Source: Candidatus Tepidiaquacellales bacterium OLB4/UTCHB1 (GTDB lineage Bacteria; Bacteroidota; Ignavibacteria; Tepidaquicellales; Tepidaquicellaceae). From it: a stretch of 64,000 nucleotides of DNA. Shown one piece after another: positions 1 to 64,000 of the stretch (the stretch's first letter is position 1; every line of letters starts with the position of its first letter). The notes below the pieces were generated by a model, which did no database searches, had not been told where the DNA came from, and saw only the letters and a list, made by a program, of their open reading frames with translations. Location: contig MWSW01000010.1 in the NCBI GenBank assembly GCA_002050165.1, forward strand, positions 124,001-188,000. Reading direction: 5' to 3'. A program made the position numbers and the translations under genes.

Positions 1-77
1 ACAATGAATTAAGAAACCACGAACCGGCAGAAGAATTCTTACCGGAGCGTGGTAATCAAAATTGCAATCGTGATTAA
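1..77 (+). CDS. possible 3' end of an unidentified gene
   Basis: A reading frame open from base 3 ends at TAA 75-77 and would encode 24 C-terminal residues rich in Glu, Asn and Pro. It would converge on aceE. The fragment is too short to recognise and may be chance. The same bases contain an imperfect inverted repeat (17-27 with 42-52, flanking the palindrome AAGAATTCTT at 31-40). That repeat could instead be a terminator-like structure between the two genes, although no clear T tract follows it. Confidence 0.25.
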   Translation, partial: NELRNHEPAEEFLPERGNQNCNRD

Positions 78-124
78 CAGACTACTAAAATTCCATCCGC
101 ATATTCGCAACAAACGGGAACAAA

Positions 125-2794
125 TTAGATCCGTATCTGGAACGGTTTATCCGGCGAGAGTTTGAGTTTTTTTCTCGCTGTTTTGTATTCTTCAGCCTTA
201 ATTTTTTTCTCATCAAGGAGCGCCTTGAGCGCAGAAATCACAATATAGCGGTGATCAACCTCAAAAAAGTCCCTTAGCGCAGCTCTGCCGTCGCTTCTTC
301 CAAAGCCGTCTGTACCTAGAGAATATAGTTTCTTCGGAAACCACTTATCAACTGATTCCGGTAATGCTTTTACGTAATCGGAAGCTGCAATATAAACGCC
401 GTCAGTGTTTTCAAGATTTTCTTCAATGAATGTTTTTCGTGCTTTTTTATCGGCATTTAACGTGTTCCACCTGTCGGTTTCAATACCGTTCATATACAAT
501 TCTTTGTAACTGGTAATGCTCCATATATCCGCTGAGACCCCGTAATCTTTTTCAAGGAGCTCACCTGCTTTAATGACTTCGTTTAAGATTGTTCCGCTCC
601 CGAAAAGGTTTGCTTTCAGTTTGGATTTTTTCGTAGATGCTTTATATCTGTACATTCCTTTTAAAATACCTTCCTCAACTCCTTTCGGCATTGGCGGCAT
701 TTTATAAAATTCGTTCATAATGGTTATATAGTAAAACACGTCTTCCTGCTTGACATACATTCTGTCAATACCATCTTTGATAATAACCGCAAGTTCGTAA
801 GCAAAAGCCGGATCGTAGGTTTTACAATTCGGAATAGGATAAGCAAGCAAATGCGAGTGCCCGTCCTGATGTTGCAACCCTTCTCCGGCAAGGGTAGTCC
901 TGCCGGATGTACCTCCAAGCAGAAATCCTTTTACCCTTATATCGCCCGCAGCCCACATCAGGTCGCCGATACGTTGAAATCCGAACATGGAGTAATAAAT
1001 AAAAAACGGAATCATATTCACTCCATGAGAAGCGTATGCTGTTCCTGCAGCAATAAAAGAAGACATTGATCCGGCTTCGGTAATACCTTCTTCAAGGATT
1101 TGACCGTCCCGGGCTTCTTTGTAATAAAGTAAACTTCCCTTATCAACCGGTTCGTAAGTTTGTCCGATGTGTGAATAAATACCGATTTTTCTAAACAATG
1201 ATTCCATACCGAACGTGCGCGCTTCATCAGGTACAATCGGAACGATGAATTTACCGAGGTCTTTATCTGCCAGAAGTTTTGACAGGAGGTGTACGAATAC
1301 CATTGTAGTTGCAACCTCTCTATCGCCGGTTCCCTGATAAAATTCATCAAAAATTTCTTCGGGTGGATTTTTTATTGGTTTAACTTTTACCGATCGTGTC
1401 GGGACAAATCCATTTAACTCCTCCCTTCGCTTGAATAAATATTTCATTTCTTCGCTGTCTTCAGAAGGCCTGTAGAAAGGCGCATTTGCTACATCCTCAT
1501 CCGAAATCGGAATACCAAACCTGCTCCTGAACTCCCTTAGTTCGTCTTCATTGAGCTTCTTTTGTTGATGAGTAATATTTTTACCTTCTCCGGATTCCCC
1601 GAGCCCGTAACCCTTAATAGTTTGTGCGAGTATTACCGTTGGTGAACCTTTGTGTTCAATTGCGGATTTATATGCGGTATAAACTTTCTCCGGGTCGTGA
1701 CCACCGCGATTGAGTTTGCGGATTTGTTCATCCGAAAGATTTTTTACCATCTCTAAAAGTTCGGGGTACTTCCCAAAGAAATCATTCCTGATATATTCGC
1801 CGGTTTCAACGGTGTATTTTTGAAATTGTCCGTCCGGAACTTCAAACATCCGTTGTTTTAAAATATCTGAATCATCTTTATCAAGCAACGGGTCCCAATC
1901 ACCACCCCAGATCACCTTAATCACATTCCAGCCCGCACCCCTGAATATTGCTTCGAGCTCCTGAATAATTTTTCCATTTCCCCGTACAGGACCGTCGAGT
2001 CGCTGAAGATTACAATTGATTACAAAAATCAAATTTTCCAGTTTCTCCCTTGCGGCGAGTGAAATTGCTCCAAGTGTTTCCGGTTGGTCAGTTTCGCCAT
2101 CACCTAGAAATGCCCAGACTTTCTGTTTGGATGTATCTTTAATACCGCGGTCTTTCAGATATTCATTGAATCTTGCCTGATAAATGCTCATGATTGGACC
2201 GAGCCCCATTGATACAGTGGGGAATTCCCAAAAATCCGGCATTAGCCATGGGTGCGGGTAAGAGGATAACCCCTTCTTTCCCGGAGTTAATTCCCGGCGA
2301 AAGTTGACTAAATTTTCCTCGTTGAGTCGTCCTTCAAGAAAAGCTCTCGCATAAATTCCCGGAGATGCATGACCTTGAAAAAAAACGAGATCACCGTCAT
2401 GATTCTTTCCTTTGCCTTTGAAAAAGTGGTTGAAACCGACTTCAAATAATGTGGCTGCCGATGCGTAAGTGGAAATGTGGCCACCTATTCCGCTTAATTC
2501 CTTGTTTGCCCTCACAACCATGGCAAGAGCATTCCACCTTATGATACTTTTTATTCTGCGTTCGATTTCCCTGCTACCGGGATATGGCAGCTGTTTATCT
2601 GCAGGGATAGTGTTTATGTAAGGTGTGTTTGCAGTAAATTTCGTTCTGACTCCCAGACCCTGTGCATGTAATTGTAACTTTTTTAGAAGTTCGCTTACAC
2701 GTTCTTCACCCTGAGTTTCTAAAACGTAGTTTAGTGAATCAACCCATTCCTGAGTTTCAATCTTTTCAAGTTCTTTCTTTTTGTCTTCGTTCAT
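125..2794 (-). CDS. aceE: pyruvate dehydrogenase E1 component, homodimeric type
   Basis: Thiamine-diphosphate-dependent E1 of the pyruvate dehydrogenase complex. It decarboxylates pyruvate and passes the acetyl group to the lipoyl domain of E2. The 889 residues match the usual length of the single-chain AceE family. The ThDP motif begins at GDGETDQPE and runs to NCNLQRLDG, both close to the E. coli enzyme. The transketolase-like pyrimidine domain (GITEAGSMSSF region) and C-terminal domain are complete. The ATG at 2794 follows a good Bacteroidota-type promoter at 2816-2846. No E2 or E3 gene lies in the window; they may sit elsewhere. Family assignment is firm. Confidence 0.97.
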   Translation of the reverse strand: MNEDKKKELEKIETQEWVDSLNYVLETQGEERVSELLKKLQLHAQGLGVRTKFTANTPYINTIPADKQLPYPGSREIERRIKSIIRWNALAMVVRANKELSGIGGHISTYASAATLFEVGFNHFFKGKGKNHDGDLVFFQGHASPGIYARAFLEGRLNEENLVNFRRELTPGKKGLSSYPHPWLMPDFWEFPTVSMGLGPIMSIYQARFNEYLKDRGIKDTSKQKVWAFLGDGETDQPETLGAISLAAREKLENLIFVINCNLQRLDGPVRGNGKIIQELEAIFRGAGWNVIKVIWGGDWDPLLDKDDSDILKQRMFEVPDGQFQKYTVETGEYIRNDFFGKYPELLEMVKNLSDEQIRKLNRGGHDPEKVYTAYKSAIEHKGSPTVILAQTIKGYGLGESGEGKNITHQQKKLNEDELREFRSRFGIPISDEDVANAPFYRPSEDSEEMKYLFKRREELNGFVPTRSVKVKPIKNPPEEIFDEFYQGTGDREVATTMVFVHLLSKLLADKDLGKFIVPIVPDEARTFGMESLFRKIGIYSHIGQTYEPVDKGSLLYYKEARDGQILEEGITEAGSMSSFIAAGTAYASHGVNMIPFFIYYSMFGFQRIGDLMWAAGDIRVKGFLLGGTSGRTTLAGEGLQHQDGHSHLLAYPIPNCKTYDPAFAYELAVIIKDGIDRMYVKQEDVFYYITIMNEFYKMPPMPKGVEEGILKGMYRYKASTKKSKLKANLFGSGTILNEVIKAGELLEKDYGVSADIWSITSYKELYMNGIETDRWNTLNADKKARKTFIEENLENTDGVYIAASDYVKALPESVDKWFPKKLYSLGTDGFGRSDGRAALRDFFEVDHRYIVISALKALLDEKKIKAEEYKTARKKLKLSPDKPFQIRI

Positions 2795-2815
2795 GTTAAA
2801 ATTTTATAATATGAC

Positions 2816-2846
2816 CAAAATTATCCTTTATGATAAGGGATTTCAA
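2816..2846 (-). promoter_or_regulatory. predicted promoter of aceE (Bacteroidota type)
   Basis: Read on the minus strand, TTG (2846-2844) is followed by 20 nt and then TAATTTTG (2823-2816). This is a full match to the TTG-N19/20-TAnnTTTG pattern of Bacteroidota primary sigma factors. The start point would be near 2810, leaving a leader of roughly 16 nt before the aceE ATG. The pattern is seen in the sequence; its activity is inferred. Confidence 0.6.
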
Positions 2847-2979
2847 TGTAGTTATTATTGTATTGGGATATGATTGTGTAAATGCGGATTTTGACGGTTT
2901 AAACGGAAGGATTTTTTTATAAAATAGCATTCAGTCATTAAATTTTTTTTTTGAAAATGTTATATTGCTACTCTAAGGG

Positions 2980-3011
2980 GTGCAGCATTTTATCCGGATG
3001 TTGCACTTTTT
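2980..3011 (+). promoter_or_regulatory. terminator-like hairpin in the leader of the T9SS cargo gene
   Basis: GTGCAGCAT (2980-2988) pairs with ATGTTGCAC (2998-3006) through one G-T wobble across a 9-nt loop, followed at once by TTTTT. The shape is that of an intrinsic terminator reading rightward. The upstream gene aceE points the other way, so no + strand gene needs terminating here. The hairpin ends 38 nt before the likely ATG at 3044. It may be an attenuator or mRNA 5' structure, or mark the end of a short unannotated RNA. Confidence 0.4.
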
Positions 3012-3043
3012 ATTTTATCAGGATAACAATCAAAAAACAGATA

Positions 3044-5035
3044 ATGAAAAAACTTTTGCAGTTTGTATTTGTATGCGCAATGTTGTCGGGTTCATCAATG
3101 GTAAATGCGCAAATAGGTTACCGGATGGAGCTTGTAGGTAAACTCAGGCCCGCTCAAAATAATGTCGGCTATTCCGCGCTGTGGGGTTACGTTGCGCCAG
3201 ATAACCGTGAGTATGCAATCCTTGGGAGTGAAATCGGGACACATATCATTGACGTAACCGATAGCGCTGTTCAGGTTGGATTTGTTGAAACTGAAGTGCC
3301 GGGGTCTTACGGAAATTCTTGGCGCGAAATGAAAGTGTATTCCCATTACGCTTACATCGTTTCTGAAGCTGAAGGAAGCAATATTCAGATTATAGACTTA
3401 CAGTACTTACCGGATTCCGTCAGATATGTCGGAAAATTTGTTCTCCCTGCACACCTTTCCACACACACAATTTCACAGGAAGGACCTTACTTATATTTAA
3501 ATGGCGCGAATAATTCATTCGGACAGGGTACGGTGATTCTCGATTTGTCACAGAATCCGGAAGTTCCGGTATTGCGCGGGAAATGGAATACGAGATATGT
3601 CCACGATTCAAGAATTATAAATGATACCATCTGGGCGTGCAATATTTATACCGGCGAGGTAACGGTTATTAATGCCCAAGATAAAGATAATCCGGTTGAA
3701 ATTACTAACTGGATTAACGCACCGAACCAGTTTCCGCACAATATCGCATTGACAAATGACGGGAAATATGCATTTACAACTGATGAAACAGACAATCCTC
3801 CGGGGAAACTTAAAGTTTGGAATGTCGAAGATTTGAACAATATTACCCTTGAGAGAATTTGGAACCCGCTAAATACCGGAAATGCAATAGTACATAATAT
3901 TGAAATTTATGATACAATTGCAGTAATATCTTATTACACAGCCGGAATACGTGTTATTGATATTTCTGATCCGGTAAACTTCACTGAGCTTGCGTGGTAC
4001 GACACATATCCTCAAAATAACAACAATATTTTCGATGGTTGCTGGGCAGTTTACATGTTCCCATCCGGAAAAATTATTGGCTCTGATATTACAAGCGGGT
4101 TATATGTAGTAAACATTGCACCACCAAGTCCAGATGTACCTGTATGCGATTTCTTTGTTAATAATACCAGCATTGTAAGAGGTGATTCAATTTTATTGAT
4201 AGATGCTTCCTCTGGTGTCCCGACAAGCTGGCAATGGACAATAACAGGCCCTGAAACTTTTACTTCAACTCTACAATTTCCATCATTTGTTTTTAATTTA
4301 CCGGGATCTTACAATGTTAAATTGAGGGTTAGCAACTCCTTCGGGTCTGACTCATTAATAAAAAACAGCTATATTCACGTAAACGGCGCATCTATGAACT
4401 CATTTTCAATTAACGGTCAGGTATTGCAAACTGTTCATACAAGCCCCGGAGATACTTCGCAGTATTTCTATTCATGGACAAGTGCCGGTCAACATGGCTT
4501 TGTGGATTATAAAATAAAATTAAAGAATACCGGAGGTCAGCAGGAGTATGTCTTTGGAAGCCATGATAATGGATTTGATACATTCATTGGGTTTAGAAGA
4601 AGTCTTCTCGATTCACTTTCTGAACAAATGAATCCATTAATAGATTCATCCAGAGTTACGGTAAATGTATGGGCTTATAACGGAACAGATTCTATAAAAT
4701 CATTAAATGCTCAAATTCTTACAATAAAAAGAACAAAATTTGGAATATCTCAGGTTGCCACGGAAATTCCGGAGAAATATAACCTCTCCCAAAATTATCC
4801 AAACCCGTTCAATCCTGTAACCAACATCAGATTTGATATTATGAAAGAAGGAAACGTTAAACTCTCAGTTTACGATATTACCGGGAAGGAAGTATCGGTT
4901 CTGACAAATGAAGTTCTGAGGCCCGGCAGTTACGAAGTTGGATTTGACGCATCGCACCTTTCGAGTGGTGTGTATTACTACCGCATAGAAGCCGGCGAAT
5001 TTGTGAGCGTTAAGCGGATGGTACTCCTGAAGTGA
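3044..5035 (+). CDS. secreted LVIVD-repeat (choice-of-anchor B) protein with PKD and T9SS sorting domains
   Basis: Secreted or surface protein of 663 residues. I prefer the ATG at 3044 because it opens a clean signal peptide (MKKLLQFVFVCAMLSG...VNAQ). An upstream TTG at 2951 would add 31 residues lying over the leader hairpin. The middle holds LVIVD-type propeller repeats with recurrent 'V(I/V)DIS' or 'LDLSQNPEVP' units, as in choice-of-anchor B proteins. A PKD domain follows (SWQWTITGP...GSYNVKLRVSN). The last ~80 residues are a type IX secretion sorting domain: LSQNYPNPFNPVTNIRFDI, then the GSYEVGFDASHLSSGVYYYR region. Substrate and role are unknown. The sorting domain implies a T9SS elsewhere in the genome. 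Confidence 0.85.
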   Translation: MKKLLQFVFVCAMLSGSSMVNAQIGYRMELVGKLRPAQNNVGYSALWGYVAPDNREYAILGSEIGTHIIDVTDSAVQVGFVETEVPGSYGNSWREMKVYSHYAYIVSEAEGSNIQIIDLQYLPDSVRYVGKFVLPAHLSTHTISQEGPYLYLNGANNSFGQGTVILDLSQNPEVPVLRGKWNTRYVHDSRIINDTIWACNIYTGEVTVINAQDKDNPVEITNWINAPNQFPHNIALTNDGKYAFTTDETDNPPGKLKVWNVEDLNNITLERIWNPLNTGNAIVHNIEIYDTIAVISYYTAGIRVIDISDPVNFTELAWYDTYPQNNNNIFDGCWAVYMFPSGKIIGSDITSGLYVVNIAPPSPDVPVCDFFVNNTSIVRGDSILLIDASSGVPTSWQWTITGPETFTSTLQFPSFVFNLPGSYNVKLRVSNSFGSDSLIKNSYIHVNGASMNSFSINGQVLQTVHTSPGDTSQYFYSWTSAGQHGFVDYKIKLKNTGGQQEYVFGSHDNGFDTFIGFRRSLLDSLSEQMNPLIDSSRVTVNVWAYNGTDSIKSLNAQILTIKRTKFGISQVATEIPEKYNLSQNYPNPFNPVTNIRFDIMKEGNVKLSVYDITGKEVSVLTNEVLRPGSYEVGFDASHLSSGVYYYRIEAGEFVSVKRMVLLK

Positions 5036-5335
5036 ATAGAGAGTTCAAATAATGAAGAGCTTTACAAAAGTAATTTTCTTCAATGCGCTTTTTATTGTCA
5101 ACTGTGGATGTGATTGTTGAATGAAAATTCCCCTGCGAAGTGGATACACCAAAGAAACGGAGTTAACTTTCACACTCCAAGTTATATAACTTCGGGGATT
5201 AAAAAATTTTCGGAGCTGGTTGAATTATTTTTTAAAATAATAGATCGATAGTGAATGACACACATCTTCATTTCGATAATGACATAATTAACTTAAATTG
5301 AGACCTTATGAGGTAATAACTGAAAAATTTTGTTA
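5036..5335. other. intergenic stretch with palindrome and a possible 22-residue ORF
   Basis: No recognised gene. It contains a perfect 14-bp palindrome AAGTTATATAACTT (5179-5192). Longer-range complementarity exists between AATTCCCC..CGAAGT (around 5130) and ACTTCGGGG (5190-5198), so the region could fold. An ATG at 5052 opens a 22-residue frame (to 5120) that is hydrophobic and ends in three closely spaced cysteines. It resembles a truncated lipoprotein leader but has no other support. I see no clear terminator for the preceding gene. Confidence 0.4.
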
Positions 5336-7765
5336 ATGTCAAATCTGGCGCGAATTCTTTCCCGCAACCCTCGGTTTCACAATAAATATTTCATAGCAAT
5401 ATTTACTATTGCCCTTTCAACTTTATTTCTTGAGTTTACGTTGACGAGGATACTATCTGTTACTTTGTGGTATCATTTTGCATTCATGATTATAAGTGTC
5501 GCCCTTCTCGGTTTCGGAATCAGCGGGGTTACGCTTGCTGTCAGCAAGAAAATCAGGTCTTATGAATCGGATAAGCTGCTTTCAGCATTATCAATTCTCT
5601 ATGGAATAAGCGTTATCGTTTGTTTCATTTTGATGAATAAAATTCCCTTTGATCCGTTTAGTTTATTAACCGATTCGATGCAGTTCTTATACCTCCCGGT
5701 TTATTACGTCCTGATTACAACACCGTTCTTTTTTTCGGGATTAATTATATCATACTTACTATCTACCTATAAAGAGCAGATTCCAAAACTGTATTTCTCT
5801 GACCTTTTGGGTGCGGGAATATCTTGCTTTGCTTTTGTTTTTTTTGTTCCGATGCTTGGTGGTAACGGAGCAATAGTGATAATTGCTTCATTAGGTTTAA
5901 TTACTGCGATAATTTTTTCTGCCGGCAGTTCAAAAATCCTCAGTGTAGCATCTGTTGCCTTGATTATTTTTTCATTGTTACTTCTGTTCAATAAAGAAAC
6001 CACTCTTGCAATAAACTCAACTCCAAACAAGGTTTACGGCAATTTTATTAAATCCCGTCCCGACCTCAAAGTAAGAACTGACTGGAATACGTTTTCAAAA
6101 GTTGACGTTATGTTAGATGATGAGAAGTCCGAAGACGGTTACCCTGTACTGCTTGCAATAATTGATGAAGGTAATGCGACGACGAATATCCCCGCGTTAA
6201 CAGAGTTGCCACCCCCGAGGAAGCCTGCGGATGCATCAAATCTTGCTTATGCTCCGCTCGATTCAGTTGGAAAAGTCTTCATCCTTGGCTCCGCGGGTGG
6301 CGGAGAAATTCTAACCGGATTATATCAGGATGCCGGATGGATTCACGCAGTTGAAATTAACGGTATTTTGAACGAATATCTTACAAACGATCTGCTTTAC
6401 TGGACAGGTCCTTTAGTAAAAAACAACCCGAAGGTAAAGCTGGTTACAGATGACGCACGTTCAGTTATTGGTAGTAAACGAATTGCTTATGATGTGATAA
6501 TTTCTGCTCACACGATTTCGTCATCTGCCGTATCAAGCGGGGCAATGAGCATGGTTGAAAATTACATTCTAACCATTGAAGCAGTTGAGAAATACCTCAA
6601 TCATCTCAGCAATAATGGCGTGTTGTATATTTCACGACCTGAAACACAAATTCCCAGGATTATTACAACATTAAAAAAAGCTCGACTGAACACCAGCATG
6701 GGACTTGAGCAAAGTAAAAATCATTTTATTGTTTTCAGGAGACCACCATCGGAATTTGAAGGTGATAAAAGTTTTCTTGCGGGAGTATTGTACAAAAAAA
6801 ATGGGTTTTCTAAACACGAAGTTATCAGCGTTCTCAATGAAGCTTCTGCCTTAAGCGTTAATATTGAATACGATCCGATTTTAAAACCGGACGGGATTTA
6901 TAAAAATATTATTGAAAGTGACAATGTAGATGAAATTATAGAAGGATTTCCGACTGACATAATGCCGGCTACGGACGACAAACCGTTTTTTGATAATAAT
7001 ATCGGGTTTAGCAGGCTTACGTTCGACGGTATGATAGAATCGTTCTCGCAGGATGAAAAGGGGATTCTGGCATTGAAAGACAGGCCTGTTGCAGAAACAA
7101 CTTTGATTGTCATTCTTATACAAACAATTATCGTTGCCGGGCTTTTTATTTTACTACCGTTGAAAAAATTGAAATCAGAGAAACCTTTTAATACGAAATT
7201 TCTTCTTTACTTCGCCTGCCTTGGGCTTGGTTACATAATGCTTCAGATAAGTATGATACAAAATTTCACGTTGTTTCTTGGACAGCCGGTTTTTACATTG
7301 CTTACAGTTATTTCAACCATGTTGGTTACTTCAGGTTTGGGTAGTATCTTTTCACATAAATTTGTTGCAAAGAACAGAATTAATTTATATATAATATTCG
7401 GATTGATTTTCCTGAGCGCTGTTCTGATAGGTGTACTAAATCCGTTAATCTTCAGAGCAGGGGCAGGGTGGAGTTTGTGGTTAAGAATTGTTGTATCAAT
7501 ATTGGTTATTGCGCCGCCGGGATTTTTTATGGGAATGCCTTTTCCGCTCGGATTATCACTCATTGATGAAGGAGATAAAAAGTTTATTGCTTTTGCTTGG
7601 GGCATCAACGGGTTTTTCTCCGTGATAGGTACGGTTCTGACGATGATACTTGCTATGATTCTGGGTTACAAGGTTGTATTTATTATTTGCGGTGTAATTT
7701 ACTTGTTGGCGTTTTTAGTTATTCAATCAAAATTGAAATCAACAGGAGGATTTAAATTCACATGA
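5336..7765 (+). CDS. polytopic membrane protein with spermidine-synthase-like methyltransferase-fold core
   Basis: About 809 residues. Roughly seven N-terminal membrane segments (residues ~20-220) are followed by a soluble Rossmann-type domain (~230-570) and then about six more segments to the C-terminus. The soluble part has a nucleotide-binding-like loop GSAGGGE (~318-324), an acidic VEIN strand end, and VTDDAR. These resemble spermidine synthase and SAM-dependent methyltransferases. The aminopropyltransferase D-x-x-DP-x-GP loop is replaced by ISAHTISSS, so polyamine synthesis is doubtful. Fused proteins of this architecture are common in environmental bacteria and uncharacterised. The ATG at 5336 is chosen; TTG 5330 is two codons upstream. 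The stop overlaps the pfkA start as ATGA. Confidence 0.75.
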   Translation: MSNLARILSRNPRFHNKYFIAIFTIALSTLFLEFTLTRILSVTLWYHFAFMIISVALLGFGISGVTLAVSKKIRSYESDKLLSALSILYGISVIVCFILMNKIPFDPFSLLTDSMQFLYLPVYYVLITTPFFFSGLIISYLLSTYKEQIPKLYFSDLLGAGISCFAFVFFVPMLGGNGAIVIIASLGLITAIIFSAGSSKILSVASVALIIFSLLLLFNKETTLAINSTPNKVYGNFIKSRPDLKVRTDWNTFSKVDVMLDDEKSEDGYPVLLAIIDEGNATTNIPALTELPPPRKPADASNLAYAPLDSVGKVFILGSAGGGEILTGLYQDAGWIHAVEINGILNEYLTNDLLYWTGPLVKNNPKVKLVTDDARSVIGSKRIAYDVIISAHTISSSAVSSGAMSMVENYILTIEAVEKYLNHLSNNGVLYISRPETQIPRIITTLKKARLNTSMGLEQSKNHFIVFRRPPSEFEGDKSFLAGVLYKKNGFSKHEVISVLNEASALSVNIEYDPILKPDGIYKNIIESDNVDEIIEGFPTDIMPATDDKPFFDNNIGFSRLTFDGMIESFSQDEKGILALKDRPVAETTLIVILIQTIIVAGLFILLPLKKLKSEKPFNTKFLLYFACLGLGYIMLQISMIQNFTLFLGQPVFTLLTVISTMLVTSGLGSIFSHKFVAKNRINLYIIFGLIFLSAVLIGVLNPLIFRAGAGWSLWLRIVVSILVIAPPGFFMGMPFPLGLSLIDEGDKKFIAFAWGINGFFSVIGTVLTMILAMILGYKVVFIICGVIYLLAFLVIQSKLKSTGGFKFT

Positions 7766-8796
7766 ACCTTGCTGTGTTAACCAGTGGCGGTGATTGTCCG
7801 GGATTAAATGCGGTTATCAGGGCAATTGTCAGGTCAGCTTTACCGGATAAAATAAAGGTTACAGGTATAATTGGTGGCTGGGAAGGAATTTGGAAAGGGG
7901 AATATGTTGATCTCAATATGCCGGCGGTTGCAGGAATAATTAACCGTGGCGGTACAATTCTCGGAACTTCCAGATTCAGCCCGTTTGAGCAAAAGAACGG
8001 TAAGAAAATCTTGCTTGAAAGACTTTCACACAAAAATTTCGATGCGATTATAGCAATCGGTGGCGAGGGGTCAATGCACATTGCACAACTAGCTCACGAA
8101 GCAGGCGTAAATATTATCGGCGTACCTAAAACAATTGATAATGATATTAACGGAACTGATTACACTTTCGGGTTCGATACAGCGGTAAGCATTGCTACTG
8201 AAGCAATTGACCGTCTTCATACAACCGCGGAGTCGCATCATCGGATCATGGTGCTTGAAGTAATGGGACGACACGCTGGATGGATAGCGTTGTATTCAGG
8301 TATCGCAGGCGGTGCAGATGTCGTGATTATTCCTGAGTTTGAAACTCAACTGGATAATATTACCGGCGTAATTCAGAAAAGGTACGACAGAGGTAAACTG
8401 TTTTCAATTATTGTAATTGCCGAGGGTGCGGAGTTTATTGAAAAAGAAATTAAAGACAGTCGCAAATATATTAAGAAGAAGGATGACTTCGGCAGAACAC
8501 GGCTCGGAGGTATCGGTTACCTTCTTGCAGAGGAGATTGAACAGCGAACAGGTTTCGAGAGCCGGGCAACCATTCTCGGATATGTTCAACGGGGTGGAAT
8601 GCCGAGTGCATTCGACAGAATTCTCGGAACACGGTTCGGCGTTCACGCCGTTAAAATGTTCCTTAACCGGCAGTTTGGCAGAATGGCTGCAATTCGGTCA
8701 AACATAATTACGGATATTTCCATAAAAGAAGCCATCAGCAAATTAAAAACTGTTGACAAAGAAACTTATGAAGTGGCAAAGGTCTTTTTCGGGTGA
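7762..8796 (+). CDS. pfkA: 6-phosphofructokinase, probably ATP-dependent group III type
   Basis: Phosphorylates fructose 6-phosphate to the 1,6-bisphosphate in glycolysis. At 344 residues it has the family N-terminus (LTSGGDCPGLNAVIR). The phosphoryl-donor loop is GGEGS (residues 100-104), with Gly where PPi enzymes carry Asp. The next motif is PKTIDND (122-128), with Lys as in PPi-type and group III enzymes. Gly plus Lys is the combination known from group III ATP enzymes, so ATP is the likelier donor. The Glu in GGEGS replaces the usual Mg-binding Asp and is unusual. The sugar-binding GRHAGWIAL and GYVQRGG segments are intact. The start overlaps the previous stop by 4 nt, implying coupling. 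Confidence 0.93.
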   Translation: MNLAVLTSGGDCPGLNAVIRAIVRSALPDKIKVTGIIGGWEGIWKGEYVDLNMPAVAGIINRGGTILGTSRFSPFEQKNGKKILLERLSHKNFDAIIAIGGEGSMHIAQLAHEAGVNIIGVPKTIDNDINGTDYTFGFDTAVSIATEAIDRLHTTAESHHRIMVLEVMGRHAGWIALYSGIAGGADVVIIPEFETQLDNITGVIQKRYDRGKLFSIIVIAEGAEFIEKEIKDSRKYIKKKDDFGRTRLGGIGYLLAEEIEQRTGFESRATILGYVQRGGMPSAFDRILGTRFGVHAVKMFLNRQFGRMAAIRSNIITDISIKEAISKLKTVDKETYEVAKVFFG

Positions 8797-10213
8797 AGTT
8801 GAAATTGATAAAGTTCATTCTAGCGGACTCCTGACGAAGCTCGGACTTTTCACCGCTATTATGATTGTGATGAGTTCAATGATTGGTTCAGGAATTTTCA
8901 AGAAGATTGCGCCGATGTCGGCTGATTTAGGTTCAGGCGGACTTGTGCTAATTGCCTGGTTAATAGCGGGGGTAATTACGCTTATTGGCGCTGCAACCAA
9001 TGCTGAAATCGCCGGGTTAATTGCTGCGCCGGGCGGTCAATATGTTTACTTCAAAGAAATGTACGGCAAAGCTTTCGCGTTCCTATACGGCTGGTCGTGC
9101 TTCTCGGTAATTCAATCCGCTTCGATTGCATCCATTGGTTACGTCTTTTCCGAATCTGTAAATGCCATTATTCCACTTCCCGCTTTAAGCGAAAGTTGGG
9201 AAAGTATTTCTATTCTGGGTCTGTTCAATCCGTTTGAGAATCTCGGCGTGAAGTTACTTACCATTTCCGCAATAATATTTCTGACTGTTGCAAATTATCT
9301 CGGGGTGGTTTTTGGCGGGTTTATAAATAACCTGTTCACGATACTCAAAGTTGCCGGAATTTTAATCATCATTGTTTTAGGGTTGACAATTTCGGGTGGT
9401 TCGGTTGAGAACGTCGCCCCGGTTATGGAAAATCCGGGTTACGAATACGGTACATCACTCGGACTTTTCGGCGCAATGTTCGCTGCTATGCTCGGCGCTT
9501 TCTGGGCTTACGACGGATGGAATAATATCGGTTATCTCGGCGGTGAAGTGATTAACCCTAAAAGGAATATCCCCATTGCTCTTTTTGGCGGTGTAAGTGT
9601 GGTAATTTTAATTTATCTGTTAATCAATTTCACTTATCTTTTCGTTATGCCGGTAGATGAGATAATTTCCGTTTCACAAGACAGGAATGCAATTATCGCT
9701 GTTGAGGTAATGCGTAAATTCATGGGTAACGGTGGCGCTTTATTTATTTCCGTTTTGATTATGATTTCCACTTTCGGTACTACTAACGGTTCAATCCTGG
9801 CTTCATCTAGGATATATTTTGCCATGTCGAAAGACAACCTCTTTTTCAAATCTGCAGGAAATGTACACGACAAATTTAAAACCCCTTGTACTTCTCTCAT
9901 AATTCAGGGGACATGGTCGTGTCTTTTGGTGTTATCCGGAACGTTCGATCAGCTAACTGATATGCTGATCTTTGCTTCGTTTATATTTTATGGCGCCGGA
10001 GCGTTCGGGGTGTTTGTCCTTCGCAGAAAAATGAAAGAAACTCACAGACCGTTTAAAGTAAAAGGATATCCTTGGATTCCCGGTATATTCGTGCTTTTTT
10101 GCCTGACGCTCGTGGTGGTTACCGTAATTGAAAATCCGCGCGATGCGGGAATCGGATTATTCCTCGTACTTATCGGCATTCCGTTTTACATCTTCTGGAA
10201 ATCACGTAAGTGA
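8768..10213 (+). CDS. APC-family amino acid permease
   Basis: Twelve-segment amino acid/polyamine/organocation transporter of about 481 residues. The first membrane helix carries the unwound-helix motif SSMIGSGIFKK, characteristic of substrate binding in the APC fold. Helix 6 (AFWAYDGWNNIGYLGGEV) is also typical of LAT-like members. The substrate cannot be told from sequence. The gene begins inside the 3' end of pfkA: ATG 8768 gives a 29-nt overlap, and a TTG at 8753 is an alternative. No Shine-Dalgarno sequence is visible for either start. The gene likely depends on transcription from upstream genes. Confidence 0.88.
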   Translation: MKWQRSFSGEVEIDKVHSSGLLTKLGLFTAIMIVMSSMIGSGIFKKIAPMSADLGSGGLVLIAWLIAGVITLIGAATNAEIAGLIAAPGGQYVYFKEMYGKAFAFLYGWSCFSVIQSASIASIGYVFSESVNAIIPLPALSESWESISILGLFNPFENLGVKLLTISAIIFLTVANYLGVVFGGFINNLFTILKVAGILIIIVLGLTISGGSVENVAPVMENPGYEYGTSLGLFGAMFAAMLGAFWAYDGWNNIGYLGGEVINPKRNIPIALFGGVSVVILIYLLINFTYLFVMPVDEIISVSQDRNAIIAVEVMRKFMGNGGALFISVLIMISTFGTTNGSILASSRIYFAMSKDNLFFKSAGNVHDKFKTPCTSLIIQGTWSCLLVLSGTFDQLTDMLIFASFIFYGAGAFGVFVLRRKMKETHRPFKVKGYPWIPGIFVLFCLTLVVVTVIENPRDAGIGLFLVLIGIPFYIFWKSRK

Positions 10214-10215
10214 GC

Positions 10216-10246
10216 TTGCTGTCTATAGAAAAACTTAATACTTTTA
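10216..10246 (+). promoter_or_regulatory. predicted promoter of the tal-gcvT-comB-ftsK operon
   Basis: TTG (10216-10218), 20 nt, then TACTTTTA (10239-10246) matches the Bacteroidota pattern at all but the last base. It lies in the only sizeable gap before tal and would give a leader of about 50 nt. Confidence 0.4.
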
Positions 10247-10301
10247 AAACTAATCGTATATCGGTATTTTAATCACAAACTAACCAATCAATTAATTACA
10301 C

Positions 10302-10949
10302 ATGAAAATATTTATTGATACAGCAAATATAGATGAAATTAAAGAAGCGACGGGAATGGGGCTTCTGGATGGTGTAACCACTAATCCGTCATTAGTCTCG
10401 AAGGAAGGTCACAAGGATTTCCATGCAATGCTTGAAAAGATTTGCAGTATTGTGGATGGTGATGTTAGCGCCGAAGTGATTGCTACGGATTTTGATGGTA
10501 TATTGAAAGAAGGAAGGGAGCTTGTAAAAATTCATGAAAATATCGTTGTGAAAGTTCCGTTAATAAAAGAGGGATTAAAAGCTGTTAAAGTTTTTTCTGA
10601 GGAAAATATAAAGACTAATGTTACACTTTGCTTTTCCGCATCGCAGGCGCTTTTAGCGGCAAAGGCAGGAGCATATATTATCAGCCCGTTCGTCGGCAGG
10701 CTTGATGATATTTCGCAGGACGGTATGGATTTAATCTCTCAGATTATTACAATTTATGATAATTACGATTTCAATACTCAGGTTCTGGTTGCTTCTGTAC
10801 GACATCCGATGCACTTCGTTCAATCGGCGCTTATGGGAGCTGATATTGCTACCTTACCATTTAAAGTGATTGAACAGCTTGCAAAGCACCCGTTGACCGA
10901 TAAAGGGCTTGAGAACTTTTTAAGCGACTGGGGGAAATTGAATAAATGA
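10302..10949 (+). CDS. tal: transaldolase, small (TalC/MipB-like) subfamily
   Basis: Class I aldolase that moves a dihydroxyacetone unit between sugar phosphates in the non-oxidative pentose phosphate pathway. At 215 residues it belongs to the short decameric subfamily. It begins [16 protein letters not shown] and has the GVTTNPSL strand, the Schiff-base lysine in VVKVPLI, and the [14 protein letters not shown] strand. The related fructose-6-phosphate aldolases share these motifs, so aldolase activity cannot be excluded. It is the first gene of a four-gene run, and its stop overlaps the gcvT start as ATGA. Confidence 0.93.
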
Positions 10950-12034
10950 GTTTAAAGCGAACAGCTTTTTTCAATATTCACAAAAATCTCGGCGCAAAAC
11001 TTGTGGACTTTGCGGGTTTTGAAATGCCGGTGCAATATGAAAGTATTGTTAAGGAACATCTGGCAGTGCGTGAGTCCGTCGGCGTTTTCGATGTATCGCA
11101 CATGGGTGAGGTCGAGGTTAGCGGCGATGGAGCGTTTGAGTTTCTGCAAAATCTTACTACCAATGATATCTCAAAACTTAACCCGAATGGAGTTCAATAT
11201 TCGGCAATGTGCAATGAAAACGGCGGTATAATTGATGACCTGCTAGTTTACAATATGAACGATAAGTATATGCTCGTAATAAATGCGTCGAATATAGATA
11301 AAGATTTATCATGGATGAGAGAACAAGCTGATAGCAATGTTACTATCAGCGATATTTCAGATTCAACTTCATTGTTGGCAGTCCAGGGAAGGCACTCGTT
11401 GAATGTACTCAGGAAAATTTGCGGTGTTGATCTAAGTGGATTGAAATATTATACCTTCACCGAAGGTTCAATTGAAGGAATTCCGGTTTTAATCTCACGG
11501 ACAGGTTACACCGGCGAAGAGATTGGTTTTGAATTATACTTTAGTTCAGATGTTGATACATCGGAGAAAATCTGGAAAGTGCTTTTTGATGCGGGCTCGG
11601 AATTTGATATTAAACCGGTAGGGCTTGGGGCAAGGGATACACTTAGACTGGAATTTGCATACAGGCTTTACGGTAATGATATGGATGAAACCACAAACCC
11701 GATTGAAGCTGGCTTAGGTTGGATTACGAAATTGTCAAAAGGGAATTTTATCGGAAGTGAAGCGATCAGCGCTGTAAAGGATCGTGGCATTAGTAGAAAA
11801 CTGGTTGGCTTTATTATTGATGGTCGCCTGCCTGCGAGACATGGTTATGAAGTTTATAAGGATGGGATTAAAACAGGATACGTAACGAGTGGTTCGCTCT
11901 CTCCGGTATTGCAAAAAAATATCGGGCTTGCATACGTAAACAAAGACAACAGTGAAATTGGCGGAACCATTGAGATTAACATACGGGGGAAAATGGCAAG
12001 CGCTGAAATTGTAAAGACTCCATTTATAAATTAA
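10946..12034 (+). CDS. gcvT: glycine cleavage system T protein (aminomethyltransferase)
   Basis: Transfers the aminomethyl carbon from H-protein lipoate to tetrahydrofolate, releasing ammonia. At 362 residues it matches the family. Conserved segments include [27 protein letters not shown], the folate-binding [27 protein letters not shown] and ARHGYEVY near the end. The companion genes gcvH and gcvP are not in the window. Its place between tal and comB therefore looks like operon shuffling rather than a glycine-cleavage cluster. Confidence 0.96.
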
Positions 12035-12053
12035 CTAAGAATCAAAGGAATTA

Positions 12054-12890
12054 ATGCGAAGTATAAAAGTATTTTTGTCAAATAGTTTCGTAAACGATGA
12101 GTTATCACTGAAGGATAAAAACATTGTAATTGTTGATGTGCTACGTGCAACGACAACAATAGGAGTGGCCTTAGCGTCCGGTGCGAAGGAGATAATTCCG
12201 GTTGATAATGTATCAACTGCAGCCAGAATAGCCAAAGGAACGGGAAATTCACTCCTTGGCGGTGAACGAAACGGGCTTAAGGTTAACGGCTTTAATCTCG
12301 GTAATTCACCGTTAGAATATACTGAAGATGTGGTGAAAGAAAAGTCTATCGTCTTCAGCACAACCAACGGGACTACCTCAATTTTAAAATCAAAGTATGC
12401 CACAAACTGCATGCTCGCAAGTTTTACGAACCTTAAGAGGACGATTAATGAACTTTACAATACTGAAGGCGACTTAATGATAATATGTTCGGGTAAGTCC
12501 GGTGATTTTGCGCTGGAAGATGCAGTTTGCGCTGGAGAAATTATTACCGGTTTGCTGGTTAAAGACAACAATTTTATTATCGGTGATCCTGAAATTGCAG
12601 TTTGTTCACTTGCAATTCACTTCCTGGGGAAAATTCCCTCTTCTGAAAAAATTATGAAAATGTTTTCGGTTTCAGGAAGCGGTAAACATTTGAAGGAGCT
12701 CGGGCTGGAAAAGGATCTGGAATTTGCCTCAAAGTTAAACAGTAATCCTGTGTTACCACTTTACAAAAATGGCGTGATTAAGCTTAAAGAATCATTTGAC
12801 GAGGAAGCGATGCAGAAAGCACAAATGAAAAAGGTGAATATTTCTAAAAAGGAAGATGAAAATTCTGAAAAACTTCAGGAAGATAGTTAA
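12054..12890 (+). CDS. comB: 2-phosphosulfolactate phosphatase family protein
   Basis: 278 residues with the ComB family signature: VIVDVLRATTTIGVALASGA near the start, then GGERNGLKVNGFNLGNSP and FSTTNGTTSI. In methanogens ComB removes phosphate from (R)-2-phospho-3-sulfolactate on the way to coenzyme M. Many bacteria keep ComB without a coenzyme M pathway. No comA or comC is present here, so the physiological substrate is open. The C-terminal ~25 residues are a charged extension rich in Lys and Glu. It starts 19 nt after gcvT and ends 9 nt before ftsK. Confidence 0.85.
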   Translation: MRSIKVFLSNSFVNDELSLKDKNIVIVDVLRATTTIGVALASGAKEIIPVDNVSTAARIAKGTGNSLLGGERNGLKVNGFNLGNSPLEYTEDVVKEKSIVFSTTNGTTSILKSKYATNCMLASFTNLKRTINELYNTEGDLMIICSGKSGDFALEDAVCAGEIITGLLVKDNNFIIGDPEIAVCSLAIHFLGKIPSSEKIMKMFSVSGSGKHLKELGLEKDLEFASKLNSNPVLPLYKNGVIKLKESFDEEAMQKAQMKKVNISKKEDENSEKLQEDS

Positions 12891-12899
12891 TTTCAGAAA

Positions 12900-15395
12900 A
12901 TGGTTAAGAGAATTTCGAGACAATCTGCGGGAAAAATAAAAAAACCCAGAACAAAAACTCCGTTGGGGTCTTCAAATAAAAAAGCTGAGGAAGACTTTAA
13001 AATCGGTATGGAAGCCAAGATACAGATTCTTGGCTTTCTTATTTTCGTTTTAGGGGTAATGGTCTTAATCTCTGTATTTTTTTATTCCGAAGCTGATCAG
13101 GTACCACTTTCCCGGCTTAATTTCACTGAACTACTTAAAAAAGAAACATATTCGGGGAATAACAAATTTCAGAACCCCCTTGGAATATTCGGAGCAATCA
13201 CGTCAAATTTTCTGATAACTTATTTCTTCGGATATTTTTCTTCCATATTGATATTGCAGATAATTATTTCCGGAGCGTTAATGTTGTTCGAGATTCCGAT
13301 GAAGAAAATGTTTCACATTGTTATATTCTCTTTGTTGTTAATGCTTATGCTCGGTACTATCGCCGGACTCAGCAGAATTTTCTTCGGTGCGACAAACATA
13401 CCTGTAACTTACAGCGGAACTACGGGAGACTTCACCGCAACGATTTTATATCAAACTCTTGGTCCGGTGGGTTCTTCGTTTGTTTCGGTCACGGGGTTAA
13501 TCCTGAGTTTAATGTTCCTCTTCGACAGGAATATTCCAAAGACATTTCATAAAATTATATCATCCTTTGTATTCATCGCGGTCAAGGTGAAGGATATCGT
13601 TAACGGAATTGTGGGTAAACTGAAACAGTCCGGGAAATCCAAGGCGCCTGTTAATAAGTCGGCTAAGACAATAAATCGGACTGATACGGAAGATGTAAAT
13701 GAATCAGTTGAGCTAATTGTAGAATCACCTCAAGATGATGACAATCTGATAAAGCAAACCAAAATTAACCGCCCCGAAGATGAGGTTATAATTGCTTCAT
13801 CACAAACATTGTCAAAGAAACCATTGAGCGAGACGGAAATTAATCCCGATAACTCAAATGAGCTCTTAACTTTCGATAGTTCAGACGAGGATGACCTCGA
13901 AGAGGAAATACTTGAAAATTATATTAAACCCGGATTAGACCTTTTAAAAGCGCCGACAAAGGAGGAATATGAAACAATTCCCGATGAGGAACTTACAGAC
14001 AACGGCAAATTATTACAGGAAAAACTTTTAAAGTTCGGTATTGAAATTGAGAGCGTAACTGCAACACCCGGTCCGGTGGTTACTTTATACGAATTGGTAC
14101 CTGCTCCTGAAGTTAAACTTTCAAAGATTGAATCGTTGCAAGACGATATTGCACTTGCAATGAAAGCGCGTGGAATCAGAATGATTATTCCCATTCCCGG
14201 GAAAGGAACTGTAGGTGTTGAAATTCCTAACAGCAAAGCCCAGACTGTCAGGATAAAATCAATTCTCTCTTCGAGGAAATTCAACGATTCGACTATGATA
14301 CTCCCCATTGCGTTCGGGAAGATGATTGACGGGCAGGTTTATGTAGATGACCTCGCGAAGATGCCGCACATTTTGATTGCCGGTGCAACAGGCGCCGGAA
14401 AGAGCGTCGGTATTAATTCCATTATAACGAGTTTGCTTTATAGGATGCACCCTTCTGACCTGAAGTTTGTAATGATAGATCCGAAAAAAATTGAACTTAG
14501 CCTTTATACGAAACTTAAAAAACATTTCCTCGCAACGTCAAGCGATATAAATGAAAGTATCATGACAAGTTCACCGAACGCAGTTTCGATTTTGAAGAGC
14601 GTTGAGAAAGAGATGGAAGAACGTTATAATAAACTTGCAAATGCTGGTGTAAGGAATATCGAAGCGTACAACAAGAAAATAAAAAGTGGCGAGCTTAGGA
14701 ATAAAGACACACGTTTGGTCCACCGGAACATGCCGTACATTGTCGTAATAATTGATGAACTCGCAGACCTGATGATAACAGCAAAGCGCGAAATAGAGGA
14801 ACCGATTGCGAGAATAGCTCAAATGGCGAGGGCTGTCGGAATTCACCTCATCGTGGCAACCCAACGCCCATCCGTTGACGTTATCACCGGTGTTATAAAA
14901 GCAAATTTCCCTGTCCGGGTTGCCTATCAGGTCGCATCCCGTGTTGATTCGAGAACGATTATTGATATCAGTGGCGCTGAACAATTGCTGAGGAACGGTG
15001 ATATGTTATTTCTCTCGTCATCAGCCCCGAGACCAATCAGAATTCAGAACGCATTTATTTCCACCGAAGAGTGCGAGAAGATAGCTGAATTCATAGGTTC
15101 ACAAAAGGGATTCACCCGACCTTTCGCACTCCCCTCTGTTGCACAGAAATTACGTGGAGGAAACGGGGGAGAAACAAAACTCGATGAATTATTTGAAACT
15201 GCTGCAAGGCTCGTACTTCAGCTACAGGCGTGTTCAGTTTCAACTATCCAGCGGAGACTGAGAGTAGGGTTTAGCCGCGCCGGTAGCATAGTTGACCAGC
15301 TTGAAGATGCAGGAATAGTCGGACCCGGTCAAGGATCAAAACCGAGGGAAATTCTTGTTACCGAAGATGAACTGGAGGAAATTCTCAATCCTTAA
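12900..15395 (+). CDS. ftsK: DNA translocase FtsK/SpoIIIE
   Basis: Septal double-stranded DNA pump that clears chromosome ends during division. The 831 residues start with a basic tail, then about four membrane helices (~40-210), then a variable acidic linker (~240-350). The motor follows with Walker A GATGAGKS (~495) and Walker B VVIIDELADLM (~613), including the TQRPSVDVITG segment. The winged-helix gamma domain (~765-831, LQACSVSTIQRRLRVGFSRA) reads polar DNA motifs. Last gene of its operon; its TAA is shared in a TTAA overlap with the stop of the convergent HIT gene. Confidence 0.96.
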   Translation: MVKRISRQSAGKIKKPRTKTPLGSSNKKAEEDFKIGMEAKIQILGFLIFVLGVMVLISVFFYSEADQVPLSRLNFTELLKKETYSGNNKFQNPLGIFGAITSNFLITYFFGYFSSILILQIIISGALMLFEIPMKKMFHIVIFSLLLMLMLGTIAGLSRIFFGATNIPVTYSGTTGDFTATILYQTLGPVGSSFVSVTGLILSLMFLFDRNIPKTFHKIISSFVFIAVKVKDIVNGIVGKLKQSGKSKAPVNKSAKTINRTDTEDVNESVELIVESPQDDDNLIKQTKINRPEDEVIIASSQTLSKKPLSETEINPDNSNELLTFDSSDEDDLEEEILENYIKPGLDLLKAPTKEEYETIPDEELTDNGKLLQEKLLKFGIEIESVTATPGPVVTLYELVPAPEVKLSKIESLQDDIALAMKARGIRMIIPIPGKGTVGVEIPNSKAQTVRIKSILSSRKFNDSTMILPIAFGKMIDGQVYVDDLAKMPHILIAGATGAGKSVGINSIITSLLYRMHPSDLKFVMIDPKKIELSLYTKLKKHFLATSSDINESIMTSSPNAVSILKSVEKEMEERYNKLANAGVRNIEAYNKKIKSGELRNKDTRLVHRNMPYIVVIIDELADLMITAKREIEEPIARIAQMARAVGIHLIVATQRPSVDVITGVIKANFPVRVAYQVASRVDSRTIIDISGAEQLLRNGDMLFLSSSAPRPIRIQNAFISTEECEKIAEFIGSQKGFTRPFALPSVAQKLRGGNGGETKLDELFETAARLVLQLQACSVSTIQRRLRVGFSRAGSIVDQLEDAGIVGPGQGSKPREILVTEDELEEILNP

Positions 15396-15736
15396 CCCGG
15401 AGGCCATGTTAACTGCCGACCACCAATAATATGCGCGTGTATGTAATCCACCGTTTGCTGCCCATGCTTTCCCTGATTAAATACAATTCTGTAACCGTCG
15501 TTATCCAAACCCAGCTCGCCTGCGACTTTTGATACTCCCTTTATAAACTTACCGATTTCTGATTCGCTAAGTCCTTTTAAATCCTTAAAACCTGTAATTT
15601 TCAGTTTCGGAATTACAAGAACGTGAACGGGCGCGGCAGGATTTATATCCCTGAATGCGTAAATGTCATCGTCTTCGTAAACTTTGGTTGACGGGATTTC
15701 TCCGCTTAAAATTTTATCGAAAATCGTTTCTGACAT
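15392..15736 (-). CDS. HIT family nucleotide-binding protein (HinT-like) with altered first histidine
   Basis: 114-residue histidine-triad protein, the usual size for HinT purine phosphoramidases. It has the typical opening (IFDKILSGEIPSTKVYEDD), FRDINPAAPVHVLVIPK, and the C-terminal GGRQLTWPPG. The signature reads YIHAHII instead of HφHφHφφ: the first histidine is tyrosine, while the middle (nucleophile) and third histidines remain. The codon TAC is clear in the sequence. Activity may persist, but with altered kinetics. It faces ftsK, with a 4-nt overlap of stops. Confidence 0.9.
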   Translation of the reverse strand: MSETIFDKILSGEIPSTKVYEDDDIYAFRDINPAAPVHVLVIPKLKITGFKDLKGLSESEIGKFIKGVSKVAGELGLDNDGYRIVFNQGKHGQQTVDYIHAHIIGGRQLTWPPG

Positions 15737-15807
15737 AAATTGGATTGGGTTAATTTAAATTTGATTTGTGTTTGAATAAGTTTTCACATACTCCGATTCA
15801 GATAAAG

Positions 15808-17286
15808 TTATACATTGAGATAAGCTTCAAGCCCGTGTTTACCGCCTTCGCGTCCAAAGCCGGATTCTTTGTAACCGCCGAACGGTGAAGCCGGATTGAA
15901 CTTGTTAAAGGTATTAGCCCAGATAACACCTGCTTTGAGCTTATTCAAAATATTGAACGATTTCGAACCTTTGTCAGTCCATACGCCTGCTGAGAGACCG
16001 TAAAAAGTATTGTTCGCCTTTTCAACCGCTTCAGTTGGTGTTCTGAAAGTAAGAATTGAAAGTACAGGTCCGAATATTTCTTCGTTTGCAATGCGGTTTG
16101 ATTGCGACACGTTAGTGAAGAAAGTAGGTTTGAACCAATAGCCTTTAGCCGGCAGTGTACAATTTGGTTGATAAATCTCCGCGCCTTCGGTTACGCCCGA
16201 TTCGACAAGCTCCGTTATTCGTTTCAACTGCTCGGAGGAATTTATTGCGCCGATGTCTGTATTTTTATCAAGCGGATCGCCAACGCGCAGGTTTTTCATT
16301 CGGAATTTAAGTTTGCGGATTACATGTTCCATTATACTTTCCTGTACGAGTAACCTTGAACCGGCGCAGCAAACGTGACCCTGATTGAAATAAATTCCGT
16401 TAATAATTCCTTCTACGGCAGCGTCAAGCGGAGCATCTTCAAAAATTATATTGGCAGCTTTCCCACCGAGTTCAAGAGTTAACCGTTTATTTGTACCGGC
16501 AATTGAACGCATGATAATCTTACCTACTTCGGTTGATCCGGTGAAAGCAATTTTATCTACGCCTGGACTGTTGACAAGAGACGATCCTGTCTTTCCGTCG
16601 CCTGAAATAATATTTACGACGCCGTCGGGTAGTCCGGCTTCCTGTATTACTTCCGCAAGTTTGTAAAGTGTAAGCGGAGTTGTTTCAGCAGATTTTATTA
16701 CGACAGTATTTCCACACGCAAGCGCCGGAGCGATTTTCCATGCTGCCATGAGCAACGGGAAGTTCCAGGGTATGATCTGTCCTGCTACACCAATTGGTTC
16801 GGGCTTTAATCCGGGAAAGGCGAAGTGTAGTTTATCTGCCCAACCCGCGTAATAAAAGAAATGTGCAATTGCGAGCGGAACGTCAACTAACCTTGATTCG
16901 CGTATTGGTTTACCGCCGTCCATACTCTCGATGATGGAAAATTCCCTCGCCTTTTCCTGAAGTATTCTCGCAATTCTGAAAATATATTTACCCCTCTCAC
17001 GTGCCGGAAGATTTTTCCAGTATTTGTCGTAAGCCTTCCGGGCTGAAGATACCGCTCTCTCTACATCCTTGCCATCAGCGTAAGAAACTTCCGCCAGAAC
17101 TTTTTCATTCGACGGGTTAATTGTCTTAAAGTATTTCTTGGTTCTGACATTTTTACCGCCAATGAACAAATCGTAACGCTTATTTATTTTTATGTGTGAG
17201 CTATCCTCCGGCGCAGGTGAATAAACCATCTCCCTGCCAAGTGATTTTCCAACCGAAGTCTTTTTTAACGCCAAATTATTTTTCAT
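15808..17286 (-). CDS. NAD(P)-dependent aldehyde dehydrogenase
   Basis: 492-residue member of the aldehyde dehydrogenase superfamily, oxidising an aldehyde to its acid. The cofactor loop (GNTVVIKSAETTPLT, then FTGSTEVGK), the general-base glutamate in LELGGKAANI, and the catalytic cysteine in GHVCCAGSR are all present. The C-terminal FNPASPFGGYKESGFGREGG is typical. The start lies 29 nt after the deoC stop on the same strand. Acetaldehyde released by DeoC is therefore a plausible substrate, with acetate as product. This is inferred from context; the motifs alone do not fix the substrate. Confidence 0.92.
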   Translation of the reverse strand: MKNNLALKKTSVGKSLGREMVYSPAPEDSSHIKINKRYDLFIGGKNVRTKKYFKTINPSNEKVLAEVSYADGKDVERAVSSARKAYDKYWKNLPARERGKYIFRIARILQEKAREFSIIESMDGGKPIRESRLVDVPLAIAHFFYYAGWADKLHFAFPGLKPEPIGVAGQIIPWNFPLLMAAWKIAPALACGNTVVIKSAETTPLTLYKLAEVIQEAGLPDGVVNIISGDGKTGSSLVNSPGVDKIAFTGSTEVGKIIMRSIAGTNKRLTLELGGKAANIIFEDAPLDAAVEGIINGIYFNQGHVCCAGSRLLVQESIMEHVIRKLKFRMKNLRVGDPLDKNTDIGAINSSEQLKRITELVESGVTEGAEIYQPNCTLPAKGYWFKPTFFTNVSQSNRIANEEIFGPVLSILTFRTPTEAVEKANNTFYGLSAGVWTDKGSKSFNILNKLKAGVIWANTFNKFNPASPFGGYKESGFGREGGKHGLEAYLNV

Positions 17287-17315
17287 TTTAAAAGTATTCT
17301 TTCTAATATATGGTT

Positions 17316-18266
17316 TTAATCAATGGTGAAGTAATCCAATCCCTGATAGTAGCCGGTTTTCTGTTTAACGAGTTGCATCAGCACATCGTTGAGCAGTGAA
17401 CTTGCGCCGAAGCGGAACAAGTCCGGTGTCATCCATTGATATCCAAGAGTTTCGTTCAGCATAACGAGGTAAGCAATTGCTTCTTTTGATTTCCTGATAC
17501 CGCCGGCAGGTTTCATTCCCGTTAGTATTCCGGTTTCATTGTAATAATCCCGTATTGCCTCAAGCATTACCAAGGTAACAGGTAAGGTAGCCGCCGGTTG
17601 AACTTTCCCGGTTGAGGTTTTAATAAAATCCGCACCGGCAAGCATTGCTATAATGCTCGCATTTCGTACATTGTCGTAAGTTTCAAGTTCCCCCGTTTCA
17701 AGTATTACCTTAAGGTGAACGTTTACTTCTTTCCCGGTTTTATCGCTCGCCTTCTTTGATTCCTCTGTACAGATATTTTTGATTCTCCTGATTTCCTCGA
17801 AGACCACATCATAATTCCCTTTTAAAAACTCACCTCTCGAAATTACCATATCAATTTCATCCGCACCATCTCTTATACATTTTGCGGTATCCTCTTCACG
17901 AAGTTTTAGCGGGAATTGACCGGACGGAAATGCAGTTGCAACTGATGCAAGTTTTACACCACTTCCTTCGAGCGCACGTTTAGCGTATTTTAGCATATTC
18001 GGATAAAGGCAAACGGCGGCAACGTGCGGTACGCTACTATCGGCAGGAATTGGTCTGATTGCTTTACTGCAGATTGAATAAACTTTGCCAGCTGTGTCTT
18101 TCCCTTCCAGAGTAGTCAGGTCGATCATGCTGATTATGGTATTCAGCGCATCAATTTTACTCTCCTTTTTAATGCTCCTACCTGAAAAAAATGCAGCCCG
18201 CTCATTTGTACCAATTGCATCTACACCGTAGTTTAATCGGTCGAGAAATTTTATTACATTGCTCAA
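17316..18266 (-). CDS. deoC: deoxyribose-phosphate aldolase
   Basis: Splits 2-deoxyribose 5-phosphate into glyceraldehyde 3-phosphate and acetaldehyde during deoxynucleoside breakdown. The Schiff-base lysine lies in FIKTSTGKVQPAATLPV, and the second lysine in GMKPAGGIR. At 316 residues it is longer than the ~220-260-residue enzymes. The extra length is an N-terminal extension of the kind seen in the longer subfamily. The start is TTG at 18266 because no in-frame ATG lies before residue 46. Together with the downstream aldehyde dehydrogenase it forms a two-gene catabolic unit. Confidence 0.94.
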   Translation of the reverse strand: MSNVIKFLDRLNYGVDAIGTNERAAFFSGRSIKKESKIDALNTIISMIDLTTLEGKDTAGKVYSICSKAIRPIPADSSVPHVAAVCLYPNMLKYAKRALEGSGVKLASVATAFPSGQFPLKLREEDTAKCIRDGADEIDMVISRGEFLKGNYDVVFEEIRRIKNICTEESKKASDKTGKEVNVHLKVILETGELETYDNVRNASIIAMLAGADFIKTSTGKVQPAATLPVTLVMLEAIRDYYNETGILTGMKPAGGIRKSKEAIAYLVMLNETLGYQWMTPDLFRFGASSLLNDVLMQLVKQKTGYYQGLDYFTID

Positions 18267-18291
18267 TGTACATTTGTTGATTTACGTAAAA

Positions 18292-18320
18292 TAAACATAT
18301 TAAAAGGGAATTTAAAGCAA
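18292..18320 (-). promoter_or_regulatory. possible deoC promoter
   Basis: On the minus strand, TTG (18320-18318), 18 nt and TATGTTTA (18299-18292) approximate the Bacteroidota pattern, with one mismatch in the -7 box and slightly short spacing. It lies 26 nt from the deoC start. Confidence 0.35.
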
Positions 18321-18396
18321 GTTCCCGTCTTTGGATTTAATCTCAATAAAAGATATTTATAGACTAAAATATTTTTAGTAAAAATTCTATCTTCGA

Positions 18397-18404
18397 TAAC
18401 TTTG
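18397..18404 (+). promoter_or_regulatory. -7 box of the S9 peptidase operon
   Basis: TAACTTTG matches TAnnTTTG exactly and ends 17 nt before the ATG at 18421. The upstream -33 element is poor (TTTTTA around 18372-18377), so the promoter is weak or only partly recognised. It would head the long run to OsmC. Confidence 0.4.
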
Positions 18405-18420
18405 TAACTTACCTGAATTC

Positions 18421-20268
18421 ATGTCAAAAAAGAAAACTACTTCAGTTGCAGTAAAGCAATTTTCAGTTGAACAATTTTTTTCAATCCGGTCAATTTACGG
18501 ATTTAAGTTATCTCACGATAGCAAAACTGTTTTTTACATTACCAACACGACCGGTACTCCTCAGATATGGTCAGTCCCGATTATTGGCGGGGCGCCAAAG
18601 CAAATTTCTGTTTGGAACGATTCCGTAAAAGCAATTTATCAAAATCCAAAATCTCCCGAACTGATTTTCCTGAGTGACTACAACGGGAACGAAAATCTGC
18701 AAATATATAAAATTCCCTCTGACGGCGGTGAAGTTACACACGTGGCAGGCGATAATCAATCGCAAACCATGTTTGTTGGGTTCAATAAAGGCGGTACAAA
18801 AATTCTTTATTCGACAAACCGGAAACTCTCATATAATTTTGAAACATTTGTACACGATTTGAAAACCGGAAAGGAGAAACGTGTTTATGGTTTTGATGAT
18901 CCTACCGCTACTATTGCCGAAGAATGGAGCGATAATTCGAGATACATTACTTTCGTAAAAATGTACGGTAACATTAACACTGACCTTCTGTTGTATGATA
19001 CCACGAGCCGTAAATTAAAGAACATTACCGGACACGATCTTTCGGTTGATACTTTCAATGCGGGGTCTGAATTCGACAATAAAAACAGAGGATTCTACTT
19101 TGTCAGTGATGAGGGGAGGGATTTCAAGGGAATCAAGTATTACGATATAAAGAAGGCTACATCAAACTGGGTTGTAAAACATCACTGGGATGTTGCGAAT
19201 TTCGTGCTGTCGGATGATAACAGTTTCATGATATATACATTAAACCGGAACGGTAACTTGTCCCCTTACATGTTAAATCTAAAGACGGGGAAATCGAGTA
19301 AATTAAACCTTCCGAAAGGTAACTATTCATCTTTAAAGATTACCAAAGACGGAAAAAAACTTGTTTACGTTTTTGAATCGCCATTAAATCCTGCCGATAT
19401 TTTTACTTATGATTTTAAGAGCGGTAAAATAACCCAGTTGACCGATTCGTTGATTGGCGGACTTGGTAAAGAGGGATTTACGGTAGGTAAAGATATTTTC
19501 TATAGAAGTTTTGACGGAAAAAAAATCCATGCGATACTTTATATACCGCGTGGTACAAAGAAAAACGGTTCAAATCCCGCAATTATCTGGCCTCACGGTG
19601 GTCCGGAATGGCAGGAGGTTCACAATTTCTCAAAGTACATTCAGGTATTAACTAATTCCGGTTATATTGTCATTGCGCCAAATTTCAGGGGTAGTACAGG
19701 ATACGGGAAAAAATTTCAGAAACTGATTTACAAAGATTGGGGCGGAGCAGAGTTTAAAGATGTACTCGGAGCGTACGATTATCTTTGCAGTTCCGGTTTT
19801 GTTAACAGAAAGAAAATTGCAGTTGTCGGCGGAAGTTTCGGGGGCTTTATGACGCTTACCTGTGTTACAAAAGCTCCCGAACGCTGGAGATGTGCAGTTG
19901 ATATTTTCGGACCGTCAAACCTGATTACGTTTGTAAATTCTGTCCCGGAACACTGGAAATCAGGTACGGATATACTCGTTGGAAATCCAGTTCGCGATAA
20001 AGGATTGCTTGAGGAAAGGTCACCGATTAATTTTGTTGATAAAATAGAATGCCCGATGTTGGTTATTCAAGGCAGACACGATCCGCGCGTAGTTGAAGCC
20101 GAATCCGGTCAGATAGTGAAAAAACTGAAGTCATCAGGTAAAGATGTAGATTACATTCTGCTTGAGGACGAAGGACATGGCTTCTCAAAAGTCTCAAACC
20201 AGATTAAAGTTTTTAAAGCGAAATTGGAATTCTTAAATAAACATTTAAGATCAAATAAATCAAAATGA
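18421..20268 (+). CDS. S9 family prolyl oligopeptidase-like serine peptidase
   Basis: 615-residue peptidase with an N-terminal beta-propeller (to about residue 345, WD40/TolB-like blades such as DNSRYITFVKMYGN) and a C-terminal alpha/beta hydrolase domain. The catalytic triad reads Ser472 in GGSFGG, Asp554 in GRHDPRV and His586 in EGHGFS. No signal peptide or membrane segment is seen, so it should be cytoplasmic. S9C acylaminoacyl-peptidase-like members share this layout. The stop overlaps the start of the SPOR lipoprotein by 4 nt, and it leads the run ending at 28021. Confidence 0.92.
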   Translation: MSKKKTTSVAVKQFSVEQFFSIRSIYGFKLSHDSKTVFYITNTTGTPQIWSVPIIGGAPKQISVWNDSVKAIYQNPKSPELIFLSDYNGNENLQIYKIPSDGGEVTHVAGDNQSQTMFVGFNKGGTKILYSTNRKLSYNFETFVHDLKTGKEKRVYGFDDPTATIAEEWSDNSRYITFVKMYGNINTDLLLYDTTSRKLKNITGHDLSVDTFNAGSEFDNKNRGFYFVSDEGRDFKGIKYYDIKKATSNWVVKHHWDVANFVLSDDNSFMIYTLNRNGNLSPYMLNLKTGKSSKLNLPKGNYSSLKITKDGKKLVYVFESPLNPADIFTYDFKSGKITQLTDSLIGGLGKEGFTVGKDIFYRSFDGKKIHAILYIPRGTKKNGSNPAIIWPHGGPEWQEVHNFSKYIQVLTNSGYIVIAPNFRGSTGYGKKFQKLIYKDWGGAEFKDVLGAYDYLCSSGFVNRKKIAVVGGSFGGFMTLTCVTKAPERWRCAVDIFGPSNLITFVNSVPEHWKSGTDILVGNPVRDKGLLEERSPINFVDKIECPMLVIQGRHDPRVVEAESGQIVKKLKSSGKDVDYILLEDEGHGFSKVSNQIKVFKAKLEFLNKHLRSNKSK

Positions 20269-20672
20269 AAAATTCATTTGTTAGTACCTCGTTTCTCTTT
20301 ATCGTATTTGTCGTGATGTCAATAGTTGTTCAGTCATGTACAAGCGGTGAGGAGTGGTGTTGTGATGAAGAAATACTTTTACCGCCGGACACTGTCAGGG
20401 TACCGCCGGTAATAATTGAGGAACCGGTAATACCGGTTGACTATAAAGTTACAATTCAAATCGGCGCATTCCGCGATGAAACTTTAGCGAACGCATTTTA
20501 CAGTAAAGCGCAAAATGTTCTCTCGATGCGGGTTGATAAAACGCTCGACCGCAATGACGGATTATTTAAAATTACTGTCGGAGTGTTCGATAAAATTGAT
20601 GCTGCGAATAATTATCTGAGAACCGTGATTAACGCGGGCTATTCAGATGCCTTCGTAAGAGATTTAAAATAA
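20265..20672 (+). CDS. SPOR-domain lipoprotein
   Basis: 135 residues. The signal sequence ends in a lipobox-like VVQSC, so Cys25 is probably lipidated and the protein tethered to the membrane. A short Pro/Val/Glu-rich linker follows. The C-terminal ~75 residues (YKVTIQIGAFRDETLANAFY...) are a SPOR domain, which binds denuded glycan strands of septal peptidoglycan. A role in cell division or envelope remodelling is likely but not specific. It overlaps the upstream peptidase gene (ATGA) and precedes carA by 6 nt. Confidence 0.8.
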   Translation: MKNSFVSTSFLFIVFVVMSIVVQSCTSGEEWCCDEEILLPPDTVRVPPVIIEEPVIPVDYKVTIQIGAFRDETLANAFYSKAQNVLSMRVDKTLDRNDGLFKITVGVFDKIDAANNYLRTVINAGYSDAFVRDLK

Positions 20673-20678
20673 TTCCGG

Positions 20679-21767
20679 TTGTCAAAGGGAAAGCTGGTAT
20701 TAGAAAACGGAATGATTTTTTCAGGTGAACTCTTCGGTGCGGAGGGTAACGCTTGGGGGGAAATTGTGTTCAATACGGCTCTTTGCGGATACGAAGAAAT
20801 TCTCACCGATCCTTCTTACTACGGTCAGGTCGTTATGATGACATATCCGCTAATTGGAAATTATGGCGTAAATTACAACGATGCCGAATCCGATAAAGTG
20901 CAGGCTAACGGTTTTATCGTCGGAAATTATGAAGATGACTGGTGCAATTTCGAAGGGATAGATTCATTAAGTGATTATCTGAAGAAATCCGGAGTAACCG
21001 GTATTTCCGGTATTGATACAAGACAACTTACAAAGATTGTAAGGTCAGAGGGGGCAATGCGATGTTACATTACAAATGAAAATCTTTCAGTGCAGGATGT
21101 TATGAAACGGATTAGAAATATTCCAACTATGACCGGTACAGATCTCGCAGGTAAAGTAACTGTAACAAAGCGTTATGAACTTCATGGGAAAAACCGTTTC
21201 AGGGTAGCAGTTTATGACTTCGGAATAAAGAAGAATATTATACGGGAATTCCATCGTTACGGTTTTAATATGATGGTGTTCCCCGCAACTACAGGATACA
21301 GGGAAATTCTCGATTACAAACCTGACGGTATATTCCTGTCAAATGGTCCGGGAGATCCGGCTGCTGTTGGATATGCAATTGAAAATATTTCAAAACTTAT
21401 ACCTTCGGGAATACCAATGTTTGGAATCTGCCTCGGACATCAATTGATTTCATTGGCTTTAAATGCGAAGACTTATAAATTGAAATTCGGACACCGAGGT
21501 GCGAATCATCCGGTTAGAAATCAGCTGACAAATAGAATTGAAATCACTTCTCAAAACCATGGCTTTGCAGTTGACGAGAGTACCTTGAACAGGGATGAGG
21601 TTGAGGTTACTCATACAAATTTATACGACGGTACAAATGAAGGGATCAGTCACAGGCGGTATCCGGTTTTTTCAGTTCAATACCACCCTGAATCAGCACC
21701 GGGTCCTAATGACAGCAAATACTTGTTTGATGAGTTTTACAAGATAATAGAAGAGAACAAAAATTAA
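20679..21767 (+). CDS. carA: carbamoyl-phosphate synthase small subunit (glutaminase)
   Basis: Hydrolyses glutamine and channels ammonia to the large subunit for carbamoyl phosphate, feeding pyrimidine and arginine synthesis. The 362 residues have the N-terminal CPSase domain and a class I amidotransferase domain with nucleophile Cys251 in GICLGHQL and the YHPESAPG histidine/glutamate. The TTG start at 20679 is chosen because family members begin with this LVLENG strand; the first ATG (residue 12) would cut into it. carB is not in the window. Confidence 0.96.
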   Translation: MSKGKLVLENGMIFSGELFGAEGNAWGEIVFNTALCGYEEILTDPSYYGQVVMMTYPLIGNYGVNYNDAESDKVQANGFIVGNYEDDWCNFEGIDSLSDYLKKSGVTGISGIDTRQLTKIVRSEGAMRCYITNENLSVQDVMKRIRNIPTMTGTDLAGKVTVTKRYELHGKNRFRVAVYDFGIKKNIIREFHRYGFNMMVFPATTGYREILDYKPDGIFLSNGPGDPAAVGYAIENISKLIPSGIPMFGICLGHQLISLALNAKTYKLKFGHRGANHPVRNQLTNRIEITSQNHGFAVDESTLNRDEVEVTHTNLYDGTNEGISHRRYPVFSVQYHPESAPGPNDSKYLFDEFYKIIEENKN

Positions 21768-21770
21768 TTA

Positions 21771-22655
21771 ATGGATGAAAGTAAAATAATTAACGGGAAG
21801 GAAATTTCCGACATCATCAAGGCGGAGGTTAAGCGCGAAACCGAAGAACTTAAAGCGGCAACCGGAATTACTCCCGGACTTGCATTCATACTAATTGGCG
21901 ATGACCCTGCATCGGAAGTTTACGTCAGGAGCAAAGGTAAAGCATGTGACTCGCTTGGATTTTATTCAGTTACAGAAAAACTTCAATCAAACGTGTCTGA
22001 AATTGAAGTGCTGGACCTGATACAAAGATTTAATGATGATAATAATATCCACGGGATACTTGTTCAGTTACCATTACCGCGCCATATCAACGAGGAAAAA
22101 GTTATAGAAGCAATTGATTACCGCAAGGACGTAGATGGATTTCATCCGGTTAATTTCGGGCGTCTGGTGATTGGTTCAAGCTCATATATTCCCTGTACAC
22201 CTTATGGAATCGTAGAACTATTAAAGCGTAGCAAAGTAAACACCAACGGCGCAAATGCAGTTGTAATCGGCAGAAGCAATATTGTCGGAAAACCAATTGC
22301 AAATCTTATGTTACGGAAAGAGATAAACTCAACCGTCAGTATTTGCCATAGTGCAACCAACGATTTACGGGATTTTACTTTAAATGCGGATATAATAATT
22401 GTTGCAATGGGGAAGGCGGAATTTATCAAGTCCGATATGATTAAAGAAGGATCTGTTGTAATTGATGTGGGAATTAACCGGGTTGACGATACTTCGAAGC
22501 AACGCGGGTACAGGTTAACCGGCGATGTTGATTTCAACAGCTGTTTTGAAAAAGTATCAAAAATTACACCGGTTCCGGGTGGAGTTGGTCCGATGACAAT
22601 TGCAATGCTTATGAAAAATACGCTCGATTCAGCAAAGGGAAAAATTTACCGATGA
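21771..22655 (+). CDS. folD: bifunctional methylenetetrahydrofolate dehydrogenase/cyclohydrolase
   Basis: Interconverts 5,10-methylene-THF and 10-formyl-THF in cytosolic one-carbon metabolism. The 294 residues fit the family. Recognisable motifs are YVRSKGKACDSLGF with the catalytic Lys, VQLPLPRHINEEKV, DVDGFHPVN, the Rossmann GRSNIVGKP and PVPGGVGPMTIAML. It starts 3 nt after carA, and its TGA overlaps the prmA ATG. Confidence 0.97.
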   Translation: MDESKIINGKEISDIIKAEVKRETEELKAATGITPGLAFILIGDDPASEVYVRSKGKACDSLGFYSVTEKLQSNVSEIEVLDLIQRFNDDNNIHGILVQLPLPRHINEEKVIEAIDYRKDVDGFHPVNFGRLVIGSSSYIPCTPYGIVELLKRSKVNTNGANAVVIGRSNIVGKPIANLMLRKEINSTVSICHSATNDLRDFTLNADIIIVAMGKAEFIKSDMIKEGSVVIDVGINRVDDTSKQRGYRLTGDVDFNSCFEKVSKITPVPGGVGPMTIAMLMKNTLDSAKGKIYR

Positions 22656-23497
22656 ACTATTTTGAGGTCAGGGTAAAGTTCAATCGGAAGAATAGGGAGC
22701 AGATAGAAAGTCTGCTCTTTTTAAATGGTGTTACTAATATCCTTGAGGAAGGAAGCGAGTTCATTACTTATTTTGAATCATCCGCCGGATGGAAAACTGA
22801 GGAATTGAAAAGTAATCTTTTATCCGTATTATCATTATCTCCTGATGATTTTATCGTTGCCGAACTCGAAGAAAAAAACTGGAATCAGGAATGGGAGAAA
22901 ACAATTGAACCGGTTCATATATCGGATAAAATTATTGTTTATCCTTCATGGAAATCGGATGAGGTGAAAACTGAACCCGGAAAGGTACTGATTGAAATTA
23001 ATCCTAAAATGTCATTTGGTACTGGACACAATGAAACGACGCAGTTAATGCTTGAGATGATTGCAAAAAATATAACTGGTACTGAGAAGAAAATGCTCGA
23101 CTATGGTTGCGGGACTGCTGTACTTTCAATTGCCTGTGCTAAGTTAGGGGTTAGTGAAGCGATTGCAATTGATAATGATCCAGATGCCATTGAAAATGCA
23201 AATGAATATGTTACGGTGAACAATGTTGCGGAAATTGTTCAGGTGAGATTTTCAAACATTCAAAGTCTGGATGAATCCGGGTTTGATATTATCTGCGCTA
23301 ATATTATCCGTTCGGTAATTGTAGATACTTTCGATCTGATTCACGCGAAACTGAATTCCGGCGGGAAACTTTTACTGTCGGGAATTTTACATCAGGAATG
23401 GGGACCTATTGTTTCCTTATTGATGAAAAATTATTACTCGCCGGTAGTGATAAATTCAAAAGCGGAATGGCTTGGTATTTATGCAAGAAAAAAGTAG
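22652..23497 (+). CDS. prmA: ribosomal protein L11 methyltransferase
   Basis: SAM-dependent enzyme that methylates ribosomal protein L11. Of its 281 residues, the N-terminal substrate-recognition domain covers ~1-95. The catalytic domain carries FGTGHNETTQLML, the SAM loop MLDYGCGTAVLSIACAK, AIDNDPDAIENA and the catalytic CANI motif. The 4-nt overlap with folD and the overlap into ppx indicate translational coupling. Confidence 0.94.
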   Translation: MNYFEVRVKFNRKNREQIESLLFLNGVTNILEEGSEFITYFESSAGWKTEELKSNLLSVLSLSPDDFIVAELEEKNWNQEWEKTIEPVHISDKIIVYPSWKSDEVKTEPGKVLIEINPKMSFGTGHNETTQLMLEMIAKNITGTEKKMLDYGCGTAVLSIACAKLGVSEAIAIDNDPDAIENANEYVTVNNVAEIVQVRFSNIQSLDESGFDIICANIIRSVIVDTFDLIHAKLNSGGKLLLSGILHQEWGPIVSLLMKNYYSPVVINSKAEWLGIYARKK

Positions 23498-24401
23498 CAG
23501 AATTGCAGTTATTGACATAGGGACGAATACCTGTATTTTATTAATTGCAGAACTTGTAAACGGTAAGACAGTTACGGTGTTTGAAACTTTTGACACGCCG
23601 AGACTTGGTGAAGGGCTTGAAGTAAGCGGTGAAATTTCAAAAGAAGCAACTGCCAGAGTTTCCAAAACGTTGAGAAATTTTGAAACCTTATCAAGAAAAT
23701 ATAACTGCGACAGGATATTTGCTTTCGGGACTTACACACTTCGCAATGCACGTAACAGTAAGCAGGTTATATCAGACCTTAACCAAAAATTTGATTCAGG
23801 GATTGAAATAATTTCCACTGAAATGGAAGCAAGGTGTTCGTACTACGGGGCTACATTTGATTTCCCGTTTTCGCATGACTATGCTGTAATAGATATCGGT
23901 GGCGGGAGCACCGAATTTGGTTATTTATTCGATGATTTGTTTTACTATAAAAGCTTAAATATCGGGGCTGTTACATTAAAGGATAAATTTTTCAGCGACG
24001 GGAAGTTCGGAAGAGAGAAAGTTAAACAGGCTGTAGATTTACTCAATGATGAATTTATGAAAATTAATTTTCTAAACCTTTACAACAAAGATCTCATAGG
24101 GGTTGCAGGTACACCGGTTACTTACTATGCTTTGATTAACAACATGAAAAATTTCAAGGAAGATAAAATTCACGGGAAAACTTTAGAGACCTTTCAAATT
24201 TCATCAATGATAAATATCTTATCGAAAAAGGATACAACACAAATAAGAACTATGGGTGATTTCATGAAAGGTCGTGCAGATATAATTGTACCGGGTGGAT
24301 TAATTCTCAATGAATTTATGAAATATTTCGGATTCAATGAAATAAAAATTTCTACTAAAGGTTTACGATACGGGGTTTTCTTTTATCTGTTAAAAAATTA
24401 A
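23481..24401 (+). CDS. ppx: Ppx/GppA family exopolyphosphatase
   Basis: Member of the ASKHA-fold phosphatases that remove terminal phosphate from polyphosphate or hydrolyse pppGpp. The 306 residues show the phosphate loops IAVIDIGTNTCILLIA and VIDIGGGSTEFGY. It is the short form, with only the two ASKHA domains and no helical HD-like extension, as in many Bacteroidota. I choose the ATG at 23481 over the TTG at 23472; it still overlaps prmA by 17 nt. Which of the two substrates it uses is not decided by sequence. Confidence 0.9.
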   Translation: MQEKSSRIAVIDIGTNTCILLIAELVNGKTVTVFETFDTPRLGEGLEVSGEISKEATARVSKTLRNFETLSRKYNCDRIFAFGTYTLRNARNSKQVISDLNQKFDSGIEIISTEMEARCSYYGATFDFPFSHDYAVIDIGGGSTEFGYLFDDLFYYKSLNIGAVTLKDKFFSDGKFGREKVKQAVDLLNDEFMKINFLNLYNKDLIGVAGTPVTYYALINNMKNFKEDKIHGKTLETFQISSMINILSKKDTTQIRTMGDFMKGRADIIVPGGLILNEFMKYFGFNEIKISTKGLRYGVFFYLLKN

Positions 24402-24402
24402 C

Positions 24403-25677
24403 ATGAAATATTATAGACAATATTCGGATTGGATAAAAAATCATCTTGCCGGAATAGGGCTGGATAATTTTTGGGTTAATTTTTTTGCGACCGTTATTGA
24501 TTTAATATTGCTGGTAATTATTTGCGTGTTGACTTTTCACCTGACGAAGCTCTTGTTCATTCAGGGGTTGAAAAAGTTAGCAGATAAACTGAAGATACCG
24601 GGCAGAGAAGAGTTCAGGACTAAAAAAGTAATCGTTCCTTTAGCTCACATTACTCCCGCTTTTGTTATAAAAGCTTTCATTCCTGAAGTCTTTGAATCAT
24701 CGCCTGGCTATATTTCGTTTTTCAGCGGGCTTACTGATTTATATATCATTATATCCGTAACGGTAGTTCTTGGAAGGTTTATTTCTGCAGTTAGCGCTGG
24801 TCTCAATAAACTTCCGGTATTCCGCGATAAACCGGTGAAAAGTTATTCACAGCTTATCGTTATTATTATCTGGCTTATCGCGGTTGTTTTGGTATTTTCA
24901 GTGATACTTAATAAATCGCCGATATATCTGCTTGGTGCATTGGGAGCAATGACTGCCGTGCTATTACTCGTGTTCAAAGATACACTGCTCGGATTTGTCG
25001 CCAGTATTCAAATTTCTGCCTATGATATGATGAAACCCGGCGACTGGATAACCATGCCGAAACACGATGCCGATGGCGATGTAATATCAATAAACCTTAA
25101 TACGGTTGTAGTCAGAAATTTTGATAAGACAATCGTTATGATTCCAACTTACGCCTTTATTTCCGAGTCATTTAGAAATTGGCGTGGAATGGTTGATTCG
25201 AAAGGTAGAAGGATTAAAAGATCTTTGTATGTGAATGTTAATAGTATTAAATTCTGCACGAAGGAGATGTTGATTAAATTCAGGGAGTACGAACTGATAC
25301 GCGAATATATTCAAATCCGTGAAAAAGAAATTGACGAGTTCAATGAGGAGCGAAACATTAATAAAAGTGAACTAATCAACGGGCGCAACCTGACCAACGT
25401 CGGGATTTTCAGGAAGTATATAGAAGCTTATCTGAGAAATAACCCGGATATCCGGCAGGAGAAAGGCTATTCATTGATAGTACGGCAACTTGAACCGACT
25501 GAGAAAGGTTTGCCTCTCGAAATTTATGCGTTTACTAATACGACCGACTGGGTTATTTACGAAGCGATTCAGTCCGATATATTTGATCACTTACTTTCAT
25601 CTGCAAAGAATTTTGGTCTGACTTTATTCCAAAGTCCGACCGGCGCAGATATTCGGGCGTTAAAGGAAAAAGAATGA
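24403..25677 (+). CDS. MscS family mechanosensitive channel (YbdG-like)
   Basis: 424-residue integral membrane protein with about five N-terminal helices and a pore-lining helix followed by a beta domain. The hallmark region LGAMTAVLLLVFKDTLLGFVAS corresponds to MscS TM3, and MMKPGDWIT to the start of the beta domain. The rest is a cytoplasmic cage with a long helical insert (~residues 290-345), as in YbdG-type channels. It likely protects against osmotic downshift. One base separates it from ppx, and it overlaps the cupin gene by 4 nt. Confidence 0.88.
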   Translation: MKYYRQYSDWIKNHLAGIGLDNFWVNFFATVIDLILLVIICVLTFHLTKLLFIQGLKKLADKLKIPGREEFRTKKVIVPLAHITPAFVIKAFIPEVFESSPGYISFFSGLTDLYIIISVTVVLGRFISAVSAGLNKLPVFRDKPVKSYSQLIVIIIWLIAVVLVFSVILNKSPIYLLGALGAMTAVLLLVFKDTLLGFVASIQISAYDMMKPGDWITMPKHDADGDVISINLNTVVVRNFDKTIVMIPTYAFISESFRNWRGMVDSKGRRIKRSLYVNVNSIKFCTKEMLIKFREYELIREYIQIREKEIDEFNEERNINKSELINGRNLTNVGIFRKYIEAYLRNNPDIRQEKGYSLIVRQLEPTEKGLPLEIYAFTNTTDWVIYEAIQSDIFDHLLSSAKNFGLTLFQSPTGADIRALKEKE

Positions 25678-25997
25678 TAGTTAATAATATTTTCGAGAAC
25701 TTGAGCGACCTTGACTTATCTGATGAGTATATAGAGAAAATATTTGAAGGTGAAAATGTGTATGTAGAGCGAATAGTTTCAAAAGCTCACTGCACAAAAC
25801 CCGGAGAATGGCTTAAGCAGGAATTGAACGAGTGGGTAATTGTACTGAGTGGTAGAGCAGTTCTTTCATTCGAAGGTGAGCCGGACGTGAAATTAAAATC
25901 AGGGGATTACATTTTCATTCCGGCACATAAATTACACAGGGTAAAAGAAACTTCGAGTGAACCGAATTGTGTGTGGCTGACTTTTTTCTTTAAATGA
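25674..25997 (+). CDS. small cupin-domain protein
   Basis: 107 residues forming a single cupin barrel (ELNEWVIVLSGRAVLSFEG, then LKSGDYIFIPAHKLHRV). The His in PAHKLHRV is in the second cupin motif. The usual HxH of the first motif is reduced (HCTKPGEWL), so metal binding is uncertain. Similar stand-alone cupins are annotated as putative sugar or phosphomannose-isomerase-like proteins without known function. The start overlaps the mscS-like gene (ATGA). Confidence 0.8.
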   Translation: MIVNNIFENLSDLDLSDEYIEKIFEGENVYVERIVSKAHCTKPGEWLKQELNEWVIVLSGRAVLSFEGEPDVKLKSGDYIFIPAHKLHRVKETSSEPNCVWLTFFFK

Positions 25998-26008
25998 AAA
26001 TTTTTTAA

Positions 26009-26509
26009 ATGAGCAGAAACGCAGACTACTGGATTGAACGATTTAATATGTTACCGCATCCGGAAGGCGGTTATTTTAAGGAAGTTTACAGAAGCCGGGA
26101 ATTTGTGCAAAGGGAGCATTTACCTGAGAGGTATGACGGCGAAAGAAATTTTGTAACGAGCATTTATTTTCTGTTGGATAAAACACAAACCTCGAAGTTT
26201 CATCGCTTGAAATCTGATGAGATTTGGTATCATCTTGATGGTAACGGTGCTCTTGTTCATATCATATATCCTGACGGAAAGAGAAACACGATTAAGTTAG
26301 GTTATGATTACGATAAGGGTGAACACCTGCAAGCTGTAATACCAATGGGCTCCTGGTTTGGAGCTGAGGTAACCGATAAAGCAGGTTACTGTCTTGTTGG
26401 TTGCGCCGTTGCACCGGGTTTTAATTTCAATGATTTCGAACTGGCGAAAAGGGAAAATCTTTTAAATGAATTTCCCGATTACGCCGATATTATAAATAAA
26501 TTAACATAA
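26009..26509 (+). CDS. DUF985 (cupin_5) family protein
   Basis: 166 residues matching the DUF985 cupin-like family. It opens with WIERFNMLPHPEGGYFKEVYRS and has TSIYFLLDKTQTSKFHRLKSDEIWYHLDG and GSWFGAEV...GCAVAPGFNFNDFELA. Structures of relatives show a cupin barrel; the substrate is unknown. It follows the small cupin by 11 nt, giving two unrelated cupin genes in tandem. Confidence 0.88.
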   Translation: MSRNADYWIERFNMLPHPEGGYFKEVYRSREFVQREHLPERYDGERNFVTSIYFLLDKTQTSKFHRLKSDEIWYHLDGNGALVHIIYPDGKRNTIKLGYDYDKGEHLQAVIPMGSWFGAEVTDKAGYCLVGCAVAPGFNFNDFELAKRENLLNEFPDYADIINKLT

Positions 26510-26519
26510 GGAAAAGCTC

Positions 26520-27590
26520 ATGTTCAACGAATCAAAGGACAGTTCAACTGCAGGTCTTATCCGGTTATGTATCGGTTACTTTACTTTTTATGTATTAACC
26601 GGCGTTCTGGTGAAGTATTTTCAGGGTTCAAAGGAATTAGGGTTACCTGATTTCAGTGGAATCGAATATCTAGTGTACAGCACCCTCGGCGGTACGGCAT
26701 TCGCCCTTAGCATTGTTTTTGCGCTTAAGTGGTACAGGTTTGAGAGCGAAAGTTATATCAACATTGGTCCGCTGAAACTTCCGAGAGAAGTGTATTACAT
26801 TATACCTTCGGGTATTTGTACTGCGGTTGTTATCCCGACAACGACTTTACTTTATTCACTACCAATTTCCGTAATGGTTGCAATGGTTATTATGCGGGGT
26901 AGCGTTATCGTGATTAGCAGGGTCGTTGATGCAATTCAAATTAAACAGGGTCTACTGAAAAAGAAAGTGTATCTTGAAGAAAATCTCGCAGTGGTTTTTG
27001 CAATACTTGGAGTATCAACTAACTTGTTTTTTGTAGGAGAAGGAGAATTTGAATTCGTTGGAAATTTTGCAGCGATGGCGATTTTGATTTCTTACATTTT
27101 AGCTTATTCATTGCGAATATATATTATGAATTATTACAAGAACACAAGGACTTCCAAAGTCAAACAGGACAACAAAGCTTTTTTCGGACTCGAACAAATC
27201 TTTGCAACCTTAACGATGTTGCTTGTATTTCTCGGATTAATATATTTTGCCGGCTCTGAGAATGGCGTTACATTCCAGTTCAGGGAGACGGTGACAAACG
27301 CGCGTTCTGATTGGTTCTGGGCGGTACTTGCGGGAGTACCGTTCGGTGCGGTGGCATTCTTTTCTGTTTTTATTTTTATGTATAAAGGGAGAACGGCAAC
27401 TTTCGCCGGACTCGTTAACAGGCTTACTTCACTACTGGCGGGGACTACCGCAACTTTGATATTTGCATTTTTCATTAGTGGCAAGTATCCGGATAAATCG
27501 GAATGGCTATCTCTTATCTTTATTTTAGTCGCGGTCGGTTTCATAACGCGGGCTGAAAAGAAACGAATTAAAGAACTCCAGTTAAACTAA
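26520..27590 (+). CDS. DMT/EamA-like multi-pass membrane transporter
   Basis: 356 residues with about ten hydrophobic segments and short loops, the size and layout of drug/metabolite transporters. The segment LPISVMVAMVIMRGSVIVISR resembles the fourth helix of EamA repeats, and the C-terminal GLVNRLTSLLAGTTATLIF the second repeat. A Shine-Dalgarno-like AAGGA precedes the ATG. Substrate unknown; family membership is a moderate-confidence call. Confidence 0.65.
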   Translation: MFNESKDSSTAGLIRLCIGYFTFYVLTGVLVKYFQGSKELGLPDFSGIEYLVYSTLGGTAFALSIVFALKWYRFESESYINIGPLKLPREVYYIIPSGICTAVVIPTTTLLYSLPISVMVAMVIMRGSVIVISRVVDAIQIKQGLLKKKVYLEENLAVVFAILGVSTNLFFVGEGEFEFVGNFAAMAILISYILAYSLRIYIMNYYKNTRTSKVKQDNKAFFGLEQIFATLTMLLVFLGLIYFAGSENGVTFQFRETVTNARSDWFWAVLAGVPFGAVAFFSVFIFMYKGRTATFAGLVNRLTSLLAGTTATLIFAFFISGKYPDKSEWLSLIFILVAVGFITRAEKKRIKELQLN

Positions 27591-27601
27591 AATCACATTA
27601 C

Positions 27602-28021
27602 ATGAAAGTTGAAGTAAAACTTTTGGAAAAAATGAAACTTGCCGGAAGTAACGAAAACGGTAAGGTAACTTATTTTGATGCTTATTCAACTTCGGGTGGC
27701 GATGCCGAATATGCGTCCCCGATGGAAGTACTTTTGCAATCGCTCGCAGGATGTACCGCAATGGATGTTTTAAGCATTATCCGGAAAAAACGTAAAAGCA
27801 TATCCGCTTTTAAAATTTATGTTGATGCGGTTCAGTCGGAAGAACATCCGAGAGTGTTCACGAAAATACACCTCATGTATGAGCTTGTCAGCGAAGACGC
27901 ACAGATTGAAGATCTCGACCGTGCGATTGACTTATCAATGGAAAAATACTGCAGTGTTTCGCGAATGTTGAAAAATGGCGGCGTAAAGGTAACATGGGCT
28001 TCAGTTCTGAAAGGTGAATGA
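27602..28021 (+). CDS. OsmC/Ohr family protein
   Basis: 139 residues of the OsmC fold, related to thiol peroxidases against organic hydroperoxides. The central helix reads MEVLLQSLAGCTAMDVLSII with the first family cysteine. The second is in MEKYCSVSRMLKNGG. Both cysteines that form the reactive pair are therefore present. It is the last gene before the terminator at 28047. Confidence 0.9.
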   Translation: MKVEVKLLEKMKLAGSNENGKVTYFDAYSTSGGDAEYASPMEVLLQSLAGCTAMDVLSIIRKKRKSISAFKIYVDAVQSEEHPRVFTKIHLMYELVSEDAQIEDLDRAIDLSMEKYCSVSRMLKNGGVKVTWASVLKGE

Positions 28022-28046
28022 AAATTTTTATTACATTTGAAAAACT

Positions 28047-28073
28047 AAACCCTGCTAAGCCGCAGGGTTTTTT
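28047..28073 (+). terminator. intrinsic terminator after the osmC-like gene
   Basis: AAACCCTGC (28047-28055) pairs perfectly with GCAGGGTTT (28062-28070) around a 6-nt loop, followed by TTT. It closes the 11-gene + strand run. The A tract on the left is too weak for clear use by the convergent carbonic anhydrase gene. Confidence 0.85.
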
Positions 28074-28112
28074 GTTGACTTATTTCGTTAATTCGAACGT
28101 ACAGTGGATAAT

Positions 28113-28775
28113 TTAATTACCGAAAGGTTTAGTTCTCTTTTTGTGTGGCTTTAAATCGTAGATGCTTCTAATATCTGCAAAAACCACATCCATGTTAAGT
28201 TCGAGATCTATTATCTTTCCTGTTCTGATGTTAAATACCCAGCCGTGTATCGTTGGAAAACCGGTTTTATACCATTGGCGCTGGACGTGGTCAATCTTAG
28301 CAATATTAATACACTGTTCCACTACGTTTAATTCGACAAGCTTATCAAATTTTTCACGCTGGTTAGTAATCTTATCGAGGGTATTTTGATGAAGTCTGTA
28401 AACATCACGAATAGATTGGAGCCAGCTGTTGAGTTGACCGAGATCGCCGGGATTCATTGAAGACTTTACTCCGCCACATTCATAATGCCCGCAAACAATT
28501 ATGTGTTTGATCTTTAAATGTTGAACAGCAAACTGAACGACAGCGTTTAGATTGCTATCAGTACTGCTGACAATGTTCGCAATATTACGGTGGACGAATA
28601 CCTCACCGGGATTTACACCCATCATTTCCTCTGCAGTTACTCTACTATCGCTGCAACCTATGTAAAGGAACTCCGGGTTTTGTCCGCAGGATAACTTTTT
28701 AAAGTAATCGGGATCAATCGAAAGTTTTTCCGAAACCCACTTTTCGTTATTCTGAAATATTTTCTTAAACCTCAT
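28113..28775 (-). CDS. beta-class carbonic anhydrase
   Basis: Zinc enzyme interconverting CO2 and bicarbonate. The 220 residues contain the zinc ligands in CSDSRVTAEE (Cys, with the Asp-Arg dyad) and in HYECGGVK (His and Cys). GEVFVHRNIANIV and the LNVVEQCINIAKI helix are also typical. It stands alone between a terminator and a divergent gene. Bicarbonate for carboxylation reactions, such as carbamoyl phosphate synthesis, is the likely use. Confidence 0.95.
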   Translation of the reverse strand: MRFKKIFQNNEKWVSEKLSIDPDYFKKLSCGQNPEFLYIGCSDSRVTAEEMMGVNPGEVFVHRNIANIVSSTDSNLNAVVQFAVQHLKIKHIIVCGHYECGGVKSSMNPGDLGQLNSWLQSIRDVYRLHQNTLDKITNQREKFDKLVELNVVEQCINIAKIDHVQRQWYKTGFPTIHGWVFNIRTGKIIDLELNMDVVFADIRSIYDLKPHKKRTKPFGN

Positions 28776-28913
28776 ATGAGTTTACAATATTAATTATTAA
28801 AGGTTCAAAAAGAAATAGCATGTGGTATATGTTTGATACCCCATAATCACAATTTTTTAACCTGTCAATTTAAGAACTATTTCTTACTTTTCCAAAATTA
28901 AAAAAAATACAAA

Positions 28914-29909
28914 ATGGCGGATAAAGTAACGTTGGTAAAGCCCCCGATTATGTACAAAGAGGCACAGAAAGTCCTCAGAGAAATCGAATCAATTACCGGT
29001 GGAAAAATTATATCATATTACAATTCCATTAGCGGTAATATTTGTCAGAATGATGTAAACATCTTCCACGAAATAATTTCTGAATGGGATATGCAGGAAG
29101 ATCTGTACTTACTGATAAAATCAGATGGCGGAGATGGGAAAGCATCGCTCAGGATTATTAATCTCCTCAGGCAACACACAAAAAGATTAACTGCGCTCAT
29201 ACAGGGAGAATGTGGCTCAGCGGCAACCATGTTGGCGCTCGGTGCTGAGGAAATTCAAATGGGACCACTGGCGTACCTTACTCCGATTGATACATCAATT
29301 ACACACGAGCTTTCGCCGATTGATCGCAATAATAACCTTGTTCGTATCGGTCACGATGAGCTTACAAGAGTTGTGAAACTTTGGAATGAGGAGCAAGGTG
29401 AAAGTAATCCGTATCCTGAATTGTACAAGTTTATTCATCCGCTTGCAATCGGTGCAGTTGATAGGGCAAGTTCTCTTTCAATCAGACTATGCAGTGAAAT
29501 TCTGTCGTTCCATATGACGGATAAAGGTAAAGCGGATAATATCAGCAAGTGCTTAAATTCCAATTATCCCTCTCATAGCTATCCTATAACGATTAGGGAA
29601 TCTCAACGAATCGGGTTGAACGTTAATGAAATTGATTCAAATGTGAATAACCTGCTTACAGATTTATATTCGTTTTACTCAGAGATGGGAAAAAAAGCAT
29701 ACACGGATTATGACGAAAACAATTATCACGATAATGCAATAACAAATATAATTGAAGCTGTGGGTGTTCAATACTTCTACCAGATTGACAAAGACTGGCA
29801 TTATAAAACTGATGAACGGCGCTACATTGCATGGAACGATAAGAGTTCATGGTATCGAATTGAAGGAACAGATAAGGAAGCTAAACCTGAAGCCATCGCC
29901 TTGAGGTAA
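28914..29909 (+). CDS. Clp/crotonase-fold protein resembling SDH_sah serine proteinases
   Basis: 331 residues with no signal peptide. The central region follows the SppA/ClpP-like family called serine dehydrogenase proteinase (SDH_sah): oxyanion glycines in IKSDGGDGKASL (~68-79), then GECGSAATMLALGAEEIQMGP with the candidate nucleophile Ser102, then TPIDTSI (~123-129). Relatives have the sequence AKSAATLLALGADEIVMGP...LGPIDP. The C-terminal ~120 residues are not recognised. A candidate second catalytic residue cannot be placed. It may be a soluble protease or a non-proteolytic relative. It is a single gene, with a possible promoter box TATGTTTG at 28828. Confidence 0.7.
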   Translation: MADKVTLVKPPIMYKEAQKVLREIESITGGKIISYYNSISGNICQNDVNIFHEIISEWDMQEDLYLLIKSDGGDGKASLRIINLLRQHTKRLTALIQGECGSAATMLALGAEEIQMGPLAYLTPIDTSITHELSPIDRNNNLVRIGHDELTRVVKLWNEEQGESNPYPELYKFIHPLAIGAVDRASSLSIRLCSEILSFHMTDKGKADNISKCLNSNYPSHSYPITIRESQRIGLNVNEIDSNVNNLLTDLYSFYSEMGKKAYTDYDENNYHDNAITNIIEAVGVQYFYQIDKDWHYKTDERRYIAWNDKSSWYRIEGTDKEAKPEAIALR

Positions 29910-30184
29910 CCGGTAATTCTTTCAGTTGTAGGAATTTTATACAATGATCTGATTCAATATTTCATTTTGAGAAAAAAATCCGGACATATAAAATTATTAA
30001 CAGTCTGAATAAATAAAGTTATTGGCTTAATCTAAGCTTAGATAATTATTATAATTTCATAGTAGGATTAAATTGGGCAAATATATATCAGTTTAAATCT
30101 TAACCGTTATATTTATATTGCTAACGTAAACTTCGGAAACCCAAATCCCGAAGTACCTGATTTAAAAATTTCAAAAATATATTC
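29910..30184. other. AT-rich spacer with palindrome and leader hairpin before the transketolase-like gene
   Basis: Contains a perfect 14-bp palindrome ATCTAAGCTTAGAT (30030-30043), a possible operator. A hairpin, ACTTCGG (30130-30136) with CCGAAGT (30148-30154), sits about 30 nt before the start codon with no T tract. No gene or clear promoter was recognised. Confidence 0.35.
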
Positions 30185-32587
30185 ATGGAAACAACAACCG
30201 AGAAAAGGTCCGTGTTGAATTTCGGACCCCGGAGAGGGCATTACTTTGACATCAAAGATATTCCGCTAACCCTCACTGAGGAGGAAGCTGCTAAATTTGC
30301 AAAGCTGGACTTGATATATAGAACGCTCTGTGGAATTTTGTTTAATTTCGTTCCAACAAGCGGTCATCCGGGTGGCTCAATTTCTTCCGGAAGAATTGTC
30401 GAAACGATATTGTATAAAACCGCGGATTACGATATTTCATCGCCGTTAAGAGATGACAACGATATGCTAATTTACGCAGCAGGTCATAAAGCTATGGGAT
30501 TATATGCGATGTATGCATTGAGAGATGAAGTCGTGAGGGCATATAACCGTTCAGAGCTACCTGATGAAAATTCCCGTTTACGACTTGAAGATCTCCTCGG
30601 GTTCAGACGAAATCCGACTAATGGACTCCCGTTGTTCAGAAAGTTTAATGCGAAACCGTTAGATGGTCATCCGACGCCGGCGGTACCTTTTGTTAAGGTT
30701 GCAACAGGGGCGAGTGGAATTGGTGTATCAGTTGCATTCGGGCAGGCGCTTGGTGCAATGGATAAATATGATGGCGCGACTCCGTTTGTACATGTCCTTG
30801 AAGGTGAAGGTGGGATGACACCGGGAAGGGTGTCGGAAGCACTTGCTGCTGCTTCAGCAATGAGACTTTACAATATTATTTTCCATGTTGATTTCAATCA
30901 GGCATCAATTGACAGCAACAGAGTCTGTCGGGAAGGTAATTTGAAAGGTGATTACGTTCAATGGGATCCCGTGGAATTCACTTATCTGCACGATTTCAAT
31001 GTGATAAATGTTGATGACGGAACTGATTTCAGAAAAATACTCGCAGCCCAGCAATTTGCGAAATCAATCGATACCAAAATGCCAACAGCCATTGTATATA
31101 AAACTACTAAAGGCTGGAAATACGGTATAGAGGGTAAAGGGTCTCACGGTGCAGGTCATAAATTCTGTTCACCGGAATATTACGAATTCCTTTCGAGTTT
31201 TGAAAATGAATTCAATCTTAAATTCCCAAGGTTTGAAATTAAATCTGAAGAGGAGCTGCAAAATGAATTTGGATCACACAGTGACTTTACAGGAAACCTG
31301 AAGCAAGTTCAAATTGAGCAGGTATTTTTTGACTCTTTAATGGTAATACGAAAGGCGATTGAATCCGATGATACATTTTCATATTTCTCAAAGTTAATTC
31401 TGGATTCCTCTGAAAGAGTAAATAAATTGTCAAGAGTCAAACGGGAAAATGCACCTCAGCTCGAGAAATTATATGGTGGCGAAGATTTATCGGATATTGA
31501 CAAGGAGAAAGAACTTGGTCTTGTACCCGGGAAAGAAACAACAATACGAGCAGCATTGGGGTCATCACTTTCATACATAAACAAGTTTACAAGCGGTGCA
31601 GTATTAGGTGTTGCGGCGGATTTATTAGGGTCAACAAGTTTAAACAAAGTGGGCGAGAGTTTTTCGTCCGGATTTTTCGATGCAGTTGATAATCCCGGCT
31701 CAAGGATACTATCAGTCGGCGGAATTTGTGAAGATGCGATGGGGGGAATGATGGCTGGCTTGAGTGCATACGGAAATAACCTGGGCGTAAGTTCGTCTTA
31801 CGCTGCTTTTATTTCAGCAATGGAGCACACTGATGCCAGGTTACACTGCATAGGAGAACAAAACAGAGTGGTACACTTCGGTGGAGATTTCAGAACCTGG
31901 GTACTTGTAAATGCGCATACCGGTTTAAAGACCGGTGAAGATGGTCCTACACATGCGGATCCTCAGTGCTTGCAACTGCTGCAGGGAAATTTCCCGAAAG
32001 GTGCATTGATTACCCTGATTCCGTGGGAGCCGGGTGAAGTTTGGGATTTACTTTATGCCGGACTTATGAAGAAACCTGCAGTCCTCTCACCGTTTGTAAC
32101 CCGTCCGAATGAACTGGTAGCTGACAGAGAAGCGCTTGGGCTCGCACCTGCTAAGGATTCGGTAAACGGTGTTTATAAATTAAGAAAAGCAAAAGACAGT
32201 CAGTCTGAAAGTATTCCGATCGTTTTACAGGAGAGCGGTGTGGCAATTGAGTTCATTTATCGTGCGTTACCAAAGCTGGATGATGCGGGTTATAATGTAG
32301 AGGTGTACTACGTTTCAAGTTCTGAATTATTTGATTTATTACCCCCGGAGAAGCAACAGGAAATTTTCCCGGAAGAAGTTTCTTTGAAAGCTATGGGAAT
32401 AACCGGTTTTACGATGCCAACTATGTATAGGTGGATTGGAAGTACATACGGTAGGGAAAGAATTATGTTTCCATTTATGAAAGGACATTACCTCGGAAGC
32501 GGGAGCGCTGAAAGTGTTTTGTATGAAGCCGGTTTAGATGGTGATAATATATTCAAAAAAGTTGTGGAATTTATTGAAGGTAAATAA
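30185..32587 (+). CDS. divergent transketolase-like ThDP enzyme
   Basis: 800 residues, longer than the ~660 of classical transketolase. The N-terminal ThDP domain has PTSGHPGGSISSG and a diphosphate loop GEGGMTP...VDFNQASID, where classical enzymes have GDG and Asn. The pyrimidine domain has the ThDP-activating Glu in SVGGICEDAMGG and the GEDGPTHAD motif. The His after that Glu in transketolase is Asp here. Ketol transfer between sugar phosphates is the probable role, complementing the transaldolase at 10302. A different acceptor is possible given these changes. It has its own long leader. Confidence 0.8.
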   Translation: METTTEKRSVLNFGPRRGHYFDIKDIPLTLTEEEAAKFAKLDLIYRTLCGILFNFVPTSGHPGGSISSGRIVETILYKTADYDISSPLRDDNDMLIYAAGHKAMGLYAMYALRDEVVRAYNRSELPDENSRLRLEDLLGFRRNPTNGLPLFRKFNAKPLDGHPTPAVPFVKVATGASGIGVSVAFGQALGAMDKYDGATPFVHVLEGEGGMTPGRVSEALAAASAMRLYNIIFHVDFNQASIDSNRVCREGNLKGDYVQWDPVEFTYLHDFNVINVDDGTDFRKILAAQQFAKSIDTKMPTAIVYKTTKGWKYGIEGKGSHGAGHKFCSPEYYEFLSSFENEFNLKFPRFEIKSEEELQNEFGSHSDFTGNLKQVQIEQVFFDSLMVIRKAIESDDTFSYFSKLILDSSERVNKLSRVKRENAPQLEKLYGGEDLSDIDKEKELGLVPGKETTIRAALGSSLSYINKFTSGAVLGVAADLLGSTSLNKVGESFSSGFFDAVDNPGSRILSVGGICEDAMGGMMAGLSAYGNNLGVSSSYAAFISAMEHTDARLHCIGEQNRVVHFGGDFRTWVLVNAHTGLKTGEDGPTHADPQCLQLLQGNFPKGALITLIPWEPGEVWDLLYAGLMKKPAVLSPFVTRPNELVADREALGLAPAKDSVNGVYKLRKAKDSQSESIPIVLQESGVAIEFIYRALPKLDDAGYNVEVYYVSSSELFDLLPPEKQQEIFPEEVSLKAMGITGFTMPTMYRWIGSTYGRERIMFPFMKGHYLGSGSAESVLYEAGLDGDNIFKKVVEFIEGK

Positions 32588-32721
32588 AACTGTGTTTGAT
32601 ATTGTTGGATAAGTTTACATTTCAGATCTTATAAACATACCGCTAATTACCTTGAAATCGCAATCGGATTATTTCATATTACAGGTTTTATTCAACATGA
32701 AATTATACGAAGCGATATACT

Positions 32722-33384
32722 ATGAGAAATTTTGTAGTTGCTATAGATGGTCCATCGGGGACGGGGAAAAGTACAACCGCGAGAATATTAGCAGATAAGT
32801 TAAAAGTACTTTATATAGACAGTGGCGCGATGTACAGGGCCATTACTTATTTAGTCTTGAAGAAAAAAATAAATCCTACCGATAGTTCAAAAATTATTGA
32901 GTTGACGAAAAGTGCCGACCTGAAACTTGAAGGTGAAAATGTTTACATAAACGGCGAAGATGTTACCAAACAAATCCGGTCGCTGGAGGTAACGAATAGG
33001 GTAAGTGCAATTTCAAAGATAAGGGAAGTACGCGAAATATTGGTAAGTAAGCAACGGGAATTCGCGAACTCTCAAAGCGTGATTATGGACGGAAGGGATA
33101 TTGGAACTGTTGTTTTTCCGAATGCGGATTTTAAATTTTACTTTACGTGTGATATAAAAACCCGGGCTGCGAGACGCCAGCAGGATTTTAGGGATCATGG
33201 GCTGAAAATCCCACTGGATAAAATTAAACTCGAGCTTAAAAAAAGGGACGATATAGACGCAAACCGGAAAGAAAGTCCGCTCAGAAAAGCTAAAGAATCA
33301 ATAGAAGTTGATACTACCAATATGATTATTGAAGAACAAGTTGATTGCCTTTACAAAAAAATCATTTCGCAGTTAGATAATTAA
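32722..33384 (+). CDS. cmk: cytidylate kinase
   Basis: Phosphorylates CMP and dCMP with ATP. The 220 residues have the P-loop IDGPSGTGKSTTAR, the NMP-binding GAMYRAITY, VIMDGRDIGTVVFPNA and the lid region ARRQQDF. It lies 88 nt before rpsA, an adjacency conserved in many bacteria. It is separated from the upstream transketolase-like gene by 134 nt without a clear promoter. Confidence 0.96.
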   Translation: MRNFVVAIDGPSGTGKSTTARILADKLKVLYIDSGAMYRAITYLVLKKKINPTDSSKIIELTKSADLKLEGENVYINGEDVTKQIRSLEVTNRVSAISKIREVREILVSKQREFANSQSVIMDGRDIGTVVFPNADFKFYFTCDIKTRAARRQQDFRDHGLKIPLDKIKLELKKRDDIDANRKESPLRKAKESIEVDTTNMIIEEQVDCLYKKIISQLDN

Positions 33385-33428
33385 ATTTATTCTATTAATT
33401 AAACCTGATATGATACCTCAAATCAAAT

Positions 33429-33466
33429 CAGGAAAAACTTTCCTGCCACACAGGAAAAAAAGGAGG
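33429..33466 (+). promoter_or_regulatory. rpsA leader: alternative hairpins next to a strong ribosome binding site
   Basis: Three 7-nt segments occur in order: CAGGAAA (33429-33435), TTTCCTG (33439-33445) and CAGGAAA (33451-33457). The middle one can pair with either neighbour, giving mutually exclusive hairpins with loops of 3 or 5 nt. Four bases later comes AGGAGG (33461-33466), five bases before the rpsA ATG. It is the strongest Shine-Dalgarno sequence noticed in the window. The layout suggests translational control, perhaps by S1 itself as in other bacteria; that is inference. Confidence 0.5.
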
Positions 33467-33471
33467 AAAAA

Positions 33472-35493
33472 ATGAGTGAATTAGAGACAGAAAATCTTGA
33501 ACAGAAGCCGGTACAAAATACACCTGTAAAAGATAAAGCCAAAAGCGATTCAAATACGAAAAAAACCCTTAAAACTGAAGATTACGACGATGAAGAATTT
33601 GAGAATATGCTCAAGCTTTATGAGAAGACGTTCAATCAGATAAAAGAAAACGAGCTTGTAAAAGGAAAGATTGTTGCCATTAATGGTGAAGATGTTTTAA
33701 TTGACATCGGTTCAAAATCAGACGGGAGGGTATCGGTAAACGAATTTTCCAATCCGGATGAAATTGTAGTAGGTAACGAAATTGAAGTTTTCCTTGAGAA
33801 GATTGAAGATAAAGAAGGCCAGCTCGTACTATCAAAAAAGAAAGCTGACTCAATCAAAATGTGGGATCGGATTGTTGAAATTCATGAAAAGGGTGAAATC
33901 ATCAAAGGCAGATGTGTCAGAAGGATTAAAGGCGGCTTCGTAGTTGACCTCAACGGCCTGACTGCCTTTTTACCAGGTTCACAAATTGATACCAAACCAA
34001 TCAGGGATTATGATGAATACGTCGGAAAAGTTCTTGATTTTAAAGTTATCAAAATAAATAACGCGATTGAGAACATCATTGTTTCGCATAAGATTATTAT
34101 TGAGGAATCAATGGCGGGGCAAAGAAACGAACTGCTCAAGACAATCGAGAAGGGAATGAACCTTGAGGCGGTTGTTAAAGCTATTACAGACTTCGGTGTG
34201 TTCGTTGATCTCGGTGGGCTTGATGGCCTCATTCACATTACTGATCTCTCATGGGGAAGAATTAATCATCCCAGCGATATCGTAAAACTCGACCAAAAGA
34301 TACAAGTACACGTAATTGAATTTGACAAGGAGAAGGAAAGGGTATATCTTGGTTTGAAACAATTGCAGAAGCACCCATGGGAAAATATTAATGAACGGTA
34401 TAAAATTGGCGATAAGGTTTCCGGAAAGGTGGTGTCGTTAACCGATTACGGTGCATTTATTGAGATTGAAAAAGGTATCGAAGGATTAATTCACGTTAGC
34501 GAAATGTCCTGGACGCACCATATAACGAACCCCGGGCAGATTGTAACAATGGGACAACTTGTCGAAGCGCAAATTCTCAATATTGATATTGACGAGAGAA
34601 AGCTATCGCTTGGAATGAAACAACTCACCCCTAATCCATGGCAGAGTTTGCTTGAGAAATTCCCGGTTGGTACAAAACAAAAAGGTAAAGTTTGCAATAT
34701 AACGAGATTTGGGGTTTTTGTTGAACTTGAGGAAGGTGTTGACGGGCTTGTCCATATATCCGATATCTCATGGACTAAGAAAATTCTTGATGTAAATTTA
34801 TTCTTTAAAATGGATCAGGAAGTTGAGGTTGTTATTCTCGGGGTTGATGTTGCAAACCAAAGGATTTCATTGGGAATCAAGCAGCTAATTGAAAACCCGT
34901 GGGAGAAACTTGAAGATCAGTATAAAGCGGGAACAGAGGTTGAGGTTAAAGTTATGAAACCGATTGAACGCGGAATCATTGTGGAAATTGGTGGCGATCT
35001 TGATGCATTTTTACCTGCTTCACAACTCGCTCCGGTCAATATCAGGAACTTCAAGGAACTGTTCAAAGAAGGTGATACGTTCATGTCTGAAGTAATTGAA
35101 TTTGATAAATCGAATAAAAAAATAGTACTCTCAGTAAATGAATACCTGAAAGACAAAACGGAAGATGAAATTACCGCATATCAGGATAAATTTAATTTCA
35201 CTAGGCGGTTTACATTGAAAGATCTTCAGGAAAAGAAAAAGGCATACGAATCAGAACCGATTGATTTCAGGATAGAGGATATTATCGGTGAAGATGATCC
35301 TAACCTTGTTAAGCAGCCTGTTACAATTGAGACTTTTGAAACCAAGGCGATGGTTGAACCGAAGGAAGATAAACCTGAATCTGAAGTGCCTTCCGAAGAA
35401 GTCAAGCAGGAAATGAAACCGGATGACAGTGACGATAAGCAGCAGGATTCAGTTGGTCACGATGATACCGGAGAGGATAAAAAACCTGAGTAA
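33472..35493 (+). CDS. rpsA: 30S ribosomal protein S1
   Basis: 673 residues with an acidic/lysine-rich N-terminal tail, then six S1 (OB-fold) repeats starting near residues 57, 139, 222, 307, 393 and 479. Clear examples are DFGVFVDLGGLDGLIHITDLSW and DYGAFIEIEKGIEGLIHVSEMSW segments. Repeats 1, 2 and 6 are the more divergent, as usual. A long acidic Glu/Asp/Pro-rich tail ends the protein. It binds mRNA and helps initiation on weak ribosome sites. The start is fixed by AGGAGG 5 nt upstream. Confidence 0.97.
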   Translation: MSELETENLEQKPVQNTPVKDKAKSDSNTKKTLKTEDYDDEEFENMLKLYEKTFNQIKENELVKGKIVAINGEDVLIDIGSKSDGRVSVNEFSNPDEIVVGNEIEVFLEKIEDKEGQLVLSKKKADSIKMWDRIVEIHEKGEIIKGRCVRRIKGGFVVDLNGLTAFLPGSQIDTKPIRDYDEYVGKVLDFKVIKINNAIENIIVSHKIIIEESMAGQRNELLKTIEKGMNLEAVVKAITDFGVFVDLGGLDGLIHITDLSWGRINHPSDIVKLDQKIQVHVIEFDKEKERVYLGLKQLQKHPWENINERYKIGDKVSGKVVSLTDYGAFIEIEKGIEGLIHVSEMSWTHHITNPGQIVTMGQLVEAQILNIDIDERKLSLGMKQLTPNPWQSLLEKFPVGTKQKGKVCNITRFGVFVELEEGVDGLVHISDISWTKKILDVNLFFKMDQEVEVVILGVDVANQRISLGIKQLIENPWEKLEDQYKAGTEVEVKVMKPIERGIIVEIGGDLDAFLPASQLAPVNIRNFKELFKEGDTFMSEVIEFDKSNKKIVLSVNEYLKDKTEDEITAYQDKFNFTRRFTLKDLQEKKKAYESEPIDFRIEDIIGEDDPNLVKQPVTIETFETKAMVEPKEDKPESEVPSEEVKQEMKPDDSDDKQQDSVGHDDTGEDKKPE

Positions 35494-35517
35494 ACGACTT
35501 ATAATGTAATTACGATT

Positions 35518-35549
35518 AACCCCTGTTAAACTGATTAGCAGGGGTTTTT
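35518..35549 (+). terminator. intrinsic terminator after rpsA
   Basis: AACCCCTG (35518-35525) pairs with CAGGGGTT (35539-35546) across a 13-nt loop and runs into TTTTT. It separates rpsA from purC. A TTG-initiated extension of purC from 35553 would start directly after it and is therefore unlikely. Confidence 0.8.
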
Positions 35550-35618
35550 CATTTGGAAGAATTTACTAAACTTCGTGGAGTTAATAGAATATTAAAACGA
35601 AAACTTTTAACTTGCAGA

Positions 35619-36326
35619 ATGGAAAAAAAACTTATATACGAAGGGAAAGCGAAGTGTATTTATGAAATTATCGGTAGGGAGAATATTTACTTGCAGGAAT
35701 TTAAAGATGATGCGACTGCATTTAACGGTGAAAAGAAACAAAGCGTTGCAGGCAAAGGTGCGTTGAATAATTCTATTTCTGCGATTTTGTTTGAATACCT
35801 GCGCAGTAAAGGGGTTAATTCACATTTTATCGAAAGAGTTTCCGATACCGGGATGCTTGTTAGACCATTGAAGATAATTAAGGTCGAGGTAGTTTGCAGG
35901 AATATAGCCGCAGGAAGTCTCGTCAGAAAATTTGGATTTAGCGAGGCGGCGGAGCTTTCAAAACCGCTTATTGAGTATTATTATAAATCTGATGAATTCG
36001 GTGATCCACTCTTTACACTCGCTCACATTGAGGAAATGAAAATCGCTAATGTTAATGAAATGAAAAAAATTGATGCAGTGACTTTAGAAGTGAACTTACA
36101 TTTGAAGAAATTTTTTTCCGATCACGGAATTAAGTTAGTTGATTTCAAATTAGAATTTGGGTACGATTCAAACGGAGAAATAGTATTAGCCGATGAAATC
36201 TCTCCGGATACTTGCAGGTTATGGGATTTGGAATCTGGGAAAAAGCTCGATAAGGATAACTTCAGATTTGGTCTTGGAAATATTGCCGAAACCTACGTAG
36301 AGATATTAGATAAAATCAGAAAATGA
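35619..36326 (+). CDS. purC: phosphoribosylaminoimidazole-succinocarboxamide synthase
   Basis: ATP-dependent SAICAR synthetase, joining aspartate to CAIR in purine synthesis. From the ATG at 35619 it is 235 residues, the standard length, and opens with KKLIYEGKAKCIYE. An upstream TTG frame would add 22 unrelated residues. Further motifs are DDATAFNGEKK, GSLVRKFGF and the C-terminal LADEISPDTCRLWD. It overlaps psd by 4 nt, although the two pathways are unrelated. Confidence 0.96.
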   Translation: MEKKLIYEGKAKCIYEIIGRENIYLQEFKDDATAFNGEKKQSVAGKGALNNSISAILFEYLRSKGVNSHFIERVSDTGMLVRPLKIIKVEVVCRNIAAGSLVRKFGFSEAAELSKPLIEYYYKSDEFGDPLFTLAHIEEMKIANVNEMKKIDAVTLEVNLHLKKFFSDHGIKLVDFKLEFGYDSNGEIVLADEISPDTCRLWDLESGKKLDKDNFRFGLGNIAETYVEILDKIRK

Positions 36327-36994
36327 AATTAACAAATTACGGAAGAGATGTAATTATTATTGTTCTGGTTTCCACCATCGCTATTGATGTCGTTGCATTT
36401 TATATAAATATATTGTGGCTAAAACTTGCACTGATATCTATATCGGTGCTTTTTTTTGGATTCACACTTTATTTTTTCAGAGATCCTGAAAGGGAAGTTC
36501 CGCAAGGGTTAAACGATAATTCAATTCTCTCAGCTGCCGACGGTAAAGTAGTTTTAGTGGACGATATAATTAACGAAAAATACGATGTATTCGAAGCTGG
36601 AGAAAAATTGAAACAGTTGAGCATTTTCCTTTCTCCTTTGAACGTTCATGTAAATAGAATTCCGGTTTCGGGTACAGTTAACTATTTTGAATACATAAAG
36701 GGCGATTACGTTGTAGCTTTTGACCATAAATCATCAGATAGAAATGAACGGACAGAAATAGGAATTTTAAGTTTATCCGGCAGTAAATTAATCTTCAAAC
36801 AGATTGCCGGGTTTGTAGCGCGGCGGATTGTGTGCGATATAAGAAAGGGCGATACAGTTAAATCCGGCGACAAATTCGGGATGATAAAATTCGGGTCACG
36901 GGTTGATTACATATTTAAACCGAGCACGAAAATATTTGTAAAAGTAGGCGATCATGTCAAAGCAGGTGAAACAATTATAGGTGAACTATGTTGA
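36323..36994 (+). CDS. psd: phosphatidylserine decarboxylase, short proenzyme type
   Basis: Pyruvoyl enzyme making phosphatidylethanolamine. The 223 residues are those of the compact PSD-A type. An N-terminal hydrophobic region (residues ~10-50) anchors it to the membrane. Conserved stretches are AADGKVVLVD, FLSPLNVHVNR with the His, and the self-cleavage site MIKFGSRVDY. Cleavage between Gly191 and Ser192 would yield the pyruvoyl alpha chain. It sits next to pssA, which supplies phosphatidylserine. Confidence 0.95.
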   Translation: MKLTNYGRDVIIIVLVSTIAIDVVAFYINILWLKLALISISVLFFGFTLYFFRDPEREVPQGLNDNSILSAADGKVVLVDDIINEKYDVFEAGEKLKQLSIFLSPLNVHVNRIPVSGTVNYFEYIKGDYVVAFDHKSSDRNERTEIGILSLSGSKLIFKQIAGFVARRIVCDIRKGDTVKSGDKFGMIKFGSRVDYIFKPSTKIFVKVGDHVKAGETIIGELC

Positions 36995-37746
36995 TATCGA
37001 GAAACTTTATTCCGTCGCTGTTTACAATTCTCAACGGGGTTTGTGGATTTCTTTCCGTTATTAATGCGACTGAGGGAAAGTTTGATATGGCCTGTATATT
37101 TATTTTTTATGCAATGCTGTTTGACGCATTTGATGGAATTATCGCCAGGGCATTAAATTCCGCCAGCCAGTTCGGTGTTGAACTTGATTCATTGTCTGAC
37201 GTGATTTCATTTGGATTTGCACCTTCATATTTGTTGTACTCAATACATTACAAAGGTATAGAAACTTTCGGTGTAATAATTTCCTCAATCTTTCTGGTGT
37301 TTGCAGCTCTCAGGTTAGCGAGATTCAACGTTCAGCTTGTTGGTTTTAATAAGGATAAGTTTAACGGACTTCCGGCTCCGTTCGCGGCTGCAACTTTGTG
37401 TTCATATCTCATTTTCTACCACGATAAAATTTTCGCGGAAGAAACAAGCAATATTGTAATAACGATACTTGCAATCGGGCTCCCTCTCCTGATGATCAGT
37501 AGATTTCAATACGATACTTTACCTAAATTCAGCAAAGAGGGCTTTAAAAAAAATCCCGTAAAAGTCTTTGTATTTCTGATAGCAATTTTACTAATCGTAA
37601 TTTCTCGTGGAGAAGCAACATTTTCATTTTGTCTGGTTTTTATCTTGACGGGTATAGCGCGAAGTATAAATAACCGCTTTAAAAGAAAAACTCACCCAAC
37701 AAATGAAGTGGAGTTTTTTGAGATGGAAGAAAGTAATTCAAAGTAG
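36988..37746 (+). CDS. pssA: CDP-diacylglycerol-serine O-phosphatidyltransferase
   Basis: Membrane enzyme forming phosphatidylserine from CDP-diacylglycerol and serine. The 252 residues with several membrane helices contain the CDP-alcohol phosphotransferase signature, from DAFDGIIARALN to FGVELDSLSD. It overlaps psd by 7 nt, so the two steps to phosphatidylethanolamine are coupled. Its last 9 bases overlap the 3' end of the convergent cysteine desulfurase gene. Confidence 0.94.
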   Translation: MLISRNFIPSLFTILNGVCGFLSVINATEGKFDMACIFIFYAMLFDAFDGIIARALNSASQFGVELDSLSDVISFGFAPSYLLYSIHYKGIETFGVIISSIFLVFAALRLARFNVQLVGFNKDKFNGLPAPFAAATLCSYLIFYHDKIFAEETSNIVITILAIGLPLLMISRFQYDTLPKFSKEGFKKNPVKVFVFLIAILLIVISRGEATFSFCLVFILTGIARSINNRFKRKTHPTNEVEFFEMEESNSK

Positions 37747-38892
37747 CCCCAAAGCCTTTTTTAGAAGTTTTACAAATCTCACAATATCATCCGGAGTATT
37801 AAATCTCCCAAGAGAAATTCTGATGGTTGCCATGGCTGTTTCATTGTCGTGACCCAGCTCCTGCATAACGTGTGATGGTTTCAGAGAGCCCGAAGTGCAA
37901 GCTGACCCTCCCGATACTGCTACTCCATCAATATCTAATTTCATAAAAAGAGTTTCAGAATCGAAATTAATTTTTGATTTGTAAAAAGAAATGCTGACAA
38001 TATTTGGTACTGATAAATATTCAGATGAATTTAAAATAAACAATTGTGAGAAATCGTTTAATCCGGTCATTAACTGTGCGTGAAGAGTTTTGTAATGTTT
38101 AATATCGTTTTCCATCTCAGATTTCAATATTTCGACTGCTTTTTGGAATCCAGCTATAGCGGGGATGTTCTCAGTCCCGCCACGTTTATTCCGTTCCTGA
38201 CTTCCGCCATGTAGTAAATTTTCATATCTGATATTTTCGTTAACGTATATAAAACCGATTCCCTTCGGTCCGTAAATTTTATGTGCGGAAGCAGATATAC
38301 TGTCCACCCCGAGTTCTTTTACATTTATATCCATTTTCCCAAAACTCTGTACAGTATCGGAATGAAAAGGTATATTCTTTGATTTACAATGTTCAGCAAT
38401 TTTTTTAATGTCATTTTTAACACCGGTTTCGTTATTGACGTGCATTATACTTACTGCGATAGTAGCTTCATCCAATAAATCGAGAACTTCCCCGGGATCA
38501 ATTGAACCGTTTCGTTCCGGTTTTACATATCGGGGAATTACGTTGAAATTTTTATTTAAGTAATTCATAGTTTCCAATACCGCCATGTGTTCTATGGATG
38601 AAGTTATAATACAATTTTTTTCCCCGGGTGGCAAAGAAATTCCTTTGAGAAAAGTGTTTATTGATTCCGTACCACCTGAGGTAAAGAAAATTTCCTTCGG
38701 TTTACACCTTATAAATTCTGCAATAAGGTCACGTGTATCTTCGAGCATGACTTTAGCAATTTTTCCGTATTGGTGTATAGAAGACGGATTACCGAAAATT
38801 TCAGTCAAATATGGCTGCATCGCTTCAAAAACACGGGGGTCAACCGGGGTTGTAGCAGCGTTATCGAGATAGATTTTATCGTTTGATTGCAT
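37738..38892 (-). CDS. cysteine desulfurase (NifS/IscS type)
   Basis: PLP enzyme that takes sulfur from cysteine for Fe-S clusters or thiolation of tRNA. The 384 residues have the PLP lysine in SASAHKIYGPKG, NNETGVKNDI, and the active-site cysteine in GGSACTSGSLKPSHVM. The latter marks the group I (NifS/IscS) class. It opens with IYLDNAATTPVDPRV. No iscU or mnmA is adjacent, so the partner is unknown. It could supply Mrp/Nfu at 46423-47742 in trans. Confidence 0.94.
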   Translation of the reverse strand: MQSNDKIYLDNAATTPVDPRVFEAMQPYLTEIFGNPSSIHQYGKIAKVMLEDTRDLIAEFIRCKPKEIFFTSGGTESINTFLKGISLPPGEKNCIITSSIEHMAVLETMNYLNKNFNVIPRYVKPERNGSIDPGEVLDLLDEATIAVSIMHVNNETGVKNDIKKIAEHCKSKNIPFHSDTVQSFGKMDINVKELGVDSISASAHKIYGPKGIGFIYVNENIRYENLLHGGSQERNKRGGTENIPAIAGFQKAVEILKSEMENDIKHYKTLHAQLMTGLNDFSQLFILNSSEYLSVPNIVSISFYKSKINFDSETLFMKLDIDGVAVSGGSACTSGSLKPSHVMQELGHDNETAMATIRISLGRFNTPDDIVRFVKLLKKALGLL

Positions 38893-38945
38893 TAATCTTA
38901 AAATTTATCCAATTTTGTATGTAAATTAACTTCTCTGAAATCCAA

Positions 38946-39500
38946 TTGAACTTCAATTATAAAGAACTACGGCTGATCCCTAATGTACTTTCAATTTTTA
39001 GATTAGTTCTTGTAATTCCGATAGTGTATTTTATATTAAACGGAATAGAGGAACACAGAAATATAATTTTGGTTTTACTGTTTGTAATGTATGTTACGGA
39101 TATTTCGGATGGATTTATTGCAAGAAAATTTAATATGGTTTCAGAAACCGGGAAGATAATTGATCCTATTGCGGATAAAATTGCTGTAGCAGCAATTTTT
39201 ATTTCATTATTTATTTACGATATGATCCCGGTTTGGTTTTTTTGTATTGTTATATTCCGGGATATATTAATTTTAATTTTTGGTTATTTTGTGGGGAAAA
39301 AGAAAGATATTATTATGATTTCCAATTTTATGGGAAAGATTACTGTATTCGGGATTGGATTGGTGATTTTGCTTACTATTTTAAAGATGGAACTTTTAAC
39401 TCCTTATATAAGATTTTTATATTACATTGTAACAATATTAATTGTATATTCAAGTATTCTGTATTTCTTCAGATACAAAAAAACAATAGGAGAACATTAA
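38946..39500 (+). CDS. pgsA: CDP-alcohol phosphatidyltransferase, probably PgsA
   Basis: 184-residue membrane protein with the signature DISDGFIARKFN...GKIIDPIADK. It opens with NVLSIFRLVLVIPIVYFIL, as in phosphatidylglycerophosphate synthases, so anionic phospholipid synthesis is the likely role. The start is TTG at 38946; no ATG lies upstream of the conserved region. The HU-like gene begins at the base after its stop codon. Confidence 0.88.
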   Translation: MNFNYKELRLIPNVLSIFRLVLVIPIVYFILNGIEEHRNIILVLLFVMYVTDISDGFIARKFNMVSETGKIIDPIADKIAVAAIFISLFIYDMIPVWFFCIVIFRDILILIFGYFVGKKKDIIMISNFMGKITVFGIGLVILLTILKMELLTPYIRFLYYIVTILIVYSSILYFFRYKKTIGEH

Positions 39501-39869
39501 ATGCATGCAACACTTGGAACTACTCTTGAAGTTCCACAAAAAAGAAAAAGAGCGAGGGTTAAAACCTTAACCCGGAAGGATGTAGAGAACAAAATGGAAG
39601 AAAAGCTTTTGGGTAAGCGAATCACGAAAAAGCTTATTGTAGATTCGTTATTTGACTCAATGCGTGAGTTAATAATGACTGCTGACCCAACTTTAAGAAT
39701 TGAGATTCGGGATTTTGGAGTATTTGAGGTTAAGAAAACAAAACCAAAACCCAAAGCACGTAATCTGAAAACTGGGGAATTTGTATATGTACCCGGTAGG
39801 AGAAAAATGCACTTCAAACCAGGTAAACTTCTTAAGAATTTCCTTAAAGAGCAAATCACCAGCGAGTAA
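39501..39869 (+). CDS. HU/IHF family DNA-binding protein with N-terminal extension
   Basis: 122 residues. The HU fold occupies ~20-118: ITKKLIVDSLFDSMRELI (helices), then RIEIRDFGVFEVKKTK and the DNA-embracing arm KARNLKTGEFVYVPGRRKMHFKPGK. A basic extension of about 20 residues precedes it, making the protein longer than the ~90-residue HU. It bends and compacts DNA; a more specific role is unknown. It sits between pgsA and ruvX with almost no spacing. Confidence 0.9.
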   Translation: MHATLGTTLEVPQKRKRARVKTLTRKDVENKMEEKLLGKRITKKLIVDSLFDSMRELIMTADPTLRIEIRDFGVFEVKKTKPKPKARNLKTGEFVYVPGRRKMHFKPGKLLKNFLKEQITSE

Positions 39870-39874
39870 AATTA

Positions 39875-40321
39875 TTGAAAGAAACAATATACCTTGCAGT
39901 TGACTTCGGTCTGAAAAGAATTGGAGTCGCTGCAAGTGATATATCAAAAACTTTAGCTTTTGCCAGAGGGTATTTCCCAAACGATGAAAAAGTTTTCGTT
40001 TCAATTTTAGATTTGGTAAAAGCCGAAAATGCCGAAAAGATAATAATCGGATACCCGCTTAAATTTAATTCAACGCATACTCACGCTACAATTCCAGTAG
40101 AAAAATTTTCAAAAAAACTAAATCAAATCTTTAAGCAGAACTCACTTTCGGTTGAGATTGTTTTCATGGACGAAAGGTTAACGAGTAAGCTTGCCCAATA
40201 TCACGTTGCAAACTCGGAAATGCGCCTCTCTAAACGTAAAAATAAGGGAATACTTGATTCGCTCTCTGCTCAAATCATCCTTCAGGATTACCTCGATAGG
40301 CTGAATAACTCAAATAATTAA
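39875..40321 (+). CDS. ruvX: YqgF/RuvX family putative Holliday junction resolvase
   Basis: 148-residue RNase H-fold nuclease family involved in pre-16S rRNA 5' processing and proposed as a junction resolvase. It has the first catalytic Asp in AVDFGLKRIGVAASD, VFMDERLTS, and the last acidic residue in GILDSLSAQIILQDYL. TTG at 39875 is the only sensible start, because the first strand follows directly. It forms an operon with the HU-like gene and the AlbA_2 protein. Confidence 0.93.
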   Translation: MKETIYLAVDFGLKRIGVAASDISKTLAFARGYFPNDEKVFVSILDLVKAENAEKIIIGYPLKFNSTHTHATIPVEKFSKKLNQIFKQNSLSVEIVFMDERLTSKLAQYHVANSEMRLSKRKNKGILDSLSAQIILQDYLDRLNNSNN

Positions 40322-40324
40322 CGA

Positions 40325-40963
40325 ATGTACGTAATAGAACTTTACAAAATTATTGAGGGTGGTGAAAACTCAAAAGTGGAGTTTAAGAGAAAATTCTCAA
40401 CGCCAGAAAAAATCGCAAAAGAAATGTCAGCTTTTGCAAATTCAAAAGGCGGTGTAATAATCTTCGGTGTTGATGATTCAAAAGAAATCATTGGTGTCGA
40501 AAGTGAGAAAGGTGAAATTGAGCTTATTACAACTGCTTCAAAGTTCTATTCTGAACCTGAAATTCAGTTTACTTACGAAGTTGTTTTCATCAAAGGAGTT
40601 GATGTTGTGGTGGTAAATGTACCGGAGAGCAAAACAAAACCGCACAAAATCGTCTCTGAACAAAATGGAAAAAACCCGAAATATTTTATAAGGCAAGGTG
40701 AGAAAAGTGTACTTGCATCGAGGGAAACAGTTGGAATCTTGAGAAATTCAAACAACAACAAGCCGTTCAAATTAAACTTTGGTGAAATTGAAAAAAGTCT
40801 TTTCAGGTACCTGGATGAAAATGAAAAAATAACGCTCAAAGGATTTAAGCGACTTGTTAATATTTCAGAAAGAAGGGCGAGCAGAATTTTGGTAAATCTT
40901 GTGAGGGCAGAAGTAATAAGGCATCACAACAACGGTTATGAAGAATTCTTTACTCTACCGTGA
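40325..40963 (+). CDS. AlbA_2 (Schlafen-like) domain protein with winged-helix tail
   Basis: 212 residues. The N-terminal ~125 form an AlbA_2 (divergent AAA_4/Schlafen-type) domain: SKVEFKRKFSTPEKIAKEM, then AFANSKGGVIIFGVDDSKEIIGV, and YFIRQGEKSVLASRE. The C-terminal ~70 residues resemble a winged helix (ITLKGFKRLVNISERRASRILVNLVRAEVI). Relatives are usually called putative transcriptional regulators or ATP-binding proteins, without demonstrated function. It starts 3 nt after ruvX and closes that operon. Confidence 0.85.
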   Translation: MYVIELYKIIEGGENSKVEFKRKFSTPEKIAKEMSAFANSKGGVIIFGVDDSKEIIGVESEKGEIELITTASKFYSEPEIQFTYEVVFIKGVDVVVVNVPESKTKPHKIVSEQNGKNPKYFIRQGEKSVLASRETVGILRNSNNNKPFKLNFGEIEKSLFRYLDENEKITLKGFKRLVNISERRASRILVNLVRAEVIRHHNNGYEEFFTLP

Positions 40964-41060
40964 ACTGATACTGTTTCGTTGGGAAACCCTGCCGGATTTA
41001 ACCGTTTTATCAAAAACTCCTTTGAATTAAAATTTGTAATAGAATGTTTGAAACTCAGCA

Positions 41061-42686
41061 TTAGGATTTACTCCGTTCTACCAGAATTTCTTCTATTGTC
41101 CCAACCATTGATTTAGCTCTATCCAATAATTTCGCACCGTGATTCAGTTTCTCACTCTTAAAGTTTTCGTCATCGATCATCGGAAGGTTAATCTTAACAT
41201 TCTTATAAGCGCCCCATATACCGGTTTCAAGGCATTTTGCGCCAACCTCCAGATCGCTCGATGAAGAGAGGTTACCGTGTTTTGCGAGTTCAATCATATC
41301 TTCCCAACAGCTATCAGCAACAACCATGACTTTAAATGGCACTTCAATAGCTTTTTTAATTCCCTCCTGCATTTTCAGGTTACGGATTTCAATTTCCTCG
41401 TTGGTATTTTTAGGGAGTTTCATAGCTTCCATATAATCGCTGAACGCATCGGTATCAGCGTCAATCATGGGAATAAGTGACTTCATTTTCTCGTGCATTG
41501 GTTTTATAAGCAATCTCATGTTTTGATCGAGCTCCTCGAATTTTTTCCGTCCGAATGTCATCCATCCCATCATGGTTCCGAGCGCTGCACCGAGAGAAGC
41601 TACAAGTGCCGAAACGCTACCACCACCCGGAGCCGCAGTTCTTGCGCCGACGAGTTCAGTAAAATCTCTCACAGACAATGATGCCAGTGGTTCGGATTCC
41701 ACTTTTTCTATCATGTATTCAATGATTCGTTTCTCTGGTACAAATGGGGTAATTGAAGAGAGCCCGAGCCTTTCGGTAACAAGTTTAATTTTCTGCCTCT
41801 CCTCTAAAATAAATAAGTTCTCTTTTTTAATATAATATTCCGCTGCTGAGAGCATTGCGTCAAGTGGAATCAATCCCACAAGCTCACTTCCACAAACTGC
41901 AAGATTCAAAATTTTGGCGATTCTAACTATTTCTTCAAATACCAAATGTAGAGGGCTGATTTTATAATCATCGAGGTTCATTGAAACCTGAGCCATATCG
42001 TATTCATCTACATACCAACCGATGCCTTTTACAGCTTTGAATTTTCCGGGTGAATCTTTTCCTCGTCCCTGCTCGCGAATGTCCAGTGCAATTCTGTGGG
42101 CTTGTTGTTTCGTTCCGAGTATATTGACATTATATGCAATTAGGAAATTTCTCGCCCCTGATGCGGTAGCGCCGGAACGTGGAACAAACTCCTGCGGACC
42201 GTAATCAGGCTTCCATTCAGGCTTGTGTATTTTATCCTTTAGCCCCTCATATTCCCCTAAACGGATTTGTTTAAGCATTTTCCTGTTAGGGTTATCGGAA
42301 GCTTCTTCGTAAAGATAGATTGGAACACCAAGTTCCATACCCACCATTTCACCAAACCGCTTAGCACAGGCAATACAATCTTCCATCGTGGCATTTGCTA
42401 CAGGGACGAACGGCACAACATCAACCGCGCCCATTCGTGGATGTTCACCCGAATGTTTGCTCATGTCAATGAGTTCATACGCTTTCTGCGCAAACCTGAA
42501 TGCCCCCTCAATAACCGATTTTTCATTGCCGACAAAAGTGAAAACCGTCCGATTAGTTGATTTGCCCGGATCAACATCTAAGAGCGTAACTCCCGGGATG
42601 TTTTTCAAAACATCCGCACACGCATTTATGATTTGATTATCCCGACCTTCTGAAATGTTTGGGACACATTCAATGATTTTTTCCAT
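41061..42686 (-). CDS. ftcD: fused glutamate formimidoyltransferase / formimidoyl-THF cyclodeaminase
   Basis: 541 residues joining two enzymes. The formiminotransferase (~1-300) opens with IIECVPNISEGRD and has the SGEHPRMGAVDVVPFVP motif. The cyclodeaminase (~335-541) has the glycine-rich ARTAAPGGGSVSALVASLGAALG. Together they move the formimino group of formiminoglutamate to THF and convert it to methenyl-THF with release of ammonia. This links histidine breakdown to the folate pool used by FolD. No hutH, hutU or hutI is in the window. Confidence 0.95.
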   Translation of the reverse strand: MEKIIECVPNISEGRDNQIINACADVLKNIPGVTLLDVDPGKSTNRTVFTFVGNEKSVIEGAFRFAQKAYELIDMSKHSGEHPRMGAVDVVPFVPVANATMEDCIACAKRFGEMVGMELGVPIYLYEEASDNPNRKMLKQIRLGEYEGLKDKIHKPEWKPDYGPQEFVPRSGATASGARNFLIAYNVNILGTKQQAHRIALDIREQGRGKDSPGKFKAVKGIGWYVDEYDMAQVSMNLDDYKISPLHLVFEEIVRIAKILNLAVCGSELVGLIPLDAMLSAAEYYIKKENLFILEERQKIKLVTERLGLSSITPFVPEKRIIEYMIEKVESEPLASLSVRDFTELVGARTAAPGGGSVSALVASLGAALGTMMGWMTFGRKKFEELDQNMRLLIKPMHEKMKSLIPMIDADTDAFSDYMEAMKLPKNTNEEIEIRNLKMQEGIKKAIEVPFKVMVVADSCWEDMIELAKHGNLSSSSDLEVGAKCLETGIWGAYKNVKINLPMIDDENFKSEKLNHGAKLLDRAKSMVGTIEEILVERSKS

Positions 42687-42737
42687 TTAGTATATCGTTT
42701 ATATAAATTATGTAGCCGAAAAATCGTAGGAAATTCT

Positions 42738-43586
42738 TTATTGGAAAACATTGCGAAGAAAATGTCCAACACCGGCTTCATGGTTACTTTTTTCTGTAAT
42801 GTAATCTGCTGCGCGTTTTAATTCCGGTACTGCATTTTGAAGCGCTATATTCAATCCACCGTATTCAAATAAATCCCTGTCGTTATACCAATCGCCAAAT
42901 ACAGCAATTTCTTTTTTTGATACGCCAAGATGTGAAGCGAGAATTTTTAAACCGGATTTTTTACTGATGCCTGACCGTTTAATCTCCAGACTATAAACCC
43001 GGTGCATATTGTGTGAACGATAATATTTTCCGGTGATAAAAAAACTCAACGGAAATGATAGCTTGTCTAAAACATACCGGATAGCTTTTTTATCGTTCCC
43101 CGACATAATGATTTCAACCACACTATCGGTATAATTATCATAAGAATTTACTAATTCGTAAGTTGTTCCGATTCGTTGCATAAAATCTTTTATAACGGAA
43201 TTATTCTCCGTATAAACAATTTTATCATCGTAACATAATGCGATTTTTATGAAATACCTGTCGGCGAGGTCAATGGCCTTTCGGACGGTTTTTTGAGATA
43301 TTGGAAATTTTTTTAAGAAACTTCCGCTTTCATTCCTGATGTAAGTTCCGTTTAAGGTTACAATAGGAATATCAATTTCTAACTTCTTTGCAAGTTGAAT
43401 TACAGATGAATATACGCGTTGTGTAGCAACTGTAAATTTGATTCCACGCTTTGAAAGCAAACTAATCTGTTTGAGGTTCTCCTCTGGTATTAATCCGTTA
43501 TTATCAATCAATGTGCCATCAACATCTGACACAATTAACTTTACTTTTTCGAACTTTTTTTTTATCTCTGAAAAATTTAATCCCAA
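42738..43586 (-). CDS. Cof-type HAD superfamily phosphatase
   Basis: 282 residues of the Cof/IIB branch of HAD hydrolases. The catalytic loop is LIVSDVDGTLIDNNG, with both aspartates. Motif II is in VATQR, and motif IV is GDWYNDRDLFE. A large cap (~90-200) lies between them. Substrates of such enzymes are often sugar phosphates or flavin and PLP phosphates; none can be assigned. It lies 51 nt upstream of ftcD on the same strand. Confidence 0.9.
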   Translation of the reverse strand: MGLNFSEIKKKFEKVKLIVSDVDGTLIDNNGLIPEENLKQISLLSKRGIKFTVATQRVYSSVIQLAKKLEIDIPIVTLNGTYIRNESGSFLKKFPISQKTVRKAIDLADRYFIKIALCYDDKIVYTENNSVIKDFMQRIGTTYELVNSYDNYTDSVVEIIMSGNDKKAIRYVLDKLSFPLSFFITGKYYRSHNMHRVYSLEIKRSGISKKSGLKILASHLGVSKKEIAVFGDWYNDRDLFEYGGLNIALQNAVPELKRAADYITEKSNHEAGVGHFLRNVFQ

Positions 43587-43811
43587 TTTTCATTAATAAT
43601 TTCATGAAAGAATTTTATGAATTCCCCTGTCACACAAACGCAAATTAATTATATTCATTTTTAAACTCAAATCATAAAAAGTTATAATTTAATGCTTTAA
43701 TAATATGGTCAGCCTGGATTGGTTTTCAATTTATTATAGCTGATACTGTAAAGTTATTCACATTGCAAATCAAATTCATTATTTTAAAATTCGATAACAA
43801 AAAATTACATA

Positions 43812-45323
43812 ATGGAATCAGTAAAATTAAAAATTGCATTATGCTCAAAGGCACTTGAATCAGGACAAATTTCCCATGACCCCAGAATTCAATCTTACTT
43901 TAAAACAGGGTATGGTGCGGTAATTACAACTGCAATTGATCTTGATCCAAATGAACCTGCCTCGGGTAAATCGGTTGAGTATCTGAATTCAGTGAAGCAG
44001 TCGATGGCGATAAATTTTCAGACACAATCAGATCTAAGCTCAAAGTTGTCAATGTCAGATCCGGGGAGCCACGGCTTAAACGGGGTATTACTTTGTCTTT
44101 CTGATAGCAAAGCATTTTTTAAATCGACTGGAAATGTAAAACTTTTGCGTATCAGGTCACACCAGGTTACTGACTTAAGTTCGGAAAATGAAAATCAAAT
44201 AGGTGAAACCGTGCATTATAAAAACGATATATTTATTATATGTTCGGATAGTCTCCTACGCGCAGCAGGTAGCGCTTCCATACTGGATATATTGAGACAA
44301 AACGATCCCGCAAATTGTTGCACCAAAATTTTGCGGAAGGCGGAAAGCGTCTCTCCCGAAAGAAGGTATTTTATCCAGATTATAAATATACTTTCAGGAA
44401 ATGCGTATCCGGTGGAGTTTGATATCCCGGGAAAAGTTGAAACCGGTGATCCTGAACTCAAAAAAACACATGAATCACAAGTTTATAATAAAGTTAACAA
44501 CCCGAATAGTGTGAATTCACCGGTCCCCTCAAAATCGCGTAACTCCGGCACGGGAACAGGGAAGAACAAAATCCTTTATGGAATTATTATCCTATTGCTC
44601 GTTGTCCTTCTGGTTGTGATTATTATGAATATGCTCAGAAAAGACAATGTGAATACAATAGCTACTAATATTAAGGATTCCGTTCAGATAATCAATAGTA
44701 ATGATCCGGTTGCTACAGAAATGGTTAATGAAAATTTCATTACAAATATTCTTAAGAACATTTATACCGGTAAAAATTTATCTGTTCAGGACGTAAAGAA
44801 ATTTGTTGAAAGTGCAGGTTTCAAATACAGAGGCTCTCGTAGCACGAAAACTACTGATTTCAATGTGGCAAGTTTTGTTTCGAATGTTGAAAAGAATAAT
44901 TTAAAGTTTGAAAACCTTGAATCGCTGAAAAAAGAAGGCGAGAGTTTCAAAGCAACTTATGTTATTAATTTCAACGGTGAGTTGAACAAATTTGAAATGA
45001 CTTTTACTGAAGCTGCCGATGGCAGGATAAATATTAAAAGTATTGTTTTCATCGGTAAATTAGAATCTGAAGAGAAGCCAACTGAAGTAATTACGGAAAC
45101 ACCTTCTGATACTTCAAAGATAAAGACTGAACCAACAACACGAGACGATGACATGAAGAAGAAACTTGATACAATTAAAAAACTTCCGGTTCCTAAACTG
45201 GTAACGGATGATGATACTACGGGAGGAAGTATAACTCCGCAACCAAAGAAACCAAAAGAAAGTAAAGATACCAGCAAACCAAAAAGTGGTACTGAAACAC
45301 CTGAAGAAACTGACAATGAATAA
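43812..45323 (+). CDS. single-pass membrane protein with degenerate PP2C-like N-terminal domain
   Basis: 503 residues. The first ~200 resemble the second half of a PP2C/SpoIIE-type phosphatase: GVLLCLSDSKAFFKSTGNVK, then HYKNDIFIICSDSLLRAAG, where active enzymes read ...ASDGL. The metal-binding Asp-Gly pairs are absent, so it is probably not a phosphatase. One membrane helix follows (~253-274, ILYGIIILLLVVLLVVIIM). A ~130-residue extracytoplasmic domain of unknown fold leads into a low-complexity Thr/Lys/Pro/Glu tail. Topology suggests a transmembrane sensor or scaffold. It stands alone in a gene-poor region. Confidence 0.55.
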   Translation: MESVKLKIALCSKALESGQISHDPRIQSYFKTGYGAVITTAIDLDPNEPASGKSVEYLNSVKQSMAINFQTQSDLSSKLSMSDPGSHGLNGVLLCLSDSKAFFKSTGNVKLLRIRSHQVTDLSSENENQIGETVHYKNDIFIICSDSLLRAAGSASILDILRQNDPANCCTKILRKAESVSPERRYFIQIINILSGNAYPVEFDIPGKVETGDPELKKTHESQVYNKVNNPNSVNSPVPSKSRNSGTGTGKNKILYGIIILLLVVLLVVIIMNMLRKDNVNTIATNIKDSVQIINSNDPVATEMVNENFITNILKNIYTGKNLSVQDVKKFVESAGFKYRGSRSTKTTDFNVASFVSNVEKNNLKFENLESLKKEGESFKATYVINFNGELNKFEMTFTEAADGRINIKSIVFIGKLESEEKPTEVITETPSDTSKIKTEPTTRDDDMKKKLDTIKKLPVPKLVTDDDTTGGSITPQPKKPKESKDTSKPKSGTETPEETDNE

Positions 45324-45802
45324 ATTAAGGGTCAATAACAAAAAAAAACGAAATCTTCAACTGAGTTCAGATGTACATCTTATAATGATGTTTTTAGCTT
45401 TGTTCGATTGAACTCTTTAGTTTAATTTTAATTATCACAATATCTCAACATCCCGGATTTGAAAATTTCAAATCAAGAGGAAAGCTATTCAATTTATTTA
45501 TTAATTTATGTAATTCAATCGTAACGTTGAAAATCATCTATACTAACCTCGAAACTTAGTAAAAAATTATTGTTCCGAAATCCACACTTCCGTTTAAAAC
45601 AAGACAAACAATTCCCGGATACTTTATCAGAAATTACTCTCAACCTGGTTTGACGATTACCACAGCTATTTACATAAATGTTTAAAATCTGGAAAATTTA
45701 TTAACGGTTTTTAATAATTCACATCGATTTTGTATTTTGAATTTGATATAAAAATTATTTATGTTCGTGCGCAAATTAAACCTTAAAATAAACTTACCAA
45801 TT
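45324..45802. other. AT-rich gene-free stretch with inverted repeats
   Basis: About 480 bases without a recognised gene. It contains a palindrome AGATGTACATCT (45369-45380) and complementary segments GAGTTCA (45363-45369) and TGAACTC (45409-45415) that could enclose it in a larger stem. A 9-1-9 perfect inverted repeat GATTTGAAA-A-TTTCAAATC lies at 45456-45474. No terminator with a T tract follows the upstream gene. A small RNA or regulator site is possible but unproven. Confidence 0.4.
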
Positions 45803-46192
45803 ATGAAAAAAATATTAATAGCATTAGTTTTTATACTTGCTGCTTCCACAGTTGTAACCGCTGTAAGTTCAGCGCAAAGTCTTTATTTTTGCGAAGGGGT
45901 TGACAGCGATGGATATCCAATCAACGAATCTTCAACATTCAACATCTCGAGAGATGGTGGGTATTTGTATGTACTGACCAGGCTTCCGTATCGGGTTGAT
46001 TGCAGGTCGGTTAGTATTGTAATTTATAGAAACAACGAATACGATAACACTATCTATGTTGATACAGAGAGAGATTGGGTTTGGTTTTGGAAGCAAATTA
46101 CTTTTTACAAATCGGGTGATTACGACATCTATGTCTATGACTGTAATGATTATCTGCTCACTTCAGGATATCTCCGGATTAACTATAATTAA
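45803..46192 (+). CDS. small secreted protein of unknown function
   Basis: I choose the ATG at 45803, which opens a clear signal peptide (MKKILIALVFILAASTVVTA...SSAQS) and leaves a mature chain of about 105 residues. An ATG at 45761 would add 14 charged residues before it. The mature part is rich in Tyr, Asp and aromatic residues with alternating hydrophobics, suggesting a beta-sandwich, and has three cysteines. I do not recognise the family. It has its own terminator just downstream and so is probably monocistronic. Confidence 0.75.
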   Translation: MKKILIALVFILAASTVVTAVSSAQSLYFCEGVDSDGYPINESSTFNISRDGGYLYVLTRLPYRVDCRSVSIVIYRNNEYDNTIYVDTERDWVWFWKQITFYKSGDYDIYVYDCNDYLLTSGYLRINYN

Positions 46193-46200
46193 AGTTTTAA

Positions 46201-46227
46201 AACCTCCCTCCCGGGAGGTTTTTTTTT
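46201..46227 (+). terminator. intrinsic terminator after the small secreted protein gene
   Basis: AACCTCCC (46201-46208) pairs with GGGAGGTT (46213-46220) around a TCCC tetraloop and continues into an uninterrupted T run to 46227. It is one of the strongest terminators in the window. A second inverted repeat, AATGATAT-TTTA-ATATCATT, lies further on at 46361-46380 in the mrp upstream region and may be an operator. Confidence 0.9.
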
Positions 46228-46422
46228 AAACTTTTCCTTCCCACAAATAAGTCCCATAAAAATTAATACCGTTTTACTTCGATTTGCGCGATATAATAAT
46301 TTGTAAAAAATTTAAAAATTGTTATATATGTTTAAGTATTTGAAAACAACTTGTGGCGTCAATGATATTTTAATATCATTTATGATATTTCCAATATTCG
46401 TTAAGTTACTAAAACAAAAGTT

Positions 46423-47505
46423 ATGACTGAAATAGAAATAAAAGAGTTACTAAGCAAAGCTCAGGATCCTGACTTATCGTTAGATCTCAGAAGTTTAGAT
46501 TTTATTAAGTCTGTTACATTAAACGGAAACAGACTAAAATTGGATTTAGGTTTAAACAATCCTAACAATCCACATACAGAAGACCTTAAGAGAGAGATAA
46601 TCGCAGAAGTGAAAAAACAATACCCGGATATCTCAGATATTGAAATATCATTTTCGCAAGGTATAACTTCACACGTTGAAAGAAAGAAGTCAAATATAAT
46701 GCCGCAAGTTAAGAATACGATAGCGGTTGCTTCCGGAAAAGGTGGAGTAGGGAAGTCAACGGTAACCGTCAATCTTGCGATATCTCTCATGAATGCGGGG
46801 GCAAGAGTTGGGATTATAGACGCGGATATTTACGGTCCGTCAATTCCGTTGATGATGGGTATAGAAGCACGTCCTGCGGTGCAGGTGATAAACGGGAAGA
46901 ACAAATTAATTCCTGTAATTCAATATGGCATTAAAGTAATGTCAATCGGATTTCTAATGGAAAAAGGTCAGGCTATAGTTTGGCGCGGTCCGATGGCATC
47001 GAGCGCTTTAAAACAATTCATGAGTGAAGTAGTTTGGGAAGAGTTGGACTTTCTGTTATTTGATATGCCGCCGGGGACCGGAGACATTCAACTTACACTC
47101 AGCCAGACTTTACCGCTTACCGGGGCTGTTGTTGTTACCACGCCGCAGGAAATTTCACTTGCCGATGCGAGAAAAGGATACCTGATGTTTGAAAAAGTAA
47201 ATGTTCCGACACTTGGTTTTATTGAAAATATGAGTTACTTCCTGCTGAAAGACGGAACTAAAGAGTATATCTTCGGTGAAGGTGGCGGGAAAAAACTTAG
47301 CGATGAATTCAATACCGAACTATTCGGTGAAATTCCGATTGTAACTGATATAAGGAAATGCAGCGATGATGGAATGCCGATAACCTTATCTAAACCGGAC
47401 GCTGAAGTGGCTAAGATTTATTCAGAAATCTCTCGTAAACTGATTAACAAAGTGAATCTAAGGAATGTTGAAAGTAAATCTGAAGAATTAACTATTGACA
47501 TTTAG
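46423..47505 (+). CDS. Mrp/NBP35 family Fe-S cluster carrier ATPase lacking the CxxC motif
   Basis: 360 residues: an N-terminal MIP18/DUF59 domain (~1-85) and a deviant Walker A P-loop NTPase with SGKGGVGKST at ~104-113 and FDMPPGTGD. ApbC/Mrp proteins load Fe-S clusters onto targets through a CxxC that usually follows ENMSYF. Here that stretch reads ENMSYFLLKDGTKEYIFG, with no cysteine. Bacteroidota Mrp proteins often lack it too, as I recall. The neighbouring Nfu gene supports a Fe-S role. The ATG at 46423 begins the DUF59 domain. Confidence 0.9.
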   Translation: MTEIEIKELLSKAQDPDLSLDLRSLDFIKSVTLNGNRLKLDLGLNNPNNPHTEDLKREIIAEVKKQYPDISDIEISFSQGITSHVERKKSNIMPQVKNTIAVASGKGGVGKSTVTVNLAISLMNAGARVGIIDADIYGPSIPLMMGIEARPAVQVINGKNKLIPVIQYGIKVMSIGFLMEKGQAIVWRGPMASSALKQFMSEVVWEELDFLLFDMPPGTGDIQLTLSQTLPLTGAVVVTTPQEISLADARKGYLMFEKVNVPTLGFIENMSYFLLKDGTKEYIFGEGGGKKLSDEFNTELFGEIPIVTDIRKCSDDGMPITLSKPDAEVAKIYSEISRKLINKVNLRNVESKSEELTIDI

Positions 47506-47742
47506 TTGGAACAGTTGAACGAAGATAACATCAATGCAGTATTAAACAAGCTCAGACCTTATCTTCAACTTGATGGCGGCGATGTAGAGTTTGACAGTAT
47601 TTCAAGCGATAATATTGTAAAACTCCGATTACTTGGTTCTTGTGTTGATTGCCCGTTAAACCAAATGACGCTCCGTGCGGGGATTGAACGTGCGTTAATG
47701 ATGGCTTTCCCTCAAATTAAACGGGTTGAATCAGTCCGATAA
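47506..47742 (+). CDS. NifU C-terminal (Nfu) domain Fe-S scaffold protein
   Basis: 78 residues forming a single Nfu domain. LQLDGGDVEFDSI precedes the cluster ligands in GSCVDCPLNQMTLRAGIERAL (CxxC). Two chains share one [4Fe-4S] cluster through these cysteines and pass it to apo-proteins. The start is TTG directly after the mrp stop; a second TTG 9 nt on is possible. Because the adjacent Mrp lacks its own cysteines, Nfu may supply the cluster-binding function. Its 3' end overlaps the convergent nucleotidyltransferase gene by 31 nt. Confidence 0.92.
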   Translation: MEQLNEDNINAVLNKLRPYLQLDGGDVEFDSISSDNIVKLRLLGSCVDCPLNQMTLRAGIERALMMAFPQIKRVESVR

Positions 47743-48401
47743 GATTTTAGATTCTCGGGTTTCCCCAGGTCAATGAAAAATGCACTGCCAGCGTTAATGC
47801 CTTTTATTGTTTCTCCTTTCATGGTCTCGGAAATGTAGATATCAATGATGTCTAAAAATTCGCGCTTATAACCCGAATTGAAAATTTTATCAGATAGTAT
47901 ATGAATCCCGTTGAATGCAAACTTATTTTCATCTCCATGCTTTGTTCTGCCGGTTAATTTCATAGCATTATCAAATGATAATTTCCTTTCCGTTTGCCTG
48001 TCCTGGATTACAATTGATGCAAACGGTTTTTCTGATATATGGAGCTCTAAAGCTTCCTGTAGATTATAATCCGTTTCAATATCAACATTCATTACAATGA
48101 AATATTCCGAATTGTTAAGAAACTCCGAAGCATTGATAATGGCGCCACCGGTGCCGAGAATTGGTTCCTCGTGCAAAAGTGAAATTTTCCTATCAGTGTA
48201 ATTATCCTCAAAGAATTGTGATATTAACTGGTGGTGGTGATGAATATTTACTACGAACTCTGTTACACCGAACTTTTCGAGGTAATCAATGACGTTTAGT
48301 ATTAAAGGTTTACCTCTATGCTCAACCAATGCTTTGGGTATTCTGTCAGTGATAGGTCTCAGTCGCGTTCCGAAACCTGCAGCAAGAATCATTGCCTTCA
48401 T
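47712..48401 (-). CDS. sugar-phosphate nucleotidyltransferase
   Basis: 229 residues from the ATG at 48401, where the family signature begins (MKAMILAAGFGTRLRPITD, then IPKALVEHRGKPLI). A longer frame would start inside the upstream gene. The fold is the GT-A nucleotidyltransferase domain without the hexapeptide C-terminus, as in MurU, HddC and short GlmU-like enzymes. Other motifs are LLHEEPILGTGGAI and NVDIETDY. Substrate undetermined: MurNAc 1-phosphate, mannose 1-phosphate and heptose 1-phosphate are all possible. The ATGA overlap with the DUF4097 gene supports this start. Confidence 0.88.
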   Translation of the reverse strand: MKAMILAAGFGTRLRPITDRIPKALVEHRGKPLILNVIDYLEKFGVTEFVVNIHHHHQLISQFFEDNYTDRKISLLHEEPILGTGGAIINASEFLNNSEYFIVMNVDIETDYNLQEALELHISEKPFASIVIQDRQTERKLSFDNAMKLTGRTKHGDENKFAFNGIHILSDKIFNSGYKREFLDIIDIYISETMKGETIKGINAGSAFFIDLGKPENLKSYRTDSTRLI

Positions 48402-49276
48402 TTTGAAATCCTGATATCGCCGCTTATTGTGTAACAATCCATTTGAATCGCACCATTTCCGATAGTAGCAGTAATTGACCTTGTCAGCGCTCCCGATGAA
48501 TCTGATCTTCTAAATCCACCGTCTATATCAAGCTCCCCTGAAAATGTCTTAACCCTGAGTGAAACTCCGCTTTGTTCAGTTAAATTAACGGTAATATCAC
48601 CGCTGATTGATGAGAGAGAAATGTTTTGAAGACTTAATCCCGGATTTACATTAATTGAGCCACTTGCAGTCTCAACGCTGACGATTGTACCGACGTTGTT
48701 CATTGAAATATCACCTGATGCCGTGATTAATTTTGATTCACCATCAACGCTGTTTAGAAATATATCTCCTGTGGCTGTAACGATTTCTAACATACCATTT
48801 TGGTTGTGTACATCAACTGAACCATCTCCGGTTTTTACGTCAATATCACCGGTTGAGTTTTCAATTCGGATTTTCCCTTTAAAATGCCGGATGCGTTTGT
48901 TCCCATCAATATTATGTATTGAAATATTACTGTTGTTTGATGAAACTGAAAGATTGTAATAATCGGGAAGAAGCATTTCAATGGTCAGCGTTGATGCTCT
49001 GTCAGTCAGTGAAGAATAATTTTCACCTGAAATTTTTATCCCCCCAGAAGTTTCGAAAACTTTTATCCTTTCCAGATCTGCATTGCTATTGCCGGTTACG
49101 GTAACTTTTGCTGTTTCTGAACTGTTAGAATTAATAATGATATTTATATCCGTAACTTCAATCTCAGCCGTCATTCCGGGAGAAGTTTTAAAGGAATACT
49201 GCTTATTTTTTGTTTGTGCAGATGAATTTATAAATGCGATGATGCAAATTGCAGAGATTAAACTTAAAATTTTCAT
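48398..49276 (-). CDS. exported DUF4097-type beta-helix protein
   Basis: 292 residues with signal peptide MKILSLISAICIIAFINSSAQ. The mature protein is a run of short beta-strand repeats containing 'G(D/S)I' turns (NSTGDIDVKTGDGSVDVHN, TASGDISMNNVG, TASGSINVNP, TISGDIRI), as in DUF4097/DUF4098 adhesin-like proteins. These form right-handed beta-solenoids on the cell surface or in the periplasm. Function is not known. It precedes and overlaps the nucleotidyltransferase gene. Confidence 0.82.
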   Translation of the reverse strand: MKILSLISAICIIAFINSSAQTKNKQYSFKTSPGMTAEIEVTDINIIINSNSSETAKVTVTGNSNADLERIKVFETSGGIKISGENYSSLTDRASTLTIEMLLPDYYNLSVSSNNSNISIHNIDGNKRIRHFKGKIRIENSTGDIDVKTGDGSVDVHNQNGMLEIVTATGDIFLNSVDGESKLITASGDISMNNVGTIVSVETASGSINVNPGLSLQNISLSSISGDITVNLTEQSGVSLRVKTFSGELDIDGGFRRSDSSGALTRSITATIGNGAIQMDCYTISGDIRISK

Positions 49277-49324
49277 AAAATATTTTATAATATATCATAC
49301 GATTCAACTGAGAGAAAGTTGAAT

Positions 49325-49344
49325 TTAACGTTTATAAATGTTAA
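49325..49344. promoter_or_regulatory. candidate operator between the nadA promoter elements
   Basis: TTAACGTTTATAAATGTTAA is a 20-bp palindrome with a single mismatched pair, ending 26 nt before the nadA ATG. It lies between a TTG at 49319-49321 and a partial -7 box TAAGTTAA at 49342-49349 (20-nt spacing), so a bound repressor would block transcription. NAD biosynthesis genes are repressed in many bacteria (NrtR, NiaR, NadR). Which factor, if any, binds here is unknown. The divergent DUF4097 gene could also be the target. Confidence 0.45.
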
Positions 49345-49370
49345 GTTAAATTTATAAAATTAAATTAGCG

Positions 49371-50327
49371 ATGTTAGTAGAGACAAAATCGAATCAAAAA
49401 ACTGATATTGATTACAGAAGCGAAGTACTAAGGTTGAAAGATGAAATGAATGCAGTAATACTTGCACACTATTATCAGGAGTCAGAAATTCAGGATCTTG
49501 CAGATTTTATAGGTGACAGTTTACAGTTATCACAGCAGGCTGAGAAAACAGATGCAGATGTTATAGTTTTCGCAGGTGTACATTTTATGGCAGAAACGGC
49601 AAAAATTCTAAATCCACACAAGCCGGTTTTATTACCAGACCTGAATGCCGGTTGCTCATTAGCTGAAGGTTGTCCAGCACCTTTGTTGCAACAGTTCAAA
49701 GACAAGTATCCCGATCATATACTAATTTCATACATTAATTGTTCAGCGGAAGTAAAAGCAATATCCGACATCATTTGTACATCTTCAAATGTAGAGAAGA
49801 TCATTTCGCAAATTCCGGAGGACAAGCCAATTATGTTTGCGCCTGATAAAAATCTCGGACAGTATATTATGAAAAAGACCGGTAGGGAAATGAAATTATG
49901 GATGGGATCATGCTTTGTTCATGAAACTTTCAGTGGCAGGAAAATTACCCATCTCAAGTTAGAGCATCCCGACGCAAAATTAATTGCGCACCCTGAGTGT
50001 GAAGAAGTAATACTTAAAGAAGCTGAGTTCATCGGGTCAACAAGTTCATTACTGAATCATGTGAAGACAGATCCTGCAAAAAAATTTATTGTTGCCACTG
50101 AACCTGGTATTATATATCAGATGCAGAAAGCAGCACCTGATAAGACGTTTATTCCCGCGCCACCTGAAGCAAGTTGTGCCTGCAATGAATGTCCTTATAT
50201 GAAGTTGAATACGCTTGAGAAATTATATCTGTGTATGAGGGATAGAAAGCCAGAGATTATAATGGATGAAGATTTGATTGTGAGGGCATACAAACCAATC
50301 AAGCGGATGCTCGAGATGAGCAAATAA
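49371..50327 (+). CDS. nadA: quinolinate synthase A
   Basis: Condenses iminoaspartate with dihydroxyacetone phosphate to quinolinate in NAD synthesis, using a [4Fe-4S] cluster. Of the 318 residues, [21 protein letters not shown] opens the first domain. The cluster cysteines appear in [17 protein letters not shown] and [12 protein letters not shown]. nadB and nadC are not in the window. A palindromic site lies in the promoter region. It converges on rnpB, whose 3' end starts 3 nt after the stop. Confidence 0.96.
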
Positions 50328-50330
50328 CAA

Positions 50331-50711
50331 CTGCTCTGCCAAATAAGCCGGATTCTGTACCGTTTTTTACACGGCAGATAACCATTTATCTTAGTCAGGT
50401 ATCACTACCGGACTTTTTGCAGCCTACCCCGGAAGATTAAAAAGCAAGCAGTAGCTTCATGCTTCCTATACATGGCTTTGCTCCAAATGGGACTGTAAGG
50501 CTGGAAATTCACACTTCCACCGGTCGGCTCTTACCCGGCCATTTCACCCTTACCGTATTTGAACGGAGGTATATTTTCTGTTACAGTTTCCCGATAAAAG
50601 GTTTACACCTATTATCGCCTGGTTATTCACCTGGCACCTCTGCTTTAATGGAGTCCGGACTTTCCTCACTTTCCGATTAACGGAACCGCGCGGTTTCTTA
50701 TGACAGAGCAG
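50331..50711 (-). ncRNA. rnpB: RNase P RNA (catalytic subunit)
   Basis: About 380 nt on the minus strand. The conserved 5' element GAGGAAAGTCCGG is the complement of 50655-50667. The conserved 3' element ACAGAATCCGGCTTAT is the complement of 50343-50358. The ends pair as helix P1: CTGCTCTGTC (50711-50702) with GGCAGAGCAG (50340-50331), including one G-U pair. It processes tRNA 5' ends together with RnpA. It lies 18 nt downstream of the zinc-ribbon gene on the same strand. An open frame on the opposite strand (50459-50680) is not a gene. Confidence 0.95.
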
Positions 50712-50729
50712 TGCAAAATAAAGAACGGT

Positions 50730-51545
50730 TTAATTGCTGACCAGACTTTCGTCAATCAGTATTCTGCCACAGGAGTGGCAGTTGTATATCTTTGTTGATG
50801 CTTTTATTTCAAGCGTTGTTTGCGGCGGGATAGAATTGAAACAACCCATACAATTTCCGTTTCGCACAATGGCAAGGGCTTCACCTTTGTGTCGCTTGTT
50901 AATCTTGTCGTAACTGGTTTGAAATTTTTTATCTAGTTGTGAAAAAAGCGTATTACGTTGAGCTATGAAATTATTCTTCTCCTCAGAATATTCACTGTTA
51001 ACCTCGTCGAGCATTTTCTCCTTCTCTTGTAACTCTTTGGAAAGTTCTAATTGATTTTCAGAGAGAAGCCTTTTCGAGTTCTGTAACTCGCCGACAAGAT
51101 CATCAATCTCATCAATCCTAATTTCATTTTTCTCGATTAATTCCAGTCCGGTATCAATTGATTTTACGATTGTGTCGTATTCTTTATTTGACCTTGCGCT
51201 GTATTTCTGCTCGTCATATTTATTGGCTTTCGCTTTTATCTTTTCATTCTTATCAATCAGATGTTTCTGCTCAGCAAGTAGTTCTCCGATCTCCTGGTCG
51301 TGTTCCTTAATCTTTTGTGCAAGTTCATCAAGCTTTGTTTTTTTATTCTCAATCAATTCCGGCAAATCTCCGATTGTCTCGTCAATTTCGGATAGTTCGC
51401 TGTCAATTTTCATTAACTCATACATTTTCAACAAATCATCCTTTATTGAAACTAAGTCATCTTTTTTAATTTCACTACCGTAGTGAACGATTCGTGCTTC
51501 TTCAGTTTTCTCTTCAGCTTCTTCTTTGTTTTCTTCTGTTAACAT
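50730..51545 (-). CDS. coiled-coil protein with C4-type zinc ribbon
   Basis: 271 residues: a Glu/Lys-rich start, a long coiled coil (~30-205), and a C-terminal zinc ribbon with Cys232, Cys235, Cys256 and Cys259 (CMGC...CHSC). This is the COG1579 family, often encoded next to Nif3 and near rnpB. A nucleic-acid-linked role has been proposed, but its biochemistry is not settled. It overlaps the reduced Nif3 gene by 32 nt and precedes rnpB by 18 nt. Confidence 0.88.
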   Translation of the reverse strand: MLTEENKEEAEEKTEEARIVHYGSEIKKDDLVSIKDDLLKMYELMKIDSELSEIDETIGDLPELIENKKTKLDELAQKIKEHDQEIGELLAEQKHLIDKNEKIKAKANKYDEQKYSARSNKEYDTIVKSIDTGLELIEKNEIRIDEIDDLVGELQNSKRLLSENQLELSKELQEKEKMLDEVNSEYSEEKNNFIAQRNTLFSQLDKKFQTSYDKINKRHKGEALAIVRNGNCMGCFNSIPPQTTLEIKASTKIYNCHSCGRILIDESLVSN

Positions 51546-52164
51546 TATTTAATATTTTAATTTTATATTTTCCTTTTATCAGTTGGATCAAAATATCCGC
51601 ATTATTAAATGAGAGAAAATGTTCATCAGTAGTTAAAACCACAGTTTTTACTTTCTGATTCATTTTTAAATCCTCATCAGTAATTTTTTGATTCAACTTT
51701 TGAATTATTGCCTTAACCGGTAAAACCCGTTTTAATTTTATGAAAATTGTATCCGGGTTTTTTGATAATTTAAAGAACTCGTAAATTTCATATGCAACTT
51801 CTTCATAAGGGTGAGCATTTATCATATTTTCAATTACAGTTTGCAGTAACTCATAGCCGCATTCCATTTCTAACTTATATTCCCGTTCTATGCTCAGTTC
51901 ACCGGCTTTCCCTGAGTATGGTTCCGAATTTTCAAGCGGGAGAAATGTGCCTGTACCAATTGTCCTAAAAGAACAATTCCTGTAGTTTCCAATAACTCCT
52001 GCTCCGGACTTTGACATTGCAATGAAGACTTTCTCTAAATATGATTCGGGAACGAATACGAAAATCTTGTAATGCTTGACTGTTCCATAAGCGATTACTT
52101 TTGAGTCAGTGATTTCATCTTTTTTAAATATTCCGGTTATGCTGTTAGCGCGATTGGTTTTCAT
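51514..52164 (-). CDS. reduced Nif3-like protein keeping mainly the YqfO insert domain
   Basis: 216 residues. The centre (~30-135) is unmistakably the CutA/PII-like insert of YqfO-type Nif3 proteins: VFVPESYLEKVFIAMSKSGA, GVIGNYRNCSFRTIGTGTF and INAHPYEEVAYEIYEF. Full Nif3 proteins of this type have ~370 residues, with metal-binding halves on both sides. Here the N-terminal half is missing (about 28 residues remain). The C-terminal part looks like a worn version of the second half without the histidine/glutamate ligands. GTP cyclohydrolase-like activity is therefore unlikely. It is paired with the zinc-ribbon gene, as in other bacteria. Confidence 0.8.
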   Translation of the reverse strand: MKTNRANSITGIFKKDEITDSKVIAYGTVKHYKIFVFVPESYLEKVFIAMSKSGAGVIGNYRNCSFRTIGTGTFLPLENSEPYSGKAGELSIEREYKLEMECGYELLQTVIENMINAHPYEEVAYEIYEFFKLSKNPDTIFIKLKRVLPVKAIIQKLNQKITDEDLKMNQKVKTVVLTTDEHFLSFNNADILIQLIKGKYKIKILNNVNRRKQRRS

Positions 52165-52184
52165 TTACTAAGTGCGGGCAAAAA

Positions 52185-52211
52185 AAAAGTGTATCTTTCG
52201 GATACACTTTT
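52185..52211 (-). terminator. intrinsic terminator after metF
   Basis: AAAAGTGTATC (52185-52195) and GATACACTTTT (52201-52211) form an 11-bp stem with a 5-nt loop. Read on the minus strand, it is followed by a T run (the A tract at 52180-52188), so it ends transcription from metF before the nif3-like gene. That gene then needs its own promoter. Confidence 0.85.
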
Positions 52212-52299
52212 AAAATTTGGTAATTAGTTCAATCCCAATTATCTTTTTACGTCTCATTGTTAAAATATAATCATGATGTTAAGGAAAATCAATTCAATA

Positions 52300-53250
52300 T
52301 TAAAGTTTTAATTTATCCATTAGCTTCTTTACCGGTTTTATGTTGTGCATAATGTAAAAATGAATGGATGAAACATTGTTGTTCAGAAGTTCTTCGCACT
52401 GCTTTAGCGTCCAGTTAATCCCAATTTCCATAGCATGCTCGGATTTTGATTTAAGTATTTCACCTGAGAGCTCTTCTGGTATGTTTACGAAAAAGTTTTT
52501 TGGTATATTAGTAAGATGTTTTTGTGTAAAAAGTATTTTCAGACCGGGAATAATCGGTACTGTGATACCCGCATCCCTGCACCTTCGGACGTAGTCGAAA
52601 TAATATTTATTATCGAAAAACATTTGCGTAACAATGTATTCGGCACCCGCCTCAACTTTCTTCTTCGCGTATTCAACGTCGAACGATAAGTTCGGTGATT
52701 CGAAATGTTTTTCCGGATAACCGCCTACCCCTATACAGAAATTTGTAGGTGATGCGTTCAAAAGTTCAGTATCAAGGTAAATGCCCTGATTCATTTTACT
52801 GATTTGATCAACCAATTCAATTGCATATCTGTTGGATGTACGTCCATCTGTAAGCGGTTTTATGTACCCGTTATCATCACCACGTATTGCAAGGACATTT
52901 TCGATTCCGAGGTAATTTAGTTCAATCAGTGCATCTTCTGTTTCCTCTTTAGTGAAACCCGTACACAGCAAATGTGGAACAGTATCAATATTATATTTAT
53001 TCTTAATGGCAACACTGATTCCGATTGTGCCTGGTTTCTTTCTTTTAACTTTTTTCCTTATTCCGCTTGCGGTTTCCTCGTAATGAACTTCAGCTGAATG
53101 CGAAGTAACATCAATGAACGGTGGCTCAAACTTTATTAGTTCATCAATAATCTCGAATACTTGCCGTATATCGCCACCGCGTGGAAGCGGGATTATTTCA
53201 AAACTGATTAGCGGTCTGGTTGAGTTTTCTAAGTGTTCAGTTACTTTCAT
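52300..53250 (-). CDS. metF: methylenetetrahydrofolate reductase
   Basis: FAD enzyme reducing methylene-THF to methyl-THF for methionine synthesis. The 316 residues form the (beta/alpha)8 barrel, with ISFEIIPLPRGGD near the start, VTSHSAEVHYEE, IENVLAIRGDDNG, and the AGAEYIVTQMFFDNKYYFDYV segment. The length matches bacterial MetF. It overlaps the 3' end of the upstream TolB-like gene by 14 nt, indicating co-transcription. Confidence 0.95.
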   Translation of the reverse strand: MKVTEHLENSTRPLISFEIIPLPRGGDIRQVFEIIDELIKFEPPFIDVTSHSAEVHYEETASGIRKKVKRKKPGTIGISVAIKNKYNIDTVPHLLCTGFTKEETEDALIELNYLGIENVLAIRGDDNGYIKPLTDGRTSNRYAIELVDQISKMNQGIYLDTELLNASPTNFCIGVGGYPEKHFESPNLSFDVEYAKKKVEAGAEYIVTQMFFDNKYYFDYVRRCRDAGITVPIIPGLKILFTQKHLTNIPKNFFVNIPEELSGEILKSKSEHAMEIGINWTLKQCEELLNNNVSSIHFYIMHNIKPVKKLMDKLKL

Positions 53251-54235
53251 TGTTACTATTTACAAATACATCAGGATGCAAATTCATCCCGGAATTTGCG
53301 ATTATATTATTTTCACCGGTAACTATGTTCAGTGTCCCGATTGAATGTAAGTTTTGTTCGTCGGCATCATAAACAATCGTTTGATTATCAATCCACCTGA
53401 ATACACCTATATTCCCGCCCTTTACGTTGAACTTCTTTTTCCCCGAACCATCGGATAACATAATGTTGAATTCTATATTAGTGTCCTCGATAGAAACAAA
53501 TCCAATATATTTGTCGTCCGGTGAAAATTTAGGTTGTGAGGCACTAGTTATTCCTTTCGTTAAAGGAGTTTCCACACCGTTCTCACAAATGTAAATTGTT
53601 CCCTGAAGGTTATTATTAAAACTTGCGTAAACGTATTTTTGATTGTCGCTTGAGATATCGGGTTCTAGATTTGCATTGCCGTTCATACTGATTTTGCTGA
53701 TGTAATCATCTGACTCGTCATCAACATCCATTCGGAATATACACTTTGAACCCTCGTCGAATCCGGAGAAAACAATGTATCTGCCATCATTTGAAATTAC
53801 CTGTTGTGTAGAGAAGTCAATTGGTGATATAGGTTCTGCATCAGGATCAGTTGGCTTCATTATATATAAAGTCGTTACACCAGCATGATCACCGCTAAAA
53901 ATTATTTCATCACCGGAGTGGCTGAAGACAGGATTATCACCACCGAAAACAAAAAGTGGTTCACTGGCATTGTCCGATAAAACATTATCTACCATGTAAA
54001 TCCTGCCATCGTCAGTTCTGAATACAATTTTATTCCCATCGGGGGACCATCGAGGAAACATACAATTGAACGGTACGTTTGTGATCTGGCGTTTTGAAGA
54101 ACCATCCACATTCATCGTAAACACTTGAAGTAAACCGGTGCTGTTATCAGATGAAACATAGGTGATTTTTGGTTGTGCGAAAGAATGTGAAAAAATGAAA
54201 AGTGAAGTTATAATTGTTAATAGTGTAAATCTCAT
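53237..54235 (-). CDS. exported TolB-like WD40/PD40 beta-propeller protein
   Basis: About 332 residues from the ATG at 54235, which opens the signal peptide MRFTLLTIITSLFIFSHSFAQ. An upstream ATG at 54262 would add 9 residues before it. The mature protein is made of PD40-type blades with repeated 'P(R/K)(W/F)SPD...I.F' units (FPRWSPDGNKIVFRT, QPKFSPDDKYIGFVS). TolB relatives act in the periplasm. This protein lacks the N-terminal TolB domain, so its function is undefined. It is first of a two-gene unit with metF. Two tandem TAACTTTG boxes on the minus strand (around 54345) may contribute to its promoter. Confidence 0.82.
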   Translation of the reverse strand: MRFTLLTIITSLFIFSHSFAQPKITYVSSDNSTGLLQVFTMNVDGSSKRQITNVPFNCMFPRWSPDGNKIVFRTDDGRIYMVDNVLSDNASEPLFVFGGDNPVFSHSGDEIIFSGDHAGVTTLYIMKPTDPDAEPISPIDFSTQQVISNDGRYIVFSGFDEGSKCIFRMDVDDESDDYISKISMNGNANLEPDISSDNQKYVYASFNNNLQGTIYICENGVETPLTKGITSASQPKFSPDDKYIGFVSIEDTNIEFNIMLSDGSGKKKFNVKGGNIGVFRWIDNQTIVYDADEQNLHSIGTLNIVTGENNIIANSGMNLHPDVFVNSNNESN

Positions 54236-54402
54236 TTCCGGAATTTCTTTAAGTAAAACCACAAGTTACCTTTTAATGAAATTTTATTAAAGACTATTAC
54301 ATTGCACTTTTTTAAAATTCCGGTACATAAAAAACTACAATCAAAGTTATCAAAGTTAATGAAGGACATTAAAATTATTGCACGTTTTGTTTAAATTTAA
54401 AA

Positions 54403-54828
54403 ATGACTAAAAGCGAAATTAGAAAAATAATTCCGGAAAGTTCATTTAAATTCTCAACCTCGAGGAGCGGTGGAAAAGGCGGACAGAATATAAACAAAGT
54501 TGAAACGAAAGTTGAACTTGTATATAATATAAAACACAGCAAAGAACTAACGGATGACCAAAAAGCATTTATCACGGGCAATTTAAAAAACCGAATTGAT
54601 AAAAAAGGGAACTTGAGGATAACTTCAGATATACACAGAGCGCAGTTTAAAAATAAACAAACTGTGATAGAAAAGTTCTATACTATCTTTGCAAAAGCGC
54701 TGAAGAAAAAAGCAATAAGAAAAAAAACAACACCAACCTTAGCTTCAAAACTTGAGAATCAGAAGAGCAAACAGGTTCTTTCTGCTAAGAAGAAATTGAG
54801 GAAAGTAAAGCTGGATGATTTATTATGA
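54403..54828 (+). CDS. arfB: ArfB/YaeJ-type peptidyl-tRNA hydrolase (class I RF domain)
   Basis: 141 residues. The GGQ catalytic loop (residues 26-28, in RSGGKGGQNINKVETKVEL) hydrolyses peptidyl-tRNA. No codon-recognition domain is present. The C-terminal ~35 residues are strongly basic (KKKAIRKKTTPTLASKLENQ...), as expected for the tail that probes the empty mRNA channel. It rescues stalled ribosomes. It overlaps pgeF by 4 nt. Confidence 0.92.
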   Translation: MTKSEIRKIIPESSFKFSTSRSGGKGGQNINKVETKVELVYNIKHSKELTDDQKAFITGNLKNRIDKKGNLRITSDIHRAQFKNKQTVIEKFYTIFAKALKKKAIRKKTTPTLASKLENQKSKQVLSAKKKLRKVKLDDLL

Positions 54829-55589
54829 CTTTTGAAAAATCAAACTCGGAAATAAAAATAATTATCTCCAATAAATTCAAAAAATACCCCGAACTCATAT
54901 TCGGAATGAGTACAACGCGAGGAGGTATATCACCGGAGCCTTACGGAATGAACCTTAGTCTTTCTACCAATGATAATCCTGAACATGTTTTAAAAAACCG
55001 TGAAATATTTTTTAGTGAACTTGGTATATCTGTCGAAAATATAAATTTTCAAAAGCAGGTTCATTCTGCCGAATCTAAGTATATTAATGTGCCGGGTTTT
55101 GCCGGTGAGTGCGATGCAACCTATACTAATCAACCCGGTGTATTTCTTACAGTCAGTGTTGCAGATTGCCTTCCGGTCTTTCTTTACGATCCCGGGAAAA
55201 AAATCGTAGCAGGAATTCACGCGGGATGGCGGGGAACGGTTGGAGAAATTGTAAAAAAAACCATTGGCAAATTATCTAAGGAATTCAACTGTTTGCCGGA
55301 TAAATTAATAGCTTTTATGGGACCTTGTATATCGCAGGATAAGTTTGAAGTAGGGGAAGAAGTTGGAATGTTATTTGCGGATGAAGTCAAGTATTTCAGA
55401 AAAGGGAAATATTTTATAGATATCCGTGGTGATAACCACCGGCAATTGCTGGAATCAGGAGTAAAGGAAGAGAATATTGAAAACAATTACCAATGCACTT
55501 ACTCGGAATTTTCGACTTTGCATTCTTTCCGGAGGGACGGTTCTCAATCAGGTCGAATGTTTGGAGTGATTGGGATGAGAGAGGTCTAA
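54825..55589 (+). CDS. pgeF: purine nucleoside phosphorylase/laccase-domain protein (YfiH/PgeF family)
   Basis: 254 residues of the DUF152/laccase-domain family. It has QVHSAE with a zinc-binding His, CDATYTNQPGVFLTVSVADC with the Cys, and GIHAGWRGTVGEI with the second His. E. coli YfiH edits peptidoglycan cytoplasmic precursors, and other members act on purine nucleosides, so the substrate is not fixed. It overlaps arfB (ATGA), and its stop overlaps the stop of the convergent MFS gene by 4 nt. Confidence 0.9.
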   Translation: MTFEKSNSEIKIIISNKFKKYPELIFGMSTTRGGISPEPYGMNLSLSTNDNPEHVLKNREIFFSELGISVENINFQKQVHSAESKYINVPGFAGECDATYTNQPGVFLTVSVADCLPVFLYDPGKKIVAGIHAGWRGTVGEIVKKTIGKLSKEFNCLPDKLIAFMGPCISQDKFEVGEEVGMLFADEVKYFRKGKYFIDIRGDNHRQLLESGVKEENIENNYQCTYSEFSTLHSFRRDGSQSGRMFGVIGMREV

Positions 55590-56806
55590 GGTGCAAATTT
55601 TGTTTTTTGTTGATACTTCCTGATTGTATAAAAAGTTAAAAGTAGCATGATTGCTCCACCGGTAATAAATGGAGCCTTATAGCCCAGGTATTCATAAACA
55701 ACTCCTCCCCATACTGGTCCGAAAAATCTGGCAAGAGAACCTAACGATTGATTGACCCCTAAAATTGACCCCTGTTCATCGCTGCCAATATTTTGAGAAA
55801 TGAGGCTGAGCGGTATGGTGTTATTTATACCGTTTCCGAACGCGAGTATAAAAAGTATGATCAGCAACACCGGGATATTGGTAGAGTACCCAATTAACCC
55901 CAGTCCGAAAATTGATAGAAAAATCCCGATAATGAGTGACCGCTCATCACCGAATAAATGTTTGAATAACCTTAAAAAGACGAGTTGAACAAAAGAACCC
56001 ATAATCCCGAGAAATGAGAATAGATATCCGATCTGTGCTTCTGAAAGTGCAAGTCCATCGCGCCTTTCGGCGAATAACTGAAAAGTACCGAAGATGTTGG
56101 AATATGCAAAAATAATAAAGAAGGAAATTATAACAAGGTAACCGATTTTCGGGCTAACAATTACATCAATAATTTTCCGAACATCTAATGATTTTATTTT
56201 TTTATTTGCGCGATTTCTTTGGATAATTTCTGCAGGTAACGATTCTTTAAAAATAAAGATTGCCATTGCAAGTGCAATCAGTGAAAGCGCGGCAGCAAAG
56301 AAGACAGGGAGACCGAAACCGAACTTATGAGCAAGTACCCCGCCGACTGCAGGACCGAAAACAAAACCAAGCGCAAAAGCTGCACCGATTAATCCCATGC
56401 CTTTGGTGCGCTCCTCAGCAGTTGTAACGTCTGAGATTACTGCCTGTGCCGCTGAGATATTTGCTGCAAAAATTCCTGCAAAAGCCCTCGAAAGTAGCAA
56501 AAGCAACATTGAACTCATTATACCTGAGAACACTAATCCAAGCAATATATTTGAAATAACGCTACCGATCAAACTGATTATCAAAATTGGTTTTCTACCA
56601 TAACGATCGGAAAGTGAACCCCATATTGGTGTAAAGAAAAACTGCATTAGCGAATAAATACCCGCAATAAGTCCGATCATTGATTCATTGAGTTCGAGAA
56701 CGGTTACAGAAAAAAAGGGGAGCAACGGAATTATTATACCGAACCCGAGCAGGTCAATAAAAATTGTTATAAAAATTACAAGAAGAGCCGGATTTTTTTT
56801 CTTCAT
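55586..56806 (-). CDS. MFS transporter, TetA-like drug/proton antiporter family
   Basis: About 406 residues and 12 membrane helices from the ATG at 56806 (KKKNPALLVIFITIFIDLLG). A longer frame would start within the M50 gene. The loop 2-3 motif is GSLSDRYGRKPILI, and helix 5 has FALGFVFGPAVGGVLAHKFG, both typical of DHA1 exporters such as TetA. The substrate is unknown, and resistance should not be assumed. It follows the M50 protease gene by 2 nt. Confidence 0.88.
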   Translation of the reverse strand: MKKKNPALLVIFITIFIDLLGFGIIIPLLPFFSVTVLELNESMIGLIAGIYSLMQFFFTPIWGSLSDRYGRKPILIISLIGSVISNILLGLVFSGIMSSMLLLLLSRAFAGIFAANISAAQAVISDVTTAEERTKGMGLIGAAFALGFVFGPAVGGVLAHKFGFGLPVFFAAALSLIALAMAIFIFKESLPAEIIQRNRANKKIKSLDVRKIIDVIVSPKIGYLVIISFFIIFAYSNIFGTFQLFAERRDGLALSEAQIGYLFSFLGIMGSFVQLVFLRLFKHLFGDERSLIIGIFLSIFGLGLIGYSTNIPVLLIILFILAFGNGINNTIPLSLISQNIGSDEQGSILGVNQSLGSLARFFGPVWGGVVYEYLGYKAPFITGGAIMLLLTFYTIRKYQQKTKFAP

Positions 56807-56808
56807 TT

Positions 56809-57813
56809 TCAGAATCCGGTTATAGGGATTGGAGTGAACGATGTAACGAAAATCAGAAACGAAAACCATCCAAGAGTAACTCTCGTTAAACTCAGTGGTT
56901 GATCAAAGTCATAAACATTATCAGGGTGTTTAATTTTTATTACGAAGAAAATCAGAAGTGCCCACACTAACCAGTTGATGGAACCAATCTCGAAATTAAT
57001 TCCTATTAACGGCAGAAATCCCGCTAATCCGAATATTATTAATAGTCCGAATACAACATATGCAATCTTCGTATGATTTTTCCCGAACATGGCATAAGAA
57101 ATATGCCCACCATCAAGTTGACCTACCGGCATCATATTTAAAGCTGTAATCATTAATCCGAACCAACCGACGCAGAGAAACGGATAATGGTAAACCTCGT
57201 TCATCGGTGGCATGAAAGAACTTTGTGGAGACACGAAAATTTTTTCTAATGTGTAAAAAAGTATATTGTTCCCGAAGGCGAACCCTTCAGTTGAAATACC
57301 TGATGTTATATATTCGGGATGAATCGTATATAAAAAATCAATCGAGGGTAGTGTAATAAAACCTATAATAAGAATGATTACTGAAACAACCCAACCGGAT
57401 ATAGGACCTGCTACAGCAATATCAAATAAAGCTTTTCTTGATTGTGTCGGTGATTTCATTCTTATAACCGCACCCATTGTACCGAACGGATTTAGAAACG
57501 GGAAAGGGAATGGTATGTAATACGGCAGTGTTACCGAAACTTTGTGATAAATTGCAGCAAAATAATGCCCGAATTCGTGCGCTGTTATTACAAGTAAGAT
57601 AAGTGCCGAATACAAAAGTCCACTCTCAAAATTTTCTAATTGATATGGATTTTGATTTGCCCAACCCACGCCCGCAATAGTCGTGGAAAAAAATGTGAGA
57701 ATGAAGAGAATTATATTGGTTATGAAGGAGAACTTTCCGCCTTTTGTTACTTCCTTTACTCTCAAGTAATATTCATCATCATTCGACTGGTCAAATGAAG
57801 GGTATTGAGACAT
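56809..57813 (-). CDS. site-2-protease-like (M50) membrane metalloprotease
   Basis: 334-residue polytopic protein of the M50 family. The zinc site HEFGH (79-83) lies in a membrane helix, and the third ligand is in NMMPVGQLDGGH (~225-236). The stretch LPYYIPFPFPFLNPFGTMGAVI is typical of the plant-EGY-like/bacterial subfamily without a PDZ domain. It cleaves membrane substrates, possibly anti-sigma factors; none is nearby. A promoter abuts the start codon, so the mRNA may be leaderless. Forms a unit with the MFS gene. Confidence 0.9.
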   Translation of the reverse strand: MSQYPSFDQSNDDEYYLRVKEVTKGGKFSFITNIILFILTFFSTTIAGVGWANQNPYQLENFESGLLYSALILLVITAHEFGHYFAAIYHKVSVTLPYYIPFPFPFLNPFGTMGAVIRMKSPTQSRKALFDIAVAGPISGWVVSVIILIIGFITLPSIDFLYTIHPEYITSGISTEGFAFGNNILFYTLEKIFVSPQSSFMPPMNEVYHYPFLCVGWFGLMITALNMMPVGQLDGGHISYAMFGKNHTKIAYVVFGLLIIFGLAGFLPLIGINFEIGSINWLVWALLIFFVIKIKHPDNVYDFDQPLSLTRVTLGWFSFLIFVTSFTPIPITGF

Positions 57814-57818
57814 ATCAG

Positions 57819-57849
57819 CAAAATTATCGTTAACTCATGTTAATTTCAA
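57819..57849 (-). promoter_or_regulatory. predicted promoter of the M50 protease gene
   Basis: On the minus strand, TTG (57849-57847), 20 nt and TAATTTTG (57826-57819) repeat the arrangement and -7 box of the aceE promoter. The -7 box ends only 5 nt before the ATG at 57813, so transcription would begin at or beside the start codon. Confidence 0.55.
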
Positions 57850-57956
57850 TTTTCTTAATTGCACATACTTTTTCGCGATTCAAATACTAATGTGCCGGTG
57901 CTAATTAATTGTAACTTTTATTAATGCGCGAATTTTGAAATATTAAAAGAAAAAAT

Positions 57957-58886
57957 TTGGATGACAACTTAAAACGGATACATGCACCGCTTTCATCATT
58001 TCACCCGTTGTTATTTGTAGCCCTGGTTCTACTTGTGATTTTTTTTCTGTATCAGATTGTCTCTGCCGTACTTGTAATTTCGTTTGTTGGCGTAGAACTA
58101 AATTACGATAAGGAAAATATTGACACGATCAGAATTATCACAATGTTTGCGCAATTCATGTTTCTCTTGATTCCATCAGTTATCCTCACAATGCTGCGGG
58201 GAGATACGATGAAAAACGGATTTCGGTTAAATTATCCACCGGGTAAAATTTTATTTATTAGTATTGCCGGAATACTAATGTTACAACCGATAATGCAGGC
58301 TTATCTGGTAATTCAAAATAAAATTTTATTCTCTCTTCCGTTCGGGACTGAATATATTAAAATGTTAAAAGAATTCTTCGATACCCTGGAACAATCAACC
58401 TTAAACTTGGTTTCTTCCGATAACATTCCGGAGCTAATATTGGTTGTCCTTGTAATTGCAGTAACTCCTGCGATATGCGAAGAAGGATTGTTCAGAGGGC
58501 TTGTTTTAAAAAACATGCTTCTGTTTTCCACACCTGCAAGAGCTGTGGCAACTACAGGTATAATATTTGCTATGTTCCACTTTCATCCGTTTAATCTGTT
58601 GCCCCTTATTCTTGTCGGGATATTTCTGACATATATAACTTATGTAAGCAATAGCATTTTCCCTGCGGTAATTTGCCACTTCATTAATAATTTACTTGCC
58701 GTGTTATCAGTGTTTTTCTACGGGAAGGAGAATTTCAATGATTTTAATATTCCGTTAAATGAAACACTTGCTCTCTCAGGTATCGGGGTCATTTGCGCTG
58801 TTTGTTTATACTTTCTTATGAAAATATTGTCAAGGGAACATCAAATGAGAAATACTAATTTACCGGAGAATATGAATGTCCAATAA
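57957..58886 (+). CDS. CPBP (CAAX/Abi) family intramembrane protease
   Basis: 309 residues with about eight membrane helices. The catalytic motifs are EEGLFRG (Glu175-Glu176), FAMFHFHPF with its His near 214, and the late HFINN. Members process or modify membrane proteins; some act in immunity or bacteriocin self-protection, but nothing in the neighbourhood points that way. The start is TTG at 57957; an ATG at 57961 is in another frame. It overlaps cdsA by 11 nt. Confidence 0.88.
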   Translation: MDDNLKRIHAPLSSFHPLLFVALVLLVIFFLYQIVSAVLVISFVGVELNYDKENIDTIRIITMFAQFMFLLIPSVILTMLRGDTMKNGFRLNYPPGKILFISIAGILMLQPIMQAYLVIQNKILFSLPFGTEYIKMLKEFFDTLEQSTLNLVSSDNIPELILVVLVIAVTPAICEEGLFRGLVLKNMLLFSTPARAVATTGIIFAMFHFHPFNLLPLILVGIFLTYITYVSNSIFPAVICHFINNLLAVLSVFFYGKENFNDFNIPLNETLALSGIGVICAVCLYFLMKILSREHQMRNTNLPENMNVQ

Positions 58887-59667
58887 CTCAATCAGAATTT
58901 TAACTGGGTTGGTAGGAATTCCTTTGCTTGTATTTATAATTGTCTCTGAGGGATTTTATTATCTCGGATTAACTTTAATAGTTTCTTTTTTTTGTCTTTG
59001 GGAATTTCATGAACTATTCGGTAAAAAAGGCTATGGATCAAGGAAAATCATAACGATTATATTATCAGTTTTAATTTTATTGGTATCATTTATGCTACCA
59101 TCATGGACAAAAATTTTATTTCTCGTTTCAGTATTTGTATTAATTTCAACTGAAATATTTTATAAAAACCGGAATCCGGTAAGTTTGTTTGTGTCAATTT
59201 CCGGTTTACTGTATATCACCTTACCCTTTGTTCTGACATTTGAGTTAATAAATATGTACGATTTTAAACCAGTATTGTTGATTTTCATAATGGTCTGGTC
59301 GTGTGACACGTCCGCATATTTTTTCGGGAAGAAATTTGGCAAACACAAAGTCTCGGATATCAGTCCCCGAAAGACATGGGAGGGAAGCATCGCAGGATTT
59401 GTTGTATCGGTTATCGCAGCATTAATATACCGGGAATTTTTTCCCGAATGGATTTCATTTTTTGATGCTATTATTATCGGGGTCATAGGTGGTATATTCT
59501 CACAAATCGGTGATTTGTTTGAATCAATGCTGAAAAGATATTCGGGAGTAAAGGATTCATCTGAATTAATCCCCGGGCATGGAGGTTTTCTTGATAGGTT
59601 TGATAGTTTTATTTTTGTGGCAGTCCCGTTTTTTTTATACTTTGCATATATTAAACCTGAGATATGA
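58876..59667 (+). CDS. cdsA: phosphatidate cytidylyltransferase
   Basis: Makes CDP-diacylglycerol from phosphatidate and CTP, the precursor used by PssA and PgsA elsewhere in the window. The 263 residues with about seven helices contain the family signature near the end: SQIGDLFESMLKRYSGVKDSS, then PGHGGFLDRFDS. WSCDTSAYFFGKKFGKHK is the other typical block. It is translationally coupled to the CPBP protease gene. Confidence 0.95.
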   Translation: MSNNSIRILTGLVGIPLLVFIIVSEGFYYLGLTLIVSFFCLWEFHELFGKKGYGSRKIITIILSVLILLVSFMLPSWTKILFLVSVFVLISTEIFYKNRNPVSLFVSISGLLYITLPFVLTFELINMYDFKPVLLIFIMVWSCDTSAYFFGKKFGKHKVSDISPRKTWEGSIAGFVVSVIAALIYREFFPEWISFFDAIIIGVIGGIFSQIGDLFESMLKRYSGVKDSSELIPGHGGFLDRFDSFIFVAVPFFLYFAYIKPEI

Positions 59668-59693
59668 CAGGTTTATCATAAATGTGATTTAAC

Positions 59694-59723
59694 TTGACAA
59701 GAATTTTATAGTTTTTAAATTTG
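59694..59723 (+). promoter_or_regulatory. predicted promoter of the acidic-protein/trx/gpmA/HAD unit
   Basis: TTG (59694-59696), 19 nt, then TAAATTTG (59716-59723) is an exact match to the Bacteroidota promoter pattern. The start would fall near 59729, giving a ~22-nt leader before the ATG at 59752. No terminator separates it from cdsA. Confidence 0.65.
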
Positions 59724-59751
59724 TAGTCAGCAGTGAAATTATTTAAACTGA

Positions 59752-60270
59752 ATGCCAAGGAAAAAGAAATATAAAGTAGAAGAAACAGTTTCCCGGAAAA
59801 AGTCTGCCAGGAAAAACATAACCTCAGATGAAGATTTCGATCTTACGAATTTTTCGTTAGCAAATGATAATTATATTGAAGAAGATTTAATCGGTGAGAT
59901 TGATGAGGAAGACGAAGAACAGGAAGTGATGAGCCACATAAGGGAATACGAAAAGGAACATAAATCAAAACTTGTAAACATTTATAAAAAAATCGGAAAA
60001 CCAAAATTCAAAGCGGTTGCAAATTTCAAAGATGATAAAGCTCTCAAAGCGGAATATGAAAAATTCATAATCCTGTTGGACAAACATAACATCGTCGTTC
60101 ATTTTAAAAACGAATATCCCGTCAGTGAAAAATACAGGTTCATAATTGATGAAGTATTTAATCAGGACGTGGAAGATACACAGAATACAAAGATTCATAT
60201 TAATTTTGTTTATGAAGATTTTCATCCCGAAATGGATTTTGATGGTGAAGACGATGATGAATTCTATTAA
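59752..60270 (+). CDS. acidic protein of unknown function
   Basis: 172 residues that I do not recognise. A lysine-rich start (PRKKKYKVEE) is followed by a very acidic stretch (~40-70, EEDLIGEIDEEDEEQE). A predicted alpha/beta region follows (~75-155; KFKAVANFKDDKALKAEYEKF, then FIIDEVFNQDVED). The end is again acidic (DFDGEDDDEF). No signal peptide or membrane helix. The charge pattern resembles proteins that bind basic partners or nucleic-acid machinery, but no function can be assigned. It has a good promoter and leads a four-gene unit; the next gene begins 8 nt later. Confidence 0.75.
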   Translation: MPRKKKYKVEETVSRKKSARKNITSDEDFDLTNFSLANDNYIEEDLIGEIDEEDEEQEVMSHIREYEKEHKSKLVNIYKKIGKPKFKAVANFKDDKALKAEYEKFIILLDKHNIVVHFKNEYPVSEKYRFIIDEVFNQDVEDTQNTKIHINFVYEDFHPEMDFDGEDDDEFY

Positions 60271-60278
60271 TTATCAAA

Positions 60279-60830
60279 ATGGCTCTTAAATACAGTAACG
60301 AATTAAATCCCGGCTCTGAAATAATACATTTTGAATTGAAAGGAACGGATGGTGATTTGCACAGTCCGGAGAAATATGCTGACAAGGAAATTATTGTGAT
60401 AATCTTTATGTGTAACCACTGTCCTTACGTAAAAGCAATTACCGGCAGACTAGTTAAGTTACACTCGGATTACAAAGATAGAGGTGTTCAGTTAATTGGT
60501 ATCAATCCGAATGATCCTGTGCAATATCCTGAAGATTCTTTTGATGAGATGATTAAATTTTCTATTGAAAGGGGATTGAAGTTTCCGTATCTGACTGATC
60601 ACACACAGGAAGTTGCACATAACTATTATGCAGCTTGCACTCCGGATATTTATGTTTTCGACAGAGAGCGAAAGCTCCGGTATCACGGCAGATTAGATGA
60701 TAACTGGCAGGATGAAGATAAAGTAACTTCAAGCGATCTTCAAAAAGCGATTGACTTACTACTTGAAAAACGGGCAATAGATTTTCAGCAAATTCCTTCT
60801 ATGGGTTGCTCAATAAAATGGAAAAATTAA
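60279..60830 (+). CDS. thioredoxin-fold redoxin (AhpC/TSA-like) protein
   Basis: 183 residues of the thioredoxin superfamily with the active-site motif CNHC (FMCNHCPYVKAITGRL). Helix and strand segments match the redoxin group (VQLIGINPNDPVQYPEDSFDEM, then TPDIYVFDRERKLRYHGRLDD). These proteins are cytosolic thiol oxidoreductases or peroxidase-like, with no defined partner. The gene lies between the acidic protein and gpmA (6 nt). Confidence 0.88.
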   Translation: MALKYSNELNPGSEIIHFELKGTDGDLHSPEKYADKEIIVIIFMCNHCPYVKAITGRLVKLHSDYKDRGVQLIGINPNDPVQYPEDSFDEMIKFSIERGLKFPYLTDHTQEVAHNYYAACTPDIYVFDRERKLRYHGRLDDNWQDEDKVTSSDLQKAIDLLLEKRAIDFQQIPSMGCSIKWKN

Positions 60831-60836
60831 CCTATC

Positions 60837-61442
60837 ATGCCAAATTTAGTAATCGTCCGTCATGGACAATCAAAATGGAATCTTGAAAATAAATTCACCG
60901 GATGGATTGACATAGATCTCTCTGAGCAGGGGATTGCCGAAGCCCATAATGCAGGTGAAAAGCTAAAGAATTTTAAATTTGATCTTGCGTTTACTTCTGA
61001 TCTAATCAGAGCGCAACGTACGCTTGATATTATTCTGGAAGATATCGGCCAGAAAGAAATTCCGGTTGAAAAAAATATTGCCCTTAACGAAAGGATGTAC
61101 GGTGATTTACAAGGTTTAAATAAAGATGATACAAGAAAAAAATTTGGTGATGAACAGGTGAAAATCTGGCGACGCAGTTACGATGTCCCGCCACCAAACG
61201 GTGAAAGTCTGAAAGATACCGCTGACCGCGTGTTGCCGTATTATCACGAAAAAATTGAACCCGAATTAAAAAAAGGTAAAGACATTTTGATTTCCGCCCA
61301 CGGGAATAGCCTGCGGGCGCTGATTATGTATCTTGAGAAACTTACCCCGCAACAGATTCTCGAAACTGAAATCCCTACAGGTACACCTAAATTGTACAAG
61401 CTTGATTCCGAGCTTAACGTCGTCGAGACCAATTATATCTGA
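60837..61442 (+). CDS. gpmA: 2,3-bisphosphoglycerate-dependent phosphoglycerate mutase
   Basis: Interconverts 3- and 2-phosphoglycerate in glycolysis. It has the phosphohistidine motif [19 protein letters not shown], the [13 protein letters not shown] loop and [10 protein letters not shown]. At 201 residues it is shorter than the ~230-250 residues of E. coli GpmA. The missing part is the C-terminal region and an insert, as in the short Bacteroidota-type enzymes. Its TGA shares one base with the ATG of the next gene. Confidence 0.93.
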
Positions 61443-62071
61443 TGTTCAGAAATATAATATTTGATCTGGGAAATGTATTTCTGTTTTTTGATCACGGTAA
61501 GTTTTACAGGAATTTCTCTTCATTGGAAAATTCATTCACTGCAGATGAACTTTGGAAGTTTGTAACATCAAAAAGAATTGACTATAAGCTTTCGCTCGGC
61601 GAGTTCACTCCTCAACAAGCATTTCAATCTATTAAAAATGAATTTAAAGTTAAAACAGGATTTCGAAAATTCTGTCAGTTGTACGGTGATATTTTTACTC
61701 CAAACAACCGAATGATCCAATTCTTTGAAAGAAGTTTATTCCGCAACGACCACAAATTCTTTCTTTTATCCAATACTGATGCAATCCATTTTAATTACAT
61801 CAAAAAGAACTTTCCTATTATAATGAAAATTAAATACAGAGTTCTATCGTTCGAGATTGGAATGCTCAAACCTGATGTAGAAATTTATAAATATCTTCTC
61901 ATTAAATACCGGATTGATCCCAAAGAAACAATTTTCATTGATGATATTCACGAAAATATTGTTGTTGCCGAAACGACAGGAATAACGGGTATTCAATACA
62001 CCTCTCATAGCTCGTTTAAAGATAAATATCTTGCATTGCAAAAAAGCCCTCATAACAGTATGAGGGCTTGA
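61442..62071 (+). CDS. HAD superfamily hydrolase (haloacid-dehalogenase/YihX-like)
   Basis: 209 residues. The catalytic loop reads IIFDLGNVFLFFD, with the nucleophile Asp but Gly in place of the second Asp, as in YihX/ALDH3-type subfamilies. Motif II is in LLSNTD, motif III in GMLKPDVEIYKYL, and motif IV IFIDDIHENI. A helical cap lies between. The substrate is unknown. The gene's last ~25 bases form the stem of the sodA terminator on the other strand. Confidence 0.87.
   Translation: MFRNIIFDLGNVFLFFDHGKFYRNFSSLENSFTADELWKFVTSKRIDYKLSLGEFTPQQAFQSIKNEFKVKTGFRKFCQLYGDIFTPNNRMIQFFERSLFRNDHKFFLLSNTDAIHFNYIKKNFPIIMKIKYRVLSFEIGMLKPDVEIYKYLLIKYRIDPKETIFIDDIHENIVVAETTGITGIQYTSHSSFKDKYLALQKSPHNSMRA
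62040..62069 (-). terminator. sodA terminator embedded in the 3' end of the HAD gene
   Basis: AAGCCCTCATA (62044-62054) and TATGAGGGCTT (62059-62069) pair perfectly around a 4-nt loop. On the minus strand the stem is followed by TTTTTT (the A run at 62040-62045), so it serves sodA. On the + strand there is no T tract. The stem codes for the last residues of the HAD protein. Confidence 0.85.
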
Positions 62072-62097
62072 TAGTAAACAACTAACGTATTTTACGT

Positions 62098-62712
62098 TTA
62101 AGCTGATTTAGCATCGTTGTAACGCTTTGAAACAGCATCCCAGTCAATAACATTAAAAAATGCTGAGATGTAATCCGGACGTTTGTTTTGGTATTTCAGA
62201 TAATACGCATGCTCCCACACGTCAACTCCGAGTATTGGAGTTCCTTTTATATCTGCAACATCCATTAACGGGTTATCCTGATTAGGTGTTGAACAAACTG
62301 CAAGGTTACCATTGCCGTCAACAATGAGCCATGCCCACCCTGAACCGAATCGGTTCGCTCCGGCGCTTGAAAATTCTTCTTTGAATTTTTCAAATGAACC
62401 GAATTTAGCATTGATTGCGTCCAATAGTTCACCTGATGGTGTGCCACCTTTACCGGGAGCCATTACTGACCAGAAAAATGAATGGTTCCAATGCCCTCCA
62501 CCGTTGTTGCGTACAGCAGCAGGATAACTTGAAATATTTTTCATGAGGTCTTCAAGGGACTTATCAGCTAAGTCGCTCCCTTCAATAGCAGCGTTTAATT
62601 TGTCAACATAAGCTTTGTGATGCCTGTCGTGGTGGATCTCCATAGTCAATGCATCTATGTGAGGTTCCAATGCGTCTTTCGCGTAAGGTAATTCAGGTAA
62701 TGTGAATGCCAT
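62098..62712 (-). CDS. sodA: superoxide dismutase, Mn-type signature
   Basis: Dismutates superoxide to oxygen and peroxide. The 204 residues have the metal ligands in [19 protein letters not shown] and [17 protein letters not shown]. The Gly in NNGGGHWNH and the Gln in STPNQDNP are the residues typical of manganese (or cambialistic) enzymes rather than iron ones. No signal peptide, so cytosolic. It lies 43 nt after the secreted-protein gene on the same strand and ends at its own terminator. Confidence 0.95.
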
Positions 62713-62755
62713 TTGAATATTAATTTAGTTAAAGAAAAAATTATAAGTATGGATT

Positions 62756-63499
62756 TTAATCGTCAAAAAATACTGACAATTTAACTTCTACTCCGTAATT
62801 ATTTGCGCGAGTAACCATTTGTTCCGGATCATCGTTTGTAAATGTTACCGGATTGAGTACCCTGTTTACGTCTTTGAAATCCGATTCATTTATCATGAAC
62901 TGATAGTAGGGCTTGATCATAATTTCAAAACTGCTTAGCCCAGGGTTAATGTTAACCTGCGCAAAAGGTGTAAGACCAAAAATCATATTTGAAATAGGAT
63001 TTGGTACGTAATCATCGGTACTTTCATAACTTGGTTTGGATTGGTCAAGTGGGTAAACACGGGTTTTAGTTCCAACTGATCCGATGTCAACGCTTGCTCC
63101 GATTATTGTTTTAATTGAATTAGAGGATAAAACAATTACCCCGCCACTCAGATTGACAGAATTCATAGAAACAGCGAGATCCCGCCGGAAGTTTGTATCG
63201 TTTACGACTCCTTCAGCAAATACATCACCGGTTTTTCTAATGTATGTGAGATCGAACATCGCGATATCATTGAGTATTACCCCGGCAGTTACCGTAAATC
63301 CGCCAAGTGAATTAAATTCCTCCATATTTTTCGTGAGAATTGTTCTTGTATCGTTGTATCTTCCTGTAACAAAATTTAGACCATCAAGATTCGGTTTCGT
63401 TATATTATATCCACCGGCGAGAAAGAAATTTGCTTTTTGGGGCATCGCATCGGATATGAAAAATAAGGAGATAAAAAGAAAAGCTAAAATCTTTTTCAT
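62756..63499 (-). CDS. secreted protein, possibly an outer-membrane beta-barrel
   Basis: 247 residues with the signal peptide [21 protein letters not shown]. The mature chain has alternating hydrophobic strands (FLAGGYNITKPNL, GGFTVTAGVILND, VNLSGGVIVLSS). It ends in a strand with a phenylalanine near the C-terminus (YGVEVKLSVFF), as outer-membrane barrels do. No family is recognised. It overlaps the DUF6132-like gene by 4 nt. Confidence 0.7.
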   Translation of the reverse strand: MKKILAFLFISLFFISDAMPQKANFFLAGGYNITKPNLDGLNFVTGRYNDTRTILTKNMEEFNSLGGFTVTAGVILNDIAMFDLTYIRKTGDVFAEGVVNDTNFRRDLAVSMNSVNLSGGVIVLSSNSIKTIIGASVDIGSVGTKTRVYPLDQSKPSYESTDDYVPNPISNMIFGLTPFAQVNINPGLSSFEIMIKPYYQFMINESDFKDVNRVLNPVTFTNDDPEQMVTRANNYGVEVKLSVFFDD

Positions 63500-63702
63500 T
63501 TTTTATTTTTTGGTTTGATAATGTAGCTTTGAACAAGGTTGCCCAAGACTAAACCTGCAAATCCGCCGTACGCTGACATAAAGTATGCATTTGACTGCAA
63601 TGGACACGTGCCAGACTTGCAACCGATAAATGTGTAGTACAAAAATCCACTTAAAGTGCCGATTAAAATCCCTACAATAGAGATTAATGCTGTTTTTTTC
63701 AT
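63496..63702 (-). CDS. small DUF6132-like membrane protein
   Basis: 68 residues with two membrane helices ([21 protein letters not shown] and [17 protein letters not shown]). Between them is a conserved-looking loop [15 protein letters not shown] with two cysteines, then a Lys-rich tail. This pattern matches the DUF6132 family of Bacteroidota, whose function is unknown. It overlaps both neighbours by 4 nt, placing it in the uvrA transcript. Confidence 0.75.
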
Positions 63703-64000
63703 TTCACTACTTTTTTTAAAAAATTTCCGGTATATGAATTCTTAACCTTTGCGACGTCCTCCGGAGTTCCGCAAGCTACTATCTCTCCACCTTTATCACC
63801 ACTTTCGGGACCAAGATCTATTATCCAATCTGCACATTTAATAACATCAAGGTTATGTTCAATAACAATAACAGAATGACCTTTATTAATCAATTCATTA
63901 AAACATTTTAATAACTTTGATATGTCATGAAAATGTAATCCGGTCGTGGGTTCATCGAATATAAATAGCGAGTTACTCCCCTTTTCTCTGAACGTAAGAT
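63699..64000 (-). CDS. uvrA: excinuclease ABC subunit A, C-terminal part (gene runs off the window)
   Basis: The frame is open to the window edge and encodes the last ~100 residues. Walker [16 protein letters not shown] and the H-loop [11 protein letters not shown] are followed by the standard UvrA end: [24 protein letters not shown]. UvrA recognises DNA damage with UvrB in nucleotide excision repair. It is the promoter-proximal visible gene of the uvrA-DUF6132-secreted protein-sodA run. Confidence 0.96.

Follow-up and report, generated by a model that had tools for sequence, protein, structure and literature searches.

What the RNA ahead of rpsA does is the question raised by a locus of Candidatus Tepidiaquacellales bacterium OLB4/UTCHB1, where an earlier note had proposed a leader that switches between two hairpins beside a strong Shine-Dalgarno (SD) sequence. 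The locus lies in a 64,000-nucleotide stretch of contig MWSW01000010.1 (the window). On its plus strand, the (d)CMP kinase gene cmk (32722..33384; TIGR00017, 237.8 bits against a cut-off of 135.55) precedes rpsA, encoding the 30S ribosomal protein S1 of 673 amino acids (33472..35493; NF004953, 760.7 bits with a cut-off of 720; TIGR00717, 588 bits with a cut-off of 577). In E. coli, too, rpsA is located after cmk. The 87 nucleotides between the cmk stop (33384) and the rpsA ATG (33472) contain, in order, an AATTAAA block (33397..33403, identified from its sequence), a hairpin P1 immediately 3' of it (33404..33432), an adjoining hairpin P3 (33439..33457), and the SD sequence AGGAGG (33461..33466), 4 nucleotides from P3 and with the ATG 5 nucleotides downstream. 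P1 consists of CCTGAT (33404-33409) and ATCAGG (33427-33432) plus an inner GAT/ATC pairing, and P3 of TTTCCTG (33439-33445), the loop CCACA and CAGGAAA (33451-33457). A terminator-like hairpin of 12 pairs with a T run just past the rpsA stop (35518-35546, plus strand) is likely the end of the cmk-rpsA unit.

The proposed switch was built on three segments, CAGGAAA (33429-33435), TTTCCTG (33439-33445) and CAGGAAA (33451-33457), which are present with loops of 3 and 5 nucleotides just as described; the middle segment would pair with either the left or the right copy, the right-hand hairpin being P3, and the choice would govern access to the SD. The arrangement is real: a 7-mer followed by its reverse complement and then by a second copy of itself, with loops of 3-8 nucleotides, was found once in the 64-kb window, and 60 dinucleotide shuffles of the window together gave one such triple, so that chance seldom produces it. 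In the genome as a whole, the exact pattern is present a single time. The earlier note overlooked that the left CAGG, part of the 3' arm of P1, can also pair with CCTGAT (33404-33409). In the minimum-energy fold of the leader P1 and P3 stand side by side; the two together contribute -13.1 kcal/mol, compared with -7.6 kcal/mol for P3 alone and -6.3 kcal/mol for the left hairpin alone. The computed pair probabilities are 0.987 for P1, 0.798 for P3 and 0.0002 for the left pairing, the last being so low because P1 occupies the left arm; energies and probabilities therefore assign the left CAGGAAA to P1. The fold is of modest strength (z -1.83; 11 of 200 shuffles fold equally well). AGGAGG is computed to be 0.75-0.94 unpaired. 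A pairing of TTTCCT with the AGGAAA that overlaps the SD was set aside: it has a computed probability of 0.145, and no sign of it was seen by eye in relatives.

Leaders were obtained from 27 of the 29 genomes of the family that were searched, the window's included; one genome had no match (G024), another was cut at a contig end (G014), and the start codons of L015 and L024 were reassigned manually. A block of the [A/C/T]TAAA type likewise lies 5' of P1 in the remaining family leaders. The division at 64 nucleotides into 14 long leaders (nine genera) and 13 short ones (six genera), the anchor motifs and the P1 arms were set by eye after viewing the sequences. As the permutations ignore relatedness, each is accompanied by the result of swapping between genera (or families). 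When the 14 nucleotides after the AT block were paired with the rest of the leader, the 27 family leaders scored 18.83 with their own P1 arms and 12.92 with arms from other genera, and 0 of 5000 permutations came up to the mean for own arms; the window's own score was 21.0 and its mean swap 10.5. For P3, the 14 long leaders scored 13.75 with their own arms versus 9.95 when swapped (0/5000); this hairpin was found in ten of them, from seven genera, and is missing from four (genera g4 and g7). Two adjacent hairpins are generally the shape of the long leaders in this family. The earlier claim of a structured rpsA leader next to a strong SD is supported by the covariation of P1 and P3 and by an 8-nucleotide SD match.

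Covariation in both pairings had been suggested as the check on the switch, and it was found for the right helix (0/5000) but not clearly for the left, where the 14 long leaders scored 9.57 with their own arms versus 8.71 when swapped and the observed mean was reached in 354 of 5000 permutations. When the bases on the 3' side were shuffled instead, that mean was reached in 0 of 60 cases, which speaks for the switch, as do the rarity of the triple and the energy of the left helix. Against it, a perfect 7-bp left helix exists in the window alone among the long leaders, no triple with up to three mismatches precedes rpsA in the other genomes among the 29 of the family, the left arm is used by P1, and AGGAGG is covered in neither state. 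The left pairing was rejected as a conserved element on the permutations, the lack of triples in relatives and its probability of 0.0002, and the mutually exclusive pairing is not supported. A choice between hairpins that governs SD access is very improbable; seen in this genome only, the two-state switch is probably not a working part of the leader and probably a by-product of two adjacent hairpins with similar arms.

The 13 short leaders have another shape. Their P1 loop pairs with the stretch just 5' of the ATG, scoring 17.46 with their own sequences versus 12.80 when swapped (0/5000 permutations), and 12 of the 13 form a pseudoknot that ends where the SD would lie; in L018 the loop pairing is no better than the swaps (13.0 versus 13.1). 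The pairing sequences vary, for example TTCCGGTT/AACCGGAA, TTATCC/GGATAA and TCCGGTT/AACCGGA. On a tree of RpsA, where the branch of the window is long and its position uncertain, long and short leaders need three changes (0/500 shuffles as low). A window pseudoknot in which the P1 loop (CCTC) would pair with the SD (GAGG) was rejected: it has 4 bp, and loop-downstream pairing among the 14 long leaders is not above permuted (636/5000). An unanchored pseudoknot search of 84 leaders gave none in the window; most leaders failed to beat their own shuffles, many being far from significant, and five reached 0/100 shuffles (L008, L026, L182, L186 and L189). It was because of these results that the anchored swap tests were made.

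The SD of rpsA matches AAAGGAGGT over 8 nucleotides, whereas the other 55 of 56 window ORFs match over 2-6 nucleotides (the first ATG taken as the start, and two of 58 ORFs that overlap others excluded), which bears out the earlier statement that this is the strongest ribosome site in the window. The 16S tail is GGATTACCTCCTTT, so the anti-SD is intact. Genome-wide, AGGAGGN{3,9}ATG is not enriched (53 sites versus 64 for the reversed pattern) and GGAGGN{4,9}ATG is slightly enriched (193 versus 141); the latter is above its control also in 13 other genomes of the class, in some more clearly, so that the label "SD-free" would overstate the case. The rpsA SD is a strong one in a genome that makes little use of SDs and retains its anti-SD, as rpsU-type feedback would have it. 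Within the family, GGAG or GAGG occupies the SD place in 7 of the 14 long leaders and 2 of the 13 short ones, so a strong SD is not a trait of the family as a whole. The sister family has it in 12 of 13 leaders and the rest of the class in 108 of 115, two counts for which the choice of start favoured an SD (25 of 27 at loci with a single ATG).

Several smaller observations concern SD usage. A second window ORF, at 7762 on the plus strand, has AGGAGG preceding its ATG (a 6-nucleotide match). Only part of the 53 genome sites with AGGAGG and an ATG precede long ORFs (L243 and other loci), and the ORF at one of them encodes what we take to resemble a single-strand DNA-binding protein (MASLNKVILIGRLGRDPE). 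The 3' end of the 16S rRNA of G000 (L260) has the tail GGATTACCTCC; the usual bacterial form is GGATCACCTCC.

Structured rpsA leaders, with a P1/P2 pseudoknot, a P3 hairpin and an SD, are general in the class. Those of families f10 and f22 are H-type pseudoknots in which P1 is crossed by P2, followed by the SD; P1 is mostly GCCATC or GTCATC with GATGGC or GATGAC, and both helices beat permutation in 31 leaders (0/5000 each). In alignment A1, 84.3% of P1 is paired versus 75.5% when shuffled, with a covariation score of 0.373 versus 0.223 (0/500 each) and changes on both sides in seven of eight pairs; the both-side changes (89/500) and further pair types (382/500) were not above shuffles. A covariance model built from this alignment (R1) and run on 294 class genomes gave 61 matches at E < 0.001 in families f10, f22, f12 and f26, one per genome, 31 of them being the model's own sequences. 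All 61 lie directly upstream of rpsA: the gene was downstream of 34 from the first searches, and the other 27 loci, when fetched, all had an rpsA match, a start codon being present in 26 of them and absent from the stretch of L281. In 395 genomes of the phylum, 37 matches at E <= 0.01 were all inside the same class. P1 and P2 again beat permutation (0/5000 each) in 28 newly fetched leaders from 18 genera, of which L300 shows neither well; the model of P1 that found them also carries the P2-region consensus sequence, and they are therefore independent for the P2 pairing only.

A core GATGAC, GATGGC or GGTGGC, motifs that were picked after viewing the leaders, occurs in 34 of 48 leaders from 12 other families, and the exact 6-nucleotide complement of the core lies within 90 nucleotides upstream in 31 of the 34 (six families), compared with 0 of 68 control searches. 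A P3-like hairpin just before the SD is also present in this set (0/3000 permutations). The set omits f10 and f22, loci at which the N-terminus was not found (L046, L150, L153, L161, L164, L174 and L175), loci with a doubtful or cut start (L049, L052, L158, L185, L213, L218, L224 and L225) and L042 of the sister family. The class P1 was tried and rejected in the window's family, where upstream-to-loop pairing is no better than swapped (1795/3000), and R1 has no match in the window genome. With the upstream half of the pseudoknot lacking, the window is therefore placed outside the R1 pseudoknot family; it shares with the rest of the class the gene, the place, the AT block, the P3-like hairpin and the SD. 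To guess from position, the family's P1 may descend from the class P2.

Known systems resemble this leader in part. According to two papers, bS1 binds pseudoknots with high affinity as well as A/U-rich stretches, and represses rpsA in gamma-proteobacteria (PMC10931766; PMC7708055). The rpsA leaders of E. coli and other gamma-proteobacteria are likewise structured, with A/U-rich single strands between hairpins, but their start region is described as being without a canonical SD, the gain of which abolishes repression, whereas the window has AGGAGG 5 nucleotides before the ATG; the same portion of that source describes no pseudoknot for the E. coli form (PMC10931766). The S1 ligands that are pseudoknots (SELEX RNA, rpsO, the tisB standby site, preQ1 and tmRNA) are reported to be H-type (PMC7708055), as are the leaders of the window's relatives. 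Unlike these ligands, the window shows two hairpins and no supported pseudoknot, and its binding of S1 is putative. In SD-poor Bacteroidota, strong SDs are reported to serve bS21 feedback, and in Flavobacterium a strong SD to let bS21-poor ribosomes make bS21; like rpsA here, F. johnsoniae rpsU codes for a component of the ribosome and has a strong SD although its host, also of this phylum, is SD-poor, but it encodes another protein, the ribosomes concerned lack bS21, and no conserved leader structure is mentioned in the text available (PMC9976891).

Lineage-specific, covarying leaders before ribosomal-protein genes, such as those of Eckert and Weinberg (2020) and Rfam, are also similar in kind; here, too, a structured RNA that is kept among relatives stands immediately ahead of a gene for a ribosomal protein. 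The main text of Eckert and Weinberg (2020), so far as available, names rpsA zero times (PMC7247131), as does the main text of Stav (2019). A scan of 35 loci, the window's own included, gave no match at the gathering score of any Rfam 15 family; the weak matches below threshold were rimP, two snoRNA/microRNA families, and L20_leader (26 bits, gathering score 58.7), which overlies the L024 leader on the minus strand. No rpsA leader from these bacteria was found among the open-licence papers searched, and the conserved leader appears to be undescribed.

The best explanation, which in our judgement has an even chance of being right, is that 33397-33471 is a translation-initiation leader of rpsA, made of P1, P3, A-rich single-strand joins and a canonical SD directly 3', which controls S1 synthesis in translation. 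The gene, its SD and helices kept by covariation are there; from them we infer S1 as the ligand, repression as its effect, and use of the SD. A folded leader joined to a strong SD suggests a combination in which free S1 holds the leader and S1-poor ribosomes use the SD: free S1 would bind the structured, A/U-rich leader and hinder the 30S subunit, and the SD would let ribosomes short of S1 still initiate on rpsA mRNA. On this reading it is a new, lineage-specific rpsA leader that controls translation, probably through S1. The modest fold, the unanchored search with no window pseudoknot and with most leaders not beating their shuffles, the two A1 measures that were not above shuffles, and a strong SD that is not family-wide stand against it, and by analogy with E. 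coli, where a canonical SD abolishes autorepression, its opposite layout would also count against control by S1. More tentatively, the class may have its own S1 regulon switch, a pseudoknotted or tandem-hairpin leader gripped by free S1 before a rare strong SD. If so, S1-poor ribosomes would favour S1 mRNA, the mirror image of the SD-less rpsA of E. coli, and the leader would keep its job while its shape varies among a pseudoknot, hairpins and a pseudoknot arm replacing the SD.

The same hairpins might instead hold the A-rich stretches and the SD open as a constitutive translation enhancer or standby site without feedback. S1 is required in large amounts, the SD is computed to be mostly unpaired and A-rich single strands separate the helices, but the long-range covarying pseudoknots of relatives would then be unneeded, as would the pseudoknot arm that takes the position of the SD in the short leaders of the family, and we regard this as rather doubtful. 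Slightly less probable is feedback through ribosome composition, in which initiation at the SD would fall chiefly to ribosomes whose anti-SD is exposed, those without bS21 or S1. The intact anti-SD, the little use of SDs in the genome, the strength of the rpsA site and the frequency of GGAG or GAGG in the sister family and the rest of the class fit such feedback, as does the Flavobacterium precedent, although 11 of the 13 short family leaders have no SD and the portion of the Flavobacterium paper at hand does not name rpsA as a target (PMC9976891). A role for the hairpins in the termination or processing of cmk is scarcely credible: they do lie between cmk and rpsA, with two terminator-like matches on the minus strand, but there is no plus-strand match there, the region has three matches versus 2.0 expected, and a hairpin 4 nucleotides from the SD is kept before rpsA.

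The control of S1 matters here because S1 is the main mRNA-binding ribosomal protein in bacteria not relying on SD pairing; a conserved leader with defined helices and a mutable SD makes S1-level control testable in such bacteria, and the shape changes inside one family are a natural series on the rebuilding of RNA control elements. Two further elements were also seen. A further hairpin, P0, is missing from the window and lies about 10-50 nucleotides upstream of the P1 block in other family leaders (for example L004, L006, L009, L010 and L011); it frequently reads CCCG..CGGGGATT, with the AT block next, and its own arms beat permutation (2/3000). In the sister family f2 (L029-L041), inspection by eye showed GCTCC..GGGGA hairpins, and CGGAG where the SD is expected; to judge from the sequence, GGGGA and the SD are alternative partners with which the CTCC might pair.
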